Assembly: GCF_947495665.1 (NCBI RefSeq)
Contig: NZ_CANLZV010000005.1
Coordinates: 124,001-188,000 of the forward strand
DNA: 64,000 nt
From: an uncultured Sunxiuqinia sp.
Lineage (GTDB): Bacteria; Bacteroidota; Bacteroidia; Bacteroidales; Prolixibacteraceae
Direction of reading: 5' to 3'
How positions within the stretch are numbered: the first letter of the stretch is position 1; each line of letters begins with the position of its first letter. Below the pieces are notes generated by a model. The model had not been told where the DNA came from, ran no database searches, and worked only from the letters and a program-made list of their open reading frames with translations. Shown here one piece after another: positions 1 to 64,000 of the stretch. Made by a program: the position numbers and the translations under genes.

Positions 1-149
1 TATATTCTATTCAAGGAAGCTTACTTCACCAATTTTTTGGTCAGGAAACTTTTCACACGATGCAACTATCTCACTTACAAAAAGGAACTTACATTTTGAA
101 AATAAAAACCGAATCAACTAAAAAAACGATCAAGCTAATTAAAAGATAA
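1..149 (+). CDS. C-terminal tail of a T9SS-secreted protein (5' end outside window)
   Basis: The reading frame is open from base 3 to the TAA at 147-149 and gives a 48-residue tail. It contains the pattern LQKGTYILKIKTES followed by KTIKLIKR. A Gly-Thr-Tyr-x-Leu-x-Ile strand, then a short strand ending in Lys-Leu-x-Lys, is the signature of the type A sorting domain (Por secretion system C-terminal domain), which directs proteins through the type IX secretion system of Bacteroidetes and is cleaved at the cell surface. The catalytic or binding part lies left of the window, so the substrate cannot be told. The family call rests on the tail only. Confidence 0.72.
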   Translation, partial: YSIQGSLLHQFFGQETFHTMQLSHLQKGTYILKIKTESTKKTIKLIKR

Positions 150-251
150 GCGGAAACCGGCAAGCCCTGAGCCAGGTTATTGGATAGGCCTTTCAATTTG
201 ACTAATTTTAAATCAAAAACCAGGCTCTGTTGATCTTAAAATTTGTGTGAC

Positions 252-1511
252 ATGAAGAAAGTTGTTGTTTTCTCGCTATTTATGCTTGCTATTTGGGGAC
301 AGCTCTACGCAGCTCAACCTGTGCGAACTCCTTTTGTTGAACTATTCATTGAAGGAGAGCGGATTCTGAATGGTGCCGAAATTAAGGTTAACAAAGGGCA
401 GCAATTTACCCTGTTTGCCCAAATCAAAGGAGGACGGGCCGATTTTGTCCAGCTTCCGGATACCTATGCCGATTTGGGTGATGGTGCAAAAATCATCTCC
501 CGGAATTACAACAAACTGATTTACGAAAAGAACGGGGTCACTCACAAATGGGAGATGATTGATGAGAACATTGATCTGGAAACGGACACCAAAATCAGGC
601 TTTTGGCAAACAATGAATTGGAGAATAAAAAACAAACCGATGTTTTTATTCCGGTGGATAAAGTTGAAAAAACATACATCAAGGTTAAAATAACAAGCAC
701 CTGGCAGTACAGCAACGGCACAACTTCAAAAACAGAACAAAACACAGCTGAGGCCCTCATTCATTTGGATATTCAAGGAAATACCAATGTGTGGTTCGCA
801 AGCCCCAACATTCGGGCTGCCGGTACCGAAGACAAGCAGGTAAAGGAATATTTGCTGGCAATTCAGGATTCCTATAACAAAATTGAAAGCTTGCTCAATA
901 CCTTCGAATTTACCTCAATGATGAGCGAAATCCAGCAACTTCGAAGCACCGTCGGCCAGCTTGAAAGCCGGATTGAATACCTGGTGGCTAACGAGCCAAC
1001 CAAGCATTCGGACATCTTTTTTGTTGGTTTACCCAGTGATAAAGCCATTAGCGACATCGATGATTTTCGAAGCCTGGCAAACGCCTGGTCCGATTTGGAA
1101 AAACTGGTTCAGGAACATCAAATCAAGCTGAATAATTTAACAAAGGCCGACGACAAGCTAACGCGCAGAAACCTGTTAAGCCAAATTAAGCCTTTCACCA
1201 GCTGGGAAGAAGCATTGCCCGGTAATTCTGAATCATTGCTGACGGTTTACGCCAAAGATTTTAATTGGGAAAACACCAGTATTCGCTCTTTTCTGGCCTT
1301 CAATCCGGCCGAGGAACGAATCAACAACATTGAACAGAGTCTGGCCGATTATCAGCGATTCCTGAGTAACCGCCAGGAAAATATGGAAGCCGAAAAGCAA
1401 AAAATTCAATATGCCCTGACCCGTCTTCAGGCTGTCCGAATCTTTGACGGCATGCTTATGGGTTTTTTCTCCTCCCTGAATTTTGCCCGGTGGGAAAATA
1501 CCCGAAACTAA
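252..1511 (+). CDS. Exported protein of unknown function with helical C-terminal half
   Basis: 419 residues from the ATG at 252; an in-frame TTG at 243 is possible but the ATG directly precedes a standard signal peptide (MKK, hydrophobic core, cleavage near LYA-A at about residue 20). Residues 20-180 are strand-rich with alternating hydrophobics and resemble an immunoglobulin-like or beta-sandwich domain. Residues 200-400 are rich in Glu, Gln, Leu and Lys in heptad-like spacing and probably form coiled coils. No lipobox, sorting domain or catalytic motif was recognised. It is followed by a terminator, so it is probably transcribed alone. I do not recognise the family; a periplasmic or outer-membrane-associated structural role is only a guess. 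Confidence 0.8.
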   Translation: MKKVVVFSLFMLAIWGQLYAAQPVRTPFVELFIEGERILNGAEIKVNKGQQFTLFAQIKGGRADFVQLPDTYADLGDGAKIISRNYNKLIYEKNGVTHKWEMIDENIDLETDTKIRLLANNELENKKQTDVFIPVDKVEKTYIKVKITSTWQYSNGTTSKTEQNTAEALIHLDIQGNTNVWFASPNIRAAGTEDKQVKEYLLAIQDSYNKIESLLNTFEFTSMMSEIQQLRSTVGQLESRIEYLVANEPTKHSDIFFVGLPSDKAISDIDDFRSLANAWSDLEKLVQEHQIKLNNLTKADDKLTRRNLLSQIKPFTSWEEALPGNSESLLTVYAKDFNWENTSIRSFLAFNPAEERINNIEQSLADYQRFLSNRQENMEAEKQKIQYALTRLQAVRIFDGMLMGFFSSLNFARWENTRN

Positions 1512-1551
1512 TTGATCAGTTAGCAATCAAAACCATCATACACTTACATTT

Positions 1552-1586
1552 CGTTTAATTAAACATTGAAATGATTAAACGTTTTT
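1552..1586 (+). terminator. Intrinsic terminator after the exported protein gene
   Basis: CGTTTAAT at 1552-1559 is perfectly complementary to ATTAAACG at 1574-1581, with a 14-base loop, and is followed by TTTTT. It lies 40 bases past the stop at 1511. The stem is AT-rich, so efficiency may be modest. Confidence 0.5.
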
Positions 1587-1627
1587 AAATCTGCCCGCGT
1601 TTAGCATTTGAAATCAAAACCATTGAG

Positions 1628-2107
1628 ATGATAAGCATTAGCAAACACGCAGGAATTTATACGCTCAAGGCTGAACTGGAACTACCGATCAGCCTGGATG
1701 AGGCCTGGGAGTTTTTCTCCAATCCGGGTAATCTTGAAAAAATTACGCCCAAAAGCATGCAGTTCAAAATTAGTTCGGGAAGCTATAAGCCCATGTATGC
1801 CGGGCAAATAATTACCTATCATGTTTCTCCTTTTCCGGGTTTCAAAACCAACTGGGTAACTGAAATCACCCAGGTCAAAACCGGACATTTTTTTGTTGAT
1901 GAACAGCGCTTCGGCCCCTACTCCATGTGGCATCATGAACATTTTTTTGAAGCCATTGACGGTGGTGTGCGTATGACGGACAAAGTGAGCTATAAACTAC
2001 CTTTGGGTTTGATTGGCCATTTCGCGCATCATTTGTTTGTTCGTCAACAACTTCAAAACATTTTCAACCATCGAAAAATCTGCTTAACTGAACGATTCAA
2101 AAAGTAA
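1628..2107 (+). CDS. SRPBCC (START-like) ligand-binding family protein
   Basis: 159 residues, no signal peptide, so cytoplasmic. The N-terminal pattern (LPISLDEAWEFFSNPGNLEKITP) and the later W-x-T-E-I and FFVDEQRFGPY segments match the SRPBCC / COG4276 group, helix-grip proteins of about 150 residues with a deep hydrophobic pocket. The ligand is not known for this group; some members are annotated loosely as cell-division inhibitors because they occur beside epimerases such as SulA-like proteins, which is not the case here. It is followed by DUF429, TfoX-N and DUF438 genes on the same strand with short gaps, so co-transcription is possible. Confidence 0.8.
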   Translation: MISISKHAGIYTLKAELELPISLDEAWEFFSNPGNLEKITPKSMQFKISSGSYKPMYAGQIITYHVSPFPGFKTNWVTEITQVKTGHFFVDEQRFGPYSMWHHEHFFEAIDGGVRMTDKVSYKLPLGLIGHFAHHLFVRQQLQNIFNHRKICLTERFKK

Positions 2108-2172
2108 AAACACTTAAACTCTCGTCATCCCATGCTCGTACGAATCTAACACAAAGTGCTATTTTTACCTTA

Positions 2173-2922
2173 ATGAATCCAAGGCAACAAGTAATCGGTA
2201 TTGATGGCTGCCGGGCAGGTTGGTGCCTGATTGGCTTCGAAAACGGCAACTATTTTCTTGAACTACACCCCCACTTTCATTCCATTTTCACCCAGCATCC
2301 TAGTGCCGTCCTTTTTCTGATTGATATGCCGATGGGGTTAGCCTCCACGGGAGAAGTAAGAGTGCTGGAACAACTGGCACGGCAGGAACTTTCACCAGGG
2401 TACAGTTCAAGCGTTTTTACCCCACCTTGCTCCAAAGTTTTAGAAGCAAAAAGCTACGAAGAAGCCAAAATGATCAACCTAAAAAGTACGGGGAAAAGTC
2501 TGTCTATTCAATCCTGGAACCTGGTATCCAAAATGCGGGAAGTTGATCAGTTCATCCGCCAGAATTCAATTCTGCATCACCGAATTTTTGAATCACATCC
2601 TGAAATCAACTTCAAAAATCTCAATAAGGGCAACTTGCTCCAGTACCGAAAAAATGCCCCCAACAAACAAGGCATTGACGAAAGGTTACGCATTCTATCC
2701 AGCTACGATGCCAGCCTGCCGGACTATTTTTTCAAGTTCCGCAAGGTTCATCCCAAAACGAAGGTGAAAGATGATGATTTGCTGGATGCCTTTTCCCTTT
2801 GTCTTACCGCTCATTTGGGATCCAAATATCAGCTAAAAATTATCCAGTCACCGGCTCTCAATCAGCCTCAATTTTTCCCTAATCGCTTGGCAACATACGT
2901 GCCTGACAATCATAATGATTAA
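2173..2922 (+). CDS. DUF429 family predicted RNase H-fold protein
   Basis: 249 residues. The start IGIDGCRAGWCLIG, the IDMPMGLAS segment near residue 52 and the DDDLLDAFSLCLTAH segment near residue 200 are the conserved blocks of DUF429 (COG2410). The family is predicted to adopt the RNase H fold with acidic residues as metal ligands; both Asp of the first strand and the DDxxDA helix are present, so a metal-dependent nuclease is plausible but has not been shown for this protein. No signal peptide. The gap to the next gene on the same strand is 36 bases. Confidence 0.8.
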   Translation: MNPRQQVIGIDGCRAGWCLIGFENGNYFLELHPHFHSIFTQHPSAVLFLIDMPMGLASTGEVRVLEQLARQELSPGYSSSVFTPPCSKVLEAKSYEEAKMINLKSTGKSLSIQSWNLVSKMREVDQFIRQNSILHHRIFESHPEINFKNLNKGNLLQYRKNAPNKQGIDERLRILSSYDASLPDYFFKFRKVHPKTKVKDDDLLDAFSLCLTAHLGSKYQLKIIQSPALNQPQFFPNRLATYVPDNHND

Positions 2923-2958
2923 ACAAACTTCCTATTTTTTCTTATTTTAAACGGAAAA

Positions 2959-3303
2959 ATGGCTTACGACAAATTACTCGCTGATCGGATCAGACAAAGT
3001 TTGAAAGATCGGAAAATCGCATTCAATGAGAAGGAAATGTTTGGCGGTGTTTGTTTTATGGTAGACGACAAAATGTGCATCGGAATCATTAAGCAAGAGC
3101 TTATGGCACGAATTGATCCGCAACAAGAAGAAGACTTTCTGCATGAAACCGGTACCCGAAAAATGGATTTTACCAAACGCCCCATGAAAGGCTATTTGTC
3201 TGTCACCGCTGAAGGAATAGATATGGATGAAGACCTGGAAAAATGGATTGATCGTTGCCTGGCCTTCAATCCCAAGGCAAAATCGAGTAAAAAACGCAAA
3301 TAA
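2959..3303 (+). CDS. TfoX/Sxy N-terminal domain protein
   Basis: 114 residues, about the length of a lone TfoX N-terminal domain. The EKEMFGGVCFMVDDKMCIGI block near residues 24-43 is the family hallmark. In Gammaproteobacteria the full-length TfoX controls competence, but single-domain proteins outside that group have no established role. The C-terminus is a basic Lys/Arg tail (SSKKRK). It lies 15 bases upstream of the DUF438 gene and probably shares its mRNA. Confidence 0.8.
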   Translation: MAYDKLLADRIRQSLKDRKIAFNEKEMFGGVCFMVDDKMCIGIIKQELMARIDPQQEEDFLHETGTRKMDFTKRPMKGYLSVTAEGIDMDEDLEKWIDRCLAFNPKAKSSKKRK

Positions 3304-3318
3304 AACATACAGAGTATC

Positions 3319-4524
3319 ATGTCTGAATTTACCAATAAGAAAGATGAACGGGTGAAACAATTACTCCAATTTGCCCGAGAAATGATGATAAGCAAGGATA
3401 AAGCCCGTCTTGTTCAAACCAATGAAAAGTTGATTCGTCAAATCGTTCCTTCGGAGGTAATTGCGCTCTTTGATTGCCTGGTTTTGGAACACCCCACACA
3501 AGACTATGATCAGTTGAAGAGAGCCACAAATAAAATGCTTCATCTGTTCCATAAGCCCTTGTTGGCTTATCCGGCCATTCAGCCCCCTAAAAACAGTTTT
3601 TTGTACTGGCTAGCCCAGAGCAACCAAGCGATGGAGAACCGGCTTAAAACAATGAAAAAAGCCATTAAAAGCTTAAATAAAACACCAACCGACCAAGAAG
3701 CCCGGAAGCAGCTATTGGAGCAATTGAAAGAACTTCAGCTGTTTGATAAACATTACCAAATCAAAGAAAATGTACTTTTCCCGTCACTAGAAAAGCATTG
3801 GTCTGATTTCCATTGTGTGCAACTGATGTGGTCCTATCATGACGACATTCGCCAACAAATGAAAGATTTGGAACAGGTATTAATCGCCCCTGAACTGGAT
3901 CTGCAACAAATGAATAAACTGGTTGGTGATCTGTTTTTTAACCTGCTGGCCATTCGTTTTCGCGAAGAACACATTCTATTCCCTCAGATTCTGGAAACAA
4001 TTCCGGAGAAAACCATTCAAAGTTTGTTGGAAGACAGTCGTGAAATTGGATTTCCGTTTGTTATTCCAACCTATGATTCAACAGATACTGAGGCTGTCTT
4101 TTCCAACGATCTTCATGTCAACCTGGGAACCGGACAAGTGAGTGCCGAACAAATCCAATTGATTTTTAATCACCTTCCTGTGGATATTACCTTTGTGGAT
4201 GAACACGATACCGTTCGGTTCTTTTCAACTCCTAAAAAACGCATATTTCCACGAACCAAAGCCATTATCGGGCGCAAAGTACACCACTGTCATCCACCCG
4301 AAAGTGTCCATGTGGTGGAAGAAATTGTTTCGGCATTTAAAACCGGCAAGCAGGATCAAGCCAGTTTCTGGATCAATTTTAAAGATGAAAAAATACTGAT
4401 TCAATACTTTGCCTTACGTAACGCACTGGGCGAATACAGAGGCACAATTGAAGTTACCCAGGAAGTTGGTGCCATTCGCGAGCTCAAAGGTGAAAAACGC
4501 TTGTTGGATTGGTCGGCTGAATAA
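3319..4524 (+). CDS. DUF438 / hemerythrin HHE / PAS sensor-like protein
   Basis: 401 residues, no signal peptide. Residues 1-80 match DUF438 (LLQFAREMMISKDKARLVQ followed by the LFHKPL helix). Residues 100-235 form a hemerythrin-like four-helix bundle, with candidate iron ligands in the H-x-x-x-E type segments (DKHYQIKENVLFPSLEKHW and REEHILFPQI). Residues 265-385 look like a PAS domain. Proteins with this order occur in anaerobes and are thought to sense oxygen, nitric oxide or redox state through a di-iron site. No output domain is fused, so any signalling partner lies elsewhere. The TfoX-N gene lies immediately upstream. Confidence 0.85.
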   Translation: MSEFTNKKDERVKQLLQFAREMMISKDKARLVQTNEKLIRQIVPSEVIALFDCLVLEHPTQDYDQLKRATNKMLHLFHKPLLAYPAIQPPKNSFLYWLAQSNQAMENRLKTMKKAIKSLNKTPTDQEARKQLLEQLKELQLFDKHYQIKENVLFPSLEKHWSDFHCVQLMWSYHDDIRQQMKDLEQVLIAPELDLQQMNKLVGDLFFNLLAIRFREEHILFPQILETIPEKTIQSLLEDSREIGFPFVIPTYDSTDTEAVFSNDLHVNLGTGQVSAEQIQLIFNHLPVDITFVDEHDTVRFFSTPKKRIFPRTKAIIGRKVHHCHPPESVHVVEEIVSAFKTGKQDQASFWINFKDEKILIQYFALRNALGEYRGTIEVTQEVGAIRELKGEKRLLDWSAE

Positions 4525-4588
4525 GAATCGCCATTCAGCTGTCAAAACCTGAGTCCCCGAAAAATCAATGCTTCCTAAACGGTCATTG

Positions 4589-5959
4589 CTATTTGACAAC
4601 CACCGTTTTGATATTTACAAACTCCCGGATTCCATACACCGAAAGTTCCCGGCCATAGCCGCTTTCTTTAATGCCTCCAAACGGCAGGCGCGGATCAGAT
4701 TTCACGAAATCGTTGACAAAAACACAGCCAGCCTCAAGCCCTTTTTCAGCCAGACGTTTTCCACGGTCCAAATCAGCGGTAAAAACACCAGCTCCCAAGC
4801 CAAAAACAGTATCGTTGGCAATACGAACAGCTTCTTCCTCGGTCTGCGCTTTTAACAGCGAAGCTACCGGGCCAAACAATTCCTCTTCGTAAGCAGGCAT
4901 GCCGGGTTGAATGTTCTCCAGCACCGTGGGTGGGTAAAAAGCCCCCTCCTGTTCGGGAATATAGCCGCCACACAAAATTATGGCTCCTTTAGCCACCGAA
5001 GCACTCACCTGCCCATGCAGCTCATTGCGCAAATCGGTTCTTGCCATCGGCCCAATGCTTGTGCTATCGTTCATCGGATCACCAAACGTAGCCTGCTCCA
5101 TGCGCCGCACAAAAGCATCGCGAAAGGCATCGTAAACCGATTCCATAACAATGAAGCGCTTGGCGCCAATACAACTCTGGCCCGCATTAAGCAGCCGGCT
5201 GACCACACATCGTTCGGCAGCTTCCTCAATGTCCGCATCCTCCAAAATCAAGTACGGATCGCTGCCTCCCAGCTCCAAAACCGATTTTTTCAAAACAGCA
5301 CCCGCTGCGGCAGCTACCGCTTTCCCGGCCGGTGTGCTTCCGGTTAGGGTTACCGCTCTTATTCGGGGGTTTTCAATCACTTGCCTGACCGACTTTCCTC
5401 CAATCAGCAAGCTTCGAAAAACATCTTTCGGAAAACCCGCATCCTTCACCAGTTTTTCAATGGCCAGCGAACATCCCTGCACATTGCTGGCATGTTTTAA
5501 AACCGCCGTATTTCCAGCCATAAGGGTTGGTGCCAAAAAACGAAAAACCTGCCAAAACGGAAAGTTCCAGGGCATTACAGCCAAAATGGTTCCCAAGGGC
5601 TGAAAACTAACAAAGGAATCTGAAGCGTCCGCCTGAATTGTTTCCCGCGCCAAAAACTGTTCTCCGTTTTCAGCGTAATAACGACATACCCACGCGCATT
5701 TCTTCAGCTCGCCCAAGGCTTCCTTTTTCACTTTCCCCATCTCACCAACAATCAAGTCAGCCAGTTTATCTTGCTGATCAAGCAGTTGTTTCTCCAGCTT
5801 CAGCAGGTATGCTTTGCGCTCTTCAAACGAAGTTTCCTTCCAAGATACAAAAGCCAAATCAACAGCTTTAATGATCCGTTTGGCTTCATCATCCGAATAA
5901 GCCGCATACGATTGGATCACCTGATTATTAAATGGATTGACAGATCTCATACTATTCAT
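4589..5959 (-). CDS. NAD(P)-dependent succinate-semialdehyde / aldehyde dehydrogenase
   Basis: 456 residues from the ATG at 5959, chosen because AGGAGA lies 6 bases upstream; an in-frame extension to 6016 would run into the upstream hairpin. The aldehyde dehydrogenase fold is complete: general base Glu in LELGGSDP, catalytic Cys in NAGQSCIGAKR, coenzyme loop LTGSTPAGKAV and the C-terminal PFGGIKESGYGREL. It oxidises an aldehyde to a carboxylate in the cytoplasm. Closest resemblance is to the succinate-semialdehyde dehydrogenase group (GabD/Sad-like), usual length about 455. No GABA aminotransferase is nearby, so the physiological aldehyde is not fixed by context. It is separated from the upstream oxidoreductase gene by a terminator. 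Confidence 0.9.
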   Translation of the reverse strand: MNSMRSVNPFNNQVIQSYAAYSDDEAKRIIKAVDLAFVSWKETSFEERKAYLLKLEKQLLDQQDKLADLIVGEMGKVKKEALGELKKCAWVCRYYAENGEQFLARETIQADASDSFVSFQPLGTILAVMPWNFPFWQVFRFLAPTLMAGNTAVLKHASNVQGCSLAIEKLVKDAGFPKDVFRSLLIGGKSVRQVIENPRIRAVTLTGSTPAGKAVAAAAGAVLKKSVLELGGSDPYLILEDADIEEAAERCVVSRLLNAGQSCIGAKRFIVMESVYDAFRDAFVRRMEQATFGDPMNDSTSIGPMARTDLRNELHGQVSASVAKGAIILCGGYIPEQEGAFYPPTVLENIQPGMPAYEEELFGPVASLLKAQTEEEAVRIANDTVFGLGAGVFTADLDRGKRLAEKGLEAGCVFVNDFVKSDPRLPFGGIKESGYGRELSVYGIREFVNIKTVVVK

Positions 5960-5983
5960 TTTTTCTCTCCTAAAATTAAGCAT

Positions 5984-6013
5984 AAAAAAAGGGCCTTTCA
6001 AAAAAAGCCCTTT
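5984..6013 (-). terminator. Intrinsic terminator of the Gfo/Idh oxidoreductase gene
   Basis: Read on the minus strand, AAAGGGC (6013-6007) and GCCCTTT (5994-5988) form a 7-bp stem with a 12-base loop, continued by an uninterrupted run of T. It lies 27 bases past the oxidoreductase stop and just upstream of the aldehyde dehydrogenase ribosome-binding site. Confidence 0.75.
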
Positions 6014-6039
6014 CAATTTTTTAGTCCGATATGGATTGT

Positions 6040-7458
6040 CTAAGTCCGATCTGCACTTGGAACAATATCCGTCAATTCGGCAATTTGTACCGGCCGCTCT
6101 TCTTCAATACTTTTACGCGCTGCAATACCGATGAGGATTGACATGGCGCCATCACGCGTTCCGGCCGAATGCTTATACGGATCAGGCATGTCCGGGTCTT
6201 TGAAAATCTTATCCTGAAGACGAACATCGCCTCCTCCATGTCCGCCGCGAATGCGGGACACTTTGACCAGCTCATAGTCCGGATTCCAATTTTTCATCAC
6301 CATAATTTCGTCATAGGCTGAATCGTTTTCTTTCGCGTTTTGGTTCATTTCCTGCGCATGAAGCTGCGCCTGGTTTACGCGCTCATCCGCACGCCAAGGA
6401 ATACCTTCCCACGAATCAATTCGGCCATCCATGCCGTTAAAAGCAATTTGCCACCCTTCAAAAGGCGAATAGGTCGTCAGTGAATAGCTCACCTGCACGT
6501 CATTGGCATATTTAATCTGCACCGCCATCTTATCGTAAATATCAATGCGATGGCGCCACAAGCAATTATCGCGAATGTAGCCGTCGTATTTTTCATTGTT
6601 CACATACAGATCTACCGCACGCTTGTCTTTCATTATGTCCCAATAGAATTTACACTTGTCGGTGTAAGCGCACGAACGGCAATTGGCTCCGCGAAACTCA
6701 TTGTTACTTCCGTAATGTTCCAGTTCGCCATAAGCCGTCACTTCTACCGGGTCCGAGTCAATCCACCAGTTCAGCAAGTCAAAATGATGGGTTGACTTAT
6801 GAACCAACAAGCTTCCGCCTTTGTCGCACTCCCCATGCCAGCGCCGGAAATACGAGGCTCCGTGATAGGTATTCAGGTACCAGTGAAAATCAACCGAAGT
6901 GACCCGGCCAACTTCGCGCTTAGCCAACAATTCCTTCAGTTTCGAAAACTGGTGTCCGTAGCGATAGTTGAAGCCAACAATCACCTTGCGTCCGGTTCGG
7001 CGCTCGGCATCCAAAATGGCCTGGCACTTATCCTCATCGGTCGTCATAGGCTTTTCTGTTATCACATCGCAGCCCATCTCCAGCGCTTTAATGATGAACT
7101 CATCATGCGTGGAGTCCATAGTGGTTACAATGACTACATCCGGCTTGGTTTCCCGAATCATTTGCTCAAAATCAGTAAATACCGGACAGTTGACACCCAT
7201 GTATTTCAAAGCAAATTGAAGCCGGCCGGGGTTTATATCACACAAACCCACAAAGGTGGTTTCTTTGGAATAGTTCTCAACAATGTTTTTGCCCCAAAAG
7301 CTGGTTCCGCGAATTCCGGTGCCTACTAAGGCCAGTTTGGTTTTAGCACTTGCCGGTTTGGCGATTGTTTGCATGGGATTTGCCAAAAGTGCACCGGCAG
7401 TCAGCGTGCCGGCAGTGCCTAAAAAATGGCGACGATTCAGATTTTTCGATTTTTGCAT
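6040..7458 (-). CDS. Tat-exported Gfo/Idh/MocA family oxidoreductase
   Basis: 472 residues. The N-terminus NRRHFLGTAG followed by a hydrophobic stretch is a twin-arginine signal, so the protein is probably folded with its cofactor and exported. A Rossmann domain follows (ALVGTGIRGTSFWG near residue 43, then EKPMTTDEDKC around residue 135, the usual E-K-P motif of this family). The C-terminal alpha/beta domain (residues 180-400) contains a Cys cluster (CRSCAYTDKCKFYW). Exported members often act on sugars or polyols in polysaccharide breakdown; the substrate is not evident here. The gene faces a predicted transmembrane regulator across a 107-bp divergent gap. Confidence 0.88.
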   Translation of the reverse strand: MQKSKNLNRRHFLGTAGTLTAGALLANPMQTIAKPASAKTKLALVGTGIRGTSFWGKNIVENYSKETTFVGLCDINPGRLQFALKYMGVNCPVFTDFEQMIRETKPDVVIVTTMDSTHDEFIIKALEMGCDVITEKPMTTDEDKCQAILDAERRTGRKVIVGFNYRYGHQFSKLKELLAKREVGRVTSVDFHWYLNTYHGASYFRRWHGECDKGGSLLVHKSTHHFDLLNWWIDSDPVEVTAYGELEHYGSNNEFRGANCRSCAYTDKCKFYWDIMKDKRAVDLYVNNEKYDGYIRDNCLWRHRIDIYDKMAVQIKYANDVQVSYSLTTYSPFEGWQIAFNGMDGRIDSWEGIPWRADERVNQAQLHAQEMNQNAKENDSAYDEIMVMKNWNPDYELVKVSRIRGGHGGGDVRLQDKIFKDPDMPDPYKHSAGTRDGAMSILIGIAARKSIEEERPVQIAELTDIVPSADRT

Positions 7459-7547
7459 ACGTTTAAGTTTTTCTCTGTCGGTTTTGAAGGGCAGAGATTT
7501 ATTTGGAATTAATTATGATTTCTGTAAGGAATATACCGGCTTCTTGC

Positions 7548-7555
7548 TACTTTTG
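7548..7555 (+). promoter_or_regulatory. Bacteroidetes -7 promoter element (TACTTTTG)
   Basis: Exact match to TAnnTTTG, the -7 element of the Bacteroidetes primary sigma factor. Transcription would begin about base 7562, only some 4 bases before the GTG at 7566. Either the mRNA is almost leaderless or translation starts later, for example at the TTG at 7626. No clear -33 TTTG was seen. Confidence 0.4.
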
Positions 7556-7565
7556 AAAAAGATAC

Positions 7566-8810
7566 GTGATTAAAGCCGTAAAGTCAACGTTAAAAATCAA
7601 TTTTACAACACTGTCTATCAACGCTTTGCAAAATGATCATTCCCATATCAAACGCTCCCTCAGCCGCCTGATTGAAAGCCATACTTTTTCCAAGTCGCCG
7701 GTTAACCGCGAGCTGTTGAAATATCTGGTAAGCTGCTCTTTAAAAGGGGAAAAGCCCAAAGAGTTTCAGATTGCCGCCGATGTGTTTGGTAAAAAATATG
7801 ATCCGGATAAAGAAGTCAACGTGCGGGTCTACATGCATAACCTTCGGAAAAAACTGGAGGAATATTATGCTCAGGAAGGGCAAGAAGATGAGTTGATCTT
7901 TGAACTTCCCAAAGGACAATATGCCATTCATTTCAACCACTCGCCCATTAAATCGCTGAAGCGAAAAGTGTACCGGTTTTCACCTTGGCTGGCTGCCTCC
8001 AGCTTGTTGCTTCTGATTGGTATTCTGCTCTTCCAGCTGGTTATTTCCAGCAACCCGGTGACCATTGATTTCTGGAAAGCGTTTTTCGCTGGTGGTCATC
8101 CCACCAAGCTGATTTTAGGAGATCATTATTTCTACCGTGGCCCCATTCCTTCAAGCGACAAAGGAAGTATCCGGGACAGCAGGATTAACTCTGACCAGGA
8201 TTTTGATGCTTTCCTTCAAAGCCACCCCGAATTGGTTGGACACATGGAAAAAACCAACCTGACCTACATCAACAACCAAGCTCCAATTGGCTTATTCTAC
8301 CTCATGCAGGTGTTTGGCGGAGGTCATTTCAGTTTAAAAATGGACTATTCATCTCGAATTAAAATTGATGATTTTCGCGATCAAAATCTGCTGTTTGTCG
8401 GCTCATTTAAAACCTTGCATGAATTGAAAAGTACCGTTGAGAAACTCGGCTTAACTTATCGAATAGAAGAAACCATGTTGGAATATCACACTGCAGATAC
8501 CACCCTTCATTTTGATAACCGGTCAACCGATTACCTAAACTATGAGCATGCTGTGGTGGCTCAATTTGAATTACCGGATAAACGCCAGGTTCTTTTTTTC
8601 CTGTGCGACAATGACATTGGCAACATGGCCTTGCTCAAATACTTTACCGATCCTTTAAAAATGAAGCCATTCAACAAGCAGCTGAAAGCGCTTAAATCAT
8701 CCAATTTTAAGGCTGTTTTTGAAGTCAAGGGCGAAGACCGGACCGACTTTAATATTCGCCTGATTCGCATGGATGCCCTGCCGTCAAATATGGCTGAAAT
8801 TTGGCCTTAA
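7566..8810 (+). CDS. Predicted membrane-anchored winged-helix one-component regulator
   Basis: Up to 414 residues from the GTG at 7566; a TTG at 7626 (394 residues) fits the nearby -7 element better. Residues 30-125 resemble the winged-helix domain found at the N-terminus of many acidobacterial and Bacteroidetes proteins: a VFGKKYDPDKEVNVRVYMHNLRKKLEEYY helix region ending in the wing LPKGQYAIHF. One transmembrane helix follows at about 138-160. The remaining 250 residues would be periplasmic and contain LILGDHYFYRG and DFRDQNLLFVGSF blocks. This order (cytoplasmic DNA-binding, one membrane span, periplasmic sensor) is that of ToxR/CadC. The divergent exported oxidoreductase is the obvious candidate target. 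Domain assignment is by eye. Confidence 0.7.
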   Translation: MIKAVKSTLKINFTTLSINALQNDHSHIKRSLSRLIESHTFSKSPVNRELLKYLVSCSLKGEKPKEFQIAADVFGKKYDPDKEVNVRVYMHNLRKKLEEYYAQEGQEDELIFELPKGQYAIHFNHSPIKSLKRKVYRFSPWLAASSLLLLIGILLFQLVISSNPVTIDFWKAFFAGGHPTKLILGDHYFYRGPIPSSDKGSIRDSRINSDQDFDAFLQSHPELVGHMEKTNLTYINNQAPIGLFYLMQVFGGGHFSLKMDYSSRIKIDDFRDQNLLFVGSFKTLHELKSTVEKLGLTYRIEETMLEYHTADTTLHFDNRSTDYLNYEHAVVAQFELPDKRQVLFFLCDNDIGNMALLKYFTDPLKMKPFNKQLKALKSSNFKAVFEVKGEDRTDFNIRLIRMDALPSNMAEIWP

Positions 8811-8811
8811 A

Positions 8812-8839
8812 AAACCTGAATGAATCATCATCCAGGTTT
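8812..8839. terminator. Hairpin between convergent genes, likely shared terminator
   Basis: AAACCTG at 8812-8818 pairs with CAGGTTT at 8833-8839. The plus strand continues with a pyrimidine-rich TCTTTCTCC, and the minus strand continues into TTTTAAGG. The hairpin fills the 44-bp gap between the convergent regulator and pirin genes. Confidence 0.45.
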
Positions 8840-8854
8840 CTTTCTCCTTCATTG

Positions 8855-9571
8855 CTAAATTGCCATTGGGACTTCCATCAACAGCAATTGACTCTCTTTT
8901 TCAATTTGAATTGGCAGCTTCCCGTCCAGTTCGGTTAAGCCCACTGCATCGCGCCGGGAAAGCACGTGACCGGCTACTTCAATTTCGCCTTCAATAACCA
9001 TGAGGAAAACACCGTTTTCAGGGTTTTTCGGCTGATAATTGATTAATTGTCCAGCCTCGAAATTTCCGCGAAACAACCAAGCATCCTGGTGAATCCACAT
9101 GGAATCATTTGCCCCATCCGGAGAAATAATCAGCTGCCAGTTATTTTGTAAATCCGCTGGATCAAAATAGGCCTGATCATAGCGTGGTGTCACATTTTTC
9201 TTATTCGGAAACAGCCAAATTTGAAAAAAACGAACCGGCTCTTCCGAAGATGGGTTAAATTCAGAATGTGTAACGCCTGAACCGGCTGACATCACCTGAA
9301 CTTCACCCTTTTTAATGATGGATCCTGTGCCCATGCTGTCTTTATGTTCCAGCTGGCCATCCAGCACGATGGAAATGATTTCCATATTGTCATGAGGATG
9401 CGTTCCAAAGCCCATTTTAGGCTCCACATAATCATCGTTCAACACGCGCAAGGCCCCAAAATTTAAGCGCGACGGGCAATAGTAATTGGCAAAGCTAAAC
9501 GTGTGCCGGCTTTTGAGCCAGCCATGATCAGCTGTCCCCCTGCTTTCTGATCTGTAAAGAACAATAGCCAT
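8855..9571 (-). CDS. Pirin family protein (YhhW-type bicupin)
   Basis: 238 residues, close to the 230-240 of bacterial YhhW-like pirins. The N-terminal cupin carries the metal ligands in THPHDNMEIISI plus a Glu/His in LDGQLEHKDSMG; RSESRGTADHGWLKSRHTFSF is the conserved start. Characterised homologues oxidise quercetin in vitro, but the physiological role in bacteria is uncertain and many members are redox-linked. It is the last gene of a minus-strand group osmC-araC-yceI-pirin, and lies 19 bases after yceI, so it is probably co-transcribed with yceI. Confidence 0.9.
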   Translation of the reverse strand: MAIVLYRSESRGTADHGWLKSRHTFSFANYYCPSRLNFGALRVLNDDYVEPKMGFGTHPHDNMEIISIVLDGQLEHKDSMGTGSIIKKGEVQVMSAGSGVTHSEFNPSSEEPVRFFQIWLFPNKKNVTPRYDQAYFDPADLQNNWQLIISPDGANDSMWIHQDAWLFRGNFEAGQLINYQPKNPENGVFLMVIEGEIEVAGHVLSRRDAVGLTELDGKLPIQIEKESQLLLMEVPMAI

Positions 9572-9590
9572 TGTTCCCTCCTTCCTTCCT

Positions 9591-10181
9591 TTATTTTTTT
9601 GCTACAACAACGAAATCAAGAGTGAAATCGTCGTAAATCATTTTATCGCCCAAGTTGTCGAAAAACGACTTGGAACCATACCTAACGTCATAGTCTGAGC
9701 GATCAATTACCAACTTTCCTTCCAAAGTAACACCGCCACTTTGAGTGGTTGATGTGGCCTGAAAACTAACTGGTTTGGTAGTTCCCTTAATCGTCAAATC
9801 GCCGGTAAATGTATAGCTGTTGCCCGATTTTTTAACTTCGGTGAGTACCAGGCTGGCTATAGGATGGGTTTCCACGGAAAAGAAATCATCTGATTTCAGG
9901 TGTCCAACCAGTTTCTGGTTGTATTCCTCATTTGTCAGGTCTTCGTTTTTAATCGATTGCATGTCAATAACAACCGTACCACCTTTAACTTCGCCATCAA
10001 TCACTTCTAACGAACCTTCTTTTATATCAATCGAACCATAATGTTCACCGGTTACTTTCTTGCCATTCCAGCTTACGGTGCTGTTGGAAGCATCTACTAC
10101 ATAATTCCCTGCAAAAACTGCTGAACTTACCAATATAGCCAAACTTAAAACGGCCCATTTTTTCAATTTAAGTGTTTTCAT
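9591..10181 (-). CDS. YceI family periplasmic lipocalin-like protein
   Basis: 196 residues with a clear signal peptide (cleavage about residue 24, VFAGNYVVD). The core has the family pattern: DASNSTVSWNGKKVTGEHYG, later DFFSVETHPIASLVLTEV and the end DDFTLDFVVVAKK. YceI proteins are beta-barrels that bind polyisoprenoid or fatty amide ligands in the periplasm and are often induced by base, osmotic or oxidative stress. Preceded by a -7 element and an inverted repeat that could be an operator, and followed closely by the pirin gene. Confidence 0.9.
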   Translation of the reverse strand: MKTLKLKKWAVLSLAILVSSAVFAGNYVVDASNSTVSWNGKKVTGEHYGSIDIKEGSLEVIDGEVKGGTVVIDMQSIKNEDLTNEEYNQKLVGHLKSDDFFSVETHPIASLVLTEVKKSGNSYTFTGDLTIKGTTKPVSFQATSTTQSGGVTLEGKLVIDRSDYDVRYGSKSFFDNLGDKMIYDDFTLDFVVVAKK

Positions 10182-10215
10182 AACTGTTTCATTTTTGAGT
10201 GTTAATATTCAGCTA

Positions 10216-10223
10216 CAAAAATA
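10216..10223 (-). promoter_or_regulatory. -7 promoter element of yceI (TATTTTTG on minus strand)
   Basis: Perfect TAnnTTTG on the minus strand, 35 bases before the yceI ATG. It suggests that yceI-pirin has its own start besides any readthrough from araC. Confidence 0.5.
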
Positions 10224-10226
10224 AAG

Positions 10227-10238
10227 GACCTTTAGGTC
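10227..10238. promoter_or_regulatory. Inverted repeat GACCT-N2-AGGTC next to the yceI -7 element
   Basis: The 12-base sequence GACCTTTAGGTC lies 3 bases upstream (in minus-strand terms) of the -7 element, in the spacer a polymerase would cover. This position suits a repressor operator. It could instead be a short hairpin ending the araC transcript, since T-rich sequence follows, but the stem is only 5 bp. Confidence 0.35.
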
Positions 10239-10262
10239 TGAATAAATGGACAAAAATCGGAT

Positions 10263-11135
10263 TTACTGGTACTTTTTTCTACTCCTATCCCTAAAATCCT
10301 TGATTGTTAAGCCTGTATACTTCTTAAAGAAGCGGCTAAAGTAGGATGGGTCTTCAAATCCCAGGGTGTAGGCAATTTCCTTTCCGCTCATATCCGTGGC
10401 AAACAATTTTTGTTTAGCTTCATCAATAATGCGGTTTCGAATCATTTCTCCGGCAGTAATCCCCGACGATTTTTTAGCAACCTCGCTCAAACAAGTCGGA
10501 CTGAGTTGAAGCATATCGGCATAAGCGGACACACTCTTTTCGCGGGTATAGTTTTCTTCAATCAGCTTTTTAAACCGGATAATGGTCAAGCTGTCCGATT
10601 CCTCCTCACTAATTGGTTGGTATTGGGTTTCAAAAATCCGAATGGAGTGCAACAAGAACAGATGCAACAAGTTCAAGACAACATCCTGGCTATGTTTATC
10701 CGGCTGCTGCACTTCATCCATCATGGCTTTCACCAACAGGTTGAGCTGCACCTTGGTGTCGCCTTCCACTTTTATCAAGGTCTTGAATTCAGGGTTGTTA
10801 AACAAGTCGTACTCTTTTATCGGGGTGTACTCCTTCCGGTTATAACGCAAAAATTCTTCGTTAAAAAGAATGGAATAGCCGGTTGCAATCTGATCCAAAA
10901 CCATACGGTGTTTCAGGCCTGGCGGCACAAAAAGTAAGGTGTCTTTTTCAATGACGTATTCCACAAAGTCAGTGGCATGCACTGCCTGTCCGCTCTGAAT
11001 CCAGAAAATGGAGTAAAAATTATGCAGGTGAGGCAGTTGATTTTGCCTTCGCTCCTCTTCCTTCAAATCGCAGATTGGCAGAATTCTAAAAATCCGCTCT
11101 TCGTGCTCGTCAGTAAAAAGATTTGTTCGGTTCAT
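10263..11135 (-). CDS. AraC family transcriptional regulator
   Basis: 290 residues. Residues 35-130 form a cupin-like ligand-binding domain (YSIFWIQSGQAVHATDF, LLFVPPGLKHRM). Residues 190-285 hold the double helix-turn-helix, with SVSAYADMLQLSPTCLSEVAKKSSG for the first and IAYTLGFEDPSYFSRFFKKYTG for the second, the strongest AraC signature. It sits between osmC (6-bp gap upstream) and yceI, so it probably controls this group. The ligand is not known. Effector domains of this size commonly bind small organic molecules. Confidence 0.92.
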   Translation of the reverse strand: MNRTNLFTDEHEERIFRILPICDLKEEERRQNQLPHLHNFYSIFWIQSGQAVHATDFVEYVIEKDTLLFVPPGLKHRMVLDQIATGYSILFNEEFLRYNRKEYTPIKEYDLFNNPEFKTLIKVEGDTKVQLNLLVKAMMDEVQQPDKHSQDVVLNLLHLFLLHSIRIFETQYQPISEEESDSLTIIRFKKLIEENYTREKSVSAYADMLQLSPTCLSEVAKKSSGITAGEMIRNRIIDEAKQKLFATDMSGKEIAYTLGFEDPSYFSRFFKKYTGLTIKDFRDRSRKKYQ

Positions 11136-11141
11136 TCTGCT

Positions 11142-11558
11142 TTAATCAATCACCCTGATTTCGCTGGTTAATTTCATGGCATCCTTATAAACAGCGCTTA
11201 CGCCGCAGTATTTTTCTTCGGACAGATTCACCGCCTTTTGCAACTTTGCAAGCGGCAAATCCTTTCCTTTAAACTGGTAAATCACCTTCATTTCAACGTA
11301 TTTCTTGGGATGCTCTTCGCTCACATCGCCTTCAACAATCACATGGAAAGCTTCCGGTACCACTTTCATCTTTTTCAGAATGGAAATTACATCCAGACCA
11401 GTGCAACCAGCCAAGGCCGTTAGCATCAATTTTTTGGGGCGAAAGCCCAAGTTGTTTCCGCCACTTTCAACCCCGGCATCAATGATTAGTGGGTGTCCGT
11501 CTTGTTCCGTTTCAAAAGCCATATTTTCTTTCCAGGCGAGGTCAACAATGTGTTTCAT
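11142..11558 (-). CDS. OsmC family peroxiredoxin-like protein
   Basis: 138 residues, the usual OsmC length. Two conserved cysteines are present, one in LAGCTGLDVISIL (about residue 52) and one in EEKYCGVSAVYKDA (about residue 117). These are the redox pair that reduces organic hydroperoxides in OsmC/Ohr. The N-terminal strand motif and the PKKLMLTALAGC helix also fit. It is the first gene of a minus-strand group with an AraC regulator 6 bases downstream. Confidence 0.9.
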   Translation of the reverse strand: MKHIVDLAWKENMAFETEQDGHPLIIDAGVESGGNNLGFRPKKLMLTALAGCTGLDVISILKKMKVVPEAFHVIVEGDVSEEHPKKYVEMKVIYQFKGKDLPLAKLQKAVNLSEEKYCGVSAVYKDAMKLTSEIRVID

Positions 11559-11596
11559 AACAATTTCAGTTTTAACAATTAACTCGTTATACTTAC

Positions 11597-11610
11597 CCTG
11601 AAAATTCAGG
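11597..11610. promoter_or_regulatory. Inverted repeat CCTGAA-N2-TTCAGG in the osmC/crp divergent region
   Basis: CCTGAAAATTCAGG is a 14-base inverted repeat, flanked by a further TAC/GTA pair with one mismatch. It is 38 bases upstream of osmC and about 100 bases upstream of the Crp/Fnr gene. It does not look like a Crp/Fnr site (TGTGA-N6-TCACA). A regulator-binding site is a reasonable guess. Confidence 0.3.
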
Positions 11611-11712
11611 TATTAAAATATATAACTAAATAGTTTTACAAATATAAATGTTCATTGTATATTTAAAATCGATTATCAACATTATTCATCCAATATTAAC
11701 AAATAACGGTTC

Positions 11713-12414
11713 ATGAGAAGTTCAACTAACAGACCTACAGAAGAAGAATGCGAACTTTCAGGCTTTCAATTATTTAAAAAATTAACCGAACAGGAATTTG
11801 CTCAGCTTAATTATGAGAAGACGTGTTCGTTATTCAAAAAGGGAAGTATCATTTATCGGGAAGGAAGCCGTTTAACCGGGTTCTATTGTGTTACCAAGGG
11901 CATTGTCAAGATTTTGAAAACCGGAATTGATGGCAAGGAACAGATCATCCGTTTTGCCAAAAAAGGGGAGATCATCGCTTACCGTTCACTTTTAAGTGAG
12001 GAGTCGGCCTGCACCACCGCCAAGGTAATCGAAGAGGCTGTTTTATGCCATATTCCCTACCAAACCCTACAGTTTCTCATTCAAAGCAACTGGCAATTTT
12101 CACATCATATGCTTCAAATTGTTTGCAAGGAATTACGCGAAGCCAATGATTACATTACCGATATTGCTCAAAAAACCGTTCGCGAACGGTTGGCTGAAGT
12201 ATTGCTTTTGCTGAAAGAGGCTTTTGACTTGGACAATTCGAACACCCTGCAAATTTCGCTAACACGGGAAGAACTGGCCAACATTGTAGGAACAGCCACG
12301 GAAAGTGTCATTCGCTTGCTGTCTGAGTTCAAACAAGACAAGCTGATTGACTTACAGGGAAGAAAGATTAAGCTGCTTGATATTAAAGCCTTGAGTCGGG
12401 TGGCTAATCTGTAA
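11713..12414 (+). CDS. Crp/Fnr family transcriptional regulator
   Basis: 233 residues. Residues 25-140 form a cyclic-nucleotide-binding-type beta-roll (KKGSIIYREGSRLTGFYCVTKGIVKI). Residues 160-230 form the Crp-type winged helix, with ISLTREELANIVGTATESVIRLLSEF as the recognition region. The N-terminus has one Cys (EECELSGF), not the Cys cluster of an oxygen-sensing Fnr, so a [4Fe-4S] sensor is unlikely. No residue set for cAMP could be confirmed. It is divergent from osmC, and a terminator follows it. Confidence 0.9.
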   Translation: MRSSTNRPTEEECELSGFQLFKKLTEQEFAQLNYEKTCSLFKKGSIIYREGSRLTGFYCVTKGIVKILKTGIDGKEQIIRFAKKGEIIAYRSLLSEESACTTAKVIEEAVLCHIPYQTLQFLIQSNWQFSHHMLQIVCKELREANDYITDIAQKTVRERLAEVLLLLKEAFDLDNSNTLQISLTREELANIVGTATESVIRLLSEFKQDKLIDLQGRKIKLLDIKALSRVANL

Positions 12415-12508
12415 GCAGGTCAAATTGGAACCTTATAAAATGTATTCTTCAAGGTCTATTTTGAGGGCACTTGTTTTCGATTGAAAACCGCCTTCAAATC
12501 ATATAAAG

Positions 12509-12544
12509 GATGGGATCACAGGTTGATTCCATCTTCTTTTTTTT
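12509..12544 (+). terminator. Intrinsic terminator after the Crp/Fnr gene
   Basis: GATGGGATCA (12509-12518) pairs with TGATTCCATC (12524-12533) with one G-T wobble and a 5-base loop, followed by TTCTTTTTTTT. The T-run reaches the stop codon of the convergent envC gene. Confidence 0.75.
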
Positions 12545-13727
12545 AGCGGCTAATCCAATGTTCCGGATTTAATTTTTGATTTTCGCGCCATACCTGAAAT
12601 TTCAGCACCGTTTTATTTCCTTCCGAAGAATCGGTGAAAACAGCTCCGATGGTTTGCTTCGTTTTAACTTGTTGTCCGGCAGTTACAAAAACTTCTTTCA
12701 AATTGGAATAAACACTTAAAAAGCTTCCGTGCCGAATGATAACGGCCATGTTCCCACCCGAAATGGCAAACACCCGGCTAACCTCGCCATTGAACACGGA
12801 ACGAGCCTGCGCTCCCTCATCGGTACTGATGTCAATGCCATTGCTTTTTATCTGGATGTTTTTCAAAACAGCATGAGCATGGACGCCAAAACGTTCGGTT
12901 ATCACACCGCGTTCAACCGGCCAAGGCATACGTCCCTTATTTTCCTCAAAACTAGCTGCTAACAGTTTTTGTTCCGGGGTCATTTCAAAAGAGCCCTTTT
13001 CGCGTGCCTTGCGGGCTTCTTCGGCTAACAGACGTTCAATTTCCTGATTCAGTTTTTCCTGTTCTTTCTGCTGGTCGCGCAGTTTTTTACGAAGAGTTCG
13101 CTGTTTTTGTTGAAGACTTTGTACTTGCTGGTTTTGTTGCTTTTTCTCACTTAACAACTGTTGCGTTTCCTCATTTTTACTGGCCAGCAACTGGGCTTTC
13201 TGCGCCTTTTGTTCCTGCAGTTCCGCAACTTTTTCCTCCAGCAAACTGCTTATGGCCTGAATCACTTCAGCCTGAGATTTCCGGTATTGGGCATAGCGCC
13301 TGAGGTAGAGCATGCGCTTGTAAGCCTGGTTTAAGTTTTCTGAAGACAAAAGAAAAATCAGCATGTCGTAGCTGTTCTTGTTCTTCATGGCAAAACGAAT
13401 CATCGCAGCATATTCCTTTTTCAACTGCTCCAAATCGCCGTTGAGCATGGATGAAACAGCCGTATTTTCATCAATGTAGCCATCCAGAAACGAAATTTCA
13501 TCATTGATATTCTGAATCAGCTGGTTTCGGTTTTGAATTTGAGAGTTCAGCAATTGCAACTTGCCAAGGCTGGCTTTTTCATTCTGCCGGGCTTTTTCCA
13601 GTAAACTCGAAGTATATTTAATCACCTGTGACGTATTGACCTTTTTAGCGCGCAAATCCGTCAATGATTGTCCCAAAAGGGACAAAGAGACAAGAAAGAA
13701 CACAAAGCTCAACAGAAGGCTTCTCAT
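12543..13727 (-). CDS. EnvC-like murein hydrolase activator with degenerate LytM (M23) domain
   Basis: 394 residues: signal peptide (cleavage after LSLLGQ), long coiled coil at about 25-240, then an M23/LytM domain at about 268-394. The zinc ligands of active M23 enzymes are not in place: the H-x-G-x-D motif reads SNGID, the Y-x-H-L motif reads YSNL, and the H-x-H-F motif reads LKF. This is the situation in E. coli EnvC, which lacks endopeptidase activity and activates amidases during cell separation. It is the last gene of the flippase...dut-TPR-DUF4292-envC run; the stop of DUF4292 lies 13 bases upstream of its start. Confidence 0.88.
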   Translation of the reverse strand: MRSLLLSFVFFLVSLSLLGQSLTDLRAKKVNTSQVIKYTSSLLEKARQNEKASLGKLQLLNSQIQNRNQLIQNINDEISFLDGYIDENTAVSSMLNGDLEQLKKEYAAMIRFAMKNKNSYDMLIFLLSSENLNQAYKRMLYLRRYAQYRKSQAEVIQAISSLLEEKVAELQEQKAQKAQLLASKNEETQQLLSEKKQQNQQVQSLQQKQRTLRKKLRDQQKEQEKLNQEIERLLAEEARKAREKGSFEMTPEQKLLAASFEENKGRMPWPVERGVITERFGVHAHAVLKNIQIKSNGIDISTDEGAQARSVFNGEVSRVFAISGGNMAVIIRHGSFLSVYSNLKEVFVTAGQQVKTKQTIGAVFTDSSEGNKTVLKFQVWRENQKLNPEHWISR

Positions 13728-13740
13728 TGCTTAAATAGGG

Positions 13741-14616
13741 CTAGTTCATCCGGCTATACTTATCCGGAATGTTAAAATTAAACGATTGGTCTTTTTCGGT
13801 GGAAAATTTACTCAGTTTAATCTGCATCGACAAATCTTTTTCCGCATTCTCAAACCGAATGTCAATATCACCGGGATAAAGCTGGCGACCTACCGACACA
13901 AATTCTGAAAAATCAACCGTTACTTTACGTTCGTTAGACTGATCATCCAGAATAATTTTCCGGATTTTAAAGGTTTGCGGATCAATATACAGGCGTTGCA
14001 CAATAAAATCTTCACCGTTCATCTTTTTGAGGTACCGGTCAATTTTATCGTCTTTTCCCTTACGCTCTATTTTATTCAGTTTTCGGTTTTTAACCGATTG
14101 CAGAACGTACATTCCCGAATCCGTGTAAGAAACGAACTCTTTGAAATCACTGCTTTTCGGACCTTCGTAATACGAAAAAGCTTCGTTGCTAATGATGGAT
14201 TGAACCACCTGAAAGGACAGATCCATGTGAACGAGATTGCTTAAAAAGTGATAATTTTCTTCCAGGTACTCCTTTTTCAGGTAATTCACCATTTTCACAC
14301 TGTCCGGTGTTAAATGCAGGCGCGCCAGCGGAATGTTGATTTTACTGATGGTAAGCAGGATTTGCTTATCTTTTTCCGATTTCAGGTTAGCCCGAAAGGA
14401 GGCCTTCTCATCAGGTCCTTCAAACTGACAAATAATGCGTTTAATAGCCAGCATATCATAGTCAAAGGCTTTTTCCTGAACTTTCTTAATTAGGCGGTTG
14501 GTGCTAATGGGCCGAACGCTTTCGGTGGTCACCATTTTACTGGTTTTGCAGGAAGAAAAACCCAGCAACACAACAAGTATCAGGTAGATATACGGGCGGT
14601 AAAAACGTGTTTTCAA
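13741..14616 (-). CDS. DUF4292 lipoprotein
   Basis: 291 residues with a lipobox (LLGFSSC, Cys about residue 23). The body is strand-rich and matches DUF4292, a Bacteroidetes-specific family thought to be LolA/LolB-like in fold and placed next to dut, TPR and M23 genes in many genomes of the phylum. Its start overlaps the stop of the TPR gene by 4 bases, so the two are translationally coupled. The conserved setting points to outer-membrane or envelope assembly; no direct function is known to me. Confidence 0.85.
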   Translation of the reverse strand: MKTRFYRPYIYLILVVLLGFSSCKTSKMVTTESVRPISTNRLIKKVQEKAFDYDMLAIKRIICQFEGPDEKASFRANLKSEKDKQILLTISKINIPLARLHLTPDSVKMVNYLKKEYLEENYHFLSNLVHMDLSFQVVQSIISNEAFSYYEGPKSSDFKEFVSYTDSGMYVLQSVKNRKLNKIERKGKDDKIDRYLKKMNGEDFIVQRLYIDPQTFKIRKIILDDQSNERKVTVDFSEFVSVGRQLYPGDIDIRFENAEKDLSMQIKLSKFSTEKDQSFNFNIPDKYSRMN

Positions 14617-16373
14617 GGGATCTTATTTTCAATAAATCGTGATTCTTTAATTTTCTGTTCCAACACTTCGGTGCCTTCGCCAAGCGCATGCGCTTTTTTC
14701 CAATTTTCAAGTGCTTTGTCGGTTTCACCAAGCTTGTAAAGAATGTCGCCGTAATGTTCAAGCAAAACGGAATTTTCAGCGCCACCATTGCTTATGGCCG
14801 ATTCAATGTAGAACTTAGCCAGTTGGTAATTTTCGCGCTGGAACAGCACCCAGGCATAGGTGTCCAGGTAGGTTGGATTTTCCGGATTAGCCTGCACCAC
14901 CCTTCCACTTAAACGCTCGGCTTTTTCAAGCTCCTGACCGCGTAAGGACAGGTAATACGCATAGTTGTTGATGGCCATGTAATTATTCGGATCCAGTTTA
15001 ATCACCTCATCAAACGCTTTGAAGGCTTCCTTCACCCGGCCAAGGTTGTAGTTGGCCTCTGCTTTATAAAGTTCAAACTGAACTTTCAATGCCTGGTTAT
15101 CCAGCACATAGGTTTCTCCTTCTTCAACCACGGCAATCACTTCTTCGTACTTTTTTAGCTGTAATGCCCCAACAGCATGAAGCGCATAAAGCACGGCCTG
15201 ATTGGGGAACAATTCAATGGCTTCTTTGCTGTTGGTGTACAAGCTTTCAAAATCCATTAAATCATTATCCATAAACAACAGCTGTTGCCAGATCACGAAG
15301 TTTTCCTTGTCCGTTTCCAGGTATTGTTTCAAATAATTGCGGGCTTCTTCTATTTTATTTTGCCGCATCAAATGTTCGGCATAAATGGTATACATCCGGT
15401 TGTCATCCGGATGGGTTTTGTGCAGAATATCCAACAACTCATCAATTTGCTCATTGCTCCAATCCGAATTTTCGGCGTTGGACGTTTGCAGCATGTAATA
15501 CTGAATTTTACTTTCAGCATCGAGGTCGGCGTTGGCAAACGCCATTTTGATGTGATCAAACGCCTTTTCCTTATTGCCTTGCTCAATGTAGTAGTTGGCC
15601 AATGAAAAATGAACAAAGCCATTTTCCGGGTCAATATCCAGTATTTTGTTGAAATAATTGAGGGCTTGCACCGAGTCGCCCAACTGCTGATAAAGCTCCG
15701 CCATCAGCCCGTAGTATTGAGGTTCTTCAGGGTTGGACTCAATCAGACGGTTGATTTCTTCAACAGCTTTGTCGGGTTGCTCCAACGACACGTAAATTTG
15801 TTGCTTGGCAACCGATATTTGTTCGTTTAAACCCGTCTTTTTCTCCAGCTCTTCGTAGGCTGTCAGCGCTTCCGAATAATTTTCGGCCATGCTCAACAGC
15901 ACCGCCTTATAATACCGATATTCCAGGTTTTCCGGTTCCAGGGTACTCAATTCGGTGTACAAGCCAGCTGCTTCGTTAAACTGCTGACGCTGGCGATAGA
16001 TTTCGGCCAACATCAGTTTGTACCATTTATTTTCAGAATTGATACTGATGGCCTTTTCCAGCAGGAGTGAGGCGCTGGTCAGGTCTTTGTTGGCGTAATG
16101 AATACTTGCCATTTCGTACATGGCCACCGAGGAATTCGGGTCGATTTCCAAACAGCGGGAAAAGATGGAAACAGCATTTTGAATATTGCCTAATTTCTTT
16201 TGCTTAAGCCCTTCAATAAACAAGTACTCAAATTCATTGCGCTGATCATCAGATAACTGATCGCCTTTTTCGACTTCCACAACAGGTTCTGCCACCAATT
16301 GTTTCTGTGCCGTTGAACAGGACGTAAAAATCAGGGCGAATACTAAAAGATATGTCAGTCTTTTCAAGGTCAT
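14613..16373 (-). CDS. Tetratricopeptide-repeat lipoprotein
   Basis: 586 residues. A lipobox (ALIFTSC, Cys about residue 19) is followed by many TPR units from about residue 47 to 575, with typical spacing of A, Y, A and P positions (for example AVSIFSRCLEIDPNSSVAMYE, ALTAYEELEK, AFKAFDEVIKLDPNNYMAINN). It is probably held at the outer or inner membrane facing the periplasm as an assembly scaffold. The dut gene lies 8 bases upstream and DUF4292 overlaps downstream. Confidence 0.9.
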   Translation of the reverse strand: MTLKRLTYLLVFALIFTSCSTAQKQLVAEPVVEVEKGDQLSDDQRNEFEYLFIEGLKQKKLGNIQNAVSIFSRCLEIDPNSSVAMYEMASIHYANKDLTSASLLLEKAISINSENKWYKLMLAEIYRQRQQFNEAAGLYTELSTLEPENLEYRYYKAVLLSMAENYSEALTAYEELEKKTGLNEQISVAKQQIYVSLEQPDKAVEEINRLIESNPEEPQYYGLMAELYQQLGDSVQALNYFNKILDIDPENGFVHFSLANYYIEQGNKEKAFDHIKMAFANADLDAESKIQYYMLQTSNAENSDWSNEQIDELLDILHKTHPDDNRMYTIYAEHLMRQNKIEEARNYLKQYLETDKENFVIWQQLLFMDNDLMDFESLYTNSKEAIELFPNQAVLYALHAVGALQLKKYEEVIAVVEEGETYVLDNQALKVQFELYKAEANYNLGRVKEAFKAFDEVIKLDPNNYMAINNYAYYLSLRGQELEKAERLSGRVVQANPENPTYLDTYAWVLFQRENYQLAKFYIESAISNGGAENSVLLEHYGDILYKLGETDKALENWKKAHALGEGTEVLEQKIKESRFIENKIP

Positions 16374-16381
16374 TTTTTGTA

Positions 16382-16816
16382 TTAATTTTTGCCTGTGTGT
16401 CCAAAGCCACCAGCTCCGCGCTCAGTTTCTTCCAAAATCTGAACAGGTTGCCAGCTCACTGTTTCGTGTTTGGCAATCACCATCTGGCAGATTCGTTCTC
16501 CATGATTGATAACAAATTCTTCGTTGGATAAGTTAACCAAAATCACTTTAATTTCACCACGATAATCCGCATCAATTGTTCCTGGCGTATTTAAAACCGT
16601 AATTCCTTTTTTGATTGCCAAGCCACTTCGCGGCCGGATTTGTGCTTCATGACCAGCTGGTAATTCGATAAACAAACCCGTTGGAACCAAAGTGCGTTCC
16701 AGTGGTTTTAAAACAATGGGTTGTTCCAGGTCAGCACGTAAGTCCATTCCTGCAGATAAGGCCGTGCTGTATGCCGGCAGTTCATTCTTCGATTGGTTAA
16801 CAATTTTCACTTCCAT
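16382..16816 (-). CDS. dut: dUTP diphosphatase
   Basis: 144 residues from the ATG at 16816 (MEVKIVNQ); an ATG at 16825 and an in-frame extension to 16882 are also open but the shorter form matches the usual length of trimeric dUTPases. All five motifs are visible: [48 protein letters not shown] and the C-terminal [10 protein letters not shown] arm. It hydrolyses dUTP to dUMP, keeping uracil out of DNA and feeding dTMP synthesis. The TPR gene starts 8 bases downstream. Confidence 0.95.
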
Positions 16817-16898
16817 AGCTTGCATTTTTTCAGTCTGCAAAGATAGATAAATATTGCAAGTCTGCGCCTTATGATCACGCAATTAACAAAATTTAAAC

Positions 16899-18029
16899 CT
16901 ATTCAATGTAGAACAATTCTTCCATGATTTTGTCCGAAATAAACAAGCCTTCAACGGACAATTTGTAGACTTTATTTTCGCAACTAAGGTGTTTGCTGGC
17001 GACATATTTTTCAGCTTCTTTTTGAAAATGCTGAACATATTTAGCTGCAAAATTCTGCGTTAAATACTCCGTTGAAATGCCCCATTTGGTTCGCAACGAG
17101 GTAATCATGTAGTCGTTATACTGGTCCTGCTCCGACAAGATTTCCGTTTCCCAGTAAGGTAACTTTTGTTCCATTGCCTGCAGGTACTTTCGTAAACTGG
17201 AAACATTCCATCGTCTGGATTGATGATCAAACGAATGCGCTGAGGGGCCAAATCCGAGGTACTTTTTCCGTTCCCAATAGGCCTTATTGTGCCGCGAATA
17301 AGCGGCATTGCGGGCAAAATTTGAAATTTCGTATTGCTCAAAACCGGCTTCTTCCAACCGGCTCAACAAGTGCTTAAACTGCTCTAAGCTTAATTCATCG
17401 GGCAATTCCTTGATTTTTCCCTTTTTCAGATAATCGTAAAAAACCGTGCCTTCGTGGTAAGTAAGGTGGTAAGCCGAAATGTGCTGAACATTCAGCGCCA
17501 GGGCCTGATCAATGTTGGCTTCCCAGTCAGCCAGCGTTTGATTTGGCAACCCGTAGATTAAGTCGATGCTGATGTTTTGAAAGCCGGCTTCCTGTGCCGC
17601 ACGGATGGATGTTAAAGCTTGCCGGCTGTTATGCCGGCGATTCATGCTTTTTAAGTCGTGATCGTTGAAGGACTGGGTACCGATACTCAGTCGGTTGATG
17701 ATCGTTGTTTTTAGCCCTTCTAAAAAGGCTTCTGATAAATCGTCAGGATTAGCTTCCAGCGTAATTTCCACATCTTCGGCCAGCTGATAGTGTTCACCCA
17801 CCAGGGTCAGGATGTCGTTGATTTCTTCAATTTTCAATACCGAAGGCGTGCCTCCTCCAAAATAAATACTGGCAATTGCTTCGTTTTGAAGCTCGTTCTT
17901 GCGCTCGGCTATTTCTTGTTTCAGCGCGCCTAAAAAATCGGTTTTTGCCCCAAAGTCGGTGGATTTATAAAAATCGCAATAGTGACACTTGGTCTTACAA
18001 AATGGAATGTGAATATAAATTCCGGCCAT
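16899..18029 (-). CDS. hemW: Radical SAM family heme chaperone HemW
   Basis: 376 residues, the usual HemW size. The radical SAM cluster motif is C-K-T-K-C-H-Y-C at residues 10-17, followed by the aromatic residue seen in HemW (D-F). SIYFGGGTPSVL and ISIDLIYGLPNQT are further family blocks, and the C-terminal HemN-type domain is present. HemW binds heme and delivers it to respiratory enzymes; older annotations as oxygen-independent coproporphyrinogen oxidase are usually wrong for this group. Lies between rrf2 and dut in a minus-strand run. Confidence 0.93.
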   Translation of the reverse strand: MAGIYIHIPFCKTKCHYCDFYKSTDFGAKTDFLGALKQEIAERKNELQNEAIASIYFGGGTPSVLKIEEINDILTLVGEHYQLAEDVEITLEANPDDLSEAFLEGLKTTIINRLSIGTQSFNDHDLKSMNRRHNSRQALTSIRAAQEAGFQNISIDLIYGLPNQTLADWEANIDQALALNVQHISAYHLTYHEGTVFYDYLKKGKIKELPDELSLEQFKHLLSRLEEAGFEQYEISNFARNAAYSRHNKAYWERKKYLGFGPSAHSFDHQSRRWNVSSLRKYLQAMEQKLPYWETEILSEQDQYNDYMITSLRTKWGISTEYLTQNFAAKYVQHFQKEAEKYVASKHLSCENKVYKLSVEGLFISDKIMEELFYIE

Positions 18030-18081
18030 GATTCGATCCTCCTCTTTTCGTGCTCCGACGGCCTGCCGGAATGAATATGGT

Positions 18082-18528
18082 TTACATTTTAATCAGGTCT
18101 TCGTGCCCGGCCATGTCTTCGATGATGGTTGCCAACGTTGTTTCGGAATAAAAGGTTGAAAGTTTCTGACGAACTTCTGAAAAGCTTTTATGCACCGGAC
18201 AAGGTTGTCCACTCTCGTGATGGGTAGAACATGGTTCCATGCTGATCAGGCAATTTTTAAAGAAATCTTCCCCATCAATAATCGTCACAATATCGTAAAG
18301 TGAAATTTCTTCGGCTGCCTTGCCTAAGCCAAAACCGCCATTGGGTCCTTTGGTGGAAACCAAAATTTTTTGCTTGACCAGGTTTTGAAGAATTTTACCA
18401 AGAAAGGGAGTGGGAATATCCAAATCGCTTGAAATTTTCTTGATACCGATTTTGGTTCCATCACCATCGCTGAATTTACCGAGATAGATTAAAGCCCTAA
18501 TGGCATATTTACATGTATTTGAAAGCAT
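18082..18528 (-). CDS. Rrf2 family transcriptional regulator
   Basis: 148 residues. The winged helix at residues 1-65 has the family pattern (CKYAIRALIYLG, ISSDLDIPTPFLGKILQNLVKQKIL, STKGPNGGFGL). Three cysteines in the C-terminal half (NCLISMEPCSTH ... GQPCPVH) match the cluster-binding set of the IscR/NsrR branch, so it may bind an iron-sulfur cluster. It starts 3 bases after the lutB stop, and so is probably co-transcribed with lutB. That makes iron, oxidant or lactate-linked control plausible; the signal is not shown. Confidence 0.9.
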   Translation of the reverse strand: MLSNTCKYAIRALIYLGKFSDGDGTKIGIKKISSDLDIPTPFLGKILQNLVKQKILVSTKGPNGGFGLGKAAEEISLYDIVTIIDGEDFFKNCLISMEPCSTHHESGQPCPVHKSFSEVRQKLSTFYSETTLATIIEDMAGHEDLIKM

Positions 18529-18531
18529 AAT

Positions 18532-19902
18532 TTAGTGTTTATTTTTCCATTGTTGACTAAATGATTCCTTAGCAAATGTTGGCAGGGATTTTTGATCGCC
18601 CAAGGCATTTTGTTGCAGTTTACCCAATTGATTTTTGGTTTTTCCATTGAGCAAATCCAAACGTTTCCGCTTCATAAAAGCAAATTCAAACGCTTTCATT
18701 CCCATGTTCCACAAGGCAGGCGTATCGCCGCGCTCAACAGCATCGCGCCGGTTGTACAACAACATGTTGTGCAGCGGAATTTTTACCGGGCACACTTCAC
18801 TACATTTTCCACACACGGAGCATGCCGAACTCAAGTGATTATACTCTGAAAAGCCTTTTAGGAAAGGGGTAATGACAGAACCAATAGGGCCGCTGTAAGT
18901 GGCATCGTAAGTGTAGCCTCCTACATTTTTATAAATCGGGCAGGCGTTTAAGCAAGCACCACAACGAATGCATTTCAGTGCTTCAAACTGATCATCCTTT
19001 TGGTACAACTCACTCCGCTTATTGTCCAGTAAAATCACATACATTTTCTCCGGCCCATCGGTCTCGCCCGCTTGTTTTGGTCCGGAAACAATGGAGTTGT
19101 AAACCGTAACCTGCTGTCCGGTACCATGAGCTGCCAGCAGGGGCCACATTAAGCCCAAATCCTGCAATCGTGGAATCACTTTTTCAATTCCGCCTATAAC
19201 AATGTGAATTTTCGGAAAAGAGAAAGTCATCATGGCATTCCCTTCATTTTCGGTCAAGGCAATGGCACCTTTATCGGCAATCAAAAAGTTAGCACCAGTA
19301 ACTCCAACTTCGGCCTGGGTAAACTTTTCGCGAAGCAAACCCCGCACAAAGCTGGTTAAATATTCGGGTGTACTTTTTTCCGGCGTGTCGAATTTCTCAT
19401 GAAAAAGCTCAGCAATATCTTCTTTCGATTTATGCATAGCCGGCGTAACAATGTGGTAAGGTTTTTCACCTGCTATTTGTACAATGTATTCACCCAAATC
19501 GGTTTCAAGCGACTCCACACCAACCGCTTCAACATGATGATTGAGCTCAATTTCTTCGGTGGTCATCGACTTACTTTTGACCAACAAACTAGCCTTATTC
19601 TCTTTCAATATTTGCTGAACAGCCTGAATGGCTTCGTGCGCATCTTCGGCCCAAATGACCTCGGCGCCGTTCGCCTGGCTGTTTTTTTCAAATTCCAGCA
19701 GGTAATCCGCTAATTGACCAATAGCTTCGCCTTTGATATATGATGCACGCGCTTTGGCCAAAGCCAGATCAGAATAACGTTTTCGTCCCCGATCCACCGC
19801 TGCGTCATATTTCGAAATATTGAATTTAATGGTAGCCCGATGTCGTTTATCGGGCGCAATTTTCGCAGATTCCTCCAGAAATTGTTTTTTCTCGTGTGAC
19901 AT
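18532..19902 (-). CDS. lutB: LutB/LldF-like iron-sulfur protein
   Basis: 456 residues. Residues 70-290 carry the LUD domain (EIELNHHVEAVGVESLETDLGEYIVQ). Two ferredoxin-type motifs follow: CIRCGACLNACPIYK and CSVCGKCSEVCPVK, giving two [4Fe-4S] clusters. In the LutABC complex this subunit passes electrons during L-lactate oxidation to pyruvate. No lutA (CCG-domain) or lutC gene lies beside it, which is unusual; they must be elsewhere, or this copy acts with other partners. It begins 2 bases after rpiB and ends 3 bases before rrf2. Confidence 0.88.
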   Translation of the reverse strand: MSHEKKQFLEESAKIAPDKRHRATIKFNISKYDAAVDRGRKRYSDLALAKARASYIKGEAIGQLADYLLEFEKNSQANGAEVIWAEDAHEAIQAVQQILKENKASLLVKSKSMTTEEIELNHHVEAVGVESLETDLGEYIVQIAGEKPYHIVTPAMHKSKEDIAELFHEKFDTPEKSTPEYLTSFVRGLLREKFTQAEVGVTGANFLIADKGAIALTENEGNAMMTFSFPKIHIVIGGIEKVIPRLQDLGLMWPLLAAHGTGQQVTVYNSIVSGPKQAGETDGPEKMYVILLDNKRSELYQKDDQFEALKCIRCGACLNACPIYKNVGGYTYDATYSGPIGSVITPFLKGFSEYNHLSSACSVCGKCSEVCPVKIPLHNMLLYNRRDAVERGDTPALWNMGMKAFEFAFMKRKRLDLLNGKTKNQLGKLQQNALGDQKSLPTFAKESFSQQWKNKH

Positions 19903-19904
19903 AA

Positions 19905-20336
19905 CTAGCTTAAAGGCATTTTATTGATTCGTCGCACATGACGGCCCCCTTCAAAATCCGTTGAAAGAAACGTTTTTACAATTTGAAGGGCTTCTTCATC
20001 ATTGATAAAACGAGCAGGCAGGGCACAAACATTCGCATCGTTGTGCAAACGGGCCAGTTCTGCAATCTCAGGAGTCCAGCAAATGGCTGAGCGAATTTGC
20101 TGATGTTTATTGGCTGTCATGTTAATTCCGTTGCCACTTCCACAAAGCGAAATTCCCAACTCAAAATCTCCATCTTCTACCGCTTTTGCCATGGGGTGAG
20201 CCCAATCCGGATAGTCGGAACTCTCATCGGAATATGCGCCAAAATCTTTAAATTCGATCCCTTGTTCTTTCAAAAAATTCATAATCACCTGTTTCTTTTC
20301 AAATCCAGCGTGATCTGAAGCCAATGCAATCTTCAT
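19905..20336 (-). CDS. rpiB: Ribose 5-phosphate isomerase B
   Basis: 143 residues from the ATG at 20336 (MKIALASDHAGFEKK), with an alternative ATG 9 bases earlier. RpiB/LacAB blocks are present: SDHAGF at the start, the YPDWAHPMAKAVEDG region, the SLCGSGNGINMTANK phosphate loop with the catalytic Cys, and NDANVCALPARF. It interconverts ribulose 5-phosphate and ribose 5-phosphate in the pentose phosphate pathway. Two bases separate it from lutB. Confidence 0.95.
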   Translation of the reverse strand: MKIALASDHAGFEKKQVIMNFLKEQGIEFKDFGAYSDESSDYPDWAHPMAKAVEDGDFELGISLCGSGNGINMTANKHQQIRSAICWTPEIAELARLHNDANVCALPARFINDEEALQIVKTFLSTDFEGGRHVRRINKMPLS

Positions 20337-20361
20337 CTTATTCATTTTCACTAAAAATAAT

Positions 20362-20369
20362 CAAAAATA
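20362..20369 (-). promoter_or_regulatory. -7 promoter element upstream of rpiB (TATTTTTG)
   Basis: Perfect TAnnTTTG on the minus strand, 26 bases before the rpiB ATG. It would start a transcript running rpiB-lutB-rrf2 and possibly on to envC. Confidence 0.4.
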
Positions 20370-20397
20370 ATACTTAAAAGTATTTATTCGGAGTTTC

Positions 20398-21864
20398 TTA
20401 CTTAAGAAACCGATAAATTTCTTTTCGCTCTAATAAAAAAGCTAACAATAAAAACAAACTAATCAGCAAGGTATGAATGAGGTACATCCACACCGAGGGG
20501 GTGAGGTTTAACAAACTTGCCGCAAAGTAAATAAGCAAAGCAGCAGCAAAGTAAAGGCCAATGCGTTTTAAGGGGTAGTTGACCGGAAAATACTTTTGAC
20601 CGAAGCTGTAGGAAAGTACCACCATGGCCACAAAGGAAATCAGCATGGCCCAAGCTGAGGCCATATATCCAAATTGTGGGATGAAAAGGATATTCAGGAT
20701 TAAGCTGATTCCGGCACCGGCCAGTGAAAAGTAAGCGCCATAGCGGGTTTTATCGGTCAGTTTATACCAAAGTGAAAGGGTGTAGTAAATGCCTAAAAAG
20801 AGGTTCGCCATTAAAATGATGGGAACGACATTTAAACCCGAGTGGTATTTGGCATCCACAATTAGTTTCACCAAATCGATGTATAAACAGATGCCCAAAA
20901 AGATGCTTAAGCCAAAAAGCACAAAATACTTCATGATAATGGCATAACCGCGCTTGTTATCTTCTGACTTAACCTGGGAAAAGAAAAAAGGCTCAAACGC
21001 ATAACGAAACGCCTGAATAAACATGTTTAGAATGACAGCGAGTTTAACATTGGCGCCATAAATTCCCAGCTGCGACATTGGCTCCTGACTTTCGGGTAAC
21101 AGTTTTGGAAGTAATATTTTGTCGATATGTTGAGTCATTATTCCACCAACTCCAACAATCAGAATGGGGAAGGAGTACCACACCATTTCCTTCAGCAACC
21201 GTCTATCAAGTTGCAGTTTGACTATCATTTCCGGTACCAGCAAAATCAGGCTGATAACCGAGGCAATCAGGTTTGAAATGAAAACATAGCCTACGCCCAG
21301 TTCCGGGGAATAAATCAACTTCACCCAACTTTCAGGATTATTTTTTAGCAAAGACGGACAAATGCTGAAGAAGAAAATATTCAGAAATATGATGATAAAA
21401 ATGTTGACGAACTTCAGCACGGCGAATTTCACGGCTTTTGATTCAATCCGTAATTTGGCAAACGGAATGGCCGTAAGGGTGTCCAACACCACAATCAAGG
21501 CTACCCATTGAATGTATTCCGGATGATCGGGGTAATCAATCCAGGCGGCAATGTCTTTTGAAAAGGCCAACACCACCAACAAAAAGCCCATGGATGTTCC
21601 AAACAAGGAAATTAAAGCACTTGAATAAGCGCGTTCTTTATTTTCGGCCTGCGAAGCGAACCGGAAAAAACCAGTTTCCATGCCATAGCTTAAAAAAACC
21701 AACAGAAAAGCCATGTAGGAATACAGGTTGGTCACTACGCCGTATTCAGACGTCAGAAATATAAAGGAATAGTAAGGTACCAGCCACCAGTTGATAAAGC
21801 GTCCAACAATACTGCTCATACCATAAATGGCTGTTTCTCCGGCTAACTTTTTAAATGAATTCAA
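20398..21864 (-). CDS. Oligosaccharide flippase (Wzx/MATE-like) family protein
   Basis: 488 residues, starting with TTG at 21864, as no ATG or GTG fits. Roughly 12-14 hydrophobic segments cover the whole length, beginning with the conserved LAGETAIYGMSSIVGRFINW region of the polysaccharide biosynthesis flippase family. It should move lipid-linked oligosaccharide across the inner membrane. In Bacteroidetes this gene commonly sits directly before dut-TPR-DUF4292-M23; here four genes lie in between. Confidence 0.9.
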   Translation of the reverse strand: MNSFKKLAGETAIYGMSSIVGRFINWWLVPYYSFIFLTSEYGVVTNLYSYMAFLLVFLSYGMETGFFRFASQAENKERAYSSALISLFGTSMGFLLVVLAFSKDIAAWIDYPDHPEYIQWVALIVVLDTLTAIPFAKLRIESKAVKFAVLKFVNIFIIIFLNIFFFSICPSLLKNNPESWVKLIYSPELGVGYVFISNLIASVISLILLVPEMIVKLQLDRRLLKEMVWYSFPILIVGVGGIMTQHIDKILLPKLLPESQEPMSQLGIYGANVKLAVILNMFIQAFRYAFEPFFFSQVKSEDNKRGYAIIMKYFVLFGLSIFLGICLYIDLVKLIVDAKYHSGLNVVPIILMANLFLGIYYTLSLWYKLTDKTRYGAYFSLAGAGISLILNILFIPQFGYMASAWAMLISFVAMVVLSYSFGQKYFPVNYPLKRIGLYFAAALLIYFAASLLNLTPSVWMYLIHTLLISLFLLLAFLLERKEIYRFLK

Positions 21865-21880
21865 TGCGTCAAAATTTTGT

Positions 21881-21888
21881 CAAAGATA
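21881..21888 (-). promoter_or_regulatory. -7 promoter element of the flippase gene (TATCTTTG)
   Basis: Perfect TAnnTTTG on the minus strand, 17 bases before the TTG start. A TTTG lies 25 bases further upstream, slightly more than the usual -33 spacing. Confidence 0.45.
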
Positions 21889-21987
21889 GGGATTCAAGCT
21901 GTTTTTTTTCAGGCAAAAAGATTTTGTTTGATTCCGGATCTTTTAAGTTTGTGTATTTTTAGTCATTCAAAATAAACTGAATTCAAA

Positions 21988-23061
21988 ATGAAATTGAAAT
22001 TTTCACTTTTACTGCTGTCGGTATCGCTTTTTGTTGCTTTTATTTCTTGTTCCAATTCTCCCAAGAGGTCCAGAAAACCTGTCGCAAAAATCAGCCTTCA
22101 TCCTCAAAAAAACCGCTATGAATTTGGGGACTCCATTTCAATTTCAATCCGAGTAAAAAACAGCGATGGCCAAATCAAAGATTCAAAACTATATGTGGAC
22201 AATAAGTTGATTCAAACCAGTGATGAGCTGGAGTTTAACTTTGCTGTTGGCCGGCTTAATGAGCTCGGTAAACACAGCATCAAGCTGTTGGCCACTAAAA
22301 CAGATGGGGTAGAAGGTATTACTTTTCAGTCATTTGAAGTGGTTTCGGATTTAAAACCGGCCAATTACGGCTACGAAGTGGTCAACACGTACCCACACAA
22401 TACCGAACACTTCACCCAGGGTCTCGAAATTCACAACAACGAATTCTATGAAAGTACAGGAGAATACGGAAAATCGGGCATTTTCAAATTTGACCTGAAT
22501 TCCGGATCTGTTTTGAAATCATTCAAGATGGAAGACCAGTATTTTGGTGAAGGGATCACCATTTTTGACCAGAAAATTTACCAGCTGACCTACAAAGCAC
22601 AAAAAGGCTTTGTCTATGATCTGAACACTTTTGCCCGTATTGATTCATTTACTTTCAGCACGCCCGAAGGCTGGGGGTTGGCACACGACGGTACGCATTT
22701 AATTAAAACCGACGGGTCCGAATTCTTACATTTTATTGACCCGGAAACCTACGAGGAAGTCAAAAAGCTTCAGGTTTATGACGACCGCGGGCCGGTAAAA
22801 TATTTGAACGAACTGGAATACTACCAAGGCGAACTTTATGCCAACATTTACACCACCAACTATGCGGTAAAGATTGATCCAAACACAGGAAAAGTGCTGG
22901 GCCATATCAATTTTGAAGGCTTGCTTTCGGTGCTTTATAATCCGGATAAACCCATTGACGTTTTAAACGGTATTGCCATTCATCCCGACAACGGAAAGAT
23001 GTACATCACTGGAAAACTTTGGCCCCATTTATACGAGGTCAAACTGATTAAAAAAGACTAG
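21988..23061 (+). CDS. Glutaminyl-peptide cyclotransferase (glutamine cyclotransferase) lipoprotein
   Basis: 357 residues. A lipobox (FVAFISC, Cys about 21) anchors it to a membrane. Residues 30-115 look like an Ig-type domain. Residues 120-355 match the bacterial glutamine cyclotransferase beta-propeller: [63 protein letters not shown]. It converts N-terminal glutamine to pyroglutamate, a common final step on secreted Bacteroidetes proteins after signal cleavage. Its last 14 bases overlap the convergent ruvB gene. Confidence 0.9.
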
Positions 23062-24076
23062 GTGTTTGTCCGCCGTTGTAATTAATTCTTCCCAAGTGCT
23101 TGTAGGCCCGGTCGGTTACTTCACGTCCGCGGGGTGTACGCTTGATAAAACCTTCCTTGATTAAAAAGGGCTCGTACACCTCTTCAATGGTTCCTGAATC
23201 TTCACCAACAGCCGTTGAAATGGTAGAAATTCCCACAGGTCCTCCATTGAATTTATCAATGATGGTCGATAGAATTTTATTGTCCATTTCATCCAAACCG
23301 TGCTGATCAATATTGAGTGCTTCGAGTGAAAACCGCGTAATCTCCAAATCAATTTTGCCATTGCCTTTCACCTGGGCAAAGTCACGTACGCGTCGAAGCA
23401 GCGCATTTACAATTCGAGGTGTTCCACGGCTTCTGGAAGCAATTTCCAGGGCCGCCTGGTCTTTGATCTCCACATTCAGAATTTTCGCTGAACGCTTCAC
23501 AATTCCGGTCAGAATACTCAGATCGTAGTATTCGAAATGAGCATTGATTCCAAAACGTGCCCGCAGCGGACTGGTCAATAAACCCGACCGGGTAGTTGCT
23601 CCAACCAAGGTGAACGGATTTAACTCCAATTGAATTGAACGTGCACTGGGGCCTTTGTCGATCAAAATATCAATTTTATAGTCCTCCATAGCCGAATACA
23701 AATATTCTTCCACTATGGGGCTTAAACGATGGATCTCGTCGATGAAAAGCACATCGCTTGGCTCAAGGTTGGTTAACAAGCCGGCTAAATCACCGGGTTT
23801 ATCCAAAACTGGACCGGAGGTTAACTTCAAACTTACGCCCAATTCATTTGCAATAATATTCGACAAGGTGGTTTTTCCGAGCCCCGGTGGTCCATGCAAT
23901 AAAACATGATCCAAAGCTTCACCACGCATTTTGGCAGCCTGTACAAAAACTTTCAGGTTTTCGACAATCTGCTTTTGCCCTTTGAAATCATCAAAAGAAA
24001 GTGGACGCAATTGCTTGTCCAAATCCACATCTCTCTCGGAAAAAGATTCATCGTGAAGATCGATTTGATCTGTCAT
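23048..24076 (-). CDS. ruvB: Holliday junction branch migration helicase RuvB
   Basis: 342 residues. Walker [10 protein letters not shown], Walker [10 protein letters not shown], sensor 1 [18 protein letters not shown] with the arginine finger, and the C-terminal winged helix ([17 protein letters not shown]) are all in place. RuvB drives branch migration of Holliday junctions together with RuvA and the resolvase RuvC, neither of which is in this window. The C-terminus overlaps the convergent cyclotransferase gene by 14 bases. Confidence 0.97.
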
Positions 24077-24099
24077 AAAACTATACTTTTCTAACCGAA

Positions 24100-24107
24100 C
24101 AAATATA
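24100..24107 (-). promoter_or_regulatory. -7 promoter element of ruvB (TATATTTG)
   Basis: Perfect TAnnTTTG on the minus strand, 24 bases before the ruvB ATG. Confidence 0.45.
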
Positions 24108-24139
24108 GCTTTATTTCATGAAGTGTCGGGTAGCGGAAT

Positions 24140-24529
24140 TTATTTTACGATTTCCAGCTCTTCAAAGATCTGTTTCAATTTATCAATATCAAAAGGTTTG
24201 GCCATAAACTCATCCATGCCATAAGAGAGACATTTATCCCGATCATTGTCCATGGTATTTGCCGTAAGTGCAATAATGGGGGTTCTCAAGTTCTGTGGAT
24301 TTTGATTTTCGATTTCCCGTATTTTCACAGTAGCCTCTAAACCATCCATTTCGGGCATCATTATATCCATTAAAATAACATCGTACTGGGCTTCCTGAAA
24401 GCGTTCCAGGGCTTCTAAACCATTGTTCGCAATCGTAACATCGTGGTTGAATTTCTTCAAACTAAATGTTACAATCCTTTGATTCAGCACATTATCTTCT
24501 ACCAGCAATATTGAAAGTTTGTCCTCCAT
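24140..24529 (-). CDS. Single-domain response regulator (CheY-like receiver)
   Basis: 129 residues, a receiver domain only. The acidic pair is in LLVEDNVLNQRIV, the phospho-acceptor Asp is in VILMDIMMPEMDG, Thr is in IIALTANTMD and Lys in FMAKPFDIDKL. The LVEDN-x-x-NQ start is the type found in the receiver part of hybrid histidine kinases, so it probably takes phosphate from a kinase encoded elsewhere. With no output domain it would act by protein contact or phosphorelay. It borders the candidate origin. Confidence 0.92.
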   Translation of the reverse strand: MEDKLSILLVEDNVLNQRIVTFSLKKFNHDVTIANNGLEALERFQEAQYDVILMDIMMPEMDGLEATVKIREIENQNPQNLRTPIIALTANTMDNDRDKCLSYGMDEFMAKPFDIDKLKQIFEELEIVK

Positions 24530-25054
24530 TCACACATACATTTAAGCACTGTAAAGTTAATCCTTTAAACAGTGAAAAGGAAACCCTCTTTTTTCAAAAA
24601 ATTGAATTCAACACCTAATTATTATTTATAAGTTTTAATAAAAATTAAAAATGGATATTATAATAGCCTGTTGATTTCATGTATAAAAATTTGCTCTGTT
24701 TTTTGTTTTACTGGAGAATCTGATGTTATTGGGCAGTTATTAACCGAATATGAACAGGGCTTATTTCTGAAAATAAATTGAATGGCGATGAAATCAACAT
24801 CTGTTAATATCTCTTGTTTTTGATTACTTTTTGTGGTTTTTTAACGGTGAGATATGTTAATAGCTGTTGATATCTTCATGGTGATTTTTAAAAACTTATG
24901 TTTGTTATTCCAAGATTAAATTACTAGGCAGAATCGGAAACCAAATTTTAAAATTTAATTTTGGATATTTATTTGTGTCGAATTAACAGGAAATACGGAG
25001 ATATTAACATTTTTGTAAAGTTGCAAAATACTTTAAAATAGAGAGATAAGATAT
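24530..25054. other. Candidate chromosomal replication origin (oriC)
   Basis: A 525-bp gene-free gap between divergent genes. The left part (about 24598-24665) is almost pure A/T and could be the unwinding element. To its right lie eight copies of a 9-mer close to the DnaA box, of form TGTTRATnn: 24669-24677 (+), 24737-24745 (-, GGTTAATAA), 24791-24799 (-), 24802-24810 (+), 24855-24863 (+), 24865-24873 (+), 24980-24988 (-) and 25001-25009 (-). Each differs from TGTGGATAA at two or more positions. Gene direction splits here: minus to the left as far as 12.5 kb, plus to the right as far as 33.5 kb. Two parS-like sites follow within 11 kb. Confidence 0.55.
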
Positions 25055-28000
25055 ATGACTGAGGGATATAAACACCTTGTTGATAAACTGGAATTATACA
25101 TTAGAAAGCACAGTTTTTATGCGTTTTTAAGGGGAATTATCGTGTCTACTCTGCTACTGCTTAGTTACCTGGTGATTGTTTTATTGATCGAGCATTTTAG
25201 CTATTTGGGGTCGTTTTACCGCAGTTTGCTCTTTTATTTCTCTGTTCTGTTTTTTGCTGGAGTCGTCATTTTTTATTTCGTAAGGCCATTTTTTAACTTG
25301 CTTGGCCTAACAAAAAGCATGTCGTATAAAAAGGCGGCAGAAATTATTTCTGATCATTTTCCGGAAATCGAGGATCAGATTATAAACATAATTGAACTCT
25401 CAAAGATCGATCAGGAAAGCCATCAGGAATTGGTATGGGCAAGCATCGATAAGAAAATTGAACAGCTTAAGATTTTCAATTTTTCAGAAGCCGTTTCTTA
25501 TCGAAAATTACGAGGAAGTTTGGGAATGCTTCTTCTTTTAGTTTGTTTTTCGTTTTTATTAGCGATGACATTTCCAGGTTTGTTTTCTAACACTGGAAAA
25601 CGATTATTGGCTTACAAGGAATCGTTTCAAAAACCAGCACCTTTTACTTTCGAAATTTTGAATGATAGTTTGAAGGTGAAAAAAGGGACGGGGTTAAAAC
25701 TTCAAGTGAAATGTGATGGAAGCAAGATTCCGGATCTTCTCTATATTAATATAGCTGGTTCAAATTTCCTGATGACAAAAAAGGACACTCTTTTTAGTTA
25801 TTCACTCGAACATCTCAACAATAGCTTTGGCATCTATTTTACCAATCTCGAATATCGGTCGTCGAATTACCAGGTTGAAGTTTTACCGTCACCGGCTATT
25901 TTGGAATACTCGGTTGAAATAAAACCGCCCGCTTATACCGGTTATGAGTCAAAACAACAAAGTATGCTGGGGGATTTGGAAGTTCCTTTTGGATCGAAGA
26001 TCAAATGGGTATTTAAAACGATGGATACCGATTCACTGTTTTTTGCAGTTAATGGAGTGCCTATAATTGTTAATCCGGATTCGAAAACGTTTACTGTAGA
26101 ATATATGGCCAAGGAAAATGTGGATTATACGGTATCGATCAAAAACAGCTATTTTGATTATCGCGATTTACTAAGGTTTCGCTTGGATGTGATTCCGGAT
26201 TTATACCCCAAAATTGATGTAGCTCAGTTACGCGATTCGGTTACTTATACCCGTTTTTACTTTAAAGGAAGTATTGCAGATGACTATGGCTTTCATGACC
26301 TGAATTATCATTTAATGATCAAACAGCAGGATAGCTTGATTGCATTGCCGCTATTGAAGAATCTTCATGAACAGGATTTTTACTTCACCTTCGATTTTAA
26401 AGAGTTGGTTGGGTTGACTGATCGCGTTGATTATTATTTTTCAGTGCGCGATAACGATTATTTTCATTCCTATAAAGAAGCGGTTTCCGAAACGTTCCAA
26501 TTTGTTTTTCCTTCTTTGGAGGAATTGGATCAGTTAGATGATCAGAATTTTCAGGATTTGGAGCTTTTAATGGAGGAGAGTTTTGAGTTGACGCATGATA
26601 TTCAGCAGGCCATTGATGAGTTGAAATTTAAAAGCCGGAGCGAAAATTCCTCGGATTGGGAAAAGCAGCAATTGGTTACCGAAATTCTGAACAAGAAAAA
26701 GCAGCTGGAGGAAATTTTGAACCAGGTTCAGAAGCAGAATGCCGAAATGAATGCCCTCAAAAATTCGTTTTCTGAAGAAAAAGCAGCCTTGGTTGAAAAA
26801 CAAAGGCAGATTGAAGAATTGCTCGATGATGTTTTTGACGAGGAATTGAAGAAGCTTTTTGATGAGTTTAATGAGTTGGCTAAGGAGTTTGATCAAGCCA
26901 AATTTGATGAATTGTCGCGTCGTTCGGAAATGTCCATGACAGATTTGGAAAACCAATTGGAGCGAAATCTTCAAATGCTAAAACGGATGAAAGTGGAGCA
27001 GGAACTGGAAGAGCTTGTTGATGTATTAAAAGTACTTGGTGAAGAAGAAAAGCAAATTGCCTACGAACTGGACGAACATCGAAACTTTGATGAGACCAAT
27101 TCGAAAGAAATCGAGAATCAAAATAAATTGAAGGATATTCAGAATGATTTGAAAAATGCTTTGGAGCTTAATCAGACCCTTGAGCAGCCGATGAATTTGC
27201 AATCGCTGGACAAGGAGTTTGAGGAAATTAATTCGACTTACGATGGAGTAGGGGAGAGCCTTCAAAACAAACGGAAGCGAAAAGCTGTTGAGCAAATTCA
27301 GCACAATGCCGAAAACTATGACAATGCTTCCTTCATTTTGGATCAGATGATGGCCATGAATATGCAGCAACAGCAAATGGAAAATATGCGGGATTTGCAG
27401 CAAATTTTGGATAACTTGATATATCTTTCATTAAATCAAGAGGCCTTGTATGATGAAATCCGTCTGCTTGATCAGAACGATCCGCGCCTAAATCAGGTTC
27501 GACTGGAGCAGGATCATCTAATAAAGCAAAGCCAGGTTGTGAAGGATTCCTTGTTTGCCGTTGCCAAACGAACACCGGCCATCGCCAATGTAGTTACCAA
27601 GGAGCTTTTTAAATTAGAGTTGGCCATGGACAAGGCTTTGGACGAACTGGAGGAAAGCCGGCTGCATGCTTCCTTGAATCAGCAGCAATATGCCATAACT
27701 TCGGCCAATAACATGGCTCTGTTTTTGAATGAAGCCCTGGATAATTTGCAAAAGCAAATGGCTTATGCCATGCCGGGCGATCAGCAATGCGACAAGCCGG
27801 GATCTGATTCTAGTGAAACCATGAATCTTTTAAAGCAAGCCCAGCAAGGCATGAAAGAACAGTTGCAGCAAATGATTGATCAACTGAAATCGGGTCAATC
27901 AGGGAAGGGGAGTGAACAGATTGGAAAAACGCTTGCTCAACAAGAGATGATGCAGCAAATGATTCGTGAATTGCTCATGAATTCAGAAGTTGGAAGTGCT

Positions 28001-28336
28001 GCTGAGGAGCAGCTTAAACAAATCAACCAGTTGTTGGAGCAAAACGTGGCGGATTTGGCTCACAAGAACTTAACGAGTGAAATGATTAGCAGACAGCAAT
28101 TAATTCTTAATAAATTATTAAAGGCTGAAAAGGCTGAAATGGAGAGAGATGTAGATGATCAGCGGGATTCTAAAACTGCCGAGGATAAATTTTACAGTAA
28201 CCCAATTGAATTTTTTGAGTATAAAAAGCATGAAAAACAATTGGAGGAAGTTATTGAAAGAAATAACTATCAGTTGCGGAAATTCTATGATCGGAAATAT
28301 AGGGAGTATATCAATAATCTAAGAAAGGAAAATTGA
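25055..28336 (+). CDS. DUF4175 family large membrane protein
   Basis: 1093 residues. Three predicted membrane spans occur at about 24-46, 52-78 and 160-182. Residues 195-480 are strand-rich, likely extracytoplasmic Ig-like modules. From about 490 to the end the protein is charged and Gln/Glu/Leu-rich, with long coiled-coil helices (for example LEEILNQVQKQNAEMNALK). This fits DUF4175, a Bacteroidetes family of about 1100 residues with no assigned function. The stop codon overlaps the TTG start of the RsbW-like gene, so the two are translationally coupled, and the set DUF4175-RsbW-ybeY-mnmG looks like one operon. An envelope-sensing or scaffold role is only a guess. Confidence 0.85.
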   Translation: MTEGYKHLVDKLELYIRKHSFYAFLRGIIVSTLLLLSYLVIVLLIEHFSYLGSFYRSLLFYFSVLFFAGVVIFYFVRPFFNLLGLTKSMSYKKAAEIISDHFPEIEDQIINIIELSKIDQESHQELVWASIDKKIEQLKIFNFSEAVSYRKLRGSLGMLLLLVCFSFLLAMTFPGLFSNTGKRLLAYKESFQKPAPFTFEILNDSLKVKKGTGLKLQVKCDGSKIPDLLYINIAGSNFLMTKKDTLFSYSLEHLNNSFGIYFTNLEYRSSNYQVEVLPSPAILEYSVEIKPPAYTGYESKQQSMLGDLEVPFGSKIKWVFKTMDTDSLFFAVNGVPIIVNPDSKTFTVEYMAKENVDYTVSIKNSYFDYRDLLRFRLDVIPDLYPKIDVAQLRDSVTYTRFYFKGSIADDYGFHDLNYHLMIKQQDSLIALPLLKNLHEQDFYFTFDFKELVGLTDRVDYYFSVRDNDYFHSYKEAVSETFQFVFPSLEELDQLDDQNFQDLELLMEESFELTHDIQQAIDELKFKSRSENSSDWEKQQLVTEILNKKKQLEEILNQVQKQNAEMNALKNSFSEEKAALVEKQRQIEELLDDVFDEELKKLFDEFNELAKEFDQAKFDELSRRSEMSMTDLENQLERNLQMLKRMKVEQELEELVDVLKVLGEEEKQIAYELDEHRNFDETNSKEIENQNKLKDIQNDLKNALELNQTLEQPMNLQSLDKEFEEINSTYDGVGESLQNKRKRKAVEQIQHNAENYDNASFILDQMMAMNMQQQQMENMRDLQQILDNLIYLSLNQEALYDEIRLLDQNDPRLNQVRLEQDHLIKQSQVVKDSLFAVAKRTPAIANVVTKELFKLELAMDKALDELEESRLHASLNQQQYAITSANNMALFLNEALDNLQKQMAYAMPGDQQCDKPGSDSSETMNLLKQAQQGMKEQLQQMIDQLKSGQSGKGSEQIGKTLAQQEMMQQMIRELLMNSEVGSAAEEQLKQINQLLEQNVADLAHKNLTSEMISRQQLILNKLLKAEKAEMERDVDDQRDSKTAEDKFYSNPIEFFEYKKHEKQLEEVIERNNYQLRKFYDRKYREYINNLRKEN

Positions 28337-28752
28337 AAAAGCGGCTCAGCATACCATCTCATTTAACCTATTTGTATGATGTTGAAAAATTCATACATTC
28401 GTTTCTTCAAGAAGCTGGACTACCTGGAACACAATTTGGATCTGTAATGTTAACTGTTTGTGAGTCAGTTAATAATGCTATTTCTCATGGAAACAGACAT
28501 AATATTAATAAGTTGGTTGATATTCGCGCTGAATATCAGGACAATATGATCTGTATTGAAATTGAGGATGAAGGCAACGGATTTGACCTACACGATATTC
28601 CAGACCCGACCGATACTAAAAATATTAAAAATGAGCGTGGAAGAGGAATATTCATTATTCGGAATTTAGCGGATGATGTTGAATTTGTGAATAATGGATC
28701 GTTGATAAAAATTAAATTTAAATTGAGTCGTGAACATCAACTTTTACTTTGA
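28333..28752 (+). CDS. RsbW/SpoIIAB-like ATP-binding protein (anti-sigma-factor kinase type)
   Basis: 139 residues. Start TTG at 28333, overlapping the previous stop as TTGA, with AGAAAGGAAAA just upstream as ribosome-binding site. GHKL ATPase motifs are present: N-box CESVNNAISHGN, G1 box IEDEGNGFDL and G2 box ERGRGIFIIRNLADDV. Members of this family phosphorylate an anti-anti-sigma partner or bind a sigma factor. No sigma factor, antagonist or phosphatase lies in the window, so the target is unknown. It overlaps ybeY by 23 bases. Confidence 0.85.
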   Translation: MKKRLSIPSHLTYLYDVEKFIHSFLQEAGLPGTQFGSVMLTVCESVNNAISHGNRHNINKLVDIRAEYQDNMICIEIEDEGNGFDLHDIPDPTDTKNIKNERGRGIFIIRNLADDVEFVNNGSLIKIKFKLSREHQLLL

Positions 28753-29143
28753 GGATATTGAAGAATTTCAATTAGACTTACCAAAAATTACTAGCTGGAT
28801 TAATAGTACAATTACCGAAGAAGGCCAGGAGCCTGGTGAACTTAGTTTTATTTTGTGTAGTGATGATTATTTGCTGGAGATTAACAAGCAGTATTTGAAC
28901 CATGATTACTATACTGATATTATCACTTTTGACTATGTTGAAGATGGCATTGTTTCAGGTGATATTTTTATTAGTGTCGACCGGGTCAAGGAAAATGCGG
29001 ATGAATATCAAGTTAGTTTTGCCAACGAATTGAACCGGATCGTTATTCACGGTGTTCTCCATCTGTTGGGCTACAAGGATAAGGAAGCAGATGAGAAGCA
29101 GCTTATGACCAGCAAAGAAGATTATTACCTGAGTGTGTATTAA
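28730..29143 (+). CDS. ybeY: Endoribonuclease YbeY (rRNA maturation factor)
   Basis: 137 residues; GTG start at 28730 inside the end of the RsbW-like gene. The zinc motif reads HGVLHLLGYKD: two His are present but the third ligand, His in E. coli, is Asp here, as I recall for other Bacteroidetes YbeY proteins. Other blocks are YLNHDYYTDIITFDY and SGDIFIS. YbeY takes part in 16S rRNA 3' end maturation and ribosome quality control. mnmG follows with its own -7 element. Confidence 0.92.
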   Translation: MNINFYFEDIEEFQLDLPKITSWINSTITEEGQEPGELSFILCSDDYLLEINKQYLNHDYYTDIITFDYVEDGIVSGDIFISVDRVKENADEYQVSFANELNRIVIHGVLHLLGYKDKEADEKQLMTSKEDYYLSVY

Positions 29144-29168
29144 GCTATTCATTTCTAAGCTTTTCTAT

Positions 29169-29176
29169 TAATTTTG
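29169..29176 (+). promoter_or_regulatory. -7 promoter element of mnmG (TAATTTTG)
   Basis: Perfect TAnnTTTG, 16 bases before the ATG at 29192. It covers an in-frame TTG at 29174, which therefore cannot serve as the start of transcripts made from here. Confidence 0.45.
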
Positions 29177-29191
29177 CCATCTAAATTTTTT

Positions 29192-31072
29192 ATGATGTTA
29201 CCTATTTATGATGTAATTGTCGTGGGAGGGGGGCATGCCGGTTGTGAAGCAGCCGTGGCAGCAGCCAATTTGGGGTCGAAAACCTTACTCATAACCATGG
29301 ATATGGGCAAATATGCTCAAATGTCTTGCAATCCGGCGATCGGTGGAATTGCCAAGGGACAGATTGTACGCGAAATTGATGCTTTGGGTGGATATACCGG
29401 CATTATTGCTGATCGATCGTCTATTCAGTTCCGCATGTTAAATCGCTCCAAGGGACCTGCTATGTGGAGTCCTCGGGTTCAGAGTGACCGCTTTCGCTTT
29501 TCGGAATACTGGCGAACGGTTTTGGAGAATACCGACAATCTGGATTTGTGGCAGGATGCGGTCATTCATTTGCTCCTTAAAAATGGCAAAGTGAAGGGAG
29601 TTAAAACAAGAATTGGAGTCGAATTTGAATCCAAAACCGTCATTCTTACCAATGGTACTTTCTTGAATGGATTGATGCATATTGGCCAATCCAAGATGGA
29701 AGGGGGTAGGATAGGGGAGTCGGCTTCTTATTTTATCAGTGATCAATTAGCAGAAGCTGGCTTTAAAACTGGTCGTTTGAAGACCGGAACTCCGGTCCGG
29801 ATTGATGGACGTTCTATTGATTTTTCGAAATTAACGGAGCAAAAGGGCGATGAAGGACATTATAAATTTTCCTATTTACCCGATGTGAAAAGCGAATTGA
29901 AGGGGAGGAGTTGCTGGATTACCTATACTTCTCCTGAAGTTCATGCAGCCTTGGAGGAAGGTTTTGAGGAATCTCCCATGTACGATGGAACGATTCAGAG
30001 TGCGGGTCCTCGTTATTGCCCCAGTATTGAATCAAAATTGGTAACATTTGCCGAGAAAAAGCAACACCAGTTATTCCTGGAGCCGGAAGGCGAAACGACG
30101 AATGAATATTATCTGAATGGCTTCTCAAGTTCCCTACCATGGCAGGTTCAGTATAAAGCTATGCGCCTGGTTCCTGGCTTGGAAAATGCCAAAATTTACC
30201 GTCCGGGTTATGCCATTGAATACGACTATTTCGATCCAACACAGCTTTACCACACGTTAGAAACAAAGCATATCCGCAACCTTTATTTCGGTGGACAGAT
30301 CAACGGAACGACCGGTTATGAGGAGGCAGCTGCGCAAGGTATTATTTGTGGTATTAATGCCCATTTAAAAGCCCATAATCAGGACGAATTTACTTTGGGT
30401 AGGGATGAGGCTTATATTGGTGTTTTAATCGATGATTTGGTCACGAAAGGTGTAGATGAGCCTTACCGGATGTTTACTTCGCGTGCCGAGTATCGTATTT
30501 TATTGCGCCAGGATGATGCCGATGTACGGTTAACGCCAAAGTCTTTTGAGCTTGGATTGGCCTCTCAGGAACGAATGGATTTACTGGAGGAAAAGTTAAA
30601 ATTGCGTGATCAAATTATTGAATTTGTTAGCAATTTTTCGATCAAGCCGCAATTTATAAATGCCGTTTTAGAAGCTAAAAATACTTCTCCGTTGAAACAA
30701 GGAGTAAAGCTAAAAGATGTTATTTCTCGTCCTCAAATTTCTATTTTTGATGTCATCGAACCGGTTACACCTTTTAAACGAATGTTGGAGATTGTACCTA
30801 AAAATCGCTTTGAAGAGATTGTAGAATCGGCCGAAATTTTGATCAAATATGCTGGCTATATAGAGCGTGAAAAATTGATGGCGGACAAGTTTAAGCGGCT
30901 TGAGAATATCAATATTGAAGGTAAGTTTGACTACGAAAAAATCCATACTATTTCCACCGAAGCGCGGCAAAAACTAACGCGCATTCAACCCAAAACAATC
31001 GGGCAGGCCAGCCGTATTTCGGGAGTTAATCCTTCCGATATAAACGTGCTTTTAGTGATGTTAGGACGCTAA
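29192..31072 (+). CDS. mnmG: tRNA uridine-5-carboxymethylaminomethyl modification enzyme MnmG (GidA)
   Basis: 626 residues from the ATG at 29192 (MMLPIYDVIVVGGGHAG). The FAD-binding motif GGGHAGCEAA is near the N-terminus. Family blocks include SCNPAIGGIAKG, RMLNRSKGPAMWSPR, ETDGLYFGGQ-like NLYFGGQINGTTGYEEAAAQG and a C-terminal domain ending SGVNPSDINVLLVMLGR. With MnmE it modifies the wobble uridine (U34) of certain tRNAs. mnmG is often close to oriC in bacteria. A perfect parS palindrome starts one base after its stop codon. Confidence 0.97.
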   Translation: MMLPIYDVIVVGGGHAGCEAAVAAANLGSKTLLITMDMGKYAQMSCNPAIGGIAKGQIVREIDALGGYTGIIADRSSIQFRMLNRSKGPAMWSPRVQSDRFRFSEYWRTVLENTDNLDLWQDAVIHLLLKNGKVKGVKTRIGVEFESKTVILTNGTFLNGLMHIGQSKMEGGRIGESASYFISDQLAEAGFKTGRLKTGTPVRIDGRSIDFSKLTEQKGDEGHYKFSYLPDVKSELKGRSCWITYTSPEVHAALEEGFEESPMYDGTIQSAGPRYCPSIESKLVTFAEKKQHQLFLEPEGETTNEYYLNGFSSSLPWQVQYKAMRLVPGLENAKIYRPGYAIEYDYFDPTQLYHTLETKHIRNLYFGGQINGTTGYEEAAAQGIICGINAHLKAHNQDEFTLGRDEAYIGVLIDDLVTKGVDEPYRMFTSRAEYRILLRQDDADVRLTPKSFELGLASQERMDLLEEKLKLRDQIIEFVSNFSIKPQFINAVLEAKNTSPLKQGVKLKDVISRPQISIFDVIEPVTPFKRMLEIVPKNRFEEIVESAEILIKYAGYIEREKLMADKFKRLENINIEGKFDYEKIHTISTEARQKLTRIQPKTIGQASRISGVNPSDINVLLVMLGR

Positions 31073-31088
31073 TGTTCCACGTGGAACA
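31073..31088. promoter_or_regulatory. parS: parS (ParB-binding) site
   Basis: TGTTCCACGTGGAACA, a perfect 16-base palindrome that fits the bacterial parS consensus TGTTnCACGTGnAACA at every fixed position. It starts immediately after the mnmG stop and ends 17 bases before apt. parS sites load ParB for chromosome segregation and cluster around oriC. No parA or parB lies in this window. Confidence 0.88.
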
Positions 31089-31105
31089 CAAAAAAGAAAT
31101 CAACT

Positions 31106-31624
31106 ATGAATTTAAAAGAAATCATCCGGGAGGTGCCGGATTACCCCGAAAAGGGGATTAGTTTTAAAGATATTACAACGATGCTGAAAGATCCGGTTGC
31201 CTTTAAGCAAGTGGTCAATGAAGTATACGAAACATTCAAGGATAAAGGAATCACCAAAATTGTTTCACTCGAATCCCGAGGTTTTATTGTTGGTGGAGCT
31301 GCAGCTTATTTGTTGGATGCCGGCTTTGTTCCAATCCGCAAAAAGGGGAAATTGCCAGCCGAAACTGTTGCCGAATCTTACGAGTTAGAATACGGTTCAG
31401 ATACGATTGAAATGCATAAAGATGCCCTGTGTCAAGACGACGTTGTGTTGATTCATGATGATCTTTTGGCGACCGGAGGAACGGCTTTGGCAGCTCTGAA
31501 TTTGGTTGAAAAAATGAATGTCAAGAAGGTCTATTTTTCGTTTATCTGCGATTTGAAATTTATTGAAAACGGAAAAAAAGAGACCCTTTCGAAATATGAA
31601 ACCCACACCTTGGTTGAGTACTAA
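31106..31624 (+). CDS. apt: Adenine phosphoribosyltransferase
   Basis: 172 residues, the standard Apt length. The start MNLKEIIREVPDYPEKGISFKDIT and the PRPP loop DVVLIHDDLLATGGTALAA are diagnostic; SLESRGFIVGGAAAYLL and IRKKGKLPAETV also match. It salvages adenine with PRPP to AMP. It lies 33 bases after mnmG, with the parS palindrome between them. Confidence 0.96.
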   Translation: MNLKEIIREVPDYPEKGISFKDITTMLKDPVAFKQVVNEVYETFKDKGITKIVSLESRGFIVGGAAAYLLDAGFVPIRKKGKLPAETVAESYELEYGSDTIEMHKDALCQDDVVLIHDDLLATGGTALAALNLVEKMNVKKVYFSFICDLKFIENGKKETLSKYETHTLVEY

Positions 31625-31667
31625 TTAGCATTTTTTATCGTTGAAATATTCTGCCGTAAATAGAAAC

Positions 31668-33461
31668 ATGGATGCCTTAAAAAAGCAGGTTTCCGTCTTG
31701 CCGGATCAGCCTGGGATTTATCAGTATTTTGATAATACCGGCAAGATTATTTACGTTGGGAAGGCCAAAAATCTGAAGAAGCGAGTAGCCTCTTATTTTT
31801 CAAAGAATCATGAAAATCGAAAAACGGCCTTGCTCGTTCGAGCTATTGCAGACATCAAACATTTGGTGGTGGAGACCGAACAAGATGCCTTGTTGCTCGA
31901 AAATAACCTGATAAAAAAATATCAGCCCCGCTACAATATTCGTTTGAAAGATGACAAAACATACCCGTGGATTGTCATCAAAAATGAACGTTTTCCGAGA
32001 GTGTTTCAAACCAGAAATGTAATACGCGACGGCTCCCAATATTTTGGTCCTTACACTTCGGTTATGACGGTGCGTACCTTGCTGGAGCTTTTCCGGAAAT
32101 TGTATAAACTGCGAACGTGTAAATACAATCTTTCGCACGAAAATATAAGTACTGGAAAACTCAAAGTTTGTTTAGAATACCACATTGGAAATTGTTTGGG
32201 ACCGTGTGAGGCGTTTCAGCGGGAAGAAGAATACAACGAGTACATTGCTGAAATCCGGAATATTTTAAAGGGGAATATTTCTGTTGTCATTAATTATTTG
32301 CGCGAATTAATGCATCGTTATTCTGAGAATTTTCAGTTTGAAGAGGCCAATTCGGTCAAAGAGAAATTGCAAATTCTGGAGAAATTTCAAAACCGGTCCA
32401 CGGTTGTTAGTGCTACCATTACAGATGTGGATGTGTTTTCAATTGATGTGGTTGAAAAAGCAGCCTTCGTCAATTACTTGAAAGTAATCAACGGAGCGAT
32501 TGTTCAAACTTACACCACGGAAATAAAAAAAGCCTTGGATGAAACAAAGGAGGAGCTTTTAGAATATGCGATTGTTGATATTCGTCAAAAAATATTTTCA
32601 AATGCTAAAGAGTTAATTGTTCCTTTCGAACCGGAATTTGAATTGGACAAAGTCACGTTTAAAGTTCCGGTTAGGGGAGATAAGAAGAAACTCCTGGATT
32701 TGTCTCTTCGAAATGCGAAGTATTTTCGTTTGGAAAAAGAGAAACAGCAAACTCTTGCTAAGCCGAAAGATGGTAGTCGTCGGATTTTAGAAACCCTGCA
32801 GCGCGATCTTCAGTTAAAGGAGTTACCCAGCCACATTGAGTGTTTTGATAATTCGAATTTGCAGGGTACAAATCCGGTTGCCGCTTGTGTTGTTTTTAAA
32901 AATGGCAAACCTGCTAAAAAGGAATATCGCCATTATCATGTTAAGACGGTGGAGGGGCCTAACGATTTTGCTTCGATGGAAGAAATTGTTTACCGACGCT
33001 ACAAGCGATTGTTGGATGAAGGGAAAACGCTTCCACAATTAATCATCATCGATGGGGGTAAGGGGCAACTTGGAATGGCATTGAACGCGCTGGGGGTTTT
33101 AAAGCTTCGTGGAAAAATTGCCATCATAGGAATTGCCAAAAAACTGGAGGAAATATTTTTCCCGGGTGATCCGGTTCCGCTATACCTGGATAAAAGTTCT
33201 GAAAGTTTGAAGTTGATTCAATTTGCCCGGGATGAAGCTCACCGGTTTGGAATTACCTTTCACCGAAAATTACGATCCAAAAATTTTATCCACTCGGAGC
33301 TTGAAAAAATCCCCGGAGTGGGGGAGAAGACCATTCAGGCACTTTTAAAGCGATTTAAGAGCGTTGAGAATTTAAAAAAACAACCCTATCGGTTGGTTGC
33401 CGATGAAATAGGCGATTCTAAAGCAGTTAAAGTGTTCGATTTTTACAAATTAAGCCGCTGA
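31668..33461 (+). CDS. uvrC: Excinuclease ABC subunit C
   Basis: 597 residues from the ATG at 31668 (MDALKKQV); a TTG at 31641 would add 9 residues. The GIY-YIG nuclease is at about 15-95 (GIYQYFDNTGKIIYVGKAKNLKKRV), the UvrB-binding UVR motif at about 205-240, the RNase H-like domain with HIECFDNSNLQGTNPVAACVVF, and helix-hairpin-helix motifs at the end (LEKIPGVGEKTIQALLKRF). It makes both incisions in nucleotide excision repair after UvrAB damage recognition. It lies 43 bases after apt and is convergent with rsgA. Confidence 0.97.
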   Translation: MDALKKQVSVLPDQPGIYQYFDNTGKIIYVGKAKNLKKRVASYFSKNHENRKTALLVRAIADIKHLVVETEQDALLLENNLIKKYQPRYNIRLKDDKTYPWIVIKNERFPRVFQTRNVIRDGSQYFGPYTSVMTVRTLLELFRKLYKLRTCKYNLSHENISTGKLKVCLEYHIGNCLGPCEAFQREEEYNEYIAEIRNILKGNISVVINYLRELMHRYSENFQFEEANSVKEKLQILEKFQNRSTVVSATITDVDVFSIDVVEKAAFVNYLKVINGAIVQTYTTEIKKALDETKEELLEYAIVDIRQKIFSNAKELIVPFEPEFELDKVTFKVPVRGDKKKLLDLSLRNAKYFRLEKEKQQTLAKPKDGSRRILETLQRDLQLKELPSHIECFDNSNLQGTNPVAACVVFKNGKPAKKEYRHYHVKTVEGPNDFASMEEIVYRRYKRLLDEGKTLPQLIIIDGGKGQLGMALNALGVLKLRGKIAIIGIAKKLEEIFFPGDPVPLYLDKSSESLKLIQFARDEAHRFGITFHRKLRSKNFIHSELEKIPGVGEKTIQALLKRFKSVENLKKQPYRLVADEIGDSKAVKVFDFYKLSR

Positions 33462-33474
33462 TAAATAGATTTTT

Positions 33475-33524
33475 AGATTGAATTATTAACTGTTTTTATT
33501 CGTTCGTTTTTTTATTCAATCTAG
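33475..33524. terminator. Inverted repeat between convergent uvrC and rsgA
   Basis: TAGATTGAAT (33475-33484) and ATTCAATCTA (33515-33524) form a perfect 10-bp stem enclosing a T-rich 30-base loop, in the 64-bp convergent gap. It could act as a terminator for either gene, but no clean T-run follows outside the stem. Confidence 0.35.
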
Positions 33525-33525
33525 C

Positions 33526-34473
33526 TCAATTTCTGTACTTCACATCGTTATCAAGCAAGCCGAGGTATGAAAAATAGCGACTATCAGCGATTTCACCTTC
33601 ATTGACATATCTTTTCACCTCGCAGTTGGGTTCGTGGGTATGCGTGCAATTGTAGTACTGACATTTTTCAAGAAGCTGAAACATTTCAGGAAAGTAGTGT
33701 GATATTTCTTCCTTCTCCATTTCCAAAACACCAAAACCTTTTATTCCGGGAGTGTCAATAATGTAGCCTCCAAACTTCAACTCAAACATTTCGGAAAAGG
33801 TGGTGGTGTGTTTTCCGGTTTGGTGGTAATCCGAAATTTCTTTTGTTCTTAAATGCAAGCCTGGTTCGATGGTATTGATGAGGGTTGATTTTCCAACGCC
33901 TGAGTGACCCGCAAAAACATTCGTTTTATCCTGCATCCAACTTTTGAGGGTATCCATCCCTTCTTTGGTCTTGGTTGACGTTTTTAAACAGCGGTAGCCT
34001 ATTTTTTCATACAGTTCAATAAGCTCATCCATTTGTTGGTGTTGTTGGCTGTTGTAACGATCAATCTTATTAAAGATTAAAGTACATGGAATACGATAGG
34101 CTTCAGCCGAAACTAAAAAGCGATCAATAAAAGTTGTTGTGGTGACCGGGTAGTTGATGGTTACCACCAAAAAAGCCTGATCAATATTGGTGGCAATAAT
34201 GTGCGATTGTTTTGAGAGGTTTGGCGATTTACGAATAATATAATTTTTTCGTTCGATAATCTTCGTAATCAATCCATTATTTACGTTGGTATTTTCTTCG
34301 CTTTCTTCTTCAACAAACTTGAATTCGACATGGTCGCCCACAGCAATGGGATTGGTACTTTTAATCCCTTTTAAACGGAATTTTCCTTTGATTTTGCATT
34401 CGACTTTGGCGCCAGTCTCAGACTTGACGGTATACCAACTTCCGGTAGATTTTATAACGATTCCTTTATTCAA
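33526..34473 (-). CDS. rsgA: Ribosome small subunit-dependent GTPase A
   Basis: 315 residues; start TTG at 34473, with no better start codon. N-terminal OB-fold domain (residues 1-75), then a circularly permuted GTPase: G4 FNKID comes before G1 [12 protein letters not shown] and G3 DTPGIKGFG. The C-terminal zinc-binding helix domain has [17 protein letters not shown]. RsgA checks the decoding centre in late 30S subunit assembly. A -7 element lies upstream. Confidence 0.95.
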
Positions 34474-34525
34474 CTTCTAAATTTTTGTGGTGAAGAATGT
34501 ATATCTTTCGATTTCTATTCTAATT

Positions 34526-34533
34526 CAAAAGTA
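34526..34533 (-). promoter_or_regulatory. -7 promoter element of rsgA (TACTTTTG)
   Basis: Perfect TAnnTTTG on the minus strand, 53 bases before the rsgA TTG start, in the divergent gap with xth. Confidence 0.4.
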
Positions 34534-34542
34534 AGAAAAATA

Positions 34543-35310
34543 GTGAAACGGATTTTAAGCTATAATGTGAATGGCATACGGGCTGCCATAAAAAGGGGTT
34601 TTCAGGATTGGTTAGTCAATGAGGCTCCTGATATTATTTGTCTTCAGGAAACGAAAGCACAGCCCGGGCAAATGGAGGAAGAAACTTTTCAATCTCTGGG
34701 CTATCAAATTTATGCCCACTCGGCCGTAAAGAAAGGATACAGCGGTGTGGCTATTTTGTGTAAAGAAAAACCTGACCATGTGGAGTATGGGATGAATAAC
34801 CCGAAATATGATGTTGAAGGAAGGGTGATCCGCGCTGATTTTGGTGATTTAAGCGTGCTGAGTGCTTATTTTCCTTCGGGAACTACCGGAGGCCCCAGAC
34901 AGGACTATAAGATGGATTTTCTGGCCGATTTTCAGGCTTATTTGAATGAACTGCGCAAAGAACGACCCAATTTGGTGGTTTCGGGCGATTATAACATTTG
35001 TCGTTTATGGATTGATATTCACAATCCGGAGAAGCAGCAAAATACTTCGGGATTTTTGCCGGAAGAGCGGGAGTGGTTCCAGCAGTTTGTTGATGATGGG
35101 TATTGTGATAGTTTTCGGGAGATTGTTTCCGAGCCGGACCAATATTCGTGGTGGAGTTACCGGGCTGGCTCGCGGGCACGCAACAAGGGCTGGCGAATTG
35201 ATTATCACATGGTGACTGAACCCTTAAAATCAAAGGTGAAAGGAGCTGGTATTTTGGCCGATGTGGTTCATTCGGACCATTGCCCTGTTTGGGTTGAGCT
35301 GGATGCTTAA
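34543..35310 (+). CDS. xth: Exodeoxyribonuclease III (AP endonuclease)
   Basis: 255 residues; GTG start at 34543. Active-site blocks of the Xth/APE1 family are present: SYNVNGIRAA, ICLQETKAQPGQ with the metal-binding Glu, SAYFPSG, VSGDYNIC, WRIDYHMVT and the C-terminal HSDHCPVWVEL. It cleaves abasic sites and has 3'-5' exonuclease activity in base excision repair. The gene is divergent from rsgA, and a parS-like site lies just past its stop. Confidence 0.95.
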   Translation: MKRILSYNVNGIRAAIKRGFQDWLVNEAPDIICLQETKAQPGQMEEETFQSLGYQIYAHSAVKKGYSGVAILCKEKPDHVEYGMNNPKYDVEGRVIRADFGDLSVLSAYFPSGTTGGPRQDYKMDFLADFQAYLNELRKERPNLVVSGDYNICRLWIDIHNPEKQQNTSGFLPEEREWFQQFVDDGYCDSFREIVSEPDQYSWWSYRAGSRARNKGWRIDYHMVTEPLKSKVKGAGILADVVHSDHCPVWVELDA

Positions 35311-35316
35311 AAGGCT

Positions 35317-35332
35317 TGTTCCACGTGAAAAA
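35317..35332. promoter_or_regulatory. parS: Second parS-like site, one mismatch
   Basis: TGTTCCACGTGAAAAA matches TGTTnCACGTGnAACA except for A instead of C at position 15. The left arm and the core CACGTG are intact. It begins 7 bases after the xth stop, 4.2 kb from the perfect site. Confidence 0.6.
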
Positions 35333-35386
35333 ACAGGATCGTAGCGCTGTGGCTTATTAGCAAAAGGTTGCGCGTGCTAAAAACGG

Positions 35387-35575
35387 CTATGATTTTTTGA
35401 TTCGCCTGATTAAAAGAAACAGGAACGTGACAAGTAAGAGGGCAATGAGTAGTAAGCCTGTTAAGTATCCGAAGTCATAACTGTTAAAACCATCTGTTTG
35501 CAAGAGATGATTGATCAGCCGGATGATTACAAAAATCAAAGCAATAGAAACGAGACCAAACGCTGCTTTTTTCAT
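35387..35575 (-). CDS. Small two-span membrane protein of unknown function
   Basis: 62 residues. Two hydrophobic helices (about 4-22 and 36-56) are separated by a short polar turn, and the protein ends in the basic sequence RRIKKS, which suggests the C-terminus is cytoplasmic. Good start and stop with no overlapping gene; the coding composition fits. Family not recognised. A strong hairpin lies just upstream. Confidence 0.6.
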   Translation of the reverse strand: MKKAAFGLVSIALIFVIIRLINHLLQTDGFNSYDFGYLTGLLLIALLLVTFLFLLIRRIKKS

Positions 35576-35591
35576 GGAATTTAAAATAGAG

Positions 35592-35630
35592 ATCCCTTCA
35601 GTTAACTAATAACTGAAGGGATGTTTTTTT
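35592..35630. terminator. Strong hairpin with T-run, possibly bidirectional
   Basis: ATCCCTTCAGTTA (35592-35604) pairs perfectly over 13 bp with TAACTGAAGGGAT (35610-35622), loop ACTAA. On the plus strand GTTTTTTTT follows; on the minus strand TCTATTTTAA follows. Placed after the minus-strand Bor-like gene, so it most likely ends that transcript. Confidence 0.75.
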
Positions 35631-35668
35631 TCGATCATTAAGACTTTAGGCTTCCTTAAACCTGTTCT

Positions 35669-35965
35669 TTACTTCTTCACGGTTGTCGTGGTAGGCGTGT
35701 ATATGCCAAAGGTTAAACCAGAAACCAATCCGTTAACAAACGTTTGTCGTGTTGTTACTTCATAATTTTCTGCGCCATCAGCCATCTCCTTTGAATCTGA
35801 AACGCCAACCGGAGCCAAACCATAAATTACATAATGGTTCCATTCAGTAACTTCTTTATTTCCTTGAGCACCATCTCCAACAACGCTGGTGTACGTGTAA
35901 CAAGAAGATAAAGCGAAGACACACAACAAGGTGCCGCCAATAAGTGAAGCAAGTTTTTTTCTCAT
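35669..35965 (-). CDS. Bor-like lipoprotein
   Basis: 98 residues. A lipobox (FALSSC, Cys about residue 22) is followed by CYTYTSVVGDGAQGNKEV and WNHYVIYGLAPVG; the later VNGLVSGLTFGIYTPTT is the Bor signature. Bor (phage lambda and E. coli Iss) is a small outer-membrane lipoprotein linked to serum resistance; homologues in Bacteroidetes are chromosomal and their role is unknown. Ends before a strong terminator. Confidence 0.75.
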   Translation of the reverse strand: MRKKLASLIGGTLLCVFALSSCYTYTSVVGDGAQGNKEVTEWNHYVIYGLAPVGVSDSKEMADGAENYEVTTRQTFVNGLVSGLTFGIYTPTTTTVKK

Positions 35966-36041
35966 AATTAGATGAATAAGGTGATAATTATTTCATACTA
36001 AAATTATGTCTTTTCACATTCAAAGTCAAGACCGTATTCTT

Positions 36042-37070
36042 TTATTCCCAGTCGAGAATAATTTTACCGCAATTGCCTTCTTCCATAATGTCAAAAGCTT
36101 CCTGGAAATTATCGGCCTTCATACGATGTGTAATAACCGGTGAAATATCGAGTCCTGATGTAAGCATCATTTCCATGTGGTACCAGGTTTCGTACATTTC
36201 ACGGCCGTAAATTCCTTTCAGGGTTAGCCCCTTAAAAATGAGCTTGCTCCAGTTGATTTGTGTGTTTTTGGGCAATAGGCCGAGTAAGGAAATTTTCCCG
36301 CCATTATACATATTCTCCACCATATCGTTGAAAGCGATGGGAGATCCGCTGCACTCCAGACCAATGTCAAATCCGGCAACCATGCCCAGGCTTCCCATGG
36401 CTTCGCGAACACTTTCTTTGGTAGGGTCAATGACTTTTGTTGCACCCATTTTGCGGGCTAACTCACGTCGGTAAGGACTGAGGTCGGTTCCCACAATGTT
36501 GCGAGAACCTGCAAATTTGCAGACAGCAGCAGCCATGGCTCCAATGGGACCACCAATACCGGTAATCAGCACATCTTCGCCTAAAAGCGGGAAGGAGAGG
36601 GCTGTGTGGGTCGCATTTCCCAGAGGGTCCATGATGGCCATTGTTTCATCAGAAATACGGGGATCTACTTTTAATACGTTTTTGGCGGGAACTGAAATAT
36701 ACTCAGCAAAACCACCATCGCGCTGCACGCCAATTCCTACAGTGTGGTCACAAATGTGTTGACGTCCACGCCGGCAGTTTCGGCAAAAACCACAAGAAAT
36801 ATGGCCTTCAACCGTTACGCGTTCGCCCACATGTACCCGATCCACTTCAGAGCCTACTTCAACTACCTCACCCATGTATTCGTGTCCGATGATTACAGGC
36901 GTTTTAATCGTGTTTTGGGCCCATTCATCCCATTTGTAAATGTGCAGGTCAGTACCGCATACGGCGGCTTTCTTTATCTTAATCAGGACATCATTGTGTC
37001 CAACTTTGGGCATGGGGACTTCTTCCATCCATAAGCCACGTTCAGGTTTACTTTTTACAATTGCTTTCAT
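36042..37070 (-). CDS. tdh: L-threonine 3-dehydrogenase
   Basis: 342 residues from the ATG at 37070 (MKAIVKSKPERGLW), the usual Tdh length. Medium-chain zinc dehydrogenase: catalytic zinc Cys in CGTDLHIYKWDEWA with GHEYMGEVVEVG, structural zinc in CGFCRNCRRGRQHIC, and NAD-binding GIGGPIGAMAAAVC. DEWAQNT after the first Cys is typical of threonine dehydrogenases. It oxidises threonine to 2-amino-3-ketobutyrate. The usual partner kbl (glycine C-acetyltransferase) is not adjacent. Confidence 0.93.
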   Translation of the reverse strand: MKAIVKSKPERGLWMEEVPMPKVGHNDVLIKIKKAAVCGTDLHIYKWDEWAQNTIKTPVIIGHEYMGEVVEVGSEVDRVHVGERVTVEGHISCGFCRNCRRGRQHICDHTVGIGVQRDGGFAEYISVPAKNVLKVDPRISDETMAIMDPLGNATHTALSFPLLGEDVLITGIGGPIGAMAAAVCKFAGSRNIVGTDLSPYRRELARKMGATKVIDPTKESVREAMGSLGMVAGFDIGLECSGSPIAFNDMVENMYNGGKISLLGLLPKNTQINWSKLIFKGLTLKGIYGREMYETWYHMEMMLTSGLDISPVITHRMKADNFQEAFDIMEEGNCGKIILDWE

Positions 37071-37149
37071 GAAATTAGTACATTTTTGCTTCAACAAATT
37101 AAGGCTATTTCAGCCCAAAAGAAAGAATGAATATCATATTTTTTATTGA

Positions 37150-37635
37150 TTACTTATGATAAGTGTTTGGATCCACAGCCAGGGGGGACCATTGCTTGTA
37201 GAAAAGGAGCACTTCTTTGGGATCGTAGGCACCCTCTTTTTCCAGATAGGCTGAATTCTGCGTGTGTATACGTTCTCCGCTGGCATCTAAAACAACAAAA
37301 ACAGGGAAGCCAAACCGTTGCGGAAAGTCCAATGATTTCAGTACATCCAGGTTTTTATTTTCCTTGCTGTAGTTCACTTTGACCACCACATAATTGGCAT
37401 CAACAAAAGCTTTGATTTCAGAGTCGTTTTCAACAAAACGGTGGAATTTAATACACCAGGGGCACCAGTTCCCTCCAATTTGCAGAAACACATGTTTGCC
37501 TTCTGCTTTGGCTTGTTCGACCGCTTGTTGAATTACAGCTTTAGCATTCGCTTCCGGATTGTAAATCGCGCTTGGTTGGGCAAACAGGCTACTGCCTATT
37601 ACGATTGAAAATAGAACACCCAATAACTTTTTCAT
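37150..37635 (-). CDS. Periplasmic thioredoxin-like protein
   Basis: 161 residues with a signal peptide (cleavage after SSLFAQ). The active site is WCPWC in GGNWCPWCIKFHRF, followed by the cis-Pro region FPVFVVLDASG. This CPWC type falls in the thioredoxin_7/DUF255-like group of periplasmic thiol-disulfide proteins. Partner and substrate unknown. Its own -7 element lies just upstream. Confidence 0.88.
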   Translation of the reverse strand: MKKLLGVLFSIVIGSSLFAQPSAIYNPEANAKAVIQQAVEQAKAEGKHVFLQIGGNWCPWCIKFHRFVENDSEIKAFVDANYVVVKVNYSKENKNLDVLKSLDFPQRFGFPVFVVLDASGERIHTQNSAYLEKEGAYDPKEVLLFYKQWSPLAVDPNTYHK

Positions 37636-37657
37636 GGTAATTATTTTTTGAAGGGGC

Positions 37658-37665
37658 CAAAATTA
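37658..37665 (-). promoter_or_regulatory. -7 promoter element of the thioredoxin-like gene (TAATTTTG)
   Basis: Perfect TAnnTTTG on the minus strand, 23 bases before the ATG. Confidence 0.4.
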
Positions 37666-37851
37666 AACGATTGGAAGATGAGATAACCTGATCAAAAATC
37701 ATGTTTCTTGTTTGAAATAAGAAATAGAAAGCCTGTTTTTACGGGTGTTTGACCGTTGTTCGGATTAAACAGTTTGTAATCAGATTTTCGACATGCCCTT
37801 TGGACTGAAGCTTTTCATTTGATCAATACCACTCGTGATGAAGTTTAGGCA

Positions 37852-37884
37852 ATAAAAAAACCGCCTTTGCGTACAAAAGCGGTT
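37852..37884 (-). terminator. Intrinsic terminator of metG
   Basis: On the minus strand, AACCGC (37884-37879) pairs with GCGGTT (37864-37859), continuing through an internal mismatch to a second short A/T stem, and TTTTTTT follows. About 90 bases past the metG stop. Confidence 0.7.
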
Positions 37885-37974
37885 CTTGTTATATGTAGAG
37901 TAAGTGGCCGATCCGCAAAGGCAGTACGGCAACTTACGGAAGCGCGCCAACATGTGTTGGCACGACTGTCTTTA

Positions 37975-40008
37975 TTAACGTATTTCTGAGCCGTTTTTCA
38001 CCTTTTCTTCCGGAGAAACGAAGCGTAGGGTACCATCGGCATCCTCAGCCATCAGAATCATGCCCTGTGACTCAATTCCACGAATTTTGCGTGGCTCCAG
38101 GTTCACTAAAATCGAAACTTGTTTTCCAATAATATCCTCGGGTTTGTAATGCTCGGCAATTCCTGAAACAACGGTCCGTTTATCAATTCCTGTATCAACT
38201 TTCAGTTGCAACAGTTTCTTGGTTTTTGGAACCAACTCTGCTTCCAAAATGGTTCCGGTGCGGATATCCATTTTCATGAAATCGTCGAACGTACAATTTT
38301 CTTTTGCTGGTTTGGCCACGGCTTCAGCCGCTTCGTTGGCTTTTTTAGTATCCAGCAGCTTTTGCACCTGAGCTTCGATAACGGCATCTTCAATCTTTTC
38401 GAACAACAATTCAGGTTTGTTGGTCAGGTGTCCGGCAGCCAGTAAATCCGTGCGGCCCAGCTCGCTCCATTCCAATTTCTCCATGTTAAGGAAACCACGA
38501 AGCTTATCCATGCTCATTGGTAAGAATGGCTCCAGCATAATGGTCAGGTTGGCTGTGATCTGCAAGCAGATATTCATGACCGTTTTAACGCGTTCCGGGT
38601 CTGTTTTTACCACTTTCCAAGGCTCTTCATCGGCCAGGTACTTATTGCCCAAACGAGCTAAATCCATGGCTAATTTCAGCGCTTCACGGAAACGGTAGTT
38701 GTCCAGACTCTTCTCAACTTCTCCTTTCAAGCGGCCAATTTCAGCTAAGGCCGCTTGGTCTACTTCGTTTAGCTCACCCAAAGCAGGCACTTCGCCTTGG
38801 TAATATTTTTGAGTTAGCACCAACGCCCGATTGACAAAGTTACCCAACACGGCAACCAGCTCGTTGTTATTCCGGGCTTGGTAATCTTTCCAGGTAAAGT
38901 CATTGTCTTTGGTTTCCGGAGCATTGGCGGTCAATACATACTTTAGTACATCTTCTTTTCCGGGGAATTCATCGAGGTATTCATGCAACCAAACTGCCCA
39001 GTTTCGTGAGGTGGAGATTTTGTCCCCTTCCAGGTTCAGGAATTCGTTGGCTGGAACGTTCTCAGGAAGAATGTAAGTTCCTTCGGCTTTCAACATACTT
39101 GGGAAAATGATGCAGTGGAAGACAATGTTGTCTTTTCCAATGAAGTGCAGCATTTTGGTTTCCGAATCTTTCCACCATTTCTCCCAGTCCGGAGTCAGCT
39201 CCTTGGTGGCTGAAATGTAGCCAATAGGCGCGTCAAACCATACGTATAGCACTTTCCCTTCGGCGCCTTCAACCGGTACGGGAACGCCCCAGTTCAGGTC
39301 GCGGGTCACTGCTCTTGGGTTCAAGCCGCTGTCAATCCAGCTTTTGCATTGCCCGTAAACATTTGATTTCCATTCTTTGTGTCCTTCCAGAATCCATTCT
39401 TTCAACCAAGGTTCGTATTGGTCAAGTGGTAAGTACCAGTGTTTGGTTTCTTTCAGCACCGGCGTATTTCCACTGATCATGGATTTTGGGTTGATCAACT
39501 CCGTTGGGCTAAGCGAAGTTCCGCAGCTTTCGCACTGGTCGCCATACGCTTTTTCGAACGAGCACTTGGGGCAGGTTCCAACAATGTAGCGGTCGGCCAA
39601 AAACTGCTTGTTTTCTTCGTCGTAATACTGCTCGCTGGTTTGCTCTACAAACTTACCTTCATCATACAGCTTCTTGAAAAACTCGGCGGCTGTTTCATGA
39701 TGAATTTCTGCACTGGTCCGTGAATACACGTCGAATGAAATACCAAAGCGGGCAAATGAATCTTTGATCATGCCATGGTACTTATCCACGATATCCTGCG
39801 GAGTAACTCCTTCGTTTTTTGCTTTCAAGGTGATCGGAACACCGTGTTCATCCGATCCTCCAATAAAGGCAACTTCTTCATTTTTCAAACGAAGGTAGCG
39901 GGCGTAAATATCAGCCGGAACGTAAACACCGGCCAGGTGACCAATATGCACTGGTCCATTGGCATACGGCAGGGCAGAAGTAATTAGGGTACGTTTGTAT
40001 TTTGACAT
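37975..40008 (-). CDS. metG: Methionine-tRNA ligase
   Basis: 677 residues. Class I synthetase: HIGH motif as HIGHLAG in [18 protein letters not shown] motif as DKISTSRNW, zinc knuckle [18 protein letters not shown]. The C-terminal region (about 575-677) is an EMAP/Arc1p-type tRNA-binding domain ([22 protein letters not shown]), which makes the enzyme a dimer in E. coli-type MetRS. It charges tRNA-Met. Single gene with its own -7 element and terminator. Confidence 0.97.
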
Positions 40009-40055
40009 CTCAAGGTGTTTTTATTATGGTGAAAACCAATTCTGTTTAAGGGCTA

Positions 40056-40063
40056 CAAAGATA
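40056..40063 (-). promoter_or_regulatory. -7 promoter element of metG (TATCTTTG)
   Basis: Perfect TAnnTTTG on the minus strand, 47 bases before the metG ATG. Confidence 0.45.
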
Positions 40064-40134
40064 AACGAAATTTTGAGCCGAAAGAATAGATTACCAATGC
40101 AAAAACGATTGATTTTAAATGCTTATTTCGTTTG

Positions 40135-42333
40135 CTAAAGCATCAACAAACCGTTTTTTCTCAAGCTCATCATGGGCTTGCTGTTCCAAAAAAGGATAAA
40201 ATCTTCGCCGGTTTCCTCCTCAAAACTCGTTTGCAGTTCGTCAAAAGTCGCCAGAGAAGTGTTTTCAACAGCTAATCGTGGAAGCTGTTCCATGAGCCAT
40301 TTTCCTTCCTGTTCTTTCAGTTGAATGCTGATTTCTGAATGTTTATTCGAAAATGCTAGCTGCGCCATCGGGTAGCTTCGTTTTTTCTTCTTTTTACTGA
40401 AGTAATCAATGGTGGCTTTTCCTCCGATCCAAACAATGGATGCGGATGAGCTGACGGGTTGGTATTCCTGCGATTCGATCGCCTGTTCGATAAAGTGCGG
40501 ATTGACTTTGGTGTGTGGCACCTTAAAATCAAACCACTCCTGTAATGGAAGATCAAAGCCAATGTCATGCATATAGTTGTAGAGCGATGCTTTTAGTCCT
40601 TCGCTGAACAGCTCATGTTGGCAGCCACTCGGATCGCTATGAACCAGGTCGTTATTGGCAAAGGTGCCCACCGTTTTATTTTCTATTTTGACGTTGAATT
40701 TTTCGGGATGAAGACCGACTGGGCTGTGCGCTGTCATCGCAAACTGATGCCAAAAGCCGGATTGAATGACTCCTGCTTCAAACAGCTGGCGGACCACTTC
40801 CAGGGAGTCGATGGTTTCCTGGGCTGTTTGCGTGGGAAAGCCATACATCAGGTAGGCATGCACCATGATTCCTGCCTGGGTGAAATTATCAGTTACCTTG
40901 GCTACTTTGGTCAAACTGACGCCCTTGTTGATCATGCCCAATAAGCGGTCGGAGGCCACTTCCAATCCGCCGGATACTGCAATGCAGCCCGATGTTCTCA
41001 GGAGCTGGCATAAGTCGTAGGAAAAACTTTTTTCGAAACGAATGTTGGTCCACCAAACGACACTGAGTTTGCGGCGGATAATTTCCTGGGCAAGCGCGCG
41101 CATCAAGGCTGGTGGGGCTGCTTCGTCAACAAAGTGGAAGCCAATTTGCCCGGTTTGCTTAATGAGCTGTTCCATGCGATCGACCAATAGCTGCACGCTG
41201 CTAGGCTCGTAGCGTTTGATGTAGTCCAGCGAAGTGTCGCAAAAGGTGCAACGGCCCCAATAGCAGCCATGCGCCAGGGTGAGTTTATTCCAGCGCCCAT
41301 CGTTCCAAAGGCGGTGCATGGGATTCGCAATTTCAATCACTGAAAGGTACTGATGAAGCGGCAAATCGGAGTAATCGGGAATGCCCACATCGGCCTGTGA
41401 AATATCTCTTTCAGTGGCACCATCACTGTAAATCACTTCTCCGTTAACGCGTCTGAATGTACGTTTTAGCAAATCGGCTTCACGTTTGCCATCCAAGTGT
41501 TCAAGCAGCAGGAGAGTCGTTGCTTCGCCATCGTCCAAGGTAATAAAGTCAACGAAATCAAACACTCGAGGATCAGAAAGTGAACGTAGCTCGGTGTTAG
41601 GAAAGCCGCCACCCATGACTCTTGGAATTGCTGGATGGTGTTCTTTTAACCATTGACCACATTTCAGGGCACTGTACAGATTTCCCGGAAAGGGAACCGA
41701 AAAGGCAACCACTGTTGGCTGATAGTCGGCTATTTTTTGCTCCAGTAAAGTGAGTGTCAACCGATCAATAAAACTGTCTGGTTCAAGCAGTGATTGGTGG
41801 ATTTCATCAAACGTATTGGCCGAACTGCTTAAGCGCTCCGCATAACGGCTAAAACCGAAATGAGGATCGACGGCTTCCACAATCAGGTCAGAAAGATCTT
41901 CCAGGTAAAGTGTCGCCAGGTGCTTGGCTTTGTCCTGCAAGCCCATAGTTCCAAAAGCCCAGTCCAAGTCGTCGGTATGGGCAAAACGGGAAGCTTCGGG
42001 CAGGTAACTCCTTTCGCAAATCACATGAGCCAAAGCGGTGTTTTTGTTTTGCAGGAAAGCAATAACCGGATCAATCGTGTGGATGTATTCATCGTGTAAA
42101 TTAAAAATACGCCGGGCGTTATCGGACAACTCAGGATTTCTGCTTTCAATATCTTGAAAAAGAGAGCTCAATCCGTTGGTGGAGAACAAGGCTAAAATGA
42201 CTTCAATCCCCAAATCACATTGATGGGAAGGAATGGATTTTGTATTTAGAAAACCCTTCAAATAGGCGGTTGCAGGATACGGCGTATTGAGCTGCGTGAA
42301 CGGTGGCGTGATGAATAGTATTTTTTGACTCAC
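40135..42333 (-). CDS. B12-binding-domain radical SAM protein with C-x4-C-x2-C motif
   Basis: 732 residues, GTG start at 42333. Residues 1-300 contain an incomplete match to the cobalamin-binding Rossmann domain (ILFITPPFTQLNTPYP, VVAFSVPFPGNL, RVMGGGFPNTEL). The radical SAM core starts near residue 350 with GCYWGRCTFCD, so the cysteines are spaced C-x4-C-x2-C rather than C-x3-C-x2-C. HFVDEAAPP and SGGLEVASDRLLGMINKG follow, as in other family members, and the C-terminal 150 residues are unassigned. Substrate unknown; such enzymes often do methylations or ring rearrangements. It stands alone, in a genome region with a large B12 salvage locus. Confidence 0.82.
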   Translation of the reverse strand: MSQKILFITPPFTQLNTPYPATAYLKGFLNTKSIPSHQCDLGIEVILALFSTNGLSSLFQDIESRNPELSDNARRIFNLHDEYIHTIDPVIAFLQNKNTALAHVICERSYLPEASRFAHTDDLDWAFGTMGLQDKAKHLATLYLEDLSDLIVEAVDPHFGFSRYAERLSSSANTFDEIHQSLLEPDSFIDRLTLTLLEQKIADYQPTVVAFSVPFPGNLYSALKCGQWLKEHHPAIPRVMGGGFPNTELRSLSDPRVFDFVDFITLDDGEATTLLLLEHLDGKREADLLKRTFRRVNGEVIYSDGATERDISQADVGIPDYSDLPLHQYLSVIEIANPMHRLWNDGRWNKLTLAHGCYWGRCTFCDTSLDYIKRYEPSSVQLLVDRMEQLIKQTGQIGFHFVDEAAPPALMRALAQEIIRRKLSVVWWTNIRFEKSFSYDLCQLLRTSGCIAVSGGLEVASDRLLGMINKGVSLTKVAKVTDNFTQAGIMVHAYLMYGFPTQTAQETIDSLEVVRQLFEAGVIQSGFWHQFAMTAHSPVGLHPEKFNVKIENKTVGTFANNDLVHSDPSGCQHELFSEGLKASLYNYMHDIGFDLPLQEWFDFKVPHTKVNPHFIEQAIESQEYQPVSSSASIVWIGGKATIDYFSKKKKKRSYPMAQLAFSNKHSEISIQLKEQEGKWLMEQLPRLAVENTSLATFDELQTSFEEETGEDFILFWNSKPMMSLRKNGLLML

Positions 42334-42581
42334 AGTTAAATATTTAGAGCTGTAAAAGTAATAATAAACTGTGGAAAGATTGAGTTTGATGGTTAGGTGT
42401 GGGGGAGAATGGAGGATTGCTTAAAAGGGAAGGGATTGATTGATCTATAGTTAGCAACGATTGGTAGACTTTGTGTTGAATCTGGGTTGGAAAAAGAATC
42501 TGGCTCATCGTTTCTTTCAGAAATAGATCGCCTGAAAACTGAATAATCCTTTGTAATTTCGTTGCAACAACTATTTACGCT

Positions 42582-43409
42582 ATGATTGGATTTGACAATG
42601 GTTCTTACCGGAATTTATCGGAAATAAGTATTCCCATTACGAGTCTTTCGATTAACCGGGGCTACGGTGCATTTGAGTTTTTAGAGGTGATTAACGGAAA
42701 GCCTTTTTATGGCGATCGGCATGTAAGTCGGTTTTTAAAAAGCATGCGACTCTTAAAGGTCAAAACCAATTTTGATGATCGTCTGGGTGAAGTCATCGCT
42801 GAATTAATAGAGAGAAACGAGCTCTGGAACGGCTTTATCAAGCTGTTTGCCTTGCCACACGAGGCAGTTTTTCAAGCGCATTATGAAGCATCATTGTATG
42901 CTTTTCCTACGCAAATGCCGGACTATCCTGCTTCGTTTTATGCCGATGGGGTTCGTTTGGTTCTGCAAGCTTTTGACCGCTTTCTGCCAAAAGCCAAATC
43001 GACGAACTACCTGGCCGGACAATATTGGATGAACGAACAAAGCGATCCACGAGTGACGGATGTGCTGTTCCACAATGGAAAAACAGTACAGGAAACTTCG
43101 CGTGGCAACCTTTTTGTGGTGAAAGCGGGGAAGGTAATCACTCCGTCTGAAAATGTGCTTGAAGGTGTTACCCGGGGCTTAGTGCTGGAGATTTTGAAAG
43201 CCAAACAACTGCCGTTTGCAGAGGCTGAACTGAGCCTGGAAGAACTACTAACAGCCGATGAAGTCTTTTTGTCGAGCACTACCAAGCATATTATGCCGGT
43301 TACCACCTTGGATGATCATCAGGTGGCTGACGGTAAGCCGGGCCCCATCACCCGGGAAGTGATGGAAGCATTTAAGCAGCATAAACAGGCCTATGGTTTA
43401 TCGAGCTGA
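42582..43409 (+). CDS. Class IV aminotransferase (branched-chain / aminodeoxychorismate lyase type)
   Basis: 275 residues. Fold type IV PLP enzyme: the N-terminal SINRGYGAFEFLEVINGKPF, the PLP lysine likely in KAKSTNYLAGQYW, ETSRGNLFVVKAGKVITPS, EGVTRGLVLEI and DEVFLSSTTKHIMPV with the phosphate-binding loop. Such enzymes transaminate branched-chain amino acids or D-alanine, or release pyruvate from aminodeoxychorismate; sequence alone does not settle it. It is monocistronic, ending in a clear terminator. Confidence 0.88.
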   Translation: MIGFDNGSYRNLSEISIPITSLSINRGYGAFEFLEVINGKPFYGDRHVSRFLKSMRLLKVKTNFDDRLGEVIAELIERNELWNGFIKLFALPHEAVFQAHYEASLYAFPTQMPDYPASFYADGVRLVLQAFDRFLPKAKSTNYLAGQYWMNEQSDPRVTDVLFHNGKTVQETSRGNLFVVKAGKVITPSENVLEGVTRGLVLEILKAKQLPFAEAELSLEELLTADEVFLSSTTKHIMPVTTLDDHQVADGKPGPITREVMEAFKQHKQAYGLSS

Positions 43410-43450
43410 TAGTGTGTGGTGAAACACCTTTATCGGATGACATTAATTGG

Positions 43451-43481
43451 ATCCGATCTTTGAAAAAGGATCGGATTTTTT
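43451..43481 (+). terminator. Intrinsic terminator after the class IV aminotransferase gene
   Basis: ATCCGATC (43451-43458) pairs with GATCGGAT (43469-43476), loop of 10 bases, then TTTTT. 42 bases past the stop codon. Confidence 0.8.
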
Positions 43482-43542
43482 AATCGATTGGAACCACTGT
43501 TTGTGGGCATGGTTCTTATATTCAAATCAATTGCTTCCCCGT

Positions 43543-43550
43543 ATGTTTGC
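43543..43550 (+). promoter_or_regulatory. -7 promoter element of the BCCT transporter gene (TATGTTTG)
   Basis: Perfect TAnnTTTG, 89 bases before the ATG at 43640, implying a leader of about 80 bases. Confidence 0.4.
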
Positions 43551-43639
43551 ATTAGCCTTTCAGTTTTCTTATCTTACATCAAAAGCCTAAAGTAACTTCC
43601 TGCTAGCTCTTTACAATGTAAATCTTAATATGAAAAGCT

Positions 43640-45259
43640 ATGGCAGAACAAGAAGAAAACTATGAAATTAATCCCGAATTAAAATCGACGAAAAGATACT
43701 TTGATGTAGATGCTCCTGTGTTCTGGCCAGCAGCGATCGTTGTCATTTTGTTTATTGCCATAACCTTGATTGTAGGCGACCCCATGGAGGAGGTGTTCGG
43801 TAAAATTCAGAATACCATCTCTGATACTGGAGGCTGGTTCTTTGTTTTGGCAGTCAATTTCTTTCTTGTTTTCGTGCTTTACATCGCCTTTAGCAAGTAT
43901 GGCGAAATCAGACTGGGAGGGCGGAATGCCAAACCCGAATTTTCGAAGGGCGCTTGGTTTGCCATGCTTTTTAGTGCAGGAATGGGAATTGGAATCTTGT
44001 TTTGGAGTGTGGGTGAGCCCATGAATCACTTTGTTAATTCGCCCATCTCTGAAGATCAAACGGTAGAAGCGGCCCGGGTAGCCATGGAGCTCACCTTTTT
44101 GCACTGGGGGCTGCATGCCTGGGGAATATACGCCTTGGTAGGCATGGCACTGGCCTTTTTTACGTTTAACAGAGGACTTCCCTTGACCATCAGTTCCATA
44201 TTTTACCCTATTTTGGGGCGTCGCATCAATGGCCCTGTTGGAAAGATTATCAATGTACTGGCGGTGGTTGCTACGCTTTTTGGTTTGGCAACTTCACTGG
44301 GAATGGGGGTGCAGCAAGTAAGTGCCGGACTCGCTCACCTGTTTGATCTGCCCAACAACATCAACACCCAGGTTATTTTAATAATTCTGATTACGCTTGC
44401 AGCAACAGGTTCGGTTGTGGCCGGGCTGAGTGCGGGGGTGAAACGACTGAGTGAAATCAACATCGTGCTGGCCGGTCTCTTTTTGCTGTTCATCATTCTG
44501 GTTGGGCCTACCTTGTTTATCGTCGACTCCTTTGTGCAGAACCTGGGAAGTTATGTGCAGAACTTTTTTGAATTGAGTTTCTGGACAGAGACTTATCAGC
44601 AATCGGATTGGCAAAACAGCTGGACGGTATTTTATTGGGCCTGGTGGGTCAGCTGGTCGCCTTTTGTGGGCATGTTCATTGCCCGTATTTCGCGGGGACG
44701 AACGCTTAAAGAATTTGTTTTAGGGGTACTGATTGTTCCTTCCTTGCTGACTTTTTTATGGCTGTCGGCCTTTGGGGGCAGTGCTATGTTTCTTGAGTTG
44801 AATGGCCTGGCCGATATCACCGGTGCGGTAAAAGACAATGTGGCCACTTCGCTTTATGTGCTGCTGGAGCAGTTTCCAATTTCCTCGATTACTTCCATGG
44901 TTGGTGTAGTGTTAGTGGCCAGTTTCTTTGTCACCAGCTCCGATTCCGGTTCACTGGTGGTTGACAGCTTAACGGCTGGCGGGAAGCTGGATGCACCTGT
45001 TGCTCAGCGTATTTTCTGGGCACTGACAGAAGGTGCGATTGCTGCGGTACTTTTGGTTGGTGGTGGTTTGCAGGCACTGCAAACAGCCGCAACTACTACC
45101 GGGCTGCCGTTTGCTGTTATTCTGATTATTATTGCCTGGAGTTTGATGAAAGGATTACGGGGTGAGCATGTCGAGATGATGGAACGCTTGCGGGAGAAGG
45201 AACAGAAGGATTATCAGCGAATCATTGTCGATATTCTGAAAAAGAGAGAGTCGAAATAG
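43640..45259 (+). CDS. BCCT family betaine/carnitine/choline transporter
   Basis: 539 residues with about 12 membrane spans. The family signature around WAWWVSWSPFVGMFIARISRGR (about residues 332-353), with its substrate-binding tryptophans, is intact; GMGIGILFWSVGEPM near residue 117 is the second hallmark. These carriers import betaine or related quaternary amines with Na+ or H+, for osmoprotection. The gene is followed after 22 bases by a universal stress protein and then a betaine-binding lipoprotein, which supports an osmolyte role. Confidence 0.93.
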   Translation: MAEQEENYEINPELKSTKRYFDVDAPVFWPAAIVVILFIAITLIVGDPMEEVFGKIQNTISDTGGWFFVLAVNFFLVFVLYIAFSKYGEIRLGGRNAKPEFSKGAWFAMLFSAGMGIGILFWSVGEPMNHFVNSPISEDQTVEAARVAMELTFLHWGLHAWGIYALVGMALAFFTFNRGLPLTISSIFYPILGRRINGPVGKIINVLAVVATLFGLATSLGMGVQQVSAGLAHLFDLPNNINTQVILIILITLAATGSVVAGLSAGVKRLSEINIVLAGLFLLFIILVGPTLFIVDSFVQNLGSYVQNFFELSFWTETYQQSDWQNSWTVFYWAWWVSWSPFVGMFIARISRGRTLKEFVLGVLIVPSLLTFLWLSAFGGSAMFLELNGLADITGAVKDNVATSLYVLLEQFPISSITSMVGVVLVASFFVTSSDSGSLVVDSLTAGGKLDAPVAQRIFWALTEGAIAAVLLVGGGLQALQTAATTTGLPFAVILIIIAWSLMKGLRGEHVEMMERLREKEQKDYQRIIVDILKKRESK

Positions 45260-45281
45260 TTGTTTTAAACCAGTAAAGATT

Positions 45282-46202
45282 ATGGAAAAATTAGATAACA
45301 TATTGGTTTGCATGGACCTGACGGAGATGGATGATTTTTTGATTAATTATGCCAGTTACCTGGTGGAACAAACGAATGCTCAAAAAATCTATTTCCTTCA
45401 TTTGTTGCAGAGCTATGATTTGCCGCGCGAAATTTTAAGTGAATTTCCGGATCTGAAACAGCCGATAAGTAAAGTGATTCAGGAAGAGTTGGAAGAGAAG
45501 CTGGCCACTGCTTTTCCTCACCACAACGAAATCATTACAGAAGCGGTGGTGCTGGAAGGAATCAAGTCGGACAATTTGCTGCAATTTACACGTGACAAGA
45601 AGATTAACCTGACCCTGTTTGGAAAGAAAGTTGGCTATTTCGGAAGAGGCTCTTTGGCCCGCCGGGTAATGCCCTTAACACCTTCGTCGGTTGTTTTGGT
45701 GAGTGAAACGGCGGTTGCTAAAATAGACACCATCCTGGTGCGCATCGATTTTTCGAAAATGTCAGAAATTGCCATGCGGACAGCAGTTGGTTTAAGTAAA
45801 CATACCGGAGCGCGGATCATGGCTCTTCACGCCTATAAAATTCCAATTAGTCATTTTCCGAACTATGCCCCTGAAGATGAAAAGCGCTTGCAGGTAAAGA
45901 TGAGCAAGCATGGGGAAAAAGAGTATGTGAAATTTATGAAGCGACTGAACCTGGATCCTCAGGCCATTCCTTGCTCTTTTCAATATGACAAAAACTATGA
46001 TGAAGCCCAGCTGCTATACCACTACGGACTGATGAACCAAGCTGACCTGATTATGATCGGGTCCAAGATCAAGTCTGATTTGGCGAATGTCATTCTTGAC
46101 CGGACTTCGGAAGACTTGGCGGAAGTTGAAAAAAACATTCCGGTAATGATTGTGAAAGACCGCAAACAAACCCTTGGCTTTTTAGAAGCGCTTTTTGATT
46201 AA
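45282..46202 (+). CDS. Tandem universal stress protein
   Basis: 306 residues formed of two UspA-type domains (about 1-142 and 148-290). The first ends with a short GxxGxxxRR-like loop (GKKVGYFGRGSLARRV), the second with GSKIKSDLANVILDRTSEDL. The usual G-x2-G-x9-G-S/T ATP loop is only partly matched. USP domains are often found beside transporters, where they may gate them; placement 22 bases after the BCCT gene and 24 before the betaine-binding gene fits that. Confidence 0.88.
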   Translation: MEKLDNILVCMDLTEMDDFLINYASYLVEQTNAQKIYFLHLLQSYDLPREILSEFPDLKQPISKVIQEELEEKLATAFPHHNEIITEAVVLEGIKSDNLLQFTRDKKINLTLFGKKVGYFGRGSLARRVMPLTPSSVVLVSETAVAKIDTILVRIDFSKMSEIAMRTAVGLSKHTGARIMALHAYKIPISHFPNYAPEDEKRLQVKMSKHGEKEYVKFMKRLNLDPQAIPCSFQYDKNYDEAQLLYHYGLMNQADLIMIGSKIKSDLANVILDRTSEDLAEVEKNIPVMIVKDRKQTLGFLEALFD

Positions 46203-46226
46203 TTAATGGCTTAAAATTCAGATCCT

Positions 46227-47111
46227 ATGAGAGTTCAATTTCGAATCATATTGCTTTCCCTGTTGAGTGTTTTTCTGTTGAATGCCTGCAGTGCGCCATC
46301 CAGCCAAGAGCCCCGGCAGGAGCGAATGGTAAAGCTGGTCTATACCGATTGGTCGGAAGCGGTTGCCTTGACCACGCTGGCTCAAATACTGCTTGAGGAT
46401 CGGATGGATTTTGACGTGCAAACCAAACTGAGCGATGTGGAGTCGGCTTATGCCGAAGTGGCGAGGGGAGAAGCAGACGTATTTGCCGATGCCTGGTTGC
46501 CCGAAACTCACGGTCACTATCTGGAGGCTTATGCCGATTCGATTGAACAACTGGGAATCATCTATCCCGATGCGCGAACAGGATTGCTGGTGCCCGCCTA
46601 CAGCCGTTACCACTCGCTGGAGGATTTGAAAGGAACCGATGTGACCATAATTGGTATTGAGGCCGAAGCCGGGGTGATGTACCAGGCGCGCTATGCCATG
46701 CAGCAATACATGCTTGAAACGGTTCAGCTGAAAAACCTGTCGGAGCAGGAAATGGTGAGGCTGTTTACCGAAGCCTACAAGCGTCGCGAAGAGGTGATCA
46801 TAACAGGGTGGGAGCCGCATGGCTTGTTTGCCCGTTTCGACATCCGGTTTTTGGATGATCCGCTCAAGGTGTTTGGCGAAAAGGAAAATATCTATGCCTT
46901 GGGAACCCGTGGGCTGGAAGATCGTCTGCCGGATGTGGTTCGTTTTTTCGAGCGCATGCAGCTTTCTGAAAAACAAATCAATAGCCTTATTGATGCCATG
47001 ACTGGTGAAGCCAGTCCCGAAGATGGTGTGCGTGAGTGGATTAGCAAGCATGACTACATCATCAACCAGTGGGTGAAAAACCTGAAGCCTGATCGCAAAA
47101 AAATCATGTAA
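46227..47111 (+). CDS. Glycine betaine-binding lipoprotein (OpuAC-type), orphan
   Basis: 294 residues. Lipobox SVFLLNAC (Cys about residue 19). OpuAC/ProX blocks: VKLVYTDWSEAVALTT, ARGEADVFADAWLPETHGHYL, TDVTIIGIEAEAGVM and ITGWEPHGLFARFDIRFLDD, with the Trp residues that cage trimethylammonium groups. Normally this protein serves an ABC importer with ATPase and permease (OpuAA/OpuAB), but neither is present here; the neighbour is a BCCT carrier. So it may serve a distant ABC pair, or present ligand to the BCCT protein. Confidence 0.88.
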   Translation: MRVQFRIILLSLLSVFLLNACSAPSSQEPRQERMVKLVYTDWSEAVALTTLAQILLEDRMDFDVQTKLSDVESAYAEVARGEADVFADAWLPETHGHYLEAYADSIEQLGIIYPDARTGLLVPAYSRYHSLEDLKGTDVTIIGIEAEAGVMYQARYAMQQYMLETVQLKNLSEQEMVRLFTEAYKRREEVIITGWEPHGLFARFDIRFLDDPLKVFGEKENIYALGTRGLEDRLPDVVRFFERMQLSEKQINSLIDAMTGEASPEDGVREWISKHDYIINQWVKNLKPDRKKIM

Positions 47112-47167
47112 GCCCGGTTTCGTTCGAAGTTGACTTCTTTTTTGGGAGAATAAAAGGAAGGAAGATT

Positions 47168-47175
47168 TACCTTTG
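47168..47175 (+). promoter_or_regulatory. -7 promoter element upstream of the DsrE-like gene (TACCTTTG)
   Basis: Perfect TAnnTTTG. A start about 7 bases downstream (47182) would coincide with the first base of the foldable leader. A TTTTTTG stands 23 bases further upstream. Confidence 0.45.
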
Positions 47176-47181
47176 CTGATA

Positions 47182-47224
47182 TCCTGCGCGCTGAGGAACG
47201 AGCGGTTTCCCGGAAAGGGCAGGA
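47182..47224 (+). other. Foldable 5' leader of the DsrE/YedF-like gene
   Basis: TCCTGC (47182-47187) pairs with GCAGGA (47219-47224), closing two inner elements: CGCT (47189-47192) with AGCG (47201-47204), loop GAGGAACG; and TTTC/GAAA (47206-47209 / 47213-47216), or alternatively CCC/GGG. The result is a compact three-way junction of 43 bases that begins where transcription should start and lies 35 bases before the ATG. No known riboswitch class was recognised. Confidence 0.4.
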
Positions 47225-47258
47225 GCAAGTCAAACTTCATAGTCAAACGAAACTTACA

Positions 47259-47606
47259 ATGGGAAGCTTTAAAAACACTCTGATACAAATTACACAGCAC
47301 GGCATGGGAGCCGGCGATGAATCGCTGGGCCTTTTGCTGGTTAGTAACTACCTGAAACTGCTGAACGAAGAAACCCACCTGCCCCGGGTAATTGTCTTTT
47401 ACAATGCGGGCGTTCAGCTTATTTGCAGTGGCTCACCAGTTATCGAAATCCTGCAAACGCTGGAGCAAAAAGGCGTCCGGCTCATGGCTTGTAAAACCTG
47501 TTTAAATCATTTTGGGCTGATCGACAAAATGGAAGTTGGCCTGGCCGGCACCATGATGGACATTATTGAATTACAGAAAGTAGCCGATAAGGTGGTGAAT
47601 CTCTGA
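47259..47606 (+). CDS. DsrE family / YedF C-terminal-domain-like protein
   Basis: 115 residues. DsrE fold with FKNTLIQITQHGMGAGDESLG, VIVFYNAGVQLICSGSPVIEIL and the conserved Cys in RLMACKTCLNHFGL. This matches the C-terminal half of YedF, a protein linked to sulfur or selenium transfer, without its TusA half. Two cysteines could form a persulfide relay. Partner unknown. The gene is not in the B12 regulon, whose first -7 element lies about 150 bases downstream. Confidence 0.82.
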   Translation: MGSFKNTLIQITQHGMGAGDESLGLLLVSNYLKLLNEETHLPRVIVFYNAGVQLICSGSPVIEILQTLEQKGVRLMACKTCLNHFGLIDKMEVGLAGTMMDIIELQKVADKVVNL

Positions 47607-47753
47607 TGCATCGGACTGGTGTATGATTTGATTCCTTGCAGACTTCCTTTACTTATCCAAAGAAAAGAGCCAGCGAAGCAGAAATGATACTTGGGGCAGG
47701 GGCTCAAAAAATTCTCTCTTGCGTGGAATTCCTCCTTTCCCAAAATTATTTTC

Positions 47754-47761
47754 TACTTTTG
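47754..47761 (+). promoter_or_regulatory. -7 promoter element of the first B12 operon (TACTTTTG)
   Basis: Perfect TAnnTTTG immediately before the riboswitch; predicted start about 47768. Confidence 0.55.
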
Positions 47762-47767
47762 CGGGTG

Positions 47768-47950
47768 TTGTGGTGGCCTGCTTTCTGTTTATCAGAAAGT
47801 GCCTTAATAAGGGAATCCGGTGCAAATCCGGAGCAGTCCCCGCTGCTGTAAGCCTTGCAAAATCTTTTTTGAACCCCAGCCACTGTCCCGGTTTTCCGGG
47901 GTGGGAAGGCCTCAAAAAAAGAAAGGTGAGCCAGAAGACCTGCCAACAAC
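47768..47950 (+). ncRNA. Cobalamin riboswitch controlling btuF-cobO-btuCD
   Basis: Class features are complete: the AGGGAA-TCCGGTGCAAATCCGG stem region, the core CCGCTGCTGTAAGCC near 47840, a variable stem (CCCGG/CCGGGG around 47888-47903) and the B12 box GCCAGAAGACCTGCC at about 47931-47945. Binding of adenosylcobalamin should shut down expression. No T-run terminator follows, so control of translation initiation is likelier. Confidence 0.95.
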
Positions 47951-48043
47951 AGATTGTTTAACCGGATCTTCGGGAAAAAAGATCGTCGGGAACGTGGTTC
48001 CTGCCAATTCGATTTCTCCAAGGCGCAAAGCCCTAAAAGTAGA

Positions 48044-48871
48044 ATGAAGAAAATTTCGAGTTATTTGTTAACGCTTGTTTTTGTGGTTGTTGCCGTGGTT
48101 GCAACACACGCACAAGCCCCCCGGCGAATCATTTCGCTGGCTCCTTCGCTGACCAAAAACCTGTACCTGCTGGGTGCCGGCGACTTGCTGGTTGGATGTA
48201 CCAGTTATTGCACCCTGCAAAGTGACACGCAGGCCGAGGTGGTGGCCTCGGCTATTCAGGTGAATTACGAAAAAGCCGTGCTGCTTCAGCCGGATTTGGT
48301 GATTACCACTTCGCTCACCAAACCCAAAACCATTGACACCTTCAGGAAATTGGGGGTGGAAGTGCTGGTGTATGATTCACCGCGCTCCTTTGAGGAGATA
48401 TGCAGCCAGTTTATTGACCTGGGCGAGCAGGTAGGGAGAAAGCAACAGGCTGAAACGCTTATTGCCGATGCCAAAGCTCGGATGAAGCAAACGCTTGAAC
48501 GGATTCCGGCAGATGCTCCGTCACAAAAAATTATACTGCAGATTGGCGCTAATCCCCTGTTTTCGGTGGTTCCCAACACGTTTATGAACGATTTCATCCG
48601 TTTTTCAAAAACGGAAAATATTGCGGCCGACCTGACGGTGGGGAGCATTACCCGCGAGTCTGTGCTGATCCGTAATCCCGACATCATCGTGGTGGTGCTG
48701 ATGGGCATGATTGGAGAAGAGGAAAAGAGCCAATGGATGAGCTATCCGAGCCTGAGTGCGGTGCAGAAAAATCAAATATTTATGATGGATGCCGATAAGG
48801 CCTGCAGCCCAACCCCCTTGTCGTTTGTAGAGTCTCTGGAGGATTTAATCACTAAAATTTACCAACGATGA
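48044..48871 (+). CDS. btuF: Cobalamin ABC transporter substrate-binding protein
   Basis: 275 residues from the ATG at 48044, which starts a clean signal peptide (cleavage after THAQA); the frame is open upstream to 47954 but that part falls in the leader. Type III periplasmic-binding fold: PRRIISLAPSLTKNLYLLGAGDLLVG, LLQPDLVITTS, VLIRNPDIIVVVL. It binds corrinoids in the periplasm and delivers them to BtuCD. The stop overlaps the cobO start (ATGA). Confidence 0.88.
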   Translation: MKKISSYLLTLVFVVVAVVATHAQAPRRIISLAPSLTKNLYLLGAGDLLVGCTSYCTLQSDTQAEVVASAIQVNYEKAVLLQPDLVITTSLTKPKTIDTFRKLGVEVLVYDSPRSFEEICSQFIDLGEQVGRKQQAETLIADAKARMKQTLERIPADAPSQKIILQIGANPLFSVVPNTFMNDFIRFSKTENIAADLTVGSITRESVLIRNPDIIVVVLMGMIGEEEKSQWMSYPSLSAVQKNQIFMMDADKACSPTPLSFVESLEDLITKIYQR

Positions 48872-49395
48872 AACAAGGATTGGTTCATGTATATACCGGA
48901 ACAGGCAAGGGAAAAACGACTGCTTCGGTTGGTTTGGCCACCCGGGCTCTGGGACAAGGGTTGAAGGTGGTGTATGCTCATTTTATGAAGCGGCCTGAGT
49001 TGTATGGCTATCATGAAATTGACAGCCTGAAAAAGCTGGGAGCAACCATTATGGGATTCACCGACGGACACCCGAATTTCAATAAATCGGTGAGCCCGGA
49101 AAGCCTTCGCAAGCAGGTGGCAGAGGCGCTGGTGTATTTGTCGGCTTACTGCCAAACCGCTTCGCCCGACTTGATGATTCTGGACGAGATTGTGATTTGT
49201 GTACGCGATGGTTTTCTGGAAGAAGCTGATCTGATTCAATTTATCGAATCGAAACCCGAAACAATGGAGTTGGTACTAACCGGGCGTGGTGCCACAGCCG
49301 GACTCATTGCCAAGGCCAATTATGTATCAGAAATTAACAAGGTGAAGCATCCCTTCGATGAGGGAATTCCCAGTCGGAAAGGCATTGAATTTTAA
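48868..49395 (+). CDS. cobO: Corrinoid adenosyltransferase (CobO/BtuR type)
   Basis: 175 residues. P-loop GTGKGKTTASVGLATRALGQG at the N-terminus, LMILDEIVICVRDGFL as the Walker B-like strand and VLTGRGATAGLIAKANYV near the end, all typical of the CobA/CobO family. It attaches the 5'-deoxyadenosyl group from ATP to cob(I)alamin-type substrates. The ATGA overlap with btuF indicates coupled uptake and adenosylation. A 473-bp gap with a repeat pair follows. Confidence 0.94.
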   Translation: MKQGLVHVYTGTGKGKTTASVGLATRALGQGLKVVYAHFMKRPELYGYHEIDSLKKLGATIMGFTDGHPNFNKSVSPESLRKQVAEALVYLSAYCQTASPDLMILDEIVICVRDGFLEEADLIQFIESKPETMELVLTGRGATAGLIAKANYVSEINKVKHPFDEGIPSRKGIEF

Positions 49396-49399
49396 ATAA

Positions 49400-49525
49400 C
49401 CCGTCTGGTTACAGGACAGTTGAGTTTGAACGAATAAGAAGGATTGGTTTTCATCGCGTGTTTTAAAAACCCGGGAAACGGATCACTTCTAAGAATAAAA
49501 TAAAAAAGCAGATGTACCGGTTTTT
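49400..49525 (+). repeat. Direct repeat copy 1 (126 bp)
   Basis: Aligns without gaps to 49677-49802, 116 of 126 bases identical (about 92%); 9 of the 10 differences are transitions. Begins CCCGTCTGG just after the cobO stop. Confidence 0.95.
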
Positions 49526-49646
49526 TGCTGGTACATTTAGCTCAGTTTAAAAGTCCAAAAGGCTAGAAAAAAGTCATATGCCTGTCAGGTACGGGTGGGG
49601 GGCCGTCAAAGCGCCCGGCAGAGGGTTCGGTTTGACAAGATTTTTG

Positions 49647-49674
49647 CATTCTTTTCATCGAATGGAAAAGAATG
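49647..49674. other. Hairpin immediately before repeat copy 2
   Basis: Perfect 10-bp stem CATTCTTTTC / GAAAAGAATG with an 8-base loop. It abuts the second repeat by 2 bases. No T-run, so a terminator is unlikely. Confidence 0.5.
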
Positions 49675-49676
49675 AG

Positions 49677-49802
49677 CCCGTCCGGCTACAGGACAGTTGG
49701 ATTTGAACGAATAAGAAGGATTGGTTTTCATTGCGTGCTTTAAAAACCCGGAAAACGGATTACTTCTAAGCATGAAATAAAAAAGCAGATGTACCGGTTT
49801 TT
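49677..49802 (+). repeat. Direct repeat copy 2 (126 bp)
   Basis: Second copy of the segment at 49400-49525, offset 277 bases; ends 66 bases before the btuC start. Confidence 0.95.
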
Positions 49803-49868
49803 GCGGTTACTCGTAATAGAATTGGCGGAATGATGAACGCAGGAACTTATGAACTAAAGAAATAAACA

Positions 49869-50888
49869 TTGGTCGGACAAGGAAAATACATCAAATGGAT
49901 CGGGGCCGTGCTGGCCTTAATCGCCGCCTTATTGTTTTCGGCAGGCATTGGTTTGTCGGTAGGTGAGCTGAAACTAAGTGTTGGCGAAGTCTGGCGGATG
50001 TTATTACACGGCGGCGATGAAAGCAACCTCCAGTACTTGCTGATTTCAAGGGTGCGCCTGCCACGCGTTATTCTGGGCATTGCTGTTGGCGGTGCCTTAA
50101 GCTTGGCCGGTGTCATTTTGCAGGGCATTTACCGGAACCCGCTGGTTGAGCCTTTTACCCTCGGAATTTCAGGCGGTGCGTCGCTCGGGGTAGCCTTTAC
50201 CATTGTGTTGGGCTTACACGTTTCCCTGGGCTCTTTTATGTTGCCCTTATCGGGCTTTACGGGGGCCTTTGTAATCATCTTTTTGGTTTATACCCTAAGT
50301 AGCCGAAAGGGAAGCATCAACATTCAAAACATGCTGCTTACGGGGGTAATGGTCAGCTTCATTGCTTCGTCTGCCATGATGTTCCTGATGGCTACCACCA
50401 GTTCGGATAACCTGCATGGCATCGTGTTTTGGATCATGGGTTCGCTGGATGAACCGGATACCGGGCTGATCAAACTAACCCTGATTTCGAGTTTGGTGGT
50501 ATTGGTCATTGCCTACCTGTTTGTGCAACCGCTGAATGCCTTGCGATTGGGCGAAGAAAAAGCCATGCACCTGGGGGTCAACACCAATGTGGTGATCCGG
50601 GTGATGTTTATTCTGGCTTCCTTACTGGCCGGAATTTGCGTATCGGTAGCCGGCGTTATTGGTTTTGTGGGCCTGATTATTCCGCATGTGTTGCGGCTTC
50701 TTTTTGGCTCGGATTATCGGTTTTTACTGATCGGCTCTTTTTTGTTGGGAGGTATTTTCCTGGTGTTGTCCGACGTGGTGGCCCGAACGATTATTTCGCC
50801 CAACGAACTACCCATTGGGGTGATTACCGGCATCATTGGCGGAGTCGTGTTTTTGTTGTTAATGAGTCAAAAAAGAAAGGGGAATTAG
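49869..50888 (+). CDS. btuC: FecCD-family ABC permease for cobalamin
   Basis: 339 residues, TTG start at 49869; no ATG or GTG is available before the conserved region. About 10 membrane spans. FecCD hallmarks: RLPRVILGIAVGGALSLAGVILQGIYRNPLVEPFTLGISGGA, LGVNTNV and GFVGLIIPHVLRLLFGSDYR, the last forming the coupling helices. With BtuD it moves corrinoid across the inner membrane. The btuD start follows the stop by one base. Confidence 0.92.
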   Translation: MVGQGKYIKWIGAVLALIAALLFSAGIGLSVGELKLSVGEVWRMLLHGGDESNLQYLLISRVRLPRVILGIAVGGALSLAGVILQGIYRNPLVEPFTLGISGGASLGVAFTIVLGLHVSLGSFMLPLSGFTGAFVIIFLVYTLSSRKGSINIQNMLLTGVMVSFIASSAMMFLMATTSSDNLHGIVFWIMGSLDEPDTGLIKLTLISSLVVLVIAYLFVQPLNALRLGEEKAMHLGVNTNVVIRVMFILASLLAGICVSVAGVIGFVGLIIPHVLRLLFGSDYRFLLIGSFLLGGIFLVLSDVVARTIISPNELPIGVITGIIGGVVFLLLMSQKRKGN

Positions 50889-50889
50889 C

Positions 50890-51696
50890 ATGAGCGACAC
50901 GTTTTTTCACATCGATAATTTCTCCTGTGGCTACCCCGGGTTCAAACTAAGCGGGATTAACCTGAGCCTGGAGAAGGGCTCCTTCAACGGGATTATCGGG
51001 CCCAACGGCTCCGGAAAAACAACCTTGTTTCGTGGCATCACCAACTCCATTGCTACCTTGGATGGAGCGGTTTTTCTGAAAGGAAAAAACCTTCAGCAAC
51101 TTTCCTTGAAAGAGCGGGCGCAAAACATTGCCATTGTTAGTCAGTTTGTTGATACCGATCAGATTTTGGTGGAAGATTATGTGTTGATGGGGCGCATGCC
51201 TTACCACAACCGCTTTCAGTTTTTCGAGTCGAAAGGGGATTATGAAAAAGCCCACCATTACATGCAGTTGACCGATGTTTTGAAGCATAAAGACAAGCTG
51301 ATGACTGAGCTGAGTGGGGGAGAGCAGCAGCGGGCGGCCATTGCGCGGGCCTTGACACAGGAACCGGAATTGCTGCTTCTCGATGAGCCGACTTCGCATT
51401 TGGACATTACGCACCAGGTTAAGATCCTGGACCTTTTGTACCGACTCAATAAAGAGATGAAACTGACTGTTTTGATGGTAATTCATGACCTGAACCTGGC
51501 CTCGGAATATTGCGATCAGCTGATTCTTTTCAACGAAGGGAGACTGTTTACCCAGGGAACACCTGAGGAAGTCCTTTCCTTCGATACCATCGAAAAAGTT
51601 TATAAAACGCCGGTTATTACCCGCACCAATCCGTATTCCAACAAACCCGTTATCTTTTTGGTGAGTGAGAAGATGATGAAAGATTCGCATAATTGA
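50890..51696 (+). CDS. btuD: ABC transporter ATP-binding protein for cobalamin
   Basis: 268 residues. Walker A GPNGSGKTT, signature LSGGEQQRAAIARAL, Walker B LLLLDEPTSHLD, switch His in VIHDLNLASEYCD. Member of the FepC/BtuD group. It powers the BtuC permease. The gene abuts btuC and is followed after 29 bases by a porin-like gene. Confidence 0.94.
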   Translation: MSDTFFHIDNFSCGYPGFKLSGINLSLEKGSFNGIIGPNGSGKTTLFRGITNSIATLDGAVFLKGKNLQQLSLKERAQNIAIVSQFVDTDQILVEDYVLMGRMPYHNRFQFFESKGDYEKAHHYMQLTDVLKHKDKLMTELSGGEQQRAAIARALTQEPELLLLDEPTSHLDITHQVKILDLLYRLNKEMKLTVLMVIHDLNLASEYCDQLILFNEGRLFTQGTPEEVLSFDTIEKVYKTPVITRTNPYSNKPVIFLVSEKMMKDSHN

Positions 51697-51725
51697 CTTA
51701 ACTTGCTTGAGCAAAAGCAAGTTCT

Positions 51726-52919
51726 ATGCGACCAATACGACTTATTTTTGGGGCGGTGCTGTTGGTGATCCTCAGCCTGCAAGGACTGGCCTTACCTGTT
51801 TTTGAACCACGAACCGACCAGCGCGATACTACACTAATCAATCAGTTTTTGGGCTTGTTTGAAACCCAGGAAGGAGCTGATATTCCCGAGGCTCAGCGCT
51901 CCAAGCGCAAACAGGTGGACGAGTTGCTGAAGGCCCTTAGCCAACGCGATGGGAAACTGCAGTTTAACGGAGTGGCTACCGCCAGTGTTCAGGTAGAACC
52001 AAGGTCGGATGCCAATTACCAGGGCGTCGGTTCATTTGATATTTTTGCCTTTACCAGCTTTGGGCCGCATACCATTTTGTTCTTCGATCTGGAGGCCGTG
52101 GGTGGCGACGGGCCGGATCAGCTTATTCCCAACCGGAGTGTTTTGAATGCCGATGCCGGTTCTTCCCAAAGTGCTGAAGGAATTGACCATTTGGTGGTGC
52201 TGGAAGCCTGGGCCGAATTTCGGGCTTTGAAAGACATCCTGACGGTGAATCTTGGGAAGATTGATGTGACCAACTACTTCGATAATAACCTGCATGCCAA
52301 CGACGAAACCAGCCAGTTTTTAAGCGGAGCCTTTGTGAATAGCACGGCACTGCCGGCACCTCCAAACTCTCCCGGCATCCGGCTGCGAAGCTCGTTCCTG
52401 AATCGGTTTTACCTTCAGGTTGGCTTAAATCGTCTCGACAATTCGGGCAATGACCTGATGCGGCATCACTTTAAAATTGCCGAAACGGGCTTTATGCTGT
52501 TTCCCGGCAGCAAGTGGGAAGCCAATTTCCGGATTTATGGCTATGAGCATCCGGCAGCAGGAAATAGCCAGGGATTTGGTTTTTCGGCGGATGAGCTGAT
52601 TGCGGGAACCTTTACCATATTTGGGCGTTATGCCAAAAATGAATCGAAGCTGGCCGAATGGTATGGAGTGGAACGGGCCTGGAGTGCCGGCATCGGGTTC
52701 AAGCAATTGGTGCTGAACCGGGAGTTTAATGTTGGCTTGGCTTATGGCGATACCAAACTTACTGGCGACGACCAGCATGAGCGGCTGGCTGAGCTTTACA
52801 TTAGCAATCAGTTCAACCAATGGGTTTATCTTTCTCCTCACCTCCAGTGGCTAGAAACGGCTGGTCCTCAGCAGGACGAGCACCTGTTGCTGGGCTTGAG
52901 AATCAATTTCAGCTATTAG
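51726..52919 (+). CDS. OprB-like outer-membrane porin in the cobalamin operon
   Basis: 397 residues with a signal peptide (cleavage near residue 22, LQGLA). A short helical segment at about 35-70 is followed by alternating strands to the end; the C-terminus LRINFSY has the terminal aromatic of a beta-barrel. LTVNLGKIDVTNYFDNNLHANDETSQFLSGAFVNS resembles the carbohydrate-selective porin OprB family. The gene is 29 bases after btuD and sits just before a second B12 riboswitch, so it is most likely in the first B12 operon. Its role in corrinoid uptake is not established; it may be passage for small corrinoid precursors. Confidence 0.75.
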   Translation: MRPIRLIFGAVLLVILSLQGLALPVFEPRTDQRDTTLINQFLGLFETQEGADIPEAQRSKRKQVDELLKALSQRDGKLQFNGVATASVQVEPRSDANYQGVGSFDIFAFTSFGPHTILFFDLEAVGGDGPDQLIPNRSVLNADAGSSQSAEGIDHLVVLEAWAEFRALKDILTVNLGKIDVTNYFDNNLHANDETSQFLSGAFVNSTALPAPPNSPGIRLRSSFLNRFYLQVGLNRLDNSGNDLMRHHFKIAETGFMLFPGSKWEANFRIYGYEHPAAGNSQGFGFSADELIAGTFTIFGRYAKNESKLAEWYGVERAWSAGIGFKQLVLNREFNVGLAYGDTKLTGDDQHERLAELYISNQFNQWVYLSPHLQWLETAGPQQDEHLLLGLRINFSY

Positions 52920-52982
52920 CCTCATTTTTCCTGATTTTGAATGGAGAAGTGGAAAAAGCCTTTTTCAAACAGAAATTATTCC

Positions 52983-52990
52983 TACATTTG
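52983..52990 (+). promoter_or_regulatory. -7 promoter element of btuB-btuG (TACATTTG)
   Basis: Perfect TAnnTTTG just before the riboswitch, with a T-rich stretch (TTTTTC, 52961-52966) near the -33 position. Confidence 0.55.
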
Positions 52991-52994
52991 CCAC

Positions 52995-53167
52995 GGATTT
53001 GGTTCCAACGATCGTTCCGCGGTCGGGATGAATAGGGAATCCGGTTAGAATCCGGAGCTGTACCCGCAGCTGTAAGCCTTAATACAGCTTTCTGAACCCC
53101 ATGCCACTGTTCTTTTATCAGAACGGGAAGGCGTCAGAAAGCAAGGTGAGCCAGAAGACCTGCCAAA
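52995..53167 (+). ncRNA. Cobalamin riboswitch controlling btuB-btuG
   Basis: Core AGGGAATCCGGTTAGAATCCGG, then CCGCAGCTGTAAGCC, a variable stem (GTTCTTTTATCAGAAC) and the B12 box GCCAGAAGACCTGCC at about 53151-53165. Same class as the element at 47768 but differing in the variable stems, so not a recent copy. Confidence 0.95.
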
Positions 53168-53268
53168 ATCCGTTTTGAATATGAACAAAAGCTTCGGGAA
53201 TAAAGCTAGTGAATAATAATCGCGTATTTTTCACAATCTTATCCTAAGCTCATTCTACTAATTTAGAA

Positions 53269-55194
53269 ATGAGACGGTTTATTTTATTATCAGGACTTCT
53301 GGTGCTCGCTATTGGTGGGCTTTATGCTCAGGAGCACAGTCTTTCGGACACCATTTTGCTGGACGAGGTAAACACCTACGCCACCGTGAAAAAGTACCAG
53401 GCCGGTGCTAAGTTGGAATCCATTTCAAACGAGCAATTGCAATTGTCTTCAGGTGGTGGTCTCGATCAGTTGTTGATGCGTTTTACCCCAATCTATGTAA
53501 AATCCAATGCGGGTGGTTTATCCACCATCCGGTTGCGTGGAACAGCGCCCGACCATACTTCCATAAATTTTGGCGGGCTCAACGTCAATTCCTTAACCCT
53601 GGGGCATAGTAACATGTCGTCGGTGCCCTCGTACCTGTTTGACGGGCTGGATTTGCAATACGGAAGCTCGTCGGCGGTGAACGGGTCAGGGTCGATCGGA
53701 GGAGCCATTTACCTCGGACTAAAAAGTAACTGGACGGATGGGATGAAAGTGCAATCAACCATTACTCAAGGCTCATTTGGAGAGCAGTTGTACGGAGCCA
53801 AAGTATTTGTTGGGAATGGGCGTTGGGAGTCTGTTACCCGCCTGTTTTACTACAAAAAGAAGAATGATTTCCCCTTTGATAATCCGTATACCGGAGATGT
53901 GGAGAACCGTGAGCCGGTAGCTGACCGGCAAAATGGGGCGTCCATTGAAAATAAAGGGCTGGTTCAGGAGCTGAATTACCGGTTCAATTCAAGAGAATTT
54001 ATTAAATCAGCCGTTTGGCTGGAACACGATTGGCACGAAATTCAGCCCAACATGCCAAGCAACCTTCATTATAAAACCACGGAGCAGCTGGATAACAAGC
54101 ATGTGCGGTTTTGGTCGCAGTATGAAAACAACAAACAAAGCTTAAATTACCGTTTGGGAGTTGGTTATGTGCATGATATGCAGGTTTATGACAGCATCGA
54201 TGTGCAACGCATTGGAACCGACCGGTTGGTTTCGGAGTTGGAGGTGAAGCAGGATATTAATTCGAACCTGGGTTACAAGGCCGGGCTAAAGTACAAATAC
54301 ATGGTGCCCGATGTCTATGCCTATTCGGATGAGGTGGTTGATAACGAGCAGCATTTGGATGCTTATGTTTCAGCTTTTGCCACCTTTTGGCACCGATTGA
54401 AATTGACCCTTAACCTGCGGCAGTCGTTTGTTACCGATTTTGATGCTCCTTTTACCCCCTCACTGGGTGCGGAATATCGCCTGTTTACGAATGATTTGTC
54501 GGTTCTGAAACTGACATCCACCCTTGCCCGGAGTTACCGTGTGCCAACCTTCAACGACCGGTATTGGGGAACACAAGGAAATCCCAACCTTAAAGCTGAA
54601 GATGGCATGAATTACGAGCTGGGCTTGAATTACATCTACTGTCGGGATGATTTTCAATCGGACCTGAAGCTGAATGCTTTCTATATGGATGTCAAGAATT
54701 GGATTGAGTGGCGCAACTTTGGAGTTTGGCAGGCGCAAAATCTGATGGAAGTGGTAAGCAAAGGGTTCGAGTTTCAATCCAACACCGATTGGCAGCTGGG
54801 AGACAATCATTTGAACTTTCGGTTGAACTACAATTTCAATCCGGTTGAAGCTGTTGAAAATGTGTCGGAAAGCGGCGTAACGCACCGACAGTTGATTTAC
54901 GTACCCAAACACATGGGCAATGTCTTTTTAAGTTTGAAACGAAAGGCCTGGCTGGTTTATGCTGATGGCGCTTACACGGGTATGCGTTACTCGGATGAAT
55001 TTGGACGTGAAATGGATCCCTATTTCCTGACAAATTGTGGGGTGTCGCGTCAGCTCAAGTTAGGAAAACAAGGGTTTAATCTGTCGTTTTCAGTGGATAA
55101 TTTGCTGGATGTCGATTACCAGAACGAACGTTATTACGCCATGCCTGGGCGAAGTTTTCGCCTGAGTTTGTCTACGAATCTGAATATTATTTAA
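53269..55194 (+). CDS. btuB: TonB-dependent vitamin B12 receptor
   Basis: 641 residues; signal peptide cleaved near LYAQ. The plug domain (about 30-150) contains LSTIRLRGTAPDHTSINFGGLNVNS, and the rest is a 22-strand-type barrel ending in FRLSLSTNLNII. Length and gene context (B12 riboswitch upstream, btuG 18 bases downstream) identify it as BtuB. It passes corrinoids over the outer membrane using TonB energy. Confidence 0.92.
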   Translation: MRRFILLSGLLVLAIGGLYAQEHSLSDTILLDEVNTYATVKKYQAGAKLESISNEQLQLSSGGGLDQLLMRFTPIYVKSNAGGLSTIRLRGTAPDHTSINFGGLNVNSLTLGHSNMSSVPSYLFDGLDLQYGSSSAVNGSGSIGGAIYLGLKSNWTDGMKVQSTITQGSFGEQLYGAKVFVGNGRWESVTRLFYYKKKNDFPFDNPYTGDVENREPVADRQNGASIENKGLVQELNYRFNSREFIKSAVWLEHDWHEIQPNMPSNLHYKTTEQLDNKHVRFWSQYENNKQSLNYRLGVGYVHDMQVYDSIDVQRIGTDRLVSELEVKQDINSNLGYKAGLKYKYMVPDVYAYSDEVVDNEQHLDAYVSAFATFWHRLKLTLNLRQSFVTDFDAPFTPSLGAEYRLFTNDLSVLKLTSTLARSYRVPTFNDRYWGTQGNPNLKAEDGMNYELGLNYIYCRDDFQSDLKLNAFYMDVKNWIEWRNFGVWQAQNLMEVVSKGFEFQSNTDWQLGDNHLNFRLNYNFNPVEAVENVSESGVTHRQLIYVPKHMGNVFLSLKRKAWLVYADGAYTGMRYSDEFGREMDPYFLTNCGVSRQLKLGKQGFNLSFSVDNLLDVDYQNERYYAMPGRSFRLSLSTNLNII

Positions 55195-55212
55195 AATCCA
55201 AAATTATACTTT

Positions 55213-56328
55213 ATGAAAAAATTGTTGAGCTATTTTTCGGTGCTGTTTTTGGCACTGGCTGTTCTGAGTTCTTGCTCTAAAGATGATGAGCCGAAACAAG
55301 ATCCGTTTCCCAGTGAACTGGTGAGGGGCGCTTATATTGTGAATTATGGAGATTATGGTTCGGGTGGAGCCAGCATTTCCAAGTATGATTATGATTCGGA
55401 CAAGTTGACTAATTTCTACTACCAGCAACAGAATGATGAACTGGAATTACTTTCCAATATTCAGTATATGTATCAGTATGATGATCAGGTGTTTTTACTG
55501 GGAAATATGCCGGATCAATTAATTACGGTAAACCCGCTGTTTGAGCAAACAGTGAACGGACTGACGGAGCAGATCGAAAAGCCTCGTGCTTGTGTGGCCA
55601 GCGGCGATTATCTGTATGTTTCATGCTGGAGTGAAAATGCTGATTGGGATTTGATGGCTGATTCGTACATTGCCAAATACAACTTGACTACAGGAACAGT
55701 AGAAGAAACGATCAGTCTTCCTGGCGGTCCTGAAGGCCTTGAAATTGTGAATGGAAAGCTTTATGCCGCATTAAACTTTAAAGATAGTGTGGCGGTAATG
55801 AATCTCGATGATCAGGCTATTTCTTATATTGTTACCCCTGCTGTTAGTTCTTATTTCATAAAAGATCCTAAAGGAAACCTGTATGTTTCTTTGTTGAATA
55901 CATACTCTGATCCTTCCGATCAAACCGGCTTGGGTTATATCAATACGGTAACCAATGAGCTGGAGGAGATTTACCCCTTGAGCGGGGTTAGCACCGAGTA
56001 CGCTTCGATTATGGCGGCAAACAACGATTTTACGAAGATTTACGTTACAGCTGCTTCTTACGTTCAGGATGGGGAGGGCGAATGGAACCTGACTGGATCG
56101 CTATCAGAATTTGATGTGGCCACAAAGACTTTTGGCTCTGATCCATTTATAAGCAATATTTCGGGGGCGAAAGGAGTTTCAGTGAACCCTGTAGACGGCA
56201 AAATTTATGTGTTTGCCGGAGAAAGTGTGACGGGTGCAGGATTGATGAAAATATACAATACTGCAGGCGAACTGTTAAGCACTAAAACTGTAGGGGCTTC
56301 ACCGGCAATGGCGCTTTTTTTAGATTAG
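55213..56328 (+). CDS. btuG: Surface cobalamin-binding lipoprotein, BtuG-like (DUF5074 / YncE-like propeller)
   Basis: 371 residues. Lipobox AVLSSC (Cys about 19), then acidic residues (SKDDE) as in the export signal of Bacteroidetes surface lipoproteins. The body has seven-bladed-propeller repeats (RGAYIVNYGDYGSGGASISKYD, GKLYAALNFKDSVAVMN, GNLYVSLLNTYSD). In Bacteroides, BtuG caps BtuB and binds B12 very tightly. Position 18 bases after btuB strongly supports that role here. A strong terminator follows. Confidence 0.87.
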   Translation: MKKLLSYFSVLFLALAVLSSCSKDDEPKQDPFPSELVRGAYIVNYGDYGSGGASISKYDYDSDKLTNFYYQQQNDELELLSNIQYMYQYDDQVFLLGNMPDQLITVNPLFEQTVNGLTEQIEKPRACVASGDYLYVSCWSENADWDLMADSYIAKYNLTTGTVEETISLPGGPEGLEIVNGKLYAALNFKDSVAVMNLDDQAISYIVTPAVSSYFIKDPKGNLYVSLLNTYSDPSDQTGLGYINTVTNELEEIYPLSGVSTEYASIMAANNDFTKIYVTAASYVQDGEGEWNLTGSLSEFDVATKTFGSDPFISNISGAKGVSVNPVDGKIYVFAGESVTGAGLMKIYNTAGELLSTKTVGASPAMALFLD

Positions 56329-56374
56329 AATAGATAGATGCAACTTGTTAAGAAAATCAGGTAGTTGTGTTGAG

Positions 56375-56415
56375 CAAGAGGGGACTGGAACAGCAGTCTG
56401 CCTCTTGTTTTGTTT
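56375..56415 (+). terminator. Strong intrinsic terminator after btuG
   Basis: CAAGAGG (56375-56381) pairs with CCTCTTG (56401-56407) and an inner GACTG / CAGTC stem (56383-56387 / 56394-56398); TTTTGTTT follows. It separates the transport genes from the cob synthesis genes. Confidence 0.82.
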
Positions 56416-56472
56416 AAACTGATCTTACCAAACAGGCAAATAGAACGTTTTAAGTTCAAAAACGAATAGGCT

Positions 56473-56991
56473 ATGGCAACAATTACATTGATAACAGGAG
56501 GTGTCCGATCGGGAAAAAGCAGTTTTGCCCAACAGCTGGCGGAGGCGCAATCCGAATCGCCGGTTTATCTGGCAACAGCCCGCATTTGGGACGAAGATTT
56601 TGCCCAGCGGGTGAAGCGGCATCAAAGCGACCGGGATGGCCGATGGCAGACCCTGGAGGAGGAAAAGCTCTTGTCAAGGCATGACTTGACGGGGAAAACG
56701 GTTTTATTGGATTGCATCACCTTGTGGCTGACCAACTTTTTCCACGACAATGACTATCAGCTTGAAGTGGCCATGGAAGCGGCTAAAGCGGAATGGACCA
56801 AGTTTGTCAAGCAAGATATGAACCTGTTGGTAGTGAGCAACGAGCTGGGCATGGGGGTTCATCCTGAAAATGAAATGGCCCGCAAGTTTGCCGACCTGCA
56901 AGGCTGGATAAACCAGTTTATTGCCCAACAAGCCGATACGGTTTACCTGATGGTTTCCGGTATTCCAGTCAAAATAAAGGAAGGCGCATAA
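56473..56991 (+). CDS. cobU: Adenosylcobinamide kinase / adenosylcobinamide-phosphate guanylyltransferase
   Basis: 172 residues. P-loop GGVRSGKSSFAQ, then TARIWDEDFAQRVKRHQSDRDGRW with the guanylylated His, and LLDCITLWLTNFF, all typical of CobU. It phosphorylates adenosylcobinamide and transfers GMP to it. First gene of a six-gene nucleotide-loop-assembly set. No riboswitch lies directly upstream; it may rely on readthrough past the terminator or its own promoter. Confidence 0.94.
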   Translation: MATITLITGGVRSGKSSFAQQLAEAQSESPVYLATARIWDEDFAQRVKRHQSDRDGRWQTLEEEKLLSRHDLTGKTVLLDCITLWLTNFFHDNDYQLEVAMEAAKAEWTKFVKQDMNLLVVSNELGMGVHPENEMARKFADLQGWINQFIAQQADTVYLMVSGIPVKIKEGA

Positions 56992-57066
56992 GGCGCTTTG
57001 TGTGAACCATTGACTGGCGACGAATAGATATGTTTACTGAATGAGAATCTCTAATTTTAGCAACAA

Positions 57067-58077
57067 ATGACCCTAAATTTAAAAGACCAATTACAACATA
57101 AAATCGACCTGAAAACCAAACCACATGGTGCTTTAGGACAGTTGGAAAGCATTGCTTTACAGCTGGGGTTGATTCAGAACACCCTTTCACCCAAACTGGA
57201 AAAACCAAGCTTGCTTGTGTTTGCTGCCGACCACGGACTGGCCGATGAAGGCGTGAGCCCTTATCCGAAGGAAGTGACCTGGCAAATGGTGATGAACTTT
57301 TGTGGAGGCGGAGCAGCCATCAATGTGTTTTGTAAGCAAAATGGCATTGATTTGAAGGTGATTGATGCCGGGGTGGATTATGATTTTCCTGCGGAACTTC
57401 CGATTACCAATGCTAAAATAGCTCGCGGATCCAGGAACATGATGAACGAACCTGCCATGAGCCTGGAAGAATGTAAGCTGGCTATGCAGCGTGGTGCTCA
57501 ATTCGTAAAAAAGGAGGCTGAAGCGGGATGCAATACCATCGGATTTGGAGAAATGGGCATTGGCAATACTTCGCCATCGTCGTTGTTGATGCATCGTTTT
57601 ATGAAACTTCCCATTGAGCAGTGCACCGGCAAAGGAGCAGGAATGACCGGCGATAAACTGGACCATAAAACAGCCATTTTGAAGGCGGTTTCTGAAAAGT
57701 ATAACCCTCAGTCGGCCCTGGAAACTCTGGCTACTTTTGGCGGGCTGGAAATTGCCATGATGGTGGGAGCCATTCTGGAAGCCCGCAAGCTTGGTATGGT
57801 CATCCTGATTGATGGATTTATTGCAACTTCGGCCACCTTAACGGCCATTCAGTTTGATGAGTCGGTTCGTGAAAACTGTATTTTTTGTCATGCTTCTGAA
57901 GAACAAGGTCACCAGTTGGTTCTCAACTTCCTGCAAGCCAGGCCGGTGTTGAGCCTGGGCATGCGCTTGGGCGAAGGATCGGGAGCAGCAGTAGCCTTTC
58001 CGGTTATTCGGGCGGCAGCTACTTTCTTAAATGAAATGGCTAGCTTTGAGGATGCCGGAGTTTCGAATAAAGCGTAG
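57067..58077 (+). CDS. cobT: Nicotinate-nucleotide-dimethylbenzimidazole phosphoribosyltransferase
   Basis: 336 residues. Conserved KTKPHGALGQLE, FAADHGLADEGVSPYP, TIGFGEMGIGNTSPSS and the C-terminal LGMRLGEGSGAAVAFP with the catalytic Glu. It activates the lower-ligand base (5,6-dimethylbenzimidazole or an analogue) to its alpha-ribotide. Lower-ligand choice cannot be told from this sequence. Gap of 75 bases after cobU. Confidence 0.95.
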   Translation: MTLNLKDQLQHKIDLKTKPHGALGQLESIALQLGLIQNTLSPKLEKPSLLVFAADHGLADEGVSPYPKEVTWQMVMNFCGGGAAINVFCKQNGIDLKVIDAGVDYDFPAELPITNAKIARGSRNMMNEPAMSLEECKLAMQRGAQFVKKEAEAGCNTIGFGEMGIGNTSPSSLLMHRFMKLPIEQCTGKGAGMTGDKLDHKTAILKAVSEKYNPQSALETLATFGGLEIAMMVGAILEARKLGMVILIDGFIATSATLTAIQFDESVRENCIFCHASEEQGHQLVLNFLQARPVLSLGMRLGEGSGAAVAFPVIRAAATFLNEMASFEDAGVSNKA

Positions 58078-58200
58078 CAGAAGAGCAGAGAGCCAGGGGA
58101 TAGCGTTGGGATCGCAGACCGAAGGTTGAAACTTGAACTTAAGGGCTTTTCTTACGGAACTCGAAGTTGTCTGAAAATCTAATATCCAAAGTCTTGAATA

Positions 58201-58953
58201 ATGAAAGAGCAAGTCAACCTGTTTTTAACAGCAGTCATGTTTTATAGCCGGATTCCGGTGCCTCGAAACCTGCCATTCTCCAATGAGCGGCTGAATCGCT
58301 CTACCCGCTATTTCCCTCTGATTGGATGGATTATCGGTGGCATTGGGGCTGCGGTATGCTATGGGTTAAGCTTGTTCCTGCCATTTCAACTGGCTGTTTT
58401 TATGAGTATGCTGGCGACCATTTTTGCAACGGGCGCTTTTCATGAAGATGGCTTTGCCGATTTTTGCGACGGCTTTGGAGGCGGTTATACCCGCGAAAAG
58501 ATTTTCACCATCATGAAAGACAGCCGCATCGGAACCTATGGCACAGTGGGACTGATTGGCATGTTGGGAACCAAGTTTCTGGCCTTGCAATGTCTTTCAG
58601 CCCAAATGATTTTGCTGGCCTTGGTTGCTGGCCATGCTTTTAGCCGGCTGATGCCTGTCATCATCATTTTTACCAGCTGGTACTCGCGCGAAGATGAATT
58701 GAGTAAAACCAAGCCCATTGGCAAGCGGGGCAAGAATGCAGACCTGATTTTGGCCGTACTTTTTGGTTTGTTGCCTGCTGCTTTTTTACCGTGGCAACTC
58801 ATGGCGGTTGCTCTTCCGGTTTCATTGCTGATTACTTTTCAGTTCAAAAAGTACATTGAACGTAAGGTTGGAGGTTATACGGGCGACTGTCTGGGATCAC
58901 TTCAACAGATGATTGAAGTGGTTTTTTACCTGTGTCTGCTGGCTGTTTTGTAA
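58201..58953 (+). CDS. cobS: Adenosylcobinamide-GDP ribazoletransferase (cobalamin synthase)
   Basis: 250 residues with about 6 membrane spans. Metal-binding block HEDGFADFCDGFGGGYTREKIF followed by MKDSRIGTYG are the CobS signatures. It joins adenosylcobinamide-GDP and alpha-ribazole (phosphate) at the inner membrane. Preceded by a 123-bp gap with nothing recognised; cobC follows 10 bases after its stop. Confidence 0.94.
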   Translation: MKEQVNLFLTAVMFYSRIPVPRNLPFSNERLNRSTRYFPLIGWIIGGIGAAVCYGLSLFLPFQLAVFMSMLATIFATGAFHEDGFADFCDGFGGGYTREKIFTIMKDSRIGTYGTVGLIGMLGTKFLALQCLSAQMILLALVAGHAFSRLMPVIIIFTSWYSREDELSKTKPIGKRGKNADLILAVLFGLLPAAFLPWQLMAVALPVSLLITFQFKKYIERKVGGYTGDCLGSLQQMIEVVFYLCLLAVL

Positions 58954-58963
58954 GCTGTTAGAG

Positions 58964-59503
58964 ATGAAACTCATTGCAATCCGACATACCCGTGTGGCTG
59001 TTTCTGCTGGAATTTGCTACGGACAAACCGATGTGCCTTTGGCTGATTCGTACCGGGAAGAATTGAGCGAGGTACAGGCAGCTACCGCCGGACTAAAGGT
59101 CGATGCGGTGTTTTCAAGTCCGCTAAGCCGTTGCCAGACATTGGCCAAGGCGGTATTTGCTCATCATCCCATTGTCCAGGACGATCGGTTGAAAGAAATG
59201 AACTTTGGACAGTGGGAAATGCAATCTTGGGATACGATTTATACCACACCGGAAGGCAGGCATTGGATGGATCATTATCAGGAATTGCCAACAGCGGGAG
59301 GTGAGTCTTTACCGGAATTGCATCAGCGTGTGGCTGATTTTGTCCATGAACTCAGTCGATCAACCCACAAACGTGTGGCTGTTGTAACGCACGCCGGGGT
59401 TATTCGGCTGTTAAAATCCATGCTGGAAAACCAATCCATGGAGGCTGTTTTTTCCAACTTTGCACCATCGTATGGTGGTGTTTATGAATTTGAAATCAAA
59501 TGA
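58964..59503 (+). CDS. cobC: Alpha-ribazole phosphatase (histidine phosphatase family)
   Basis: 179 residues from the ATG at 58964 (MKLIAIRHTRV); upstream in-frame ATG at 58913 would overlap cobS by 41 bases. RHT in place of the usual RHG motif is common in CobC, and VDAVFSSPLSRCQTLA and VVTHAGVIRLLK are further family blocks. It removes the 5'-phosphate of alpha-ribazole phosphate, or of adenosylcobalamin 5'-phosphate. ATGA overlap with cobQ. Confidence 0.9.
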   Translation: MKLIAIRHTRVAVSAGICYGQTDVPLADSYREELSEVQAATAGLKVDAVFSSPLSRCQTLAKAVFAHHPIVQDDRLKEMNFGQWEMQSWDTIYTTPEGRHWMDHYQELPTAGGESLPELHQRVADFVHELSRSTHKRVAVVTHAGVIRLLKSMLENQSMEAVFSNFAPSYGGVYEFEIK

Positions 59504-60993
59504 AACACATACAAAAGCTCAAGCCCATCCTGTTTGTCGGGACGGGTTCCGATGTTGGTAAATCGGTAATTAATGCGGCCTTCTGCCGTATCTTCAAGCA
59601 GGACGGCTATGCTCCGGCGCCGTTTAAAGCGCAAAACATGTCGTTGAACTCTTACGCCAGCGAAGAAGGGCTGGAGCTGGGACGTGCGCAGGCCGTACAA
59701 GCCGAAGCCTGCGGTATTCCCTGCCTGAGTGCGATGAATCCCATCTTACTGAAACCCACCAGTGCTAAAAGTGCACAGATCGTTTTAAACGGGAAACCGA
59801 TGGGTGACCAGTCGGCCCGGGAGTATTTTCTGAAAACCGACCGTGATTTTCTCTTTGCTGAAGCGATGAAAGCCTGGCAATCCTTAAACGAACAATACAA
59901 TCCCATTGTGATGGAGGGGGCGGGAAGCATTTCGGAAGTTAACCTTTGGGACAAAGACATTACCAATATGCGGGTGGCGCTCGAAACCGGGGCACCAACC
60001 ATTCTGATTGCCGACATTGATCGGGGAGGCGTGTTTGGAAGTGTTTATGGTACCATCAAGCTATTGCCCGAAGCCGAACGGAAATTGATCAAAGGTATTC
60101 TGATCAATAAATTCCGGGGAGATATCAGTTTGTTTGACGAAGGACGAACCATGCTGGAGGAATTGACCGGAGTTCCGGTGATCGGTGTGGTTCCTTACTT
60201 TAACGATATTCATGTGGAGCAGGAGGACAGCGTAGTGATTGACTATAAACGCGGAAGCACAGAAGCCGGAAAAATTAATGTGGCCGTGGTATTACTGCGT
60301 CACATGAGCAACTTTACCGATTTTCACATGCTCGAGCGCATGCCGGATGTCAACTTGTACTATTCGGCCAATGCAGCCGAGATTGCCAAGGCGGATATCG
60401 TGCTGGTTCCCGGGTCGAAAAATACCATTTCCGATTTAATACACTTGCGCGAGCGGGGACTGGTCAAAGCAATCATCCAGGCCTCGGAAGCTGGCAAAGG
60501 CGTGTATGGCATTTGTGGGGGCTACCAAATTTTGGGCGAAGAAATTCGTGATCCAGATCATGTTGAAGGCGATGTGGAAACTATGCCTGGATTGGGATTG
60601 TTGCCGGTAATTACCACACTGAGCAAAGAAAAAAGGACCGAACAAACCCGCTTTCGTTTTCAGAATCGGGCCGAAGTTTGCTCGGGCTACGAAATTCACA
60701 TGGGGCAAACCCGGCGCATGGGAGCAGAGTCGCTATGTCGCCTGGAGGATGGAACAGAGGATGGTTGTATGGTTTCGCCTAAGTTGTGGGGAACCTATTT
60801 ACACGGAATTCTGGATAACAAAACGGTGATAGAAGCCCTACTCGAGGCGAATGGCCTGCAGGCCGATGTGGCCGAGTTTGATTACGCTGCTTTCAAAGAG
60901 GAACAGTACGACAAGCTGGCCGATCATGTGCGGGCTTGTGTCGATATGGATTACCTGTATTCAGTGATGAAGTATAACATGAAAAAGAAATGA
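59500..60993 (+). CDS. cobQ: Adenosylcobyric acid synthase (glutamine-hydrolysing)
   Basis: 497 residues. N-terminal ATP site GTGSDVGKSVINAAFCR, then PFKAQNMSLNSY and VMEGAGSISEVNL, both typical of CobQ. Class I amidotransferase domain at the C-terminal end with the nucleophile in GICGGYQILGEEI and His in GTYLHGILDN. It amidates four side chains of adenosylcobyrinic acid a,c-diamide. As no ring-synthesis genes are here, its presence suggests import of incomplete corrinoids, or ring synthesis genes elsewhere. Confidence 0.95.
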   Translation: MKHIQKLKPILFVGTGSDVGKSVINAAFCRIFKQDGYAPAPFKAQNMSLNSYASEEGLELGRAQAVQAEACGIPCLSAMNPILLKPTSAKSAQIVLNGKPMGDQSAREYFLKTDRDFLFAEAMKAWQSLNEQYNPIVMEGAGSISEVNLWDKDITNMRVALETGAPTILIADIDRGGVFGSVYGTIKLLPEAERKLIKGILINKFRGDISLFDEGRTMLEELTGVPVIGVVPYFNDIHVEQEDSVVIDYKRGSTEAGKINVAVVLLRHMSNFTDFHMLERMPDVNLYYSANAAEIAKADIVLVPGSKNTISDLIHLRERGLVKAIIQASEAGKGVYGICGGYQILGEEIRDPDHVEGDVETMPGLGLLPVITTLSKEKRTEQTRFRFQNRAEVCSGYEIHMGQTRRMGAESLCRLEDGTEDGCMVSPKLWGTYLHGILDNKTVIEALLEANGLQADVAEFDYAAFKEEQYDKLADHVRACVDMDYLYSVMKYNMKKK

Positions 60994-60998
60994 GCGTC

Positions 60999-61058
60999 AT
61001 CCTGAACTTGTTTCAGGATATGCATTACTAGCAGGCAGGTCCCGAAATGAGTTCGGGA
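60999..61058. repeat. Pair of short palindromes of REP type
   Basis: Two hairpin-forming units: ATCCTGAA / TTCAGGAT (60999-61006 / 61012-61019) and TCCCGAA / TTCGGGA (61040-61046 / 61052-61058), in the cobQ-cbiB gap. Similar TCATCCTGAACTTGTTTCAGGAT units are scattered in other genomes I have seen. No T-run follows. Confidence 0.6.
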
Positions 61059-61090
61059 TAACTCGTAATTAAAAACATGGCTATTATTTT

Positions 61091-62032
61091 ATGGATAATT
61101 TTTTCTTGATCATACTTCCCCTGCTCATTGGTTTCGCGCTCGATAGCCTGTTGGGTGATCCCCGGTGGTTGCCGCATCCCATTCGTTTGTTTGGCTGGCT
61201 GATCAGCTGGTTCGAAAAGCGGTTCAACCGCGGAGATTATCGCAGGCTGAAAGGGGCGCTTACGTCCGGCTTTTTGGTGGGTGGTACCTGGCTAATCCTA
61301 TTTTTGTTGTTTCGTTGGCTGGAGGCTTTTCCAGTGGTTTATTGGGTGGTGGCATCAGTCGCTGTCTTTTTCGGGTTGGCTAACCGGAGTCTGATTGTTG
61401 AATCGTGGCTGGTGATCCGGGCCTTGAAAACCGAAGGACTGGAAGCCGGGCGCAAACAACTCAGTTTCATTGTGGGGCGCGATACTTCCCAACTGAATGA
61501 GCAGCAAATTCGCACGGCTGTGTTGGAAACCATGGCCGAAAACCTGAGCGACGGGGTGATTGCACCCCTGTTTTTTTATGCTTTAGGCGGTGTTCCTGCG
61601 CTTTTTGCTTTTAAAATGGCCAGTACCCTCGACTCGATGATTGCTTACAAAAATGTGCGTTATAAGGCCTATGGCTGGTTTGCCGCCCGCTTGGATGACC
61701 TGCTTAATTTTGTTCCCGCCCGTTTAACAGCCCTGTTGATGGTACTGGTGAGTTTTAGTCCGGGTGGTTTGATACATGTTTTTCGGTATGGCCATCAACA
61801 TGCCAGCCCCAACGCAGGGTATCCGGAAGCTGCCTTAGCCGGAATTCTGAAATGCCGCTTTGGAGGCCCCAATGTTTATCATGGGCGGTTGGTGGACAAA
61901 CCCTTCATCGGACATTATGAAAAACCAATTGCAGACCGTGACTTTTGGCTGACGGCCCTTGTCAATATTGCATCTGCGTTGCTGATGGCCGGGGGAATTG
62001 TGCTTTTGATGTTACTTAAGCTAAATGCCTGA
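61091..62032 (+). CDS. cbiB: Adenosylcobinamide-phosphate synthase
   Basis: 313 residues with about 5-6 membrane spans. LLIGFALDSLLGDPRWLPHPIRLFGWLI is the hallmark, with RDTSQLNEQQIRTAVLETMAENLSDGVIAPLFFYALGG and SPNAGYPEAALAGIL. It links adenosylcobyric acid to (R)-1-amino-2-propanol phosphate. The enzyme making that donor (CobD) is not in the window. 97-bp gap after cobQ with two palindromes. Confidence 0.94.
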   Translation: MDNFFLIILPLLIGFALDSLLGDPRWLPHPIRLFGWLISWFEKRFNRGDYRRLKGALTSGFLVGGTWLILFLLFRWLEAFPVVYWVVASVAVFFGLANRSLIVESWLVIRALKTEGLEAGRKQLSFIVGRDTSQLNEQQIRTAVLETMAENLSDGVIAPLFFYALGGVPALFAFKMASTLDSMIAYKNVRYKAYGWFAARLDDLLNFVPARLTALLMVLVSFSPGGLIHVFRYGHQHASPNAGYPEAALAGILKCRFGGPNVYHGRLVDKPFIGHYEKPIADRDFWLTALVNIASALLMAGGIVLLMLLKLNA

Positions 62033-62121
62033 TGTTTTTCCATGACTAAAAGAATTGTTTCGCTTTTCTCCTAAACTTTGGATATTGTGTATCTTGCCGT
62101 CGGTTGATCAAAGACTGAATC

Positions 62122-63084
62122 ATGGGAAAAGCCAAACTTACAAATTGGATGGTCATTCTGAACCCGCAGGCCGGAAGCGGACAGGGACGCAAAGACGTGG
62201 AGAAAATACGAAAACGGCTGCATAAGGCAGGTTTTCAGTTTGAATTATTTATCTCGAACTATCCGCAACATGCCATCCATCTAACGATGAAAGGGATTGA
62301 GCGTGGCTACCGGAAACTGATTGTGGCTGGGGGCGATGGAACAATGAATGAGGTGGCAAACGGTGTGCTTCAGCAGCAGGTTTGTGCGCCATCGGAAGTG
62401 ATTGTAGGGATGATTCCGGTAGGAACAGGCAACGATTGGATCAAAACTTTTGGTATTCCCAACAACTACAAAAAAGCGATCAAGCGGATTCGAAAAGGCA
62501 AAACCATTTTGCAGGATGTCGGCTTGATCAACTACCAGGAAGGAGAACAGCAAAAACAGCGATTTTTTACGAATATGGCCGGTTTTGGCTTTGATGCTTT
62601 AGTTGCCCAAAAAGCCAATCGACTGAAGGAAAAGGGACATACTGGCTGGCGGATTTACTTGCAAAGCCTGGTTACCGGTTACCTGAATTACCAAACCCGA
62701 AAAGTGAGCCTTCGTTTGGATGGTGAAAAGGTGGAAGATCTGATCTTTTCGACCAGTATTGGCATTGGAAAATACAATGGTGGAGGCATGATGCAGGCGC
62801 CGGGAGCCATTCCCAATAACGGGGTTTTTCAGGTGACTGTCATTCGTGAAATTGGCTTGGGCGGTATTCTAAAAAACTTGCCGGGCCTATTCAATGGCCA
62901 GTTTGTGAACGATGAGCGGGTATCTGTCTTTCAGGCCAGCAAGGTGGTCGTAGCTTCTGAAAACCAGATTGAAGGTGAAGCGGACGGCGAAAACCTGGGA
63001 AACCATCAGTTCGAGCTGGAAATTTTACCACAACAACTGCAGGTGATTGTCGGGAAGAAATCAAAAGTTAAACTGCATGAATAG
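62122..63084 (+). CDS. Diacylglycerol kinase family lipid kinase (YegS/DgkB-like)
   Basis: 320 residues. Kinase motifs VILNPQAGSGQGRKDVEKI, VAGGDGTMNEVANGV and GMIPVGTGNDWIKTFGI are complete, followed by the C-terminal beta-rich domain (ENQIEGEADGENLGNHQFEL). Members phosphorylate diacylglycerol, sphingoid or other lipids; the substrate is not clear from sequence. Monocistronic, convergent with the next gene with a 13-base gap. Confidence 0.92.
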   Translation: MGKAKLTNWMVILNPQAGSGQGRKDVEKIRKRLHKAGFQFELFISNYPQHAIHLTMKGIERGYRKLIVAGGDGTMNEVANGVLQQQVCAPSEVIVGMIPVGTGNDWIKTFGIPNNYKKAIKRIRKGKTILQDVGLINYQEGEQQKQRFFTNMAGFGFDALVAQKANRLKEKGHTGWRIYLQSLVTGYLNYQTRKVSLRLDGEKVEDLIFSTSIGIGKYNGGGMMQAPGAIPNNGVFQVTVIREIGLGGILKNLPGLFNGQFVNDERVSVFQASKVVVASENQIEGEADGENLGNHQFELEILPQQLQVIVGKKSKVKLHE

Positions 63085-63097
63085 TTTGCTTTTCAGG

Positions 63098-63997
63098 CTA
63101 CTGGTCTCCATTTTCTTGACACATTCTTTCGCCTAATGCAATAATTTCCCGCGCAAGCTTTTCGCTGGTGGCGTAAAGAATTCCCCGATGGTTGAGATAA
63201 GTGGAATCCGGGCGGTTCAAATCCAGCGGATTGCCATGCATGTCGCTAACCCAGGCTCCGGCTTCCTGGTAGATGCAGGCGCTGGCAGCGTAATCCCATA
63301 GGCTACCTCCCCCCAGTTCTTTTTTGGCATATTTGAAATAGCAGGCCGGGGCTTGTTCCAGCACCCAGCAGGCATTCAGTGCGGCACCCCCCTGAAAGCG
63401 TGTTTGAAGTCCCTGATAACCCATTTTTTGGCTAATAATTTCCAGCTCTTGAAGGCTTTGTTCAAATTGCGGCAAATCTTGAAAACTGGTATCGCTAATC
63501 AGGTGTAGGGGGGCTTCCTCGGGAATTGACACTTGCCATTTTTGACCGTTGCGATAAGCTCCTTGCCCTTTTGCCGCTTTATACAGGGTTTGGGTCAGTG
63601 GGTCGTAAATAACCCCGATAACCGGCTCTCCGGCTTGCGAAACCAAGCCGATGGACACGGCGTAGCCATGCCGTTGCTTAATAAAGGCCAGCGTGCCATC
63701 CATGGGGTCGATGCACCAAAAATAATCCTTTTCGAAGCGTTCGTGGTTGTCCGGACTTTCTTCGCCCAAAGTGCCTAAATCATATTGTTTGGTGACTGCA
63801 GCCAAGGAATTCAGAATCATTTCCTGAGCCATCAGATCAACTTCAGTTACTACTTGCGAAGCCAGACTGTCGCCCACGCCTTTATTCTTCACAGCCATCT
63901 TTTGCTGGCTGTAGCTTGATATTAATTGGCCGGCTTGCTGAGCAGCATGAATAGCAGCCTTGCTGAGTATTTGAAGATCCTGTTGATTTAGTTTCAT
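63098..63997 (-). CDS. Inositol monophosphatase / CysQ family phosphatase
   Basis: 299 residues; the ATG at 63997 falls within the last bases of the window, so the start seems complete. Metal-binding blocks of the family: EESPDNHERFEKDYFWCIDPMDGTLAF (GEE..., DPMDGT) and GGSLWDYAASACIYQEAGAWV near the C-terminus. Substrates in this family include inositol phosphates, 3'-phosphoadenosine 5'-phosphate and fructose 1,6-bisphosphate; the length, longer than classic IMPase (about 265), leaves it open. Confidence 0.9.
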   Translation of the reverse strand: MKLNQQDLQILSKAAIHAAQQAGQLISSYSQQKMAVKNKGVGDSLASQVVTEVDLMAQEMILNSLAAVTKQYDLGTLGEESPDNHERFEKDYFWCIDPMDGTLAFIKQRHGYAVSIGLVSQAGEPVIGVIYDPLTQTLYKAAKGQGAYRNGQKWQVSIPEEAPLHLISDTSFQDLPQFEQSLQELEIISQKMGYQGLQTRFQGGAALNACWVLEQAPACYFKYAKKELGGGSLWDYAASACIYQEAGAWVSDMHGNPLDLNRPDSTYLNHRGILYATSEKLAREIIALGERMCQENGDQ

Positions 63998-64000
63998 GGT

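Follow-up and report, generated by a model that had tools for sequence, protein, structure and literature searches.

Here we describe an intergenic gap in the chromosome of a marine, Sunxiuqinia-like bacterium that, judged by sequence comparison, is very probably the chromosomal origin of replication, oriC. The gap lies in a window of 64,000 bp (contig C5, positions 124001–188000) of a genome of 4.73 Mb in 70 contigs. Sunxiuqinia is placed in the Prolixibacteraceae, Marinilabiliales, and close named relatives are Sunxiuqinia species (among the best 80 of 474 relatives). An earlier note on this DNA had read the gap as an origin, and both the switch in GC skew at this place and the conservation of short repeated boxes within it support that reading. 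The features are collected in Table 1; all positions are those of the window unless stated otherwise.

Table 1. Features of the proposed origin and its surroundings
Feature	Position	Strand	Evidence or remark
ruvB	23048..24076	-	NF000868, 505 bits
Receiver gene (single-domain response regulator), left neighbour	24140..24529	-	PF00072, E=5.8e-28
Intergenic gap, proposed oriC	24530..25054	.	Clustered boxes, skew minimum, conservation, parS near
AT-rich unwinding region (proposed DUE)	24586..24665	.	Duplex stability; skew minimum inside, 24615
DnaA-trio-like element	24651..24668	-	GC-rich 3-mer 24666-24668 and phased triplets 24665-24651
Box TGTTGAT, adjoins triplet element	24669..24675	+	AAATCAACA on minus strand; 6/7 columns invariant in six aligned relatives
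Box TGTTGAT	24793..24799	-	Motif search, conservation
Box TGTTAAT, divergent pair with 24793 box	24802..24808	+	Motif search, conservation
Box TGTTAAT	24855..24861	+	Not conserved in aligned relatives
Box TGTTGAT	24865..24871	+	Motif search, conservation
Box TGTTAAT	24982..24988	-	Motif search, conservation
Box TGTTAAT	25003..25009	-	Invariant in six aligned relatives
1093-aa ORF, right neighbour	25055..28336	+	Relatives in 37/61 genomes
Box TGTTGAT, within start of next ORF	25078..25084	+	Motif search, conservation
mnmG/gidA	29174..31072	+	TIGR00136, 815 bits
parS, perfect palindrome TGTTCCACGTGGAACA	31073..31088	.	0 mismatches
parS-like site	35317..35332	.	One mismatch

A strand switch, a weak duplex and parS sites

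Genes had been said to run away from the gap on both sides. With short overlapping ORFs taken as non-genes, this holds on the right, where all genes are on the plus strand to 33461, and on the left, where they are on the minus strand to 12543 with the exception of one plus-strand ORF (21988–23061). The right neighbour was earlier called DUF4175; neither Pfam nor NCBIfam gives a match to this 1093-aa ORF at E≤0.001. Farther right lies mnmG/gidA, which often stands close to bacterial origins. The receiver gene stands at the very edge of the proposed origin and, together with ruvB, also lies to the left of the boxes in Marinifilum and Ancylomarina; a link between this gene and the control of initiation is possible.

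The stretch 24598–24665, previously called almost pure A/T, is AT-rich (88% A/T) but contains 8 G or C in 68 positions. The 80-bp stretch 24586–24665 is the second least stable of its length on the 316-kb contig and provides the easily melted AT-rich region looked for in an oriC. The cumulative GC-skew minimum of the contig, summed over this contig alone, falls inside the AT-rich block. In 12-kb bins, 11/12 are negative to the left of the site and 13/14 positive to the right. The skew check proposed with the original reading was extended to two single-contig relatives, G035 and Draconibacterium orientale (CP007451), sampled in 20 stretches each, and a minimum or switch was found at the gap in all three. 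D. orientale has a local switch at 1,929,361 (the minimum of the surrounding 40 kb), 242 bp before the orthologue of the 1093-aa gene, with seven boxes in the 2-kb bin of the switch; its samples are negative in 10/10 cases before the site and positive in 9/10 after it. The local switch of G035, at 2,396,565 (the minimum of the surrounding 38 kb), lies 244 bp before the orthologous gene; the samples of this genome are noisy, with 6/10 negative (four positive) to the left of the switch stretch and 8/9 positive (one negative) to the right. A switch between leading and lagging strand is thus seen on C5 and in both relatives.

Genes change direction at the gap, which contributes to local skew, and the switch could in principle result from an inversion, or from strongly expressed genes changing strand, with the true origin elsewhere. 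We consider this highly improbable: with few exceptions the bins on C5 and the samples of D. orientale keep their sign on either side of the site, and both parS and the box cluster coincide with the switch independently.

The two parS sites in Table 1 lie 6 and 11 kb away from the proposed origin. The whole draft genome has no other site of one mismatch or fewer, which bears out the earlier statement that parS lies near the gap. Within the window alone, the two matches found at up to three mismatches are not beyond chance (34/100 shuffles reach that number); it is the perfect site and the placing in the whole genome that are telling. Eight whole genomes contain 13 distinct parS sites of no more than one mismatch. 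All 13 share a contig with the proposed origin; ten are no farther than 23 kb from it, and the other three are 27, 40 and 74 kb away. Counted from the triplet element (described below) or the leftmost box, the distances are 6 and 11 kb in the genome studied here, 6 and 23 kb in G004, 6 and 14 kb in both G035 and D. orientale, 8 kb in G017, 10 kb in G032, 27 and 40 kb in Marinifilum and 74 kb in Ancylomarina. G035, D. orientale, G017 and G032 are single-contig assemblies, and there the search covered the whole chromosome. A parS site 6–10 kb from the proposed origin is present in 6/8 of the compared genomes; in the window, the site at 31073–31088 directly follows the stop codon of mnmG and precedes the apt gene. 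According to the part of PMC10197239 available, parS near the origin is a rule used together with skew, and backed by coverage, in gut species.

As had been noted, the gene dnaA is not adjacent; a contig other than that of the window carries it, C3 instead of C5. Neighbourhood to dnaA/dnaN is likewise missing in the two single-contig relatives, where dnaA lies about 2 Mb away (at 347 kb in G035; D. orientale is numbered from dnaA, about 1.9 Mb from the proposed origin). Because oriC is commonly far from dnaA in Bacteroidetes (PMC4755523, accessible part), adjacency to dnaA is not a defining property of oriC in this group.

A conserved box that follows the strand switch

The gap contains seven copies of TGTTRAT, on both strands and exactly 341 bp from end to end. 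Eight copies had been counted within that span; the span and the two strands stand, and the count in the gap is seven, the eighth copy lying 23 bp into the next ORF and extending the set to 416 bp. In 3000 dinucleotide shuffles of the gap, the mean number of TGTTRAT was 0.51 and the maximum four (0/3000 reached seven), and the runner-up cluster on the 316-kb contig has three copies per 425 bp. The canonical box TGTGNAWAA does not occur in the gap (24530–25054). The consensus of the boxes is (Y)TGTTRATWW, or TTATYAACA on the other strand, to be compared with TTATCCACA in E. coli, from which it differs at two core positions; the gap has a cluster of DnaA boxes only if this variant form is counted as one.

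Throughout the genus and in much of the family, the positions of the 9-mer cores hardly vary, which answers in the affirmative the conservation check set out earlier. Relative to the start of the right-hand gene, boxes of the genus and nearer relatives are at about −375, −251/−242, −190, −73, −52 and +23; more distant genera have fewer of them. When the window was aligned with six relatives, identity was 88% in box columns and 56% in other columns. We also counted all 7-mers in 44 orthologous gaps, consisting of the window and 43 of 79 named loci (drawn from the best 80 of 474 relatives of the right-hand gene) chosen for a skew switch or a family-like gap; the remaining 36 had no switch or an incomplete upstream sequence. 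The two most over-represented 7-mers relative to shuffles were TGTTGAT (65 observed, 5.8 expected) and TGTTAAT (116 observed, 20.1 expected).

The flanking genes are divergently transcribed and the sites are on both strands, as would also be expected if the gap were only a divergent promoter and TGTTRAT a transcription-factor site serving the receiver gene or the 1093-aa gene. The named loci separate the two readings. Seventy-four of the 79 entered the switch totals, the other five being truncated, and 71 of these could be scored (three were unscorable): at least three boxes lie upstream of the right-hand gene in 33/40 loci with a skew switch versus 2/31 without (Fisher P = 5e-11, which is not a true probability as the loci are related). 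The boxes go with the skew switch rather than with the 1093-aa gene. This is also apparent where the gene and the switch are apart. In Marinifilum D714, six boxes in 500 bp from 121742, the densest cluster of the 60 kb examined, coincide with the skew minimum at 121782, and the gene is about 34 kb off. Ancylomarina euxinus has nine boxes from 22247, the densest of its stretch, 2 kb from the minimum at 24295 and with the gene 68 kb off. In both, ruvB and the receiver gene are still the left neighbours of the boxes. In G032, four boxes from 3151869 are 1.1 kb from the minimum at 3150776 and 3.5–4 kb from the gene; an equal cluster of four at 3145362 ties for densest. These three genomes, the scarcity of clusters at the gene in distant families lacking a switch, and the skew minimum, parS sites and weak duplex, which a regulator would leave unexplained, make a mere promoter a very improbable account of the gap.

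Several observations delimit the distribution of the boxes. G065 has neither switch nor cluster in the 60 kb examined. G197, from another order, has a weak skew minimum with no TGTTRAT cluster, and the motif is therefore not shown for the whole phylum. In G128 (L269), an order-level relative, four TGTTRAT in 500 bp lie about 1.3–2.0 kb before ruvB and may mark another origin; G122 has three boxes in 500 bp upstream of ruvB. The order receiver–ruvB, sought in 119 genomes at the level of the order and 119 at that of the class (58 best-matching loci), was seen in the genome studied here and in G007 of the family; ruvB was misplaced in part of the loci by the longest-ORF step, so that misses in this search are not firm. 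In G032, ruvB is kept and an ORF for an IS1595-type transposase (L243, C1:3150854–3151750) lies between it and the boxes, at the place of the receiver gene. The pair pattern TGTTRATN{0,30}TGTTRAT proved too noisy as a genome-wide origin finder. Contig C1 of G017 carries a dispersed repeat containing TGTTAATAATAATAGGCCGTATTGTTGAT, with 17 exact copies among the matches listed, plus variants.

A triplet element beside the leftmost box

Read on the minus strand past the leftmost box, the sequence continues with GGC, then TAT TAT AAT ATC CAT, and then AT-rich DNA. The pattern in the family starts with a single box or a tandem pair (spacing about 10 bp), continues with a GC-rich 3-mer and ends in triplets whose A and T recur at every third position. 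When this pattern was made into a template, it scored at least 3 in 42/44 gaps, in all 42 on the same strand and at −365 to −445, a count that is partly circular as 34 of these 44 loci had served to build the template. Flanks and shuffles served as controls: four flanking controls gave 0, 0, 4 and 3 of 42–44, and shuffled gaps a mean of 2.8 and a maximum of 5. Outside the 44 gaps, the template scores 4 in Marinifilum, 5 in Ancylomarina and 4 in G032, in each case no more than about 2 kb from the skew minimum; neither these three nor the places found by motif (see below) had been used in building it, the sequences of the first two being known before scoring.

A whole-genome search of 61 genomes for AACAGSMTATNATNAT returned 45 matches (in 31 genomes), versus 8 for the reversed control. 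Eight of the 45 are at the known site beside the 1093-aa gene, and 20 of the other 37 were examined. A full ATYAACA box precedes 5/20 of the examined places, and the same five are the most AT-rich (73–84%). In three of these five (G017, G036 and G058) the skew minimum of the stretch is 30–33 bp from the element; in the other two (G038 and G046), where skew is weak, the distances are 4.2 and 3.6 kb. Among the other 15 places (53–70% A/T; this split was made after the data had been seen), G050 has a weak minimum 577 bp off and the rest have none within 4.5 kb. In G017, whose skew samples are irregular, it was the motif search that found the place, at 3,993,453. A longer pattern of the element was too strict (4/61 genomes).

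The arrangement resembles the basal unwinding system with its DnaA-trio, described in the accessible parts of PMC8287927 and PMC7561715: according to the former, one or two tandem boxes are followed by a GC-rich spacer, a 3-bp phased repeat and an AT-rich stretch. A box, a short GC-rich spacer and at least three NAN triplets are present in the window (spacer GGC, run of three). Runs of at least three NAN triplets occur at 23/34 leftmost boxes versus 90/212 other boxes (44/1000 shuffles reach 23); being common at other boxes, they separate the leftmost boxes poorly. The triplets differ from the published trio in being NAT-like: a strict 3′-[G/A]A[T/A]-5′ repeat of more than three is absent from the window, where only two consecutive triplets conform, and a strict run of at least three is found in 2/34 loci.

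DnaA, known origins and a proposed course of initiation

Of 23 DnaA matches, 21 had their C-termini compared, the remaining two being short additional copies. All 21 have Lys and Ala at the positions taken as E. coli 432 and 435, where E. coli has Arg and Thr, and Ala or Ser at the position taken as 423. Base contacts of DnaA are at 399, 423, 432–435 and 438–439 (PMC5043019, accessible part). According to the same part of that paper, residue 432 is Lys, and residue 435 in some cases Ala, in DnaA of Epsilon- and Deltaproteobacteria, and because these residues are shared, we put forward only as a hypothesis that they account for the change of box.

The box differs from that of E. coli at two core positions, and a receiver gene stands directly to the left of the boxes, here as well as in Marinifilum and Ancylomarina. 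Both would fit an origin whose 7-mers are read by another protein, such as a second initiator or a regulator in the receiver pathway. We regard such a reader as improbable. The length and asymmetry of the boxes, their occurrence in both orientations and the tandem 10-bp spacing match the published box/trio architecture, as does the junction with the GC-rich 3-mer and triplets. The 9-mer TTATTAACA has been put forward as a DnaA box in Mycoplasma hominis (PMC2751442, accessible part), and DnaA domain IV departs from E. coli at three base-contact positions. DnaA is the probable reader of the boxes.

Boxes were also looked for in the 214–352 bp upstream of the dnaA frame (1068 bp in the genome studied here) in 17 genomes, and only G032 and G015 have one each; these upstream regions give no support to autoregulation of dnaA through boxes. 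Downstream of dnaA, in L081 and its kin, the leader between a UPF0029-family gene and an aspartate/ornithine-carbamoyltransferase gene contains one or two TGTTRATWA, a run rich in T and, ahead of a T tract, a repeat that resembles a stem. This leader looks like a pyrimidine attenuator.

The proposed origin shares with E. coli-type origins (Ori-Finder/DoriC predictions) a cluster of boxes, an AT-rich unwinding region, a skew minimum, parS and a nearby mnmG/gidA. It differs in that dnaA is unlinked, the core is TTATYAACA instead of TTATCCACA and the canonical box is absent from the gap. That oriC is unlinked from dnaA is already known for Bacteroidetes. In the accessible parts of PMC4755523, PMC8994065 and PMC10197239, origins far from dnaA are likewise at a skew transition, and in the gut species of the last a parS cluster marks the origin. 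By contrast, the predictions for Prevotella intermedia (PMC4755523) and Elizabethkingia (PMC8994065) use the E. coli box, a single mismatch being the most allowed, and those for gut species (PMC10197239) were called by skew and parS; the same parts of the three papers give no lineage-specific consensus or triplet element. The Mollicute boxes TTATTAACA of M. hominis, M. arthritidis and M. mobile (PMC2751442, accessible part) have the identical 9-mer form but belong to an unrelated lineage, lie upstream of dnaA and number one or two copies; TTATCAACA is discussed for a phytoplasma (PMC3322544, accessible part). The four box 9-mers, searched as words in the literature, returned no Bacteroidota work by title, and neither a TTATYAACA consensus nor a triplet element for Bacteroidota was recognised in the accessible parts of the literature, with subscription journals and the DoriC tables lying outside these. 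Three features look new here: the box form TTATYAACA, the changed residues at base-contact positions of DnaA, and the triplet element.

We propose the following course of initiation. DnaA would bind TTATYAACA-type boxes (TGTTRATWW on the other strand) and, from the leftmost box at 24669, form a filament that crosses the GC-rich 3-mer and reaches the phased A/T triplets, which would act as DnaA-trios. The filament would open the AT-rich stretch 24586–24665 in the leftward direction; the helicase would then be loaded and forks would depart both ways. The boxes to the right of 24669 may assemble and regulate the complex, and ParB on the parS sites 6 and 11 kb off would separate the new origins.

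More broadly, and to this we give a little less than even weight, a large part of the Bacteroidales/Marinilabiliales may have an origin syntax of its own. A DnaA that carries Ala435, Lys432 and Ala or Ser423 would read TTATYAACA instead of the E. coli box, beside a conserved opener of a GC-rich 3-mer and NAT triplets that, in several genomes, would mark the initiation point to within tens of bases. The box and the protein that reads it would have changed in concert.

Records numbered from dnaA, such as that of D. orientale, would have their zero point mid-replichore in this group. Such origins can escape software that searches for the E. coli box unless told otherwise; Ori-Finder 2022 uses that box by default and lets users choose or define others (PMC10225481, accessible part). 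The origin, the box and the triplet element offer targets for oriC plasmids, for estimates of replication rate from metagenomes and for tests of how DnaA specificity evolves, and would bring in a further lineage whose conserved unwinding element is trio-like and falls outside the strict consensus in the literature.
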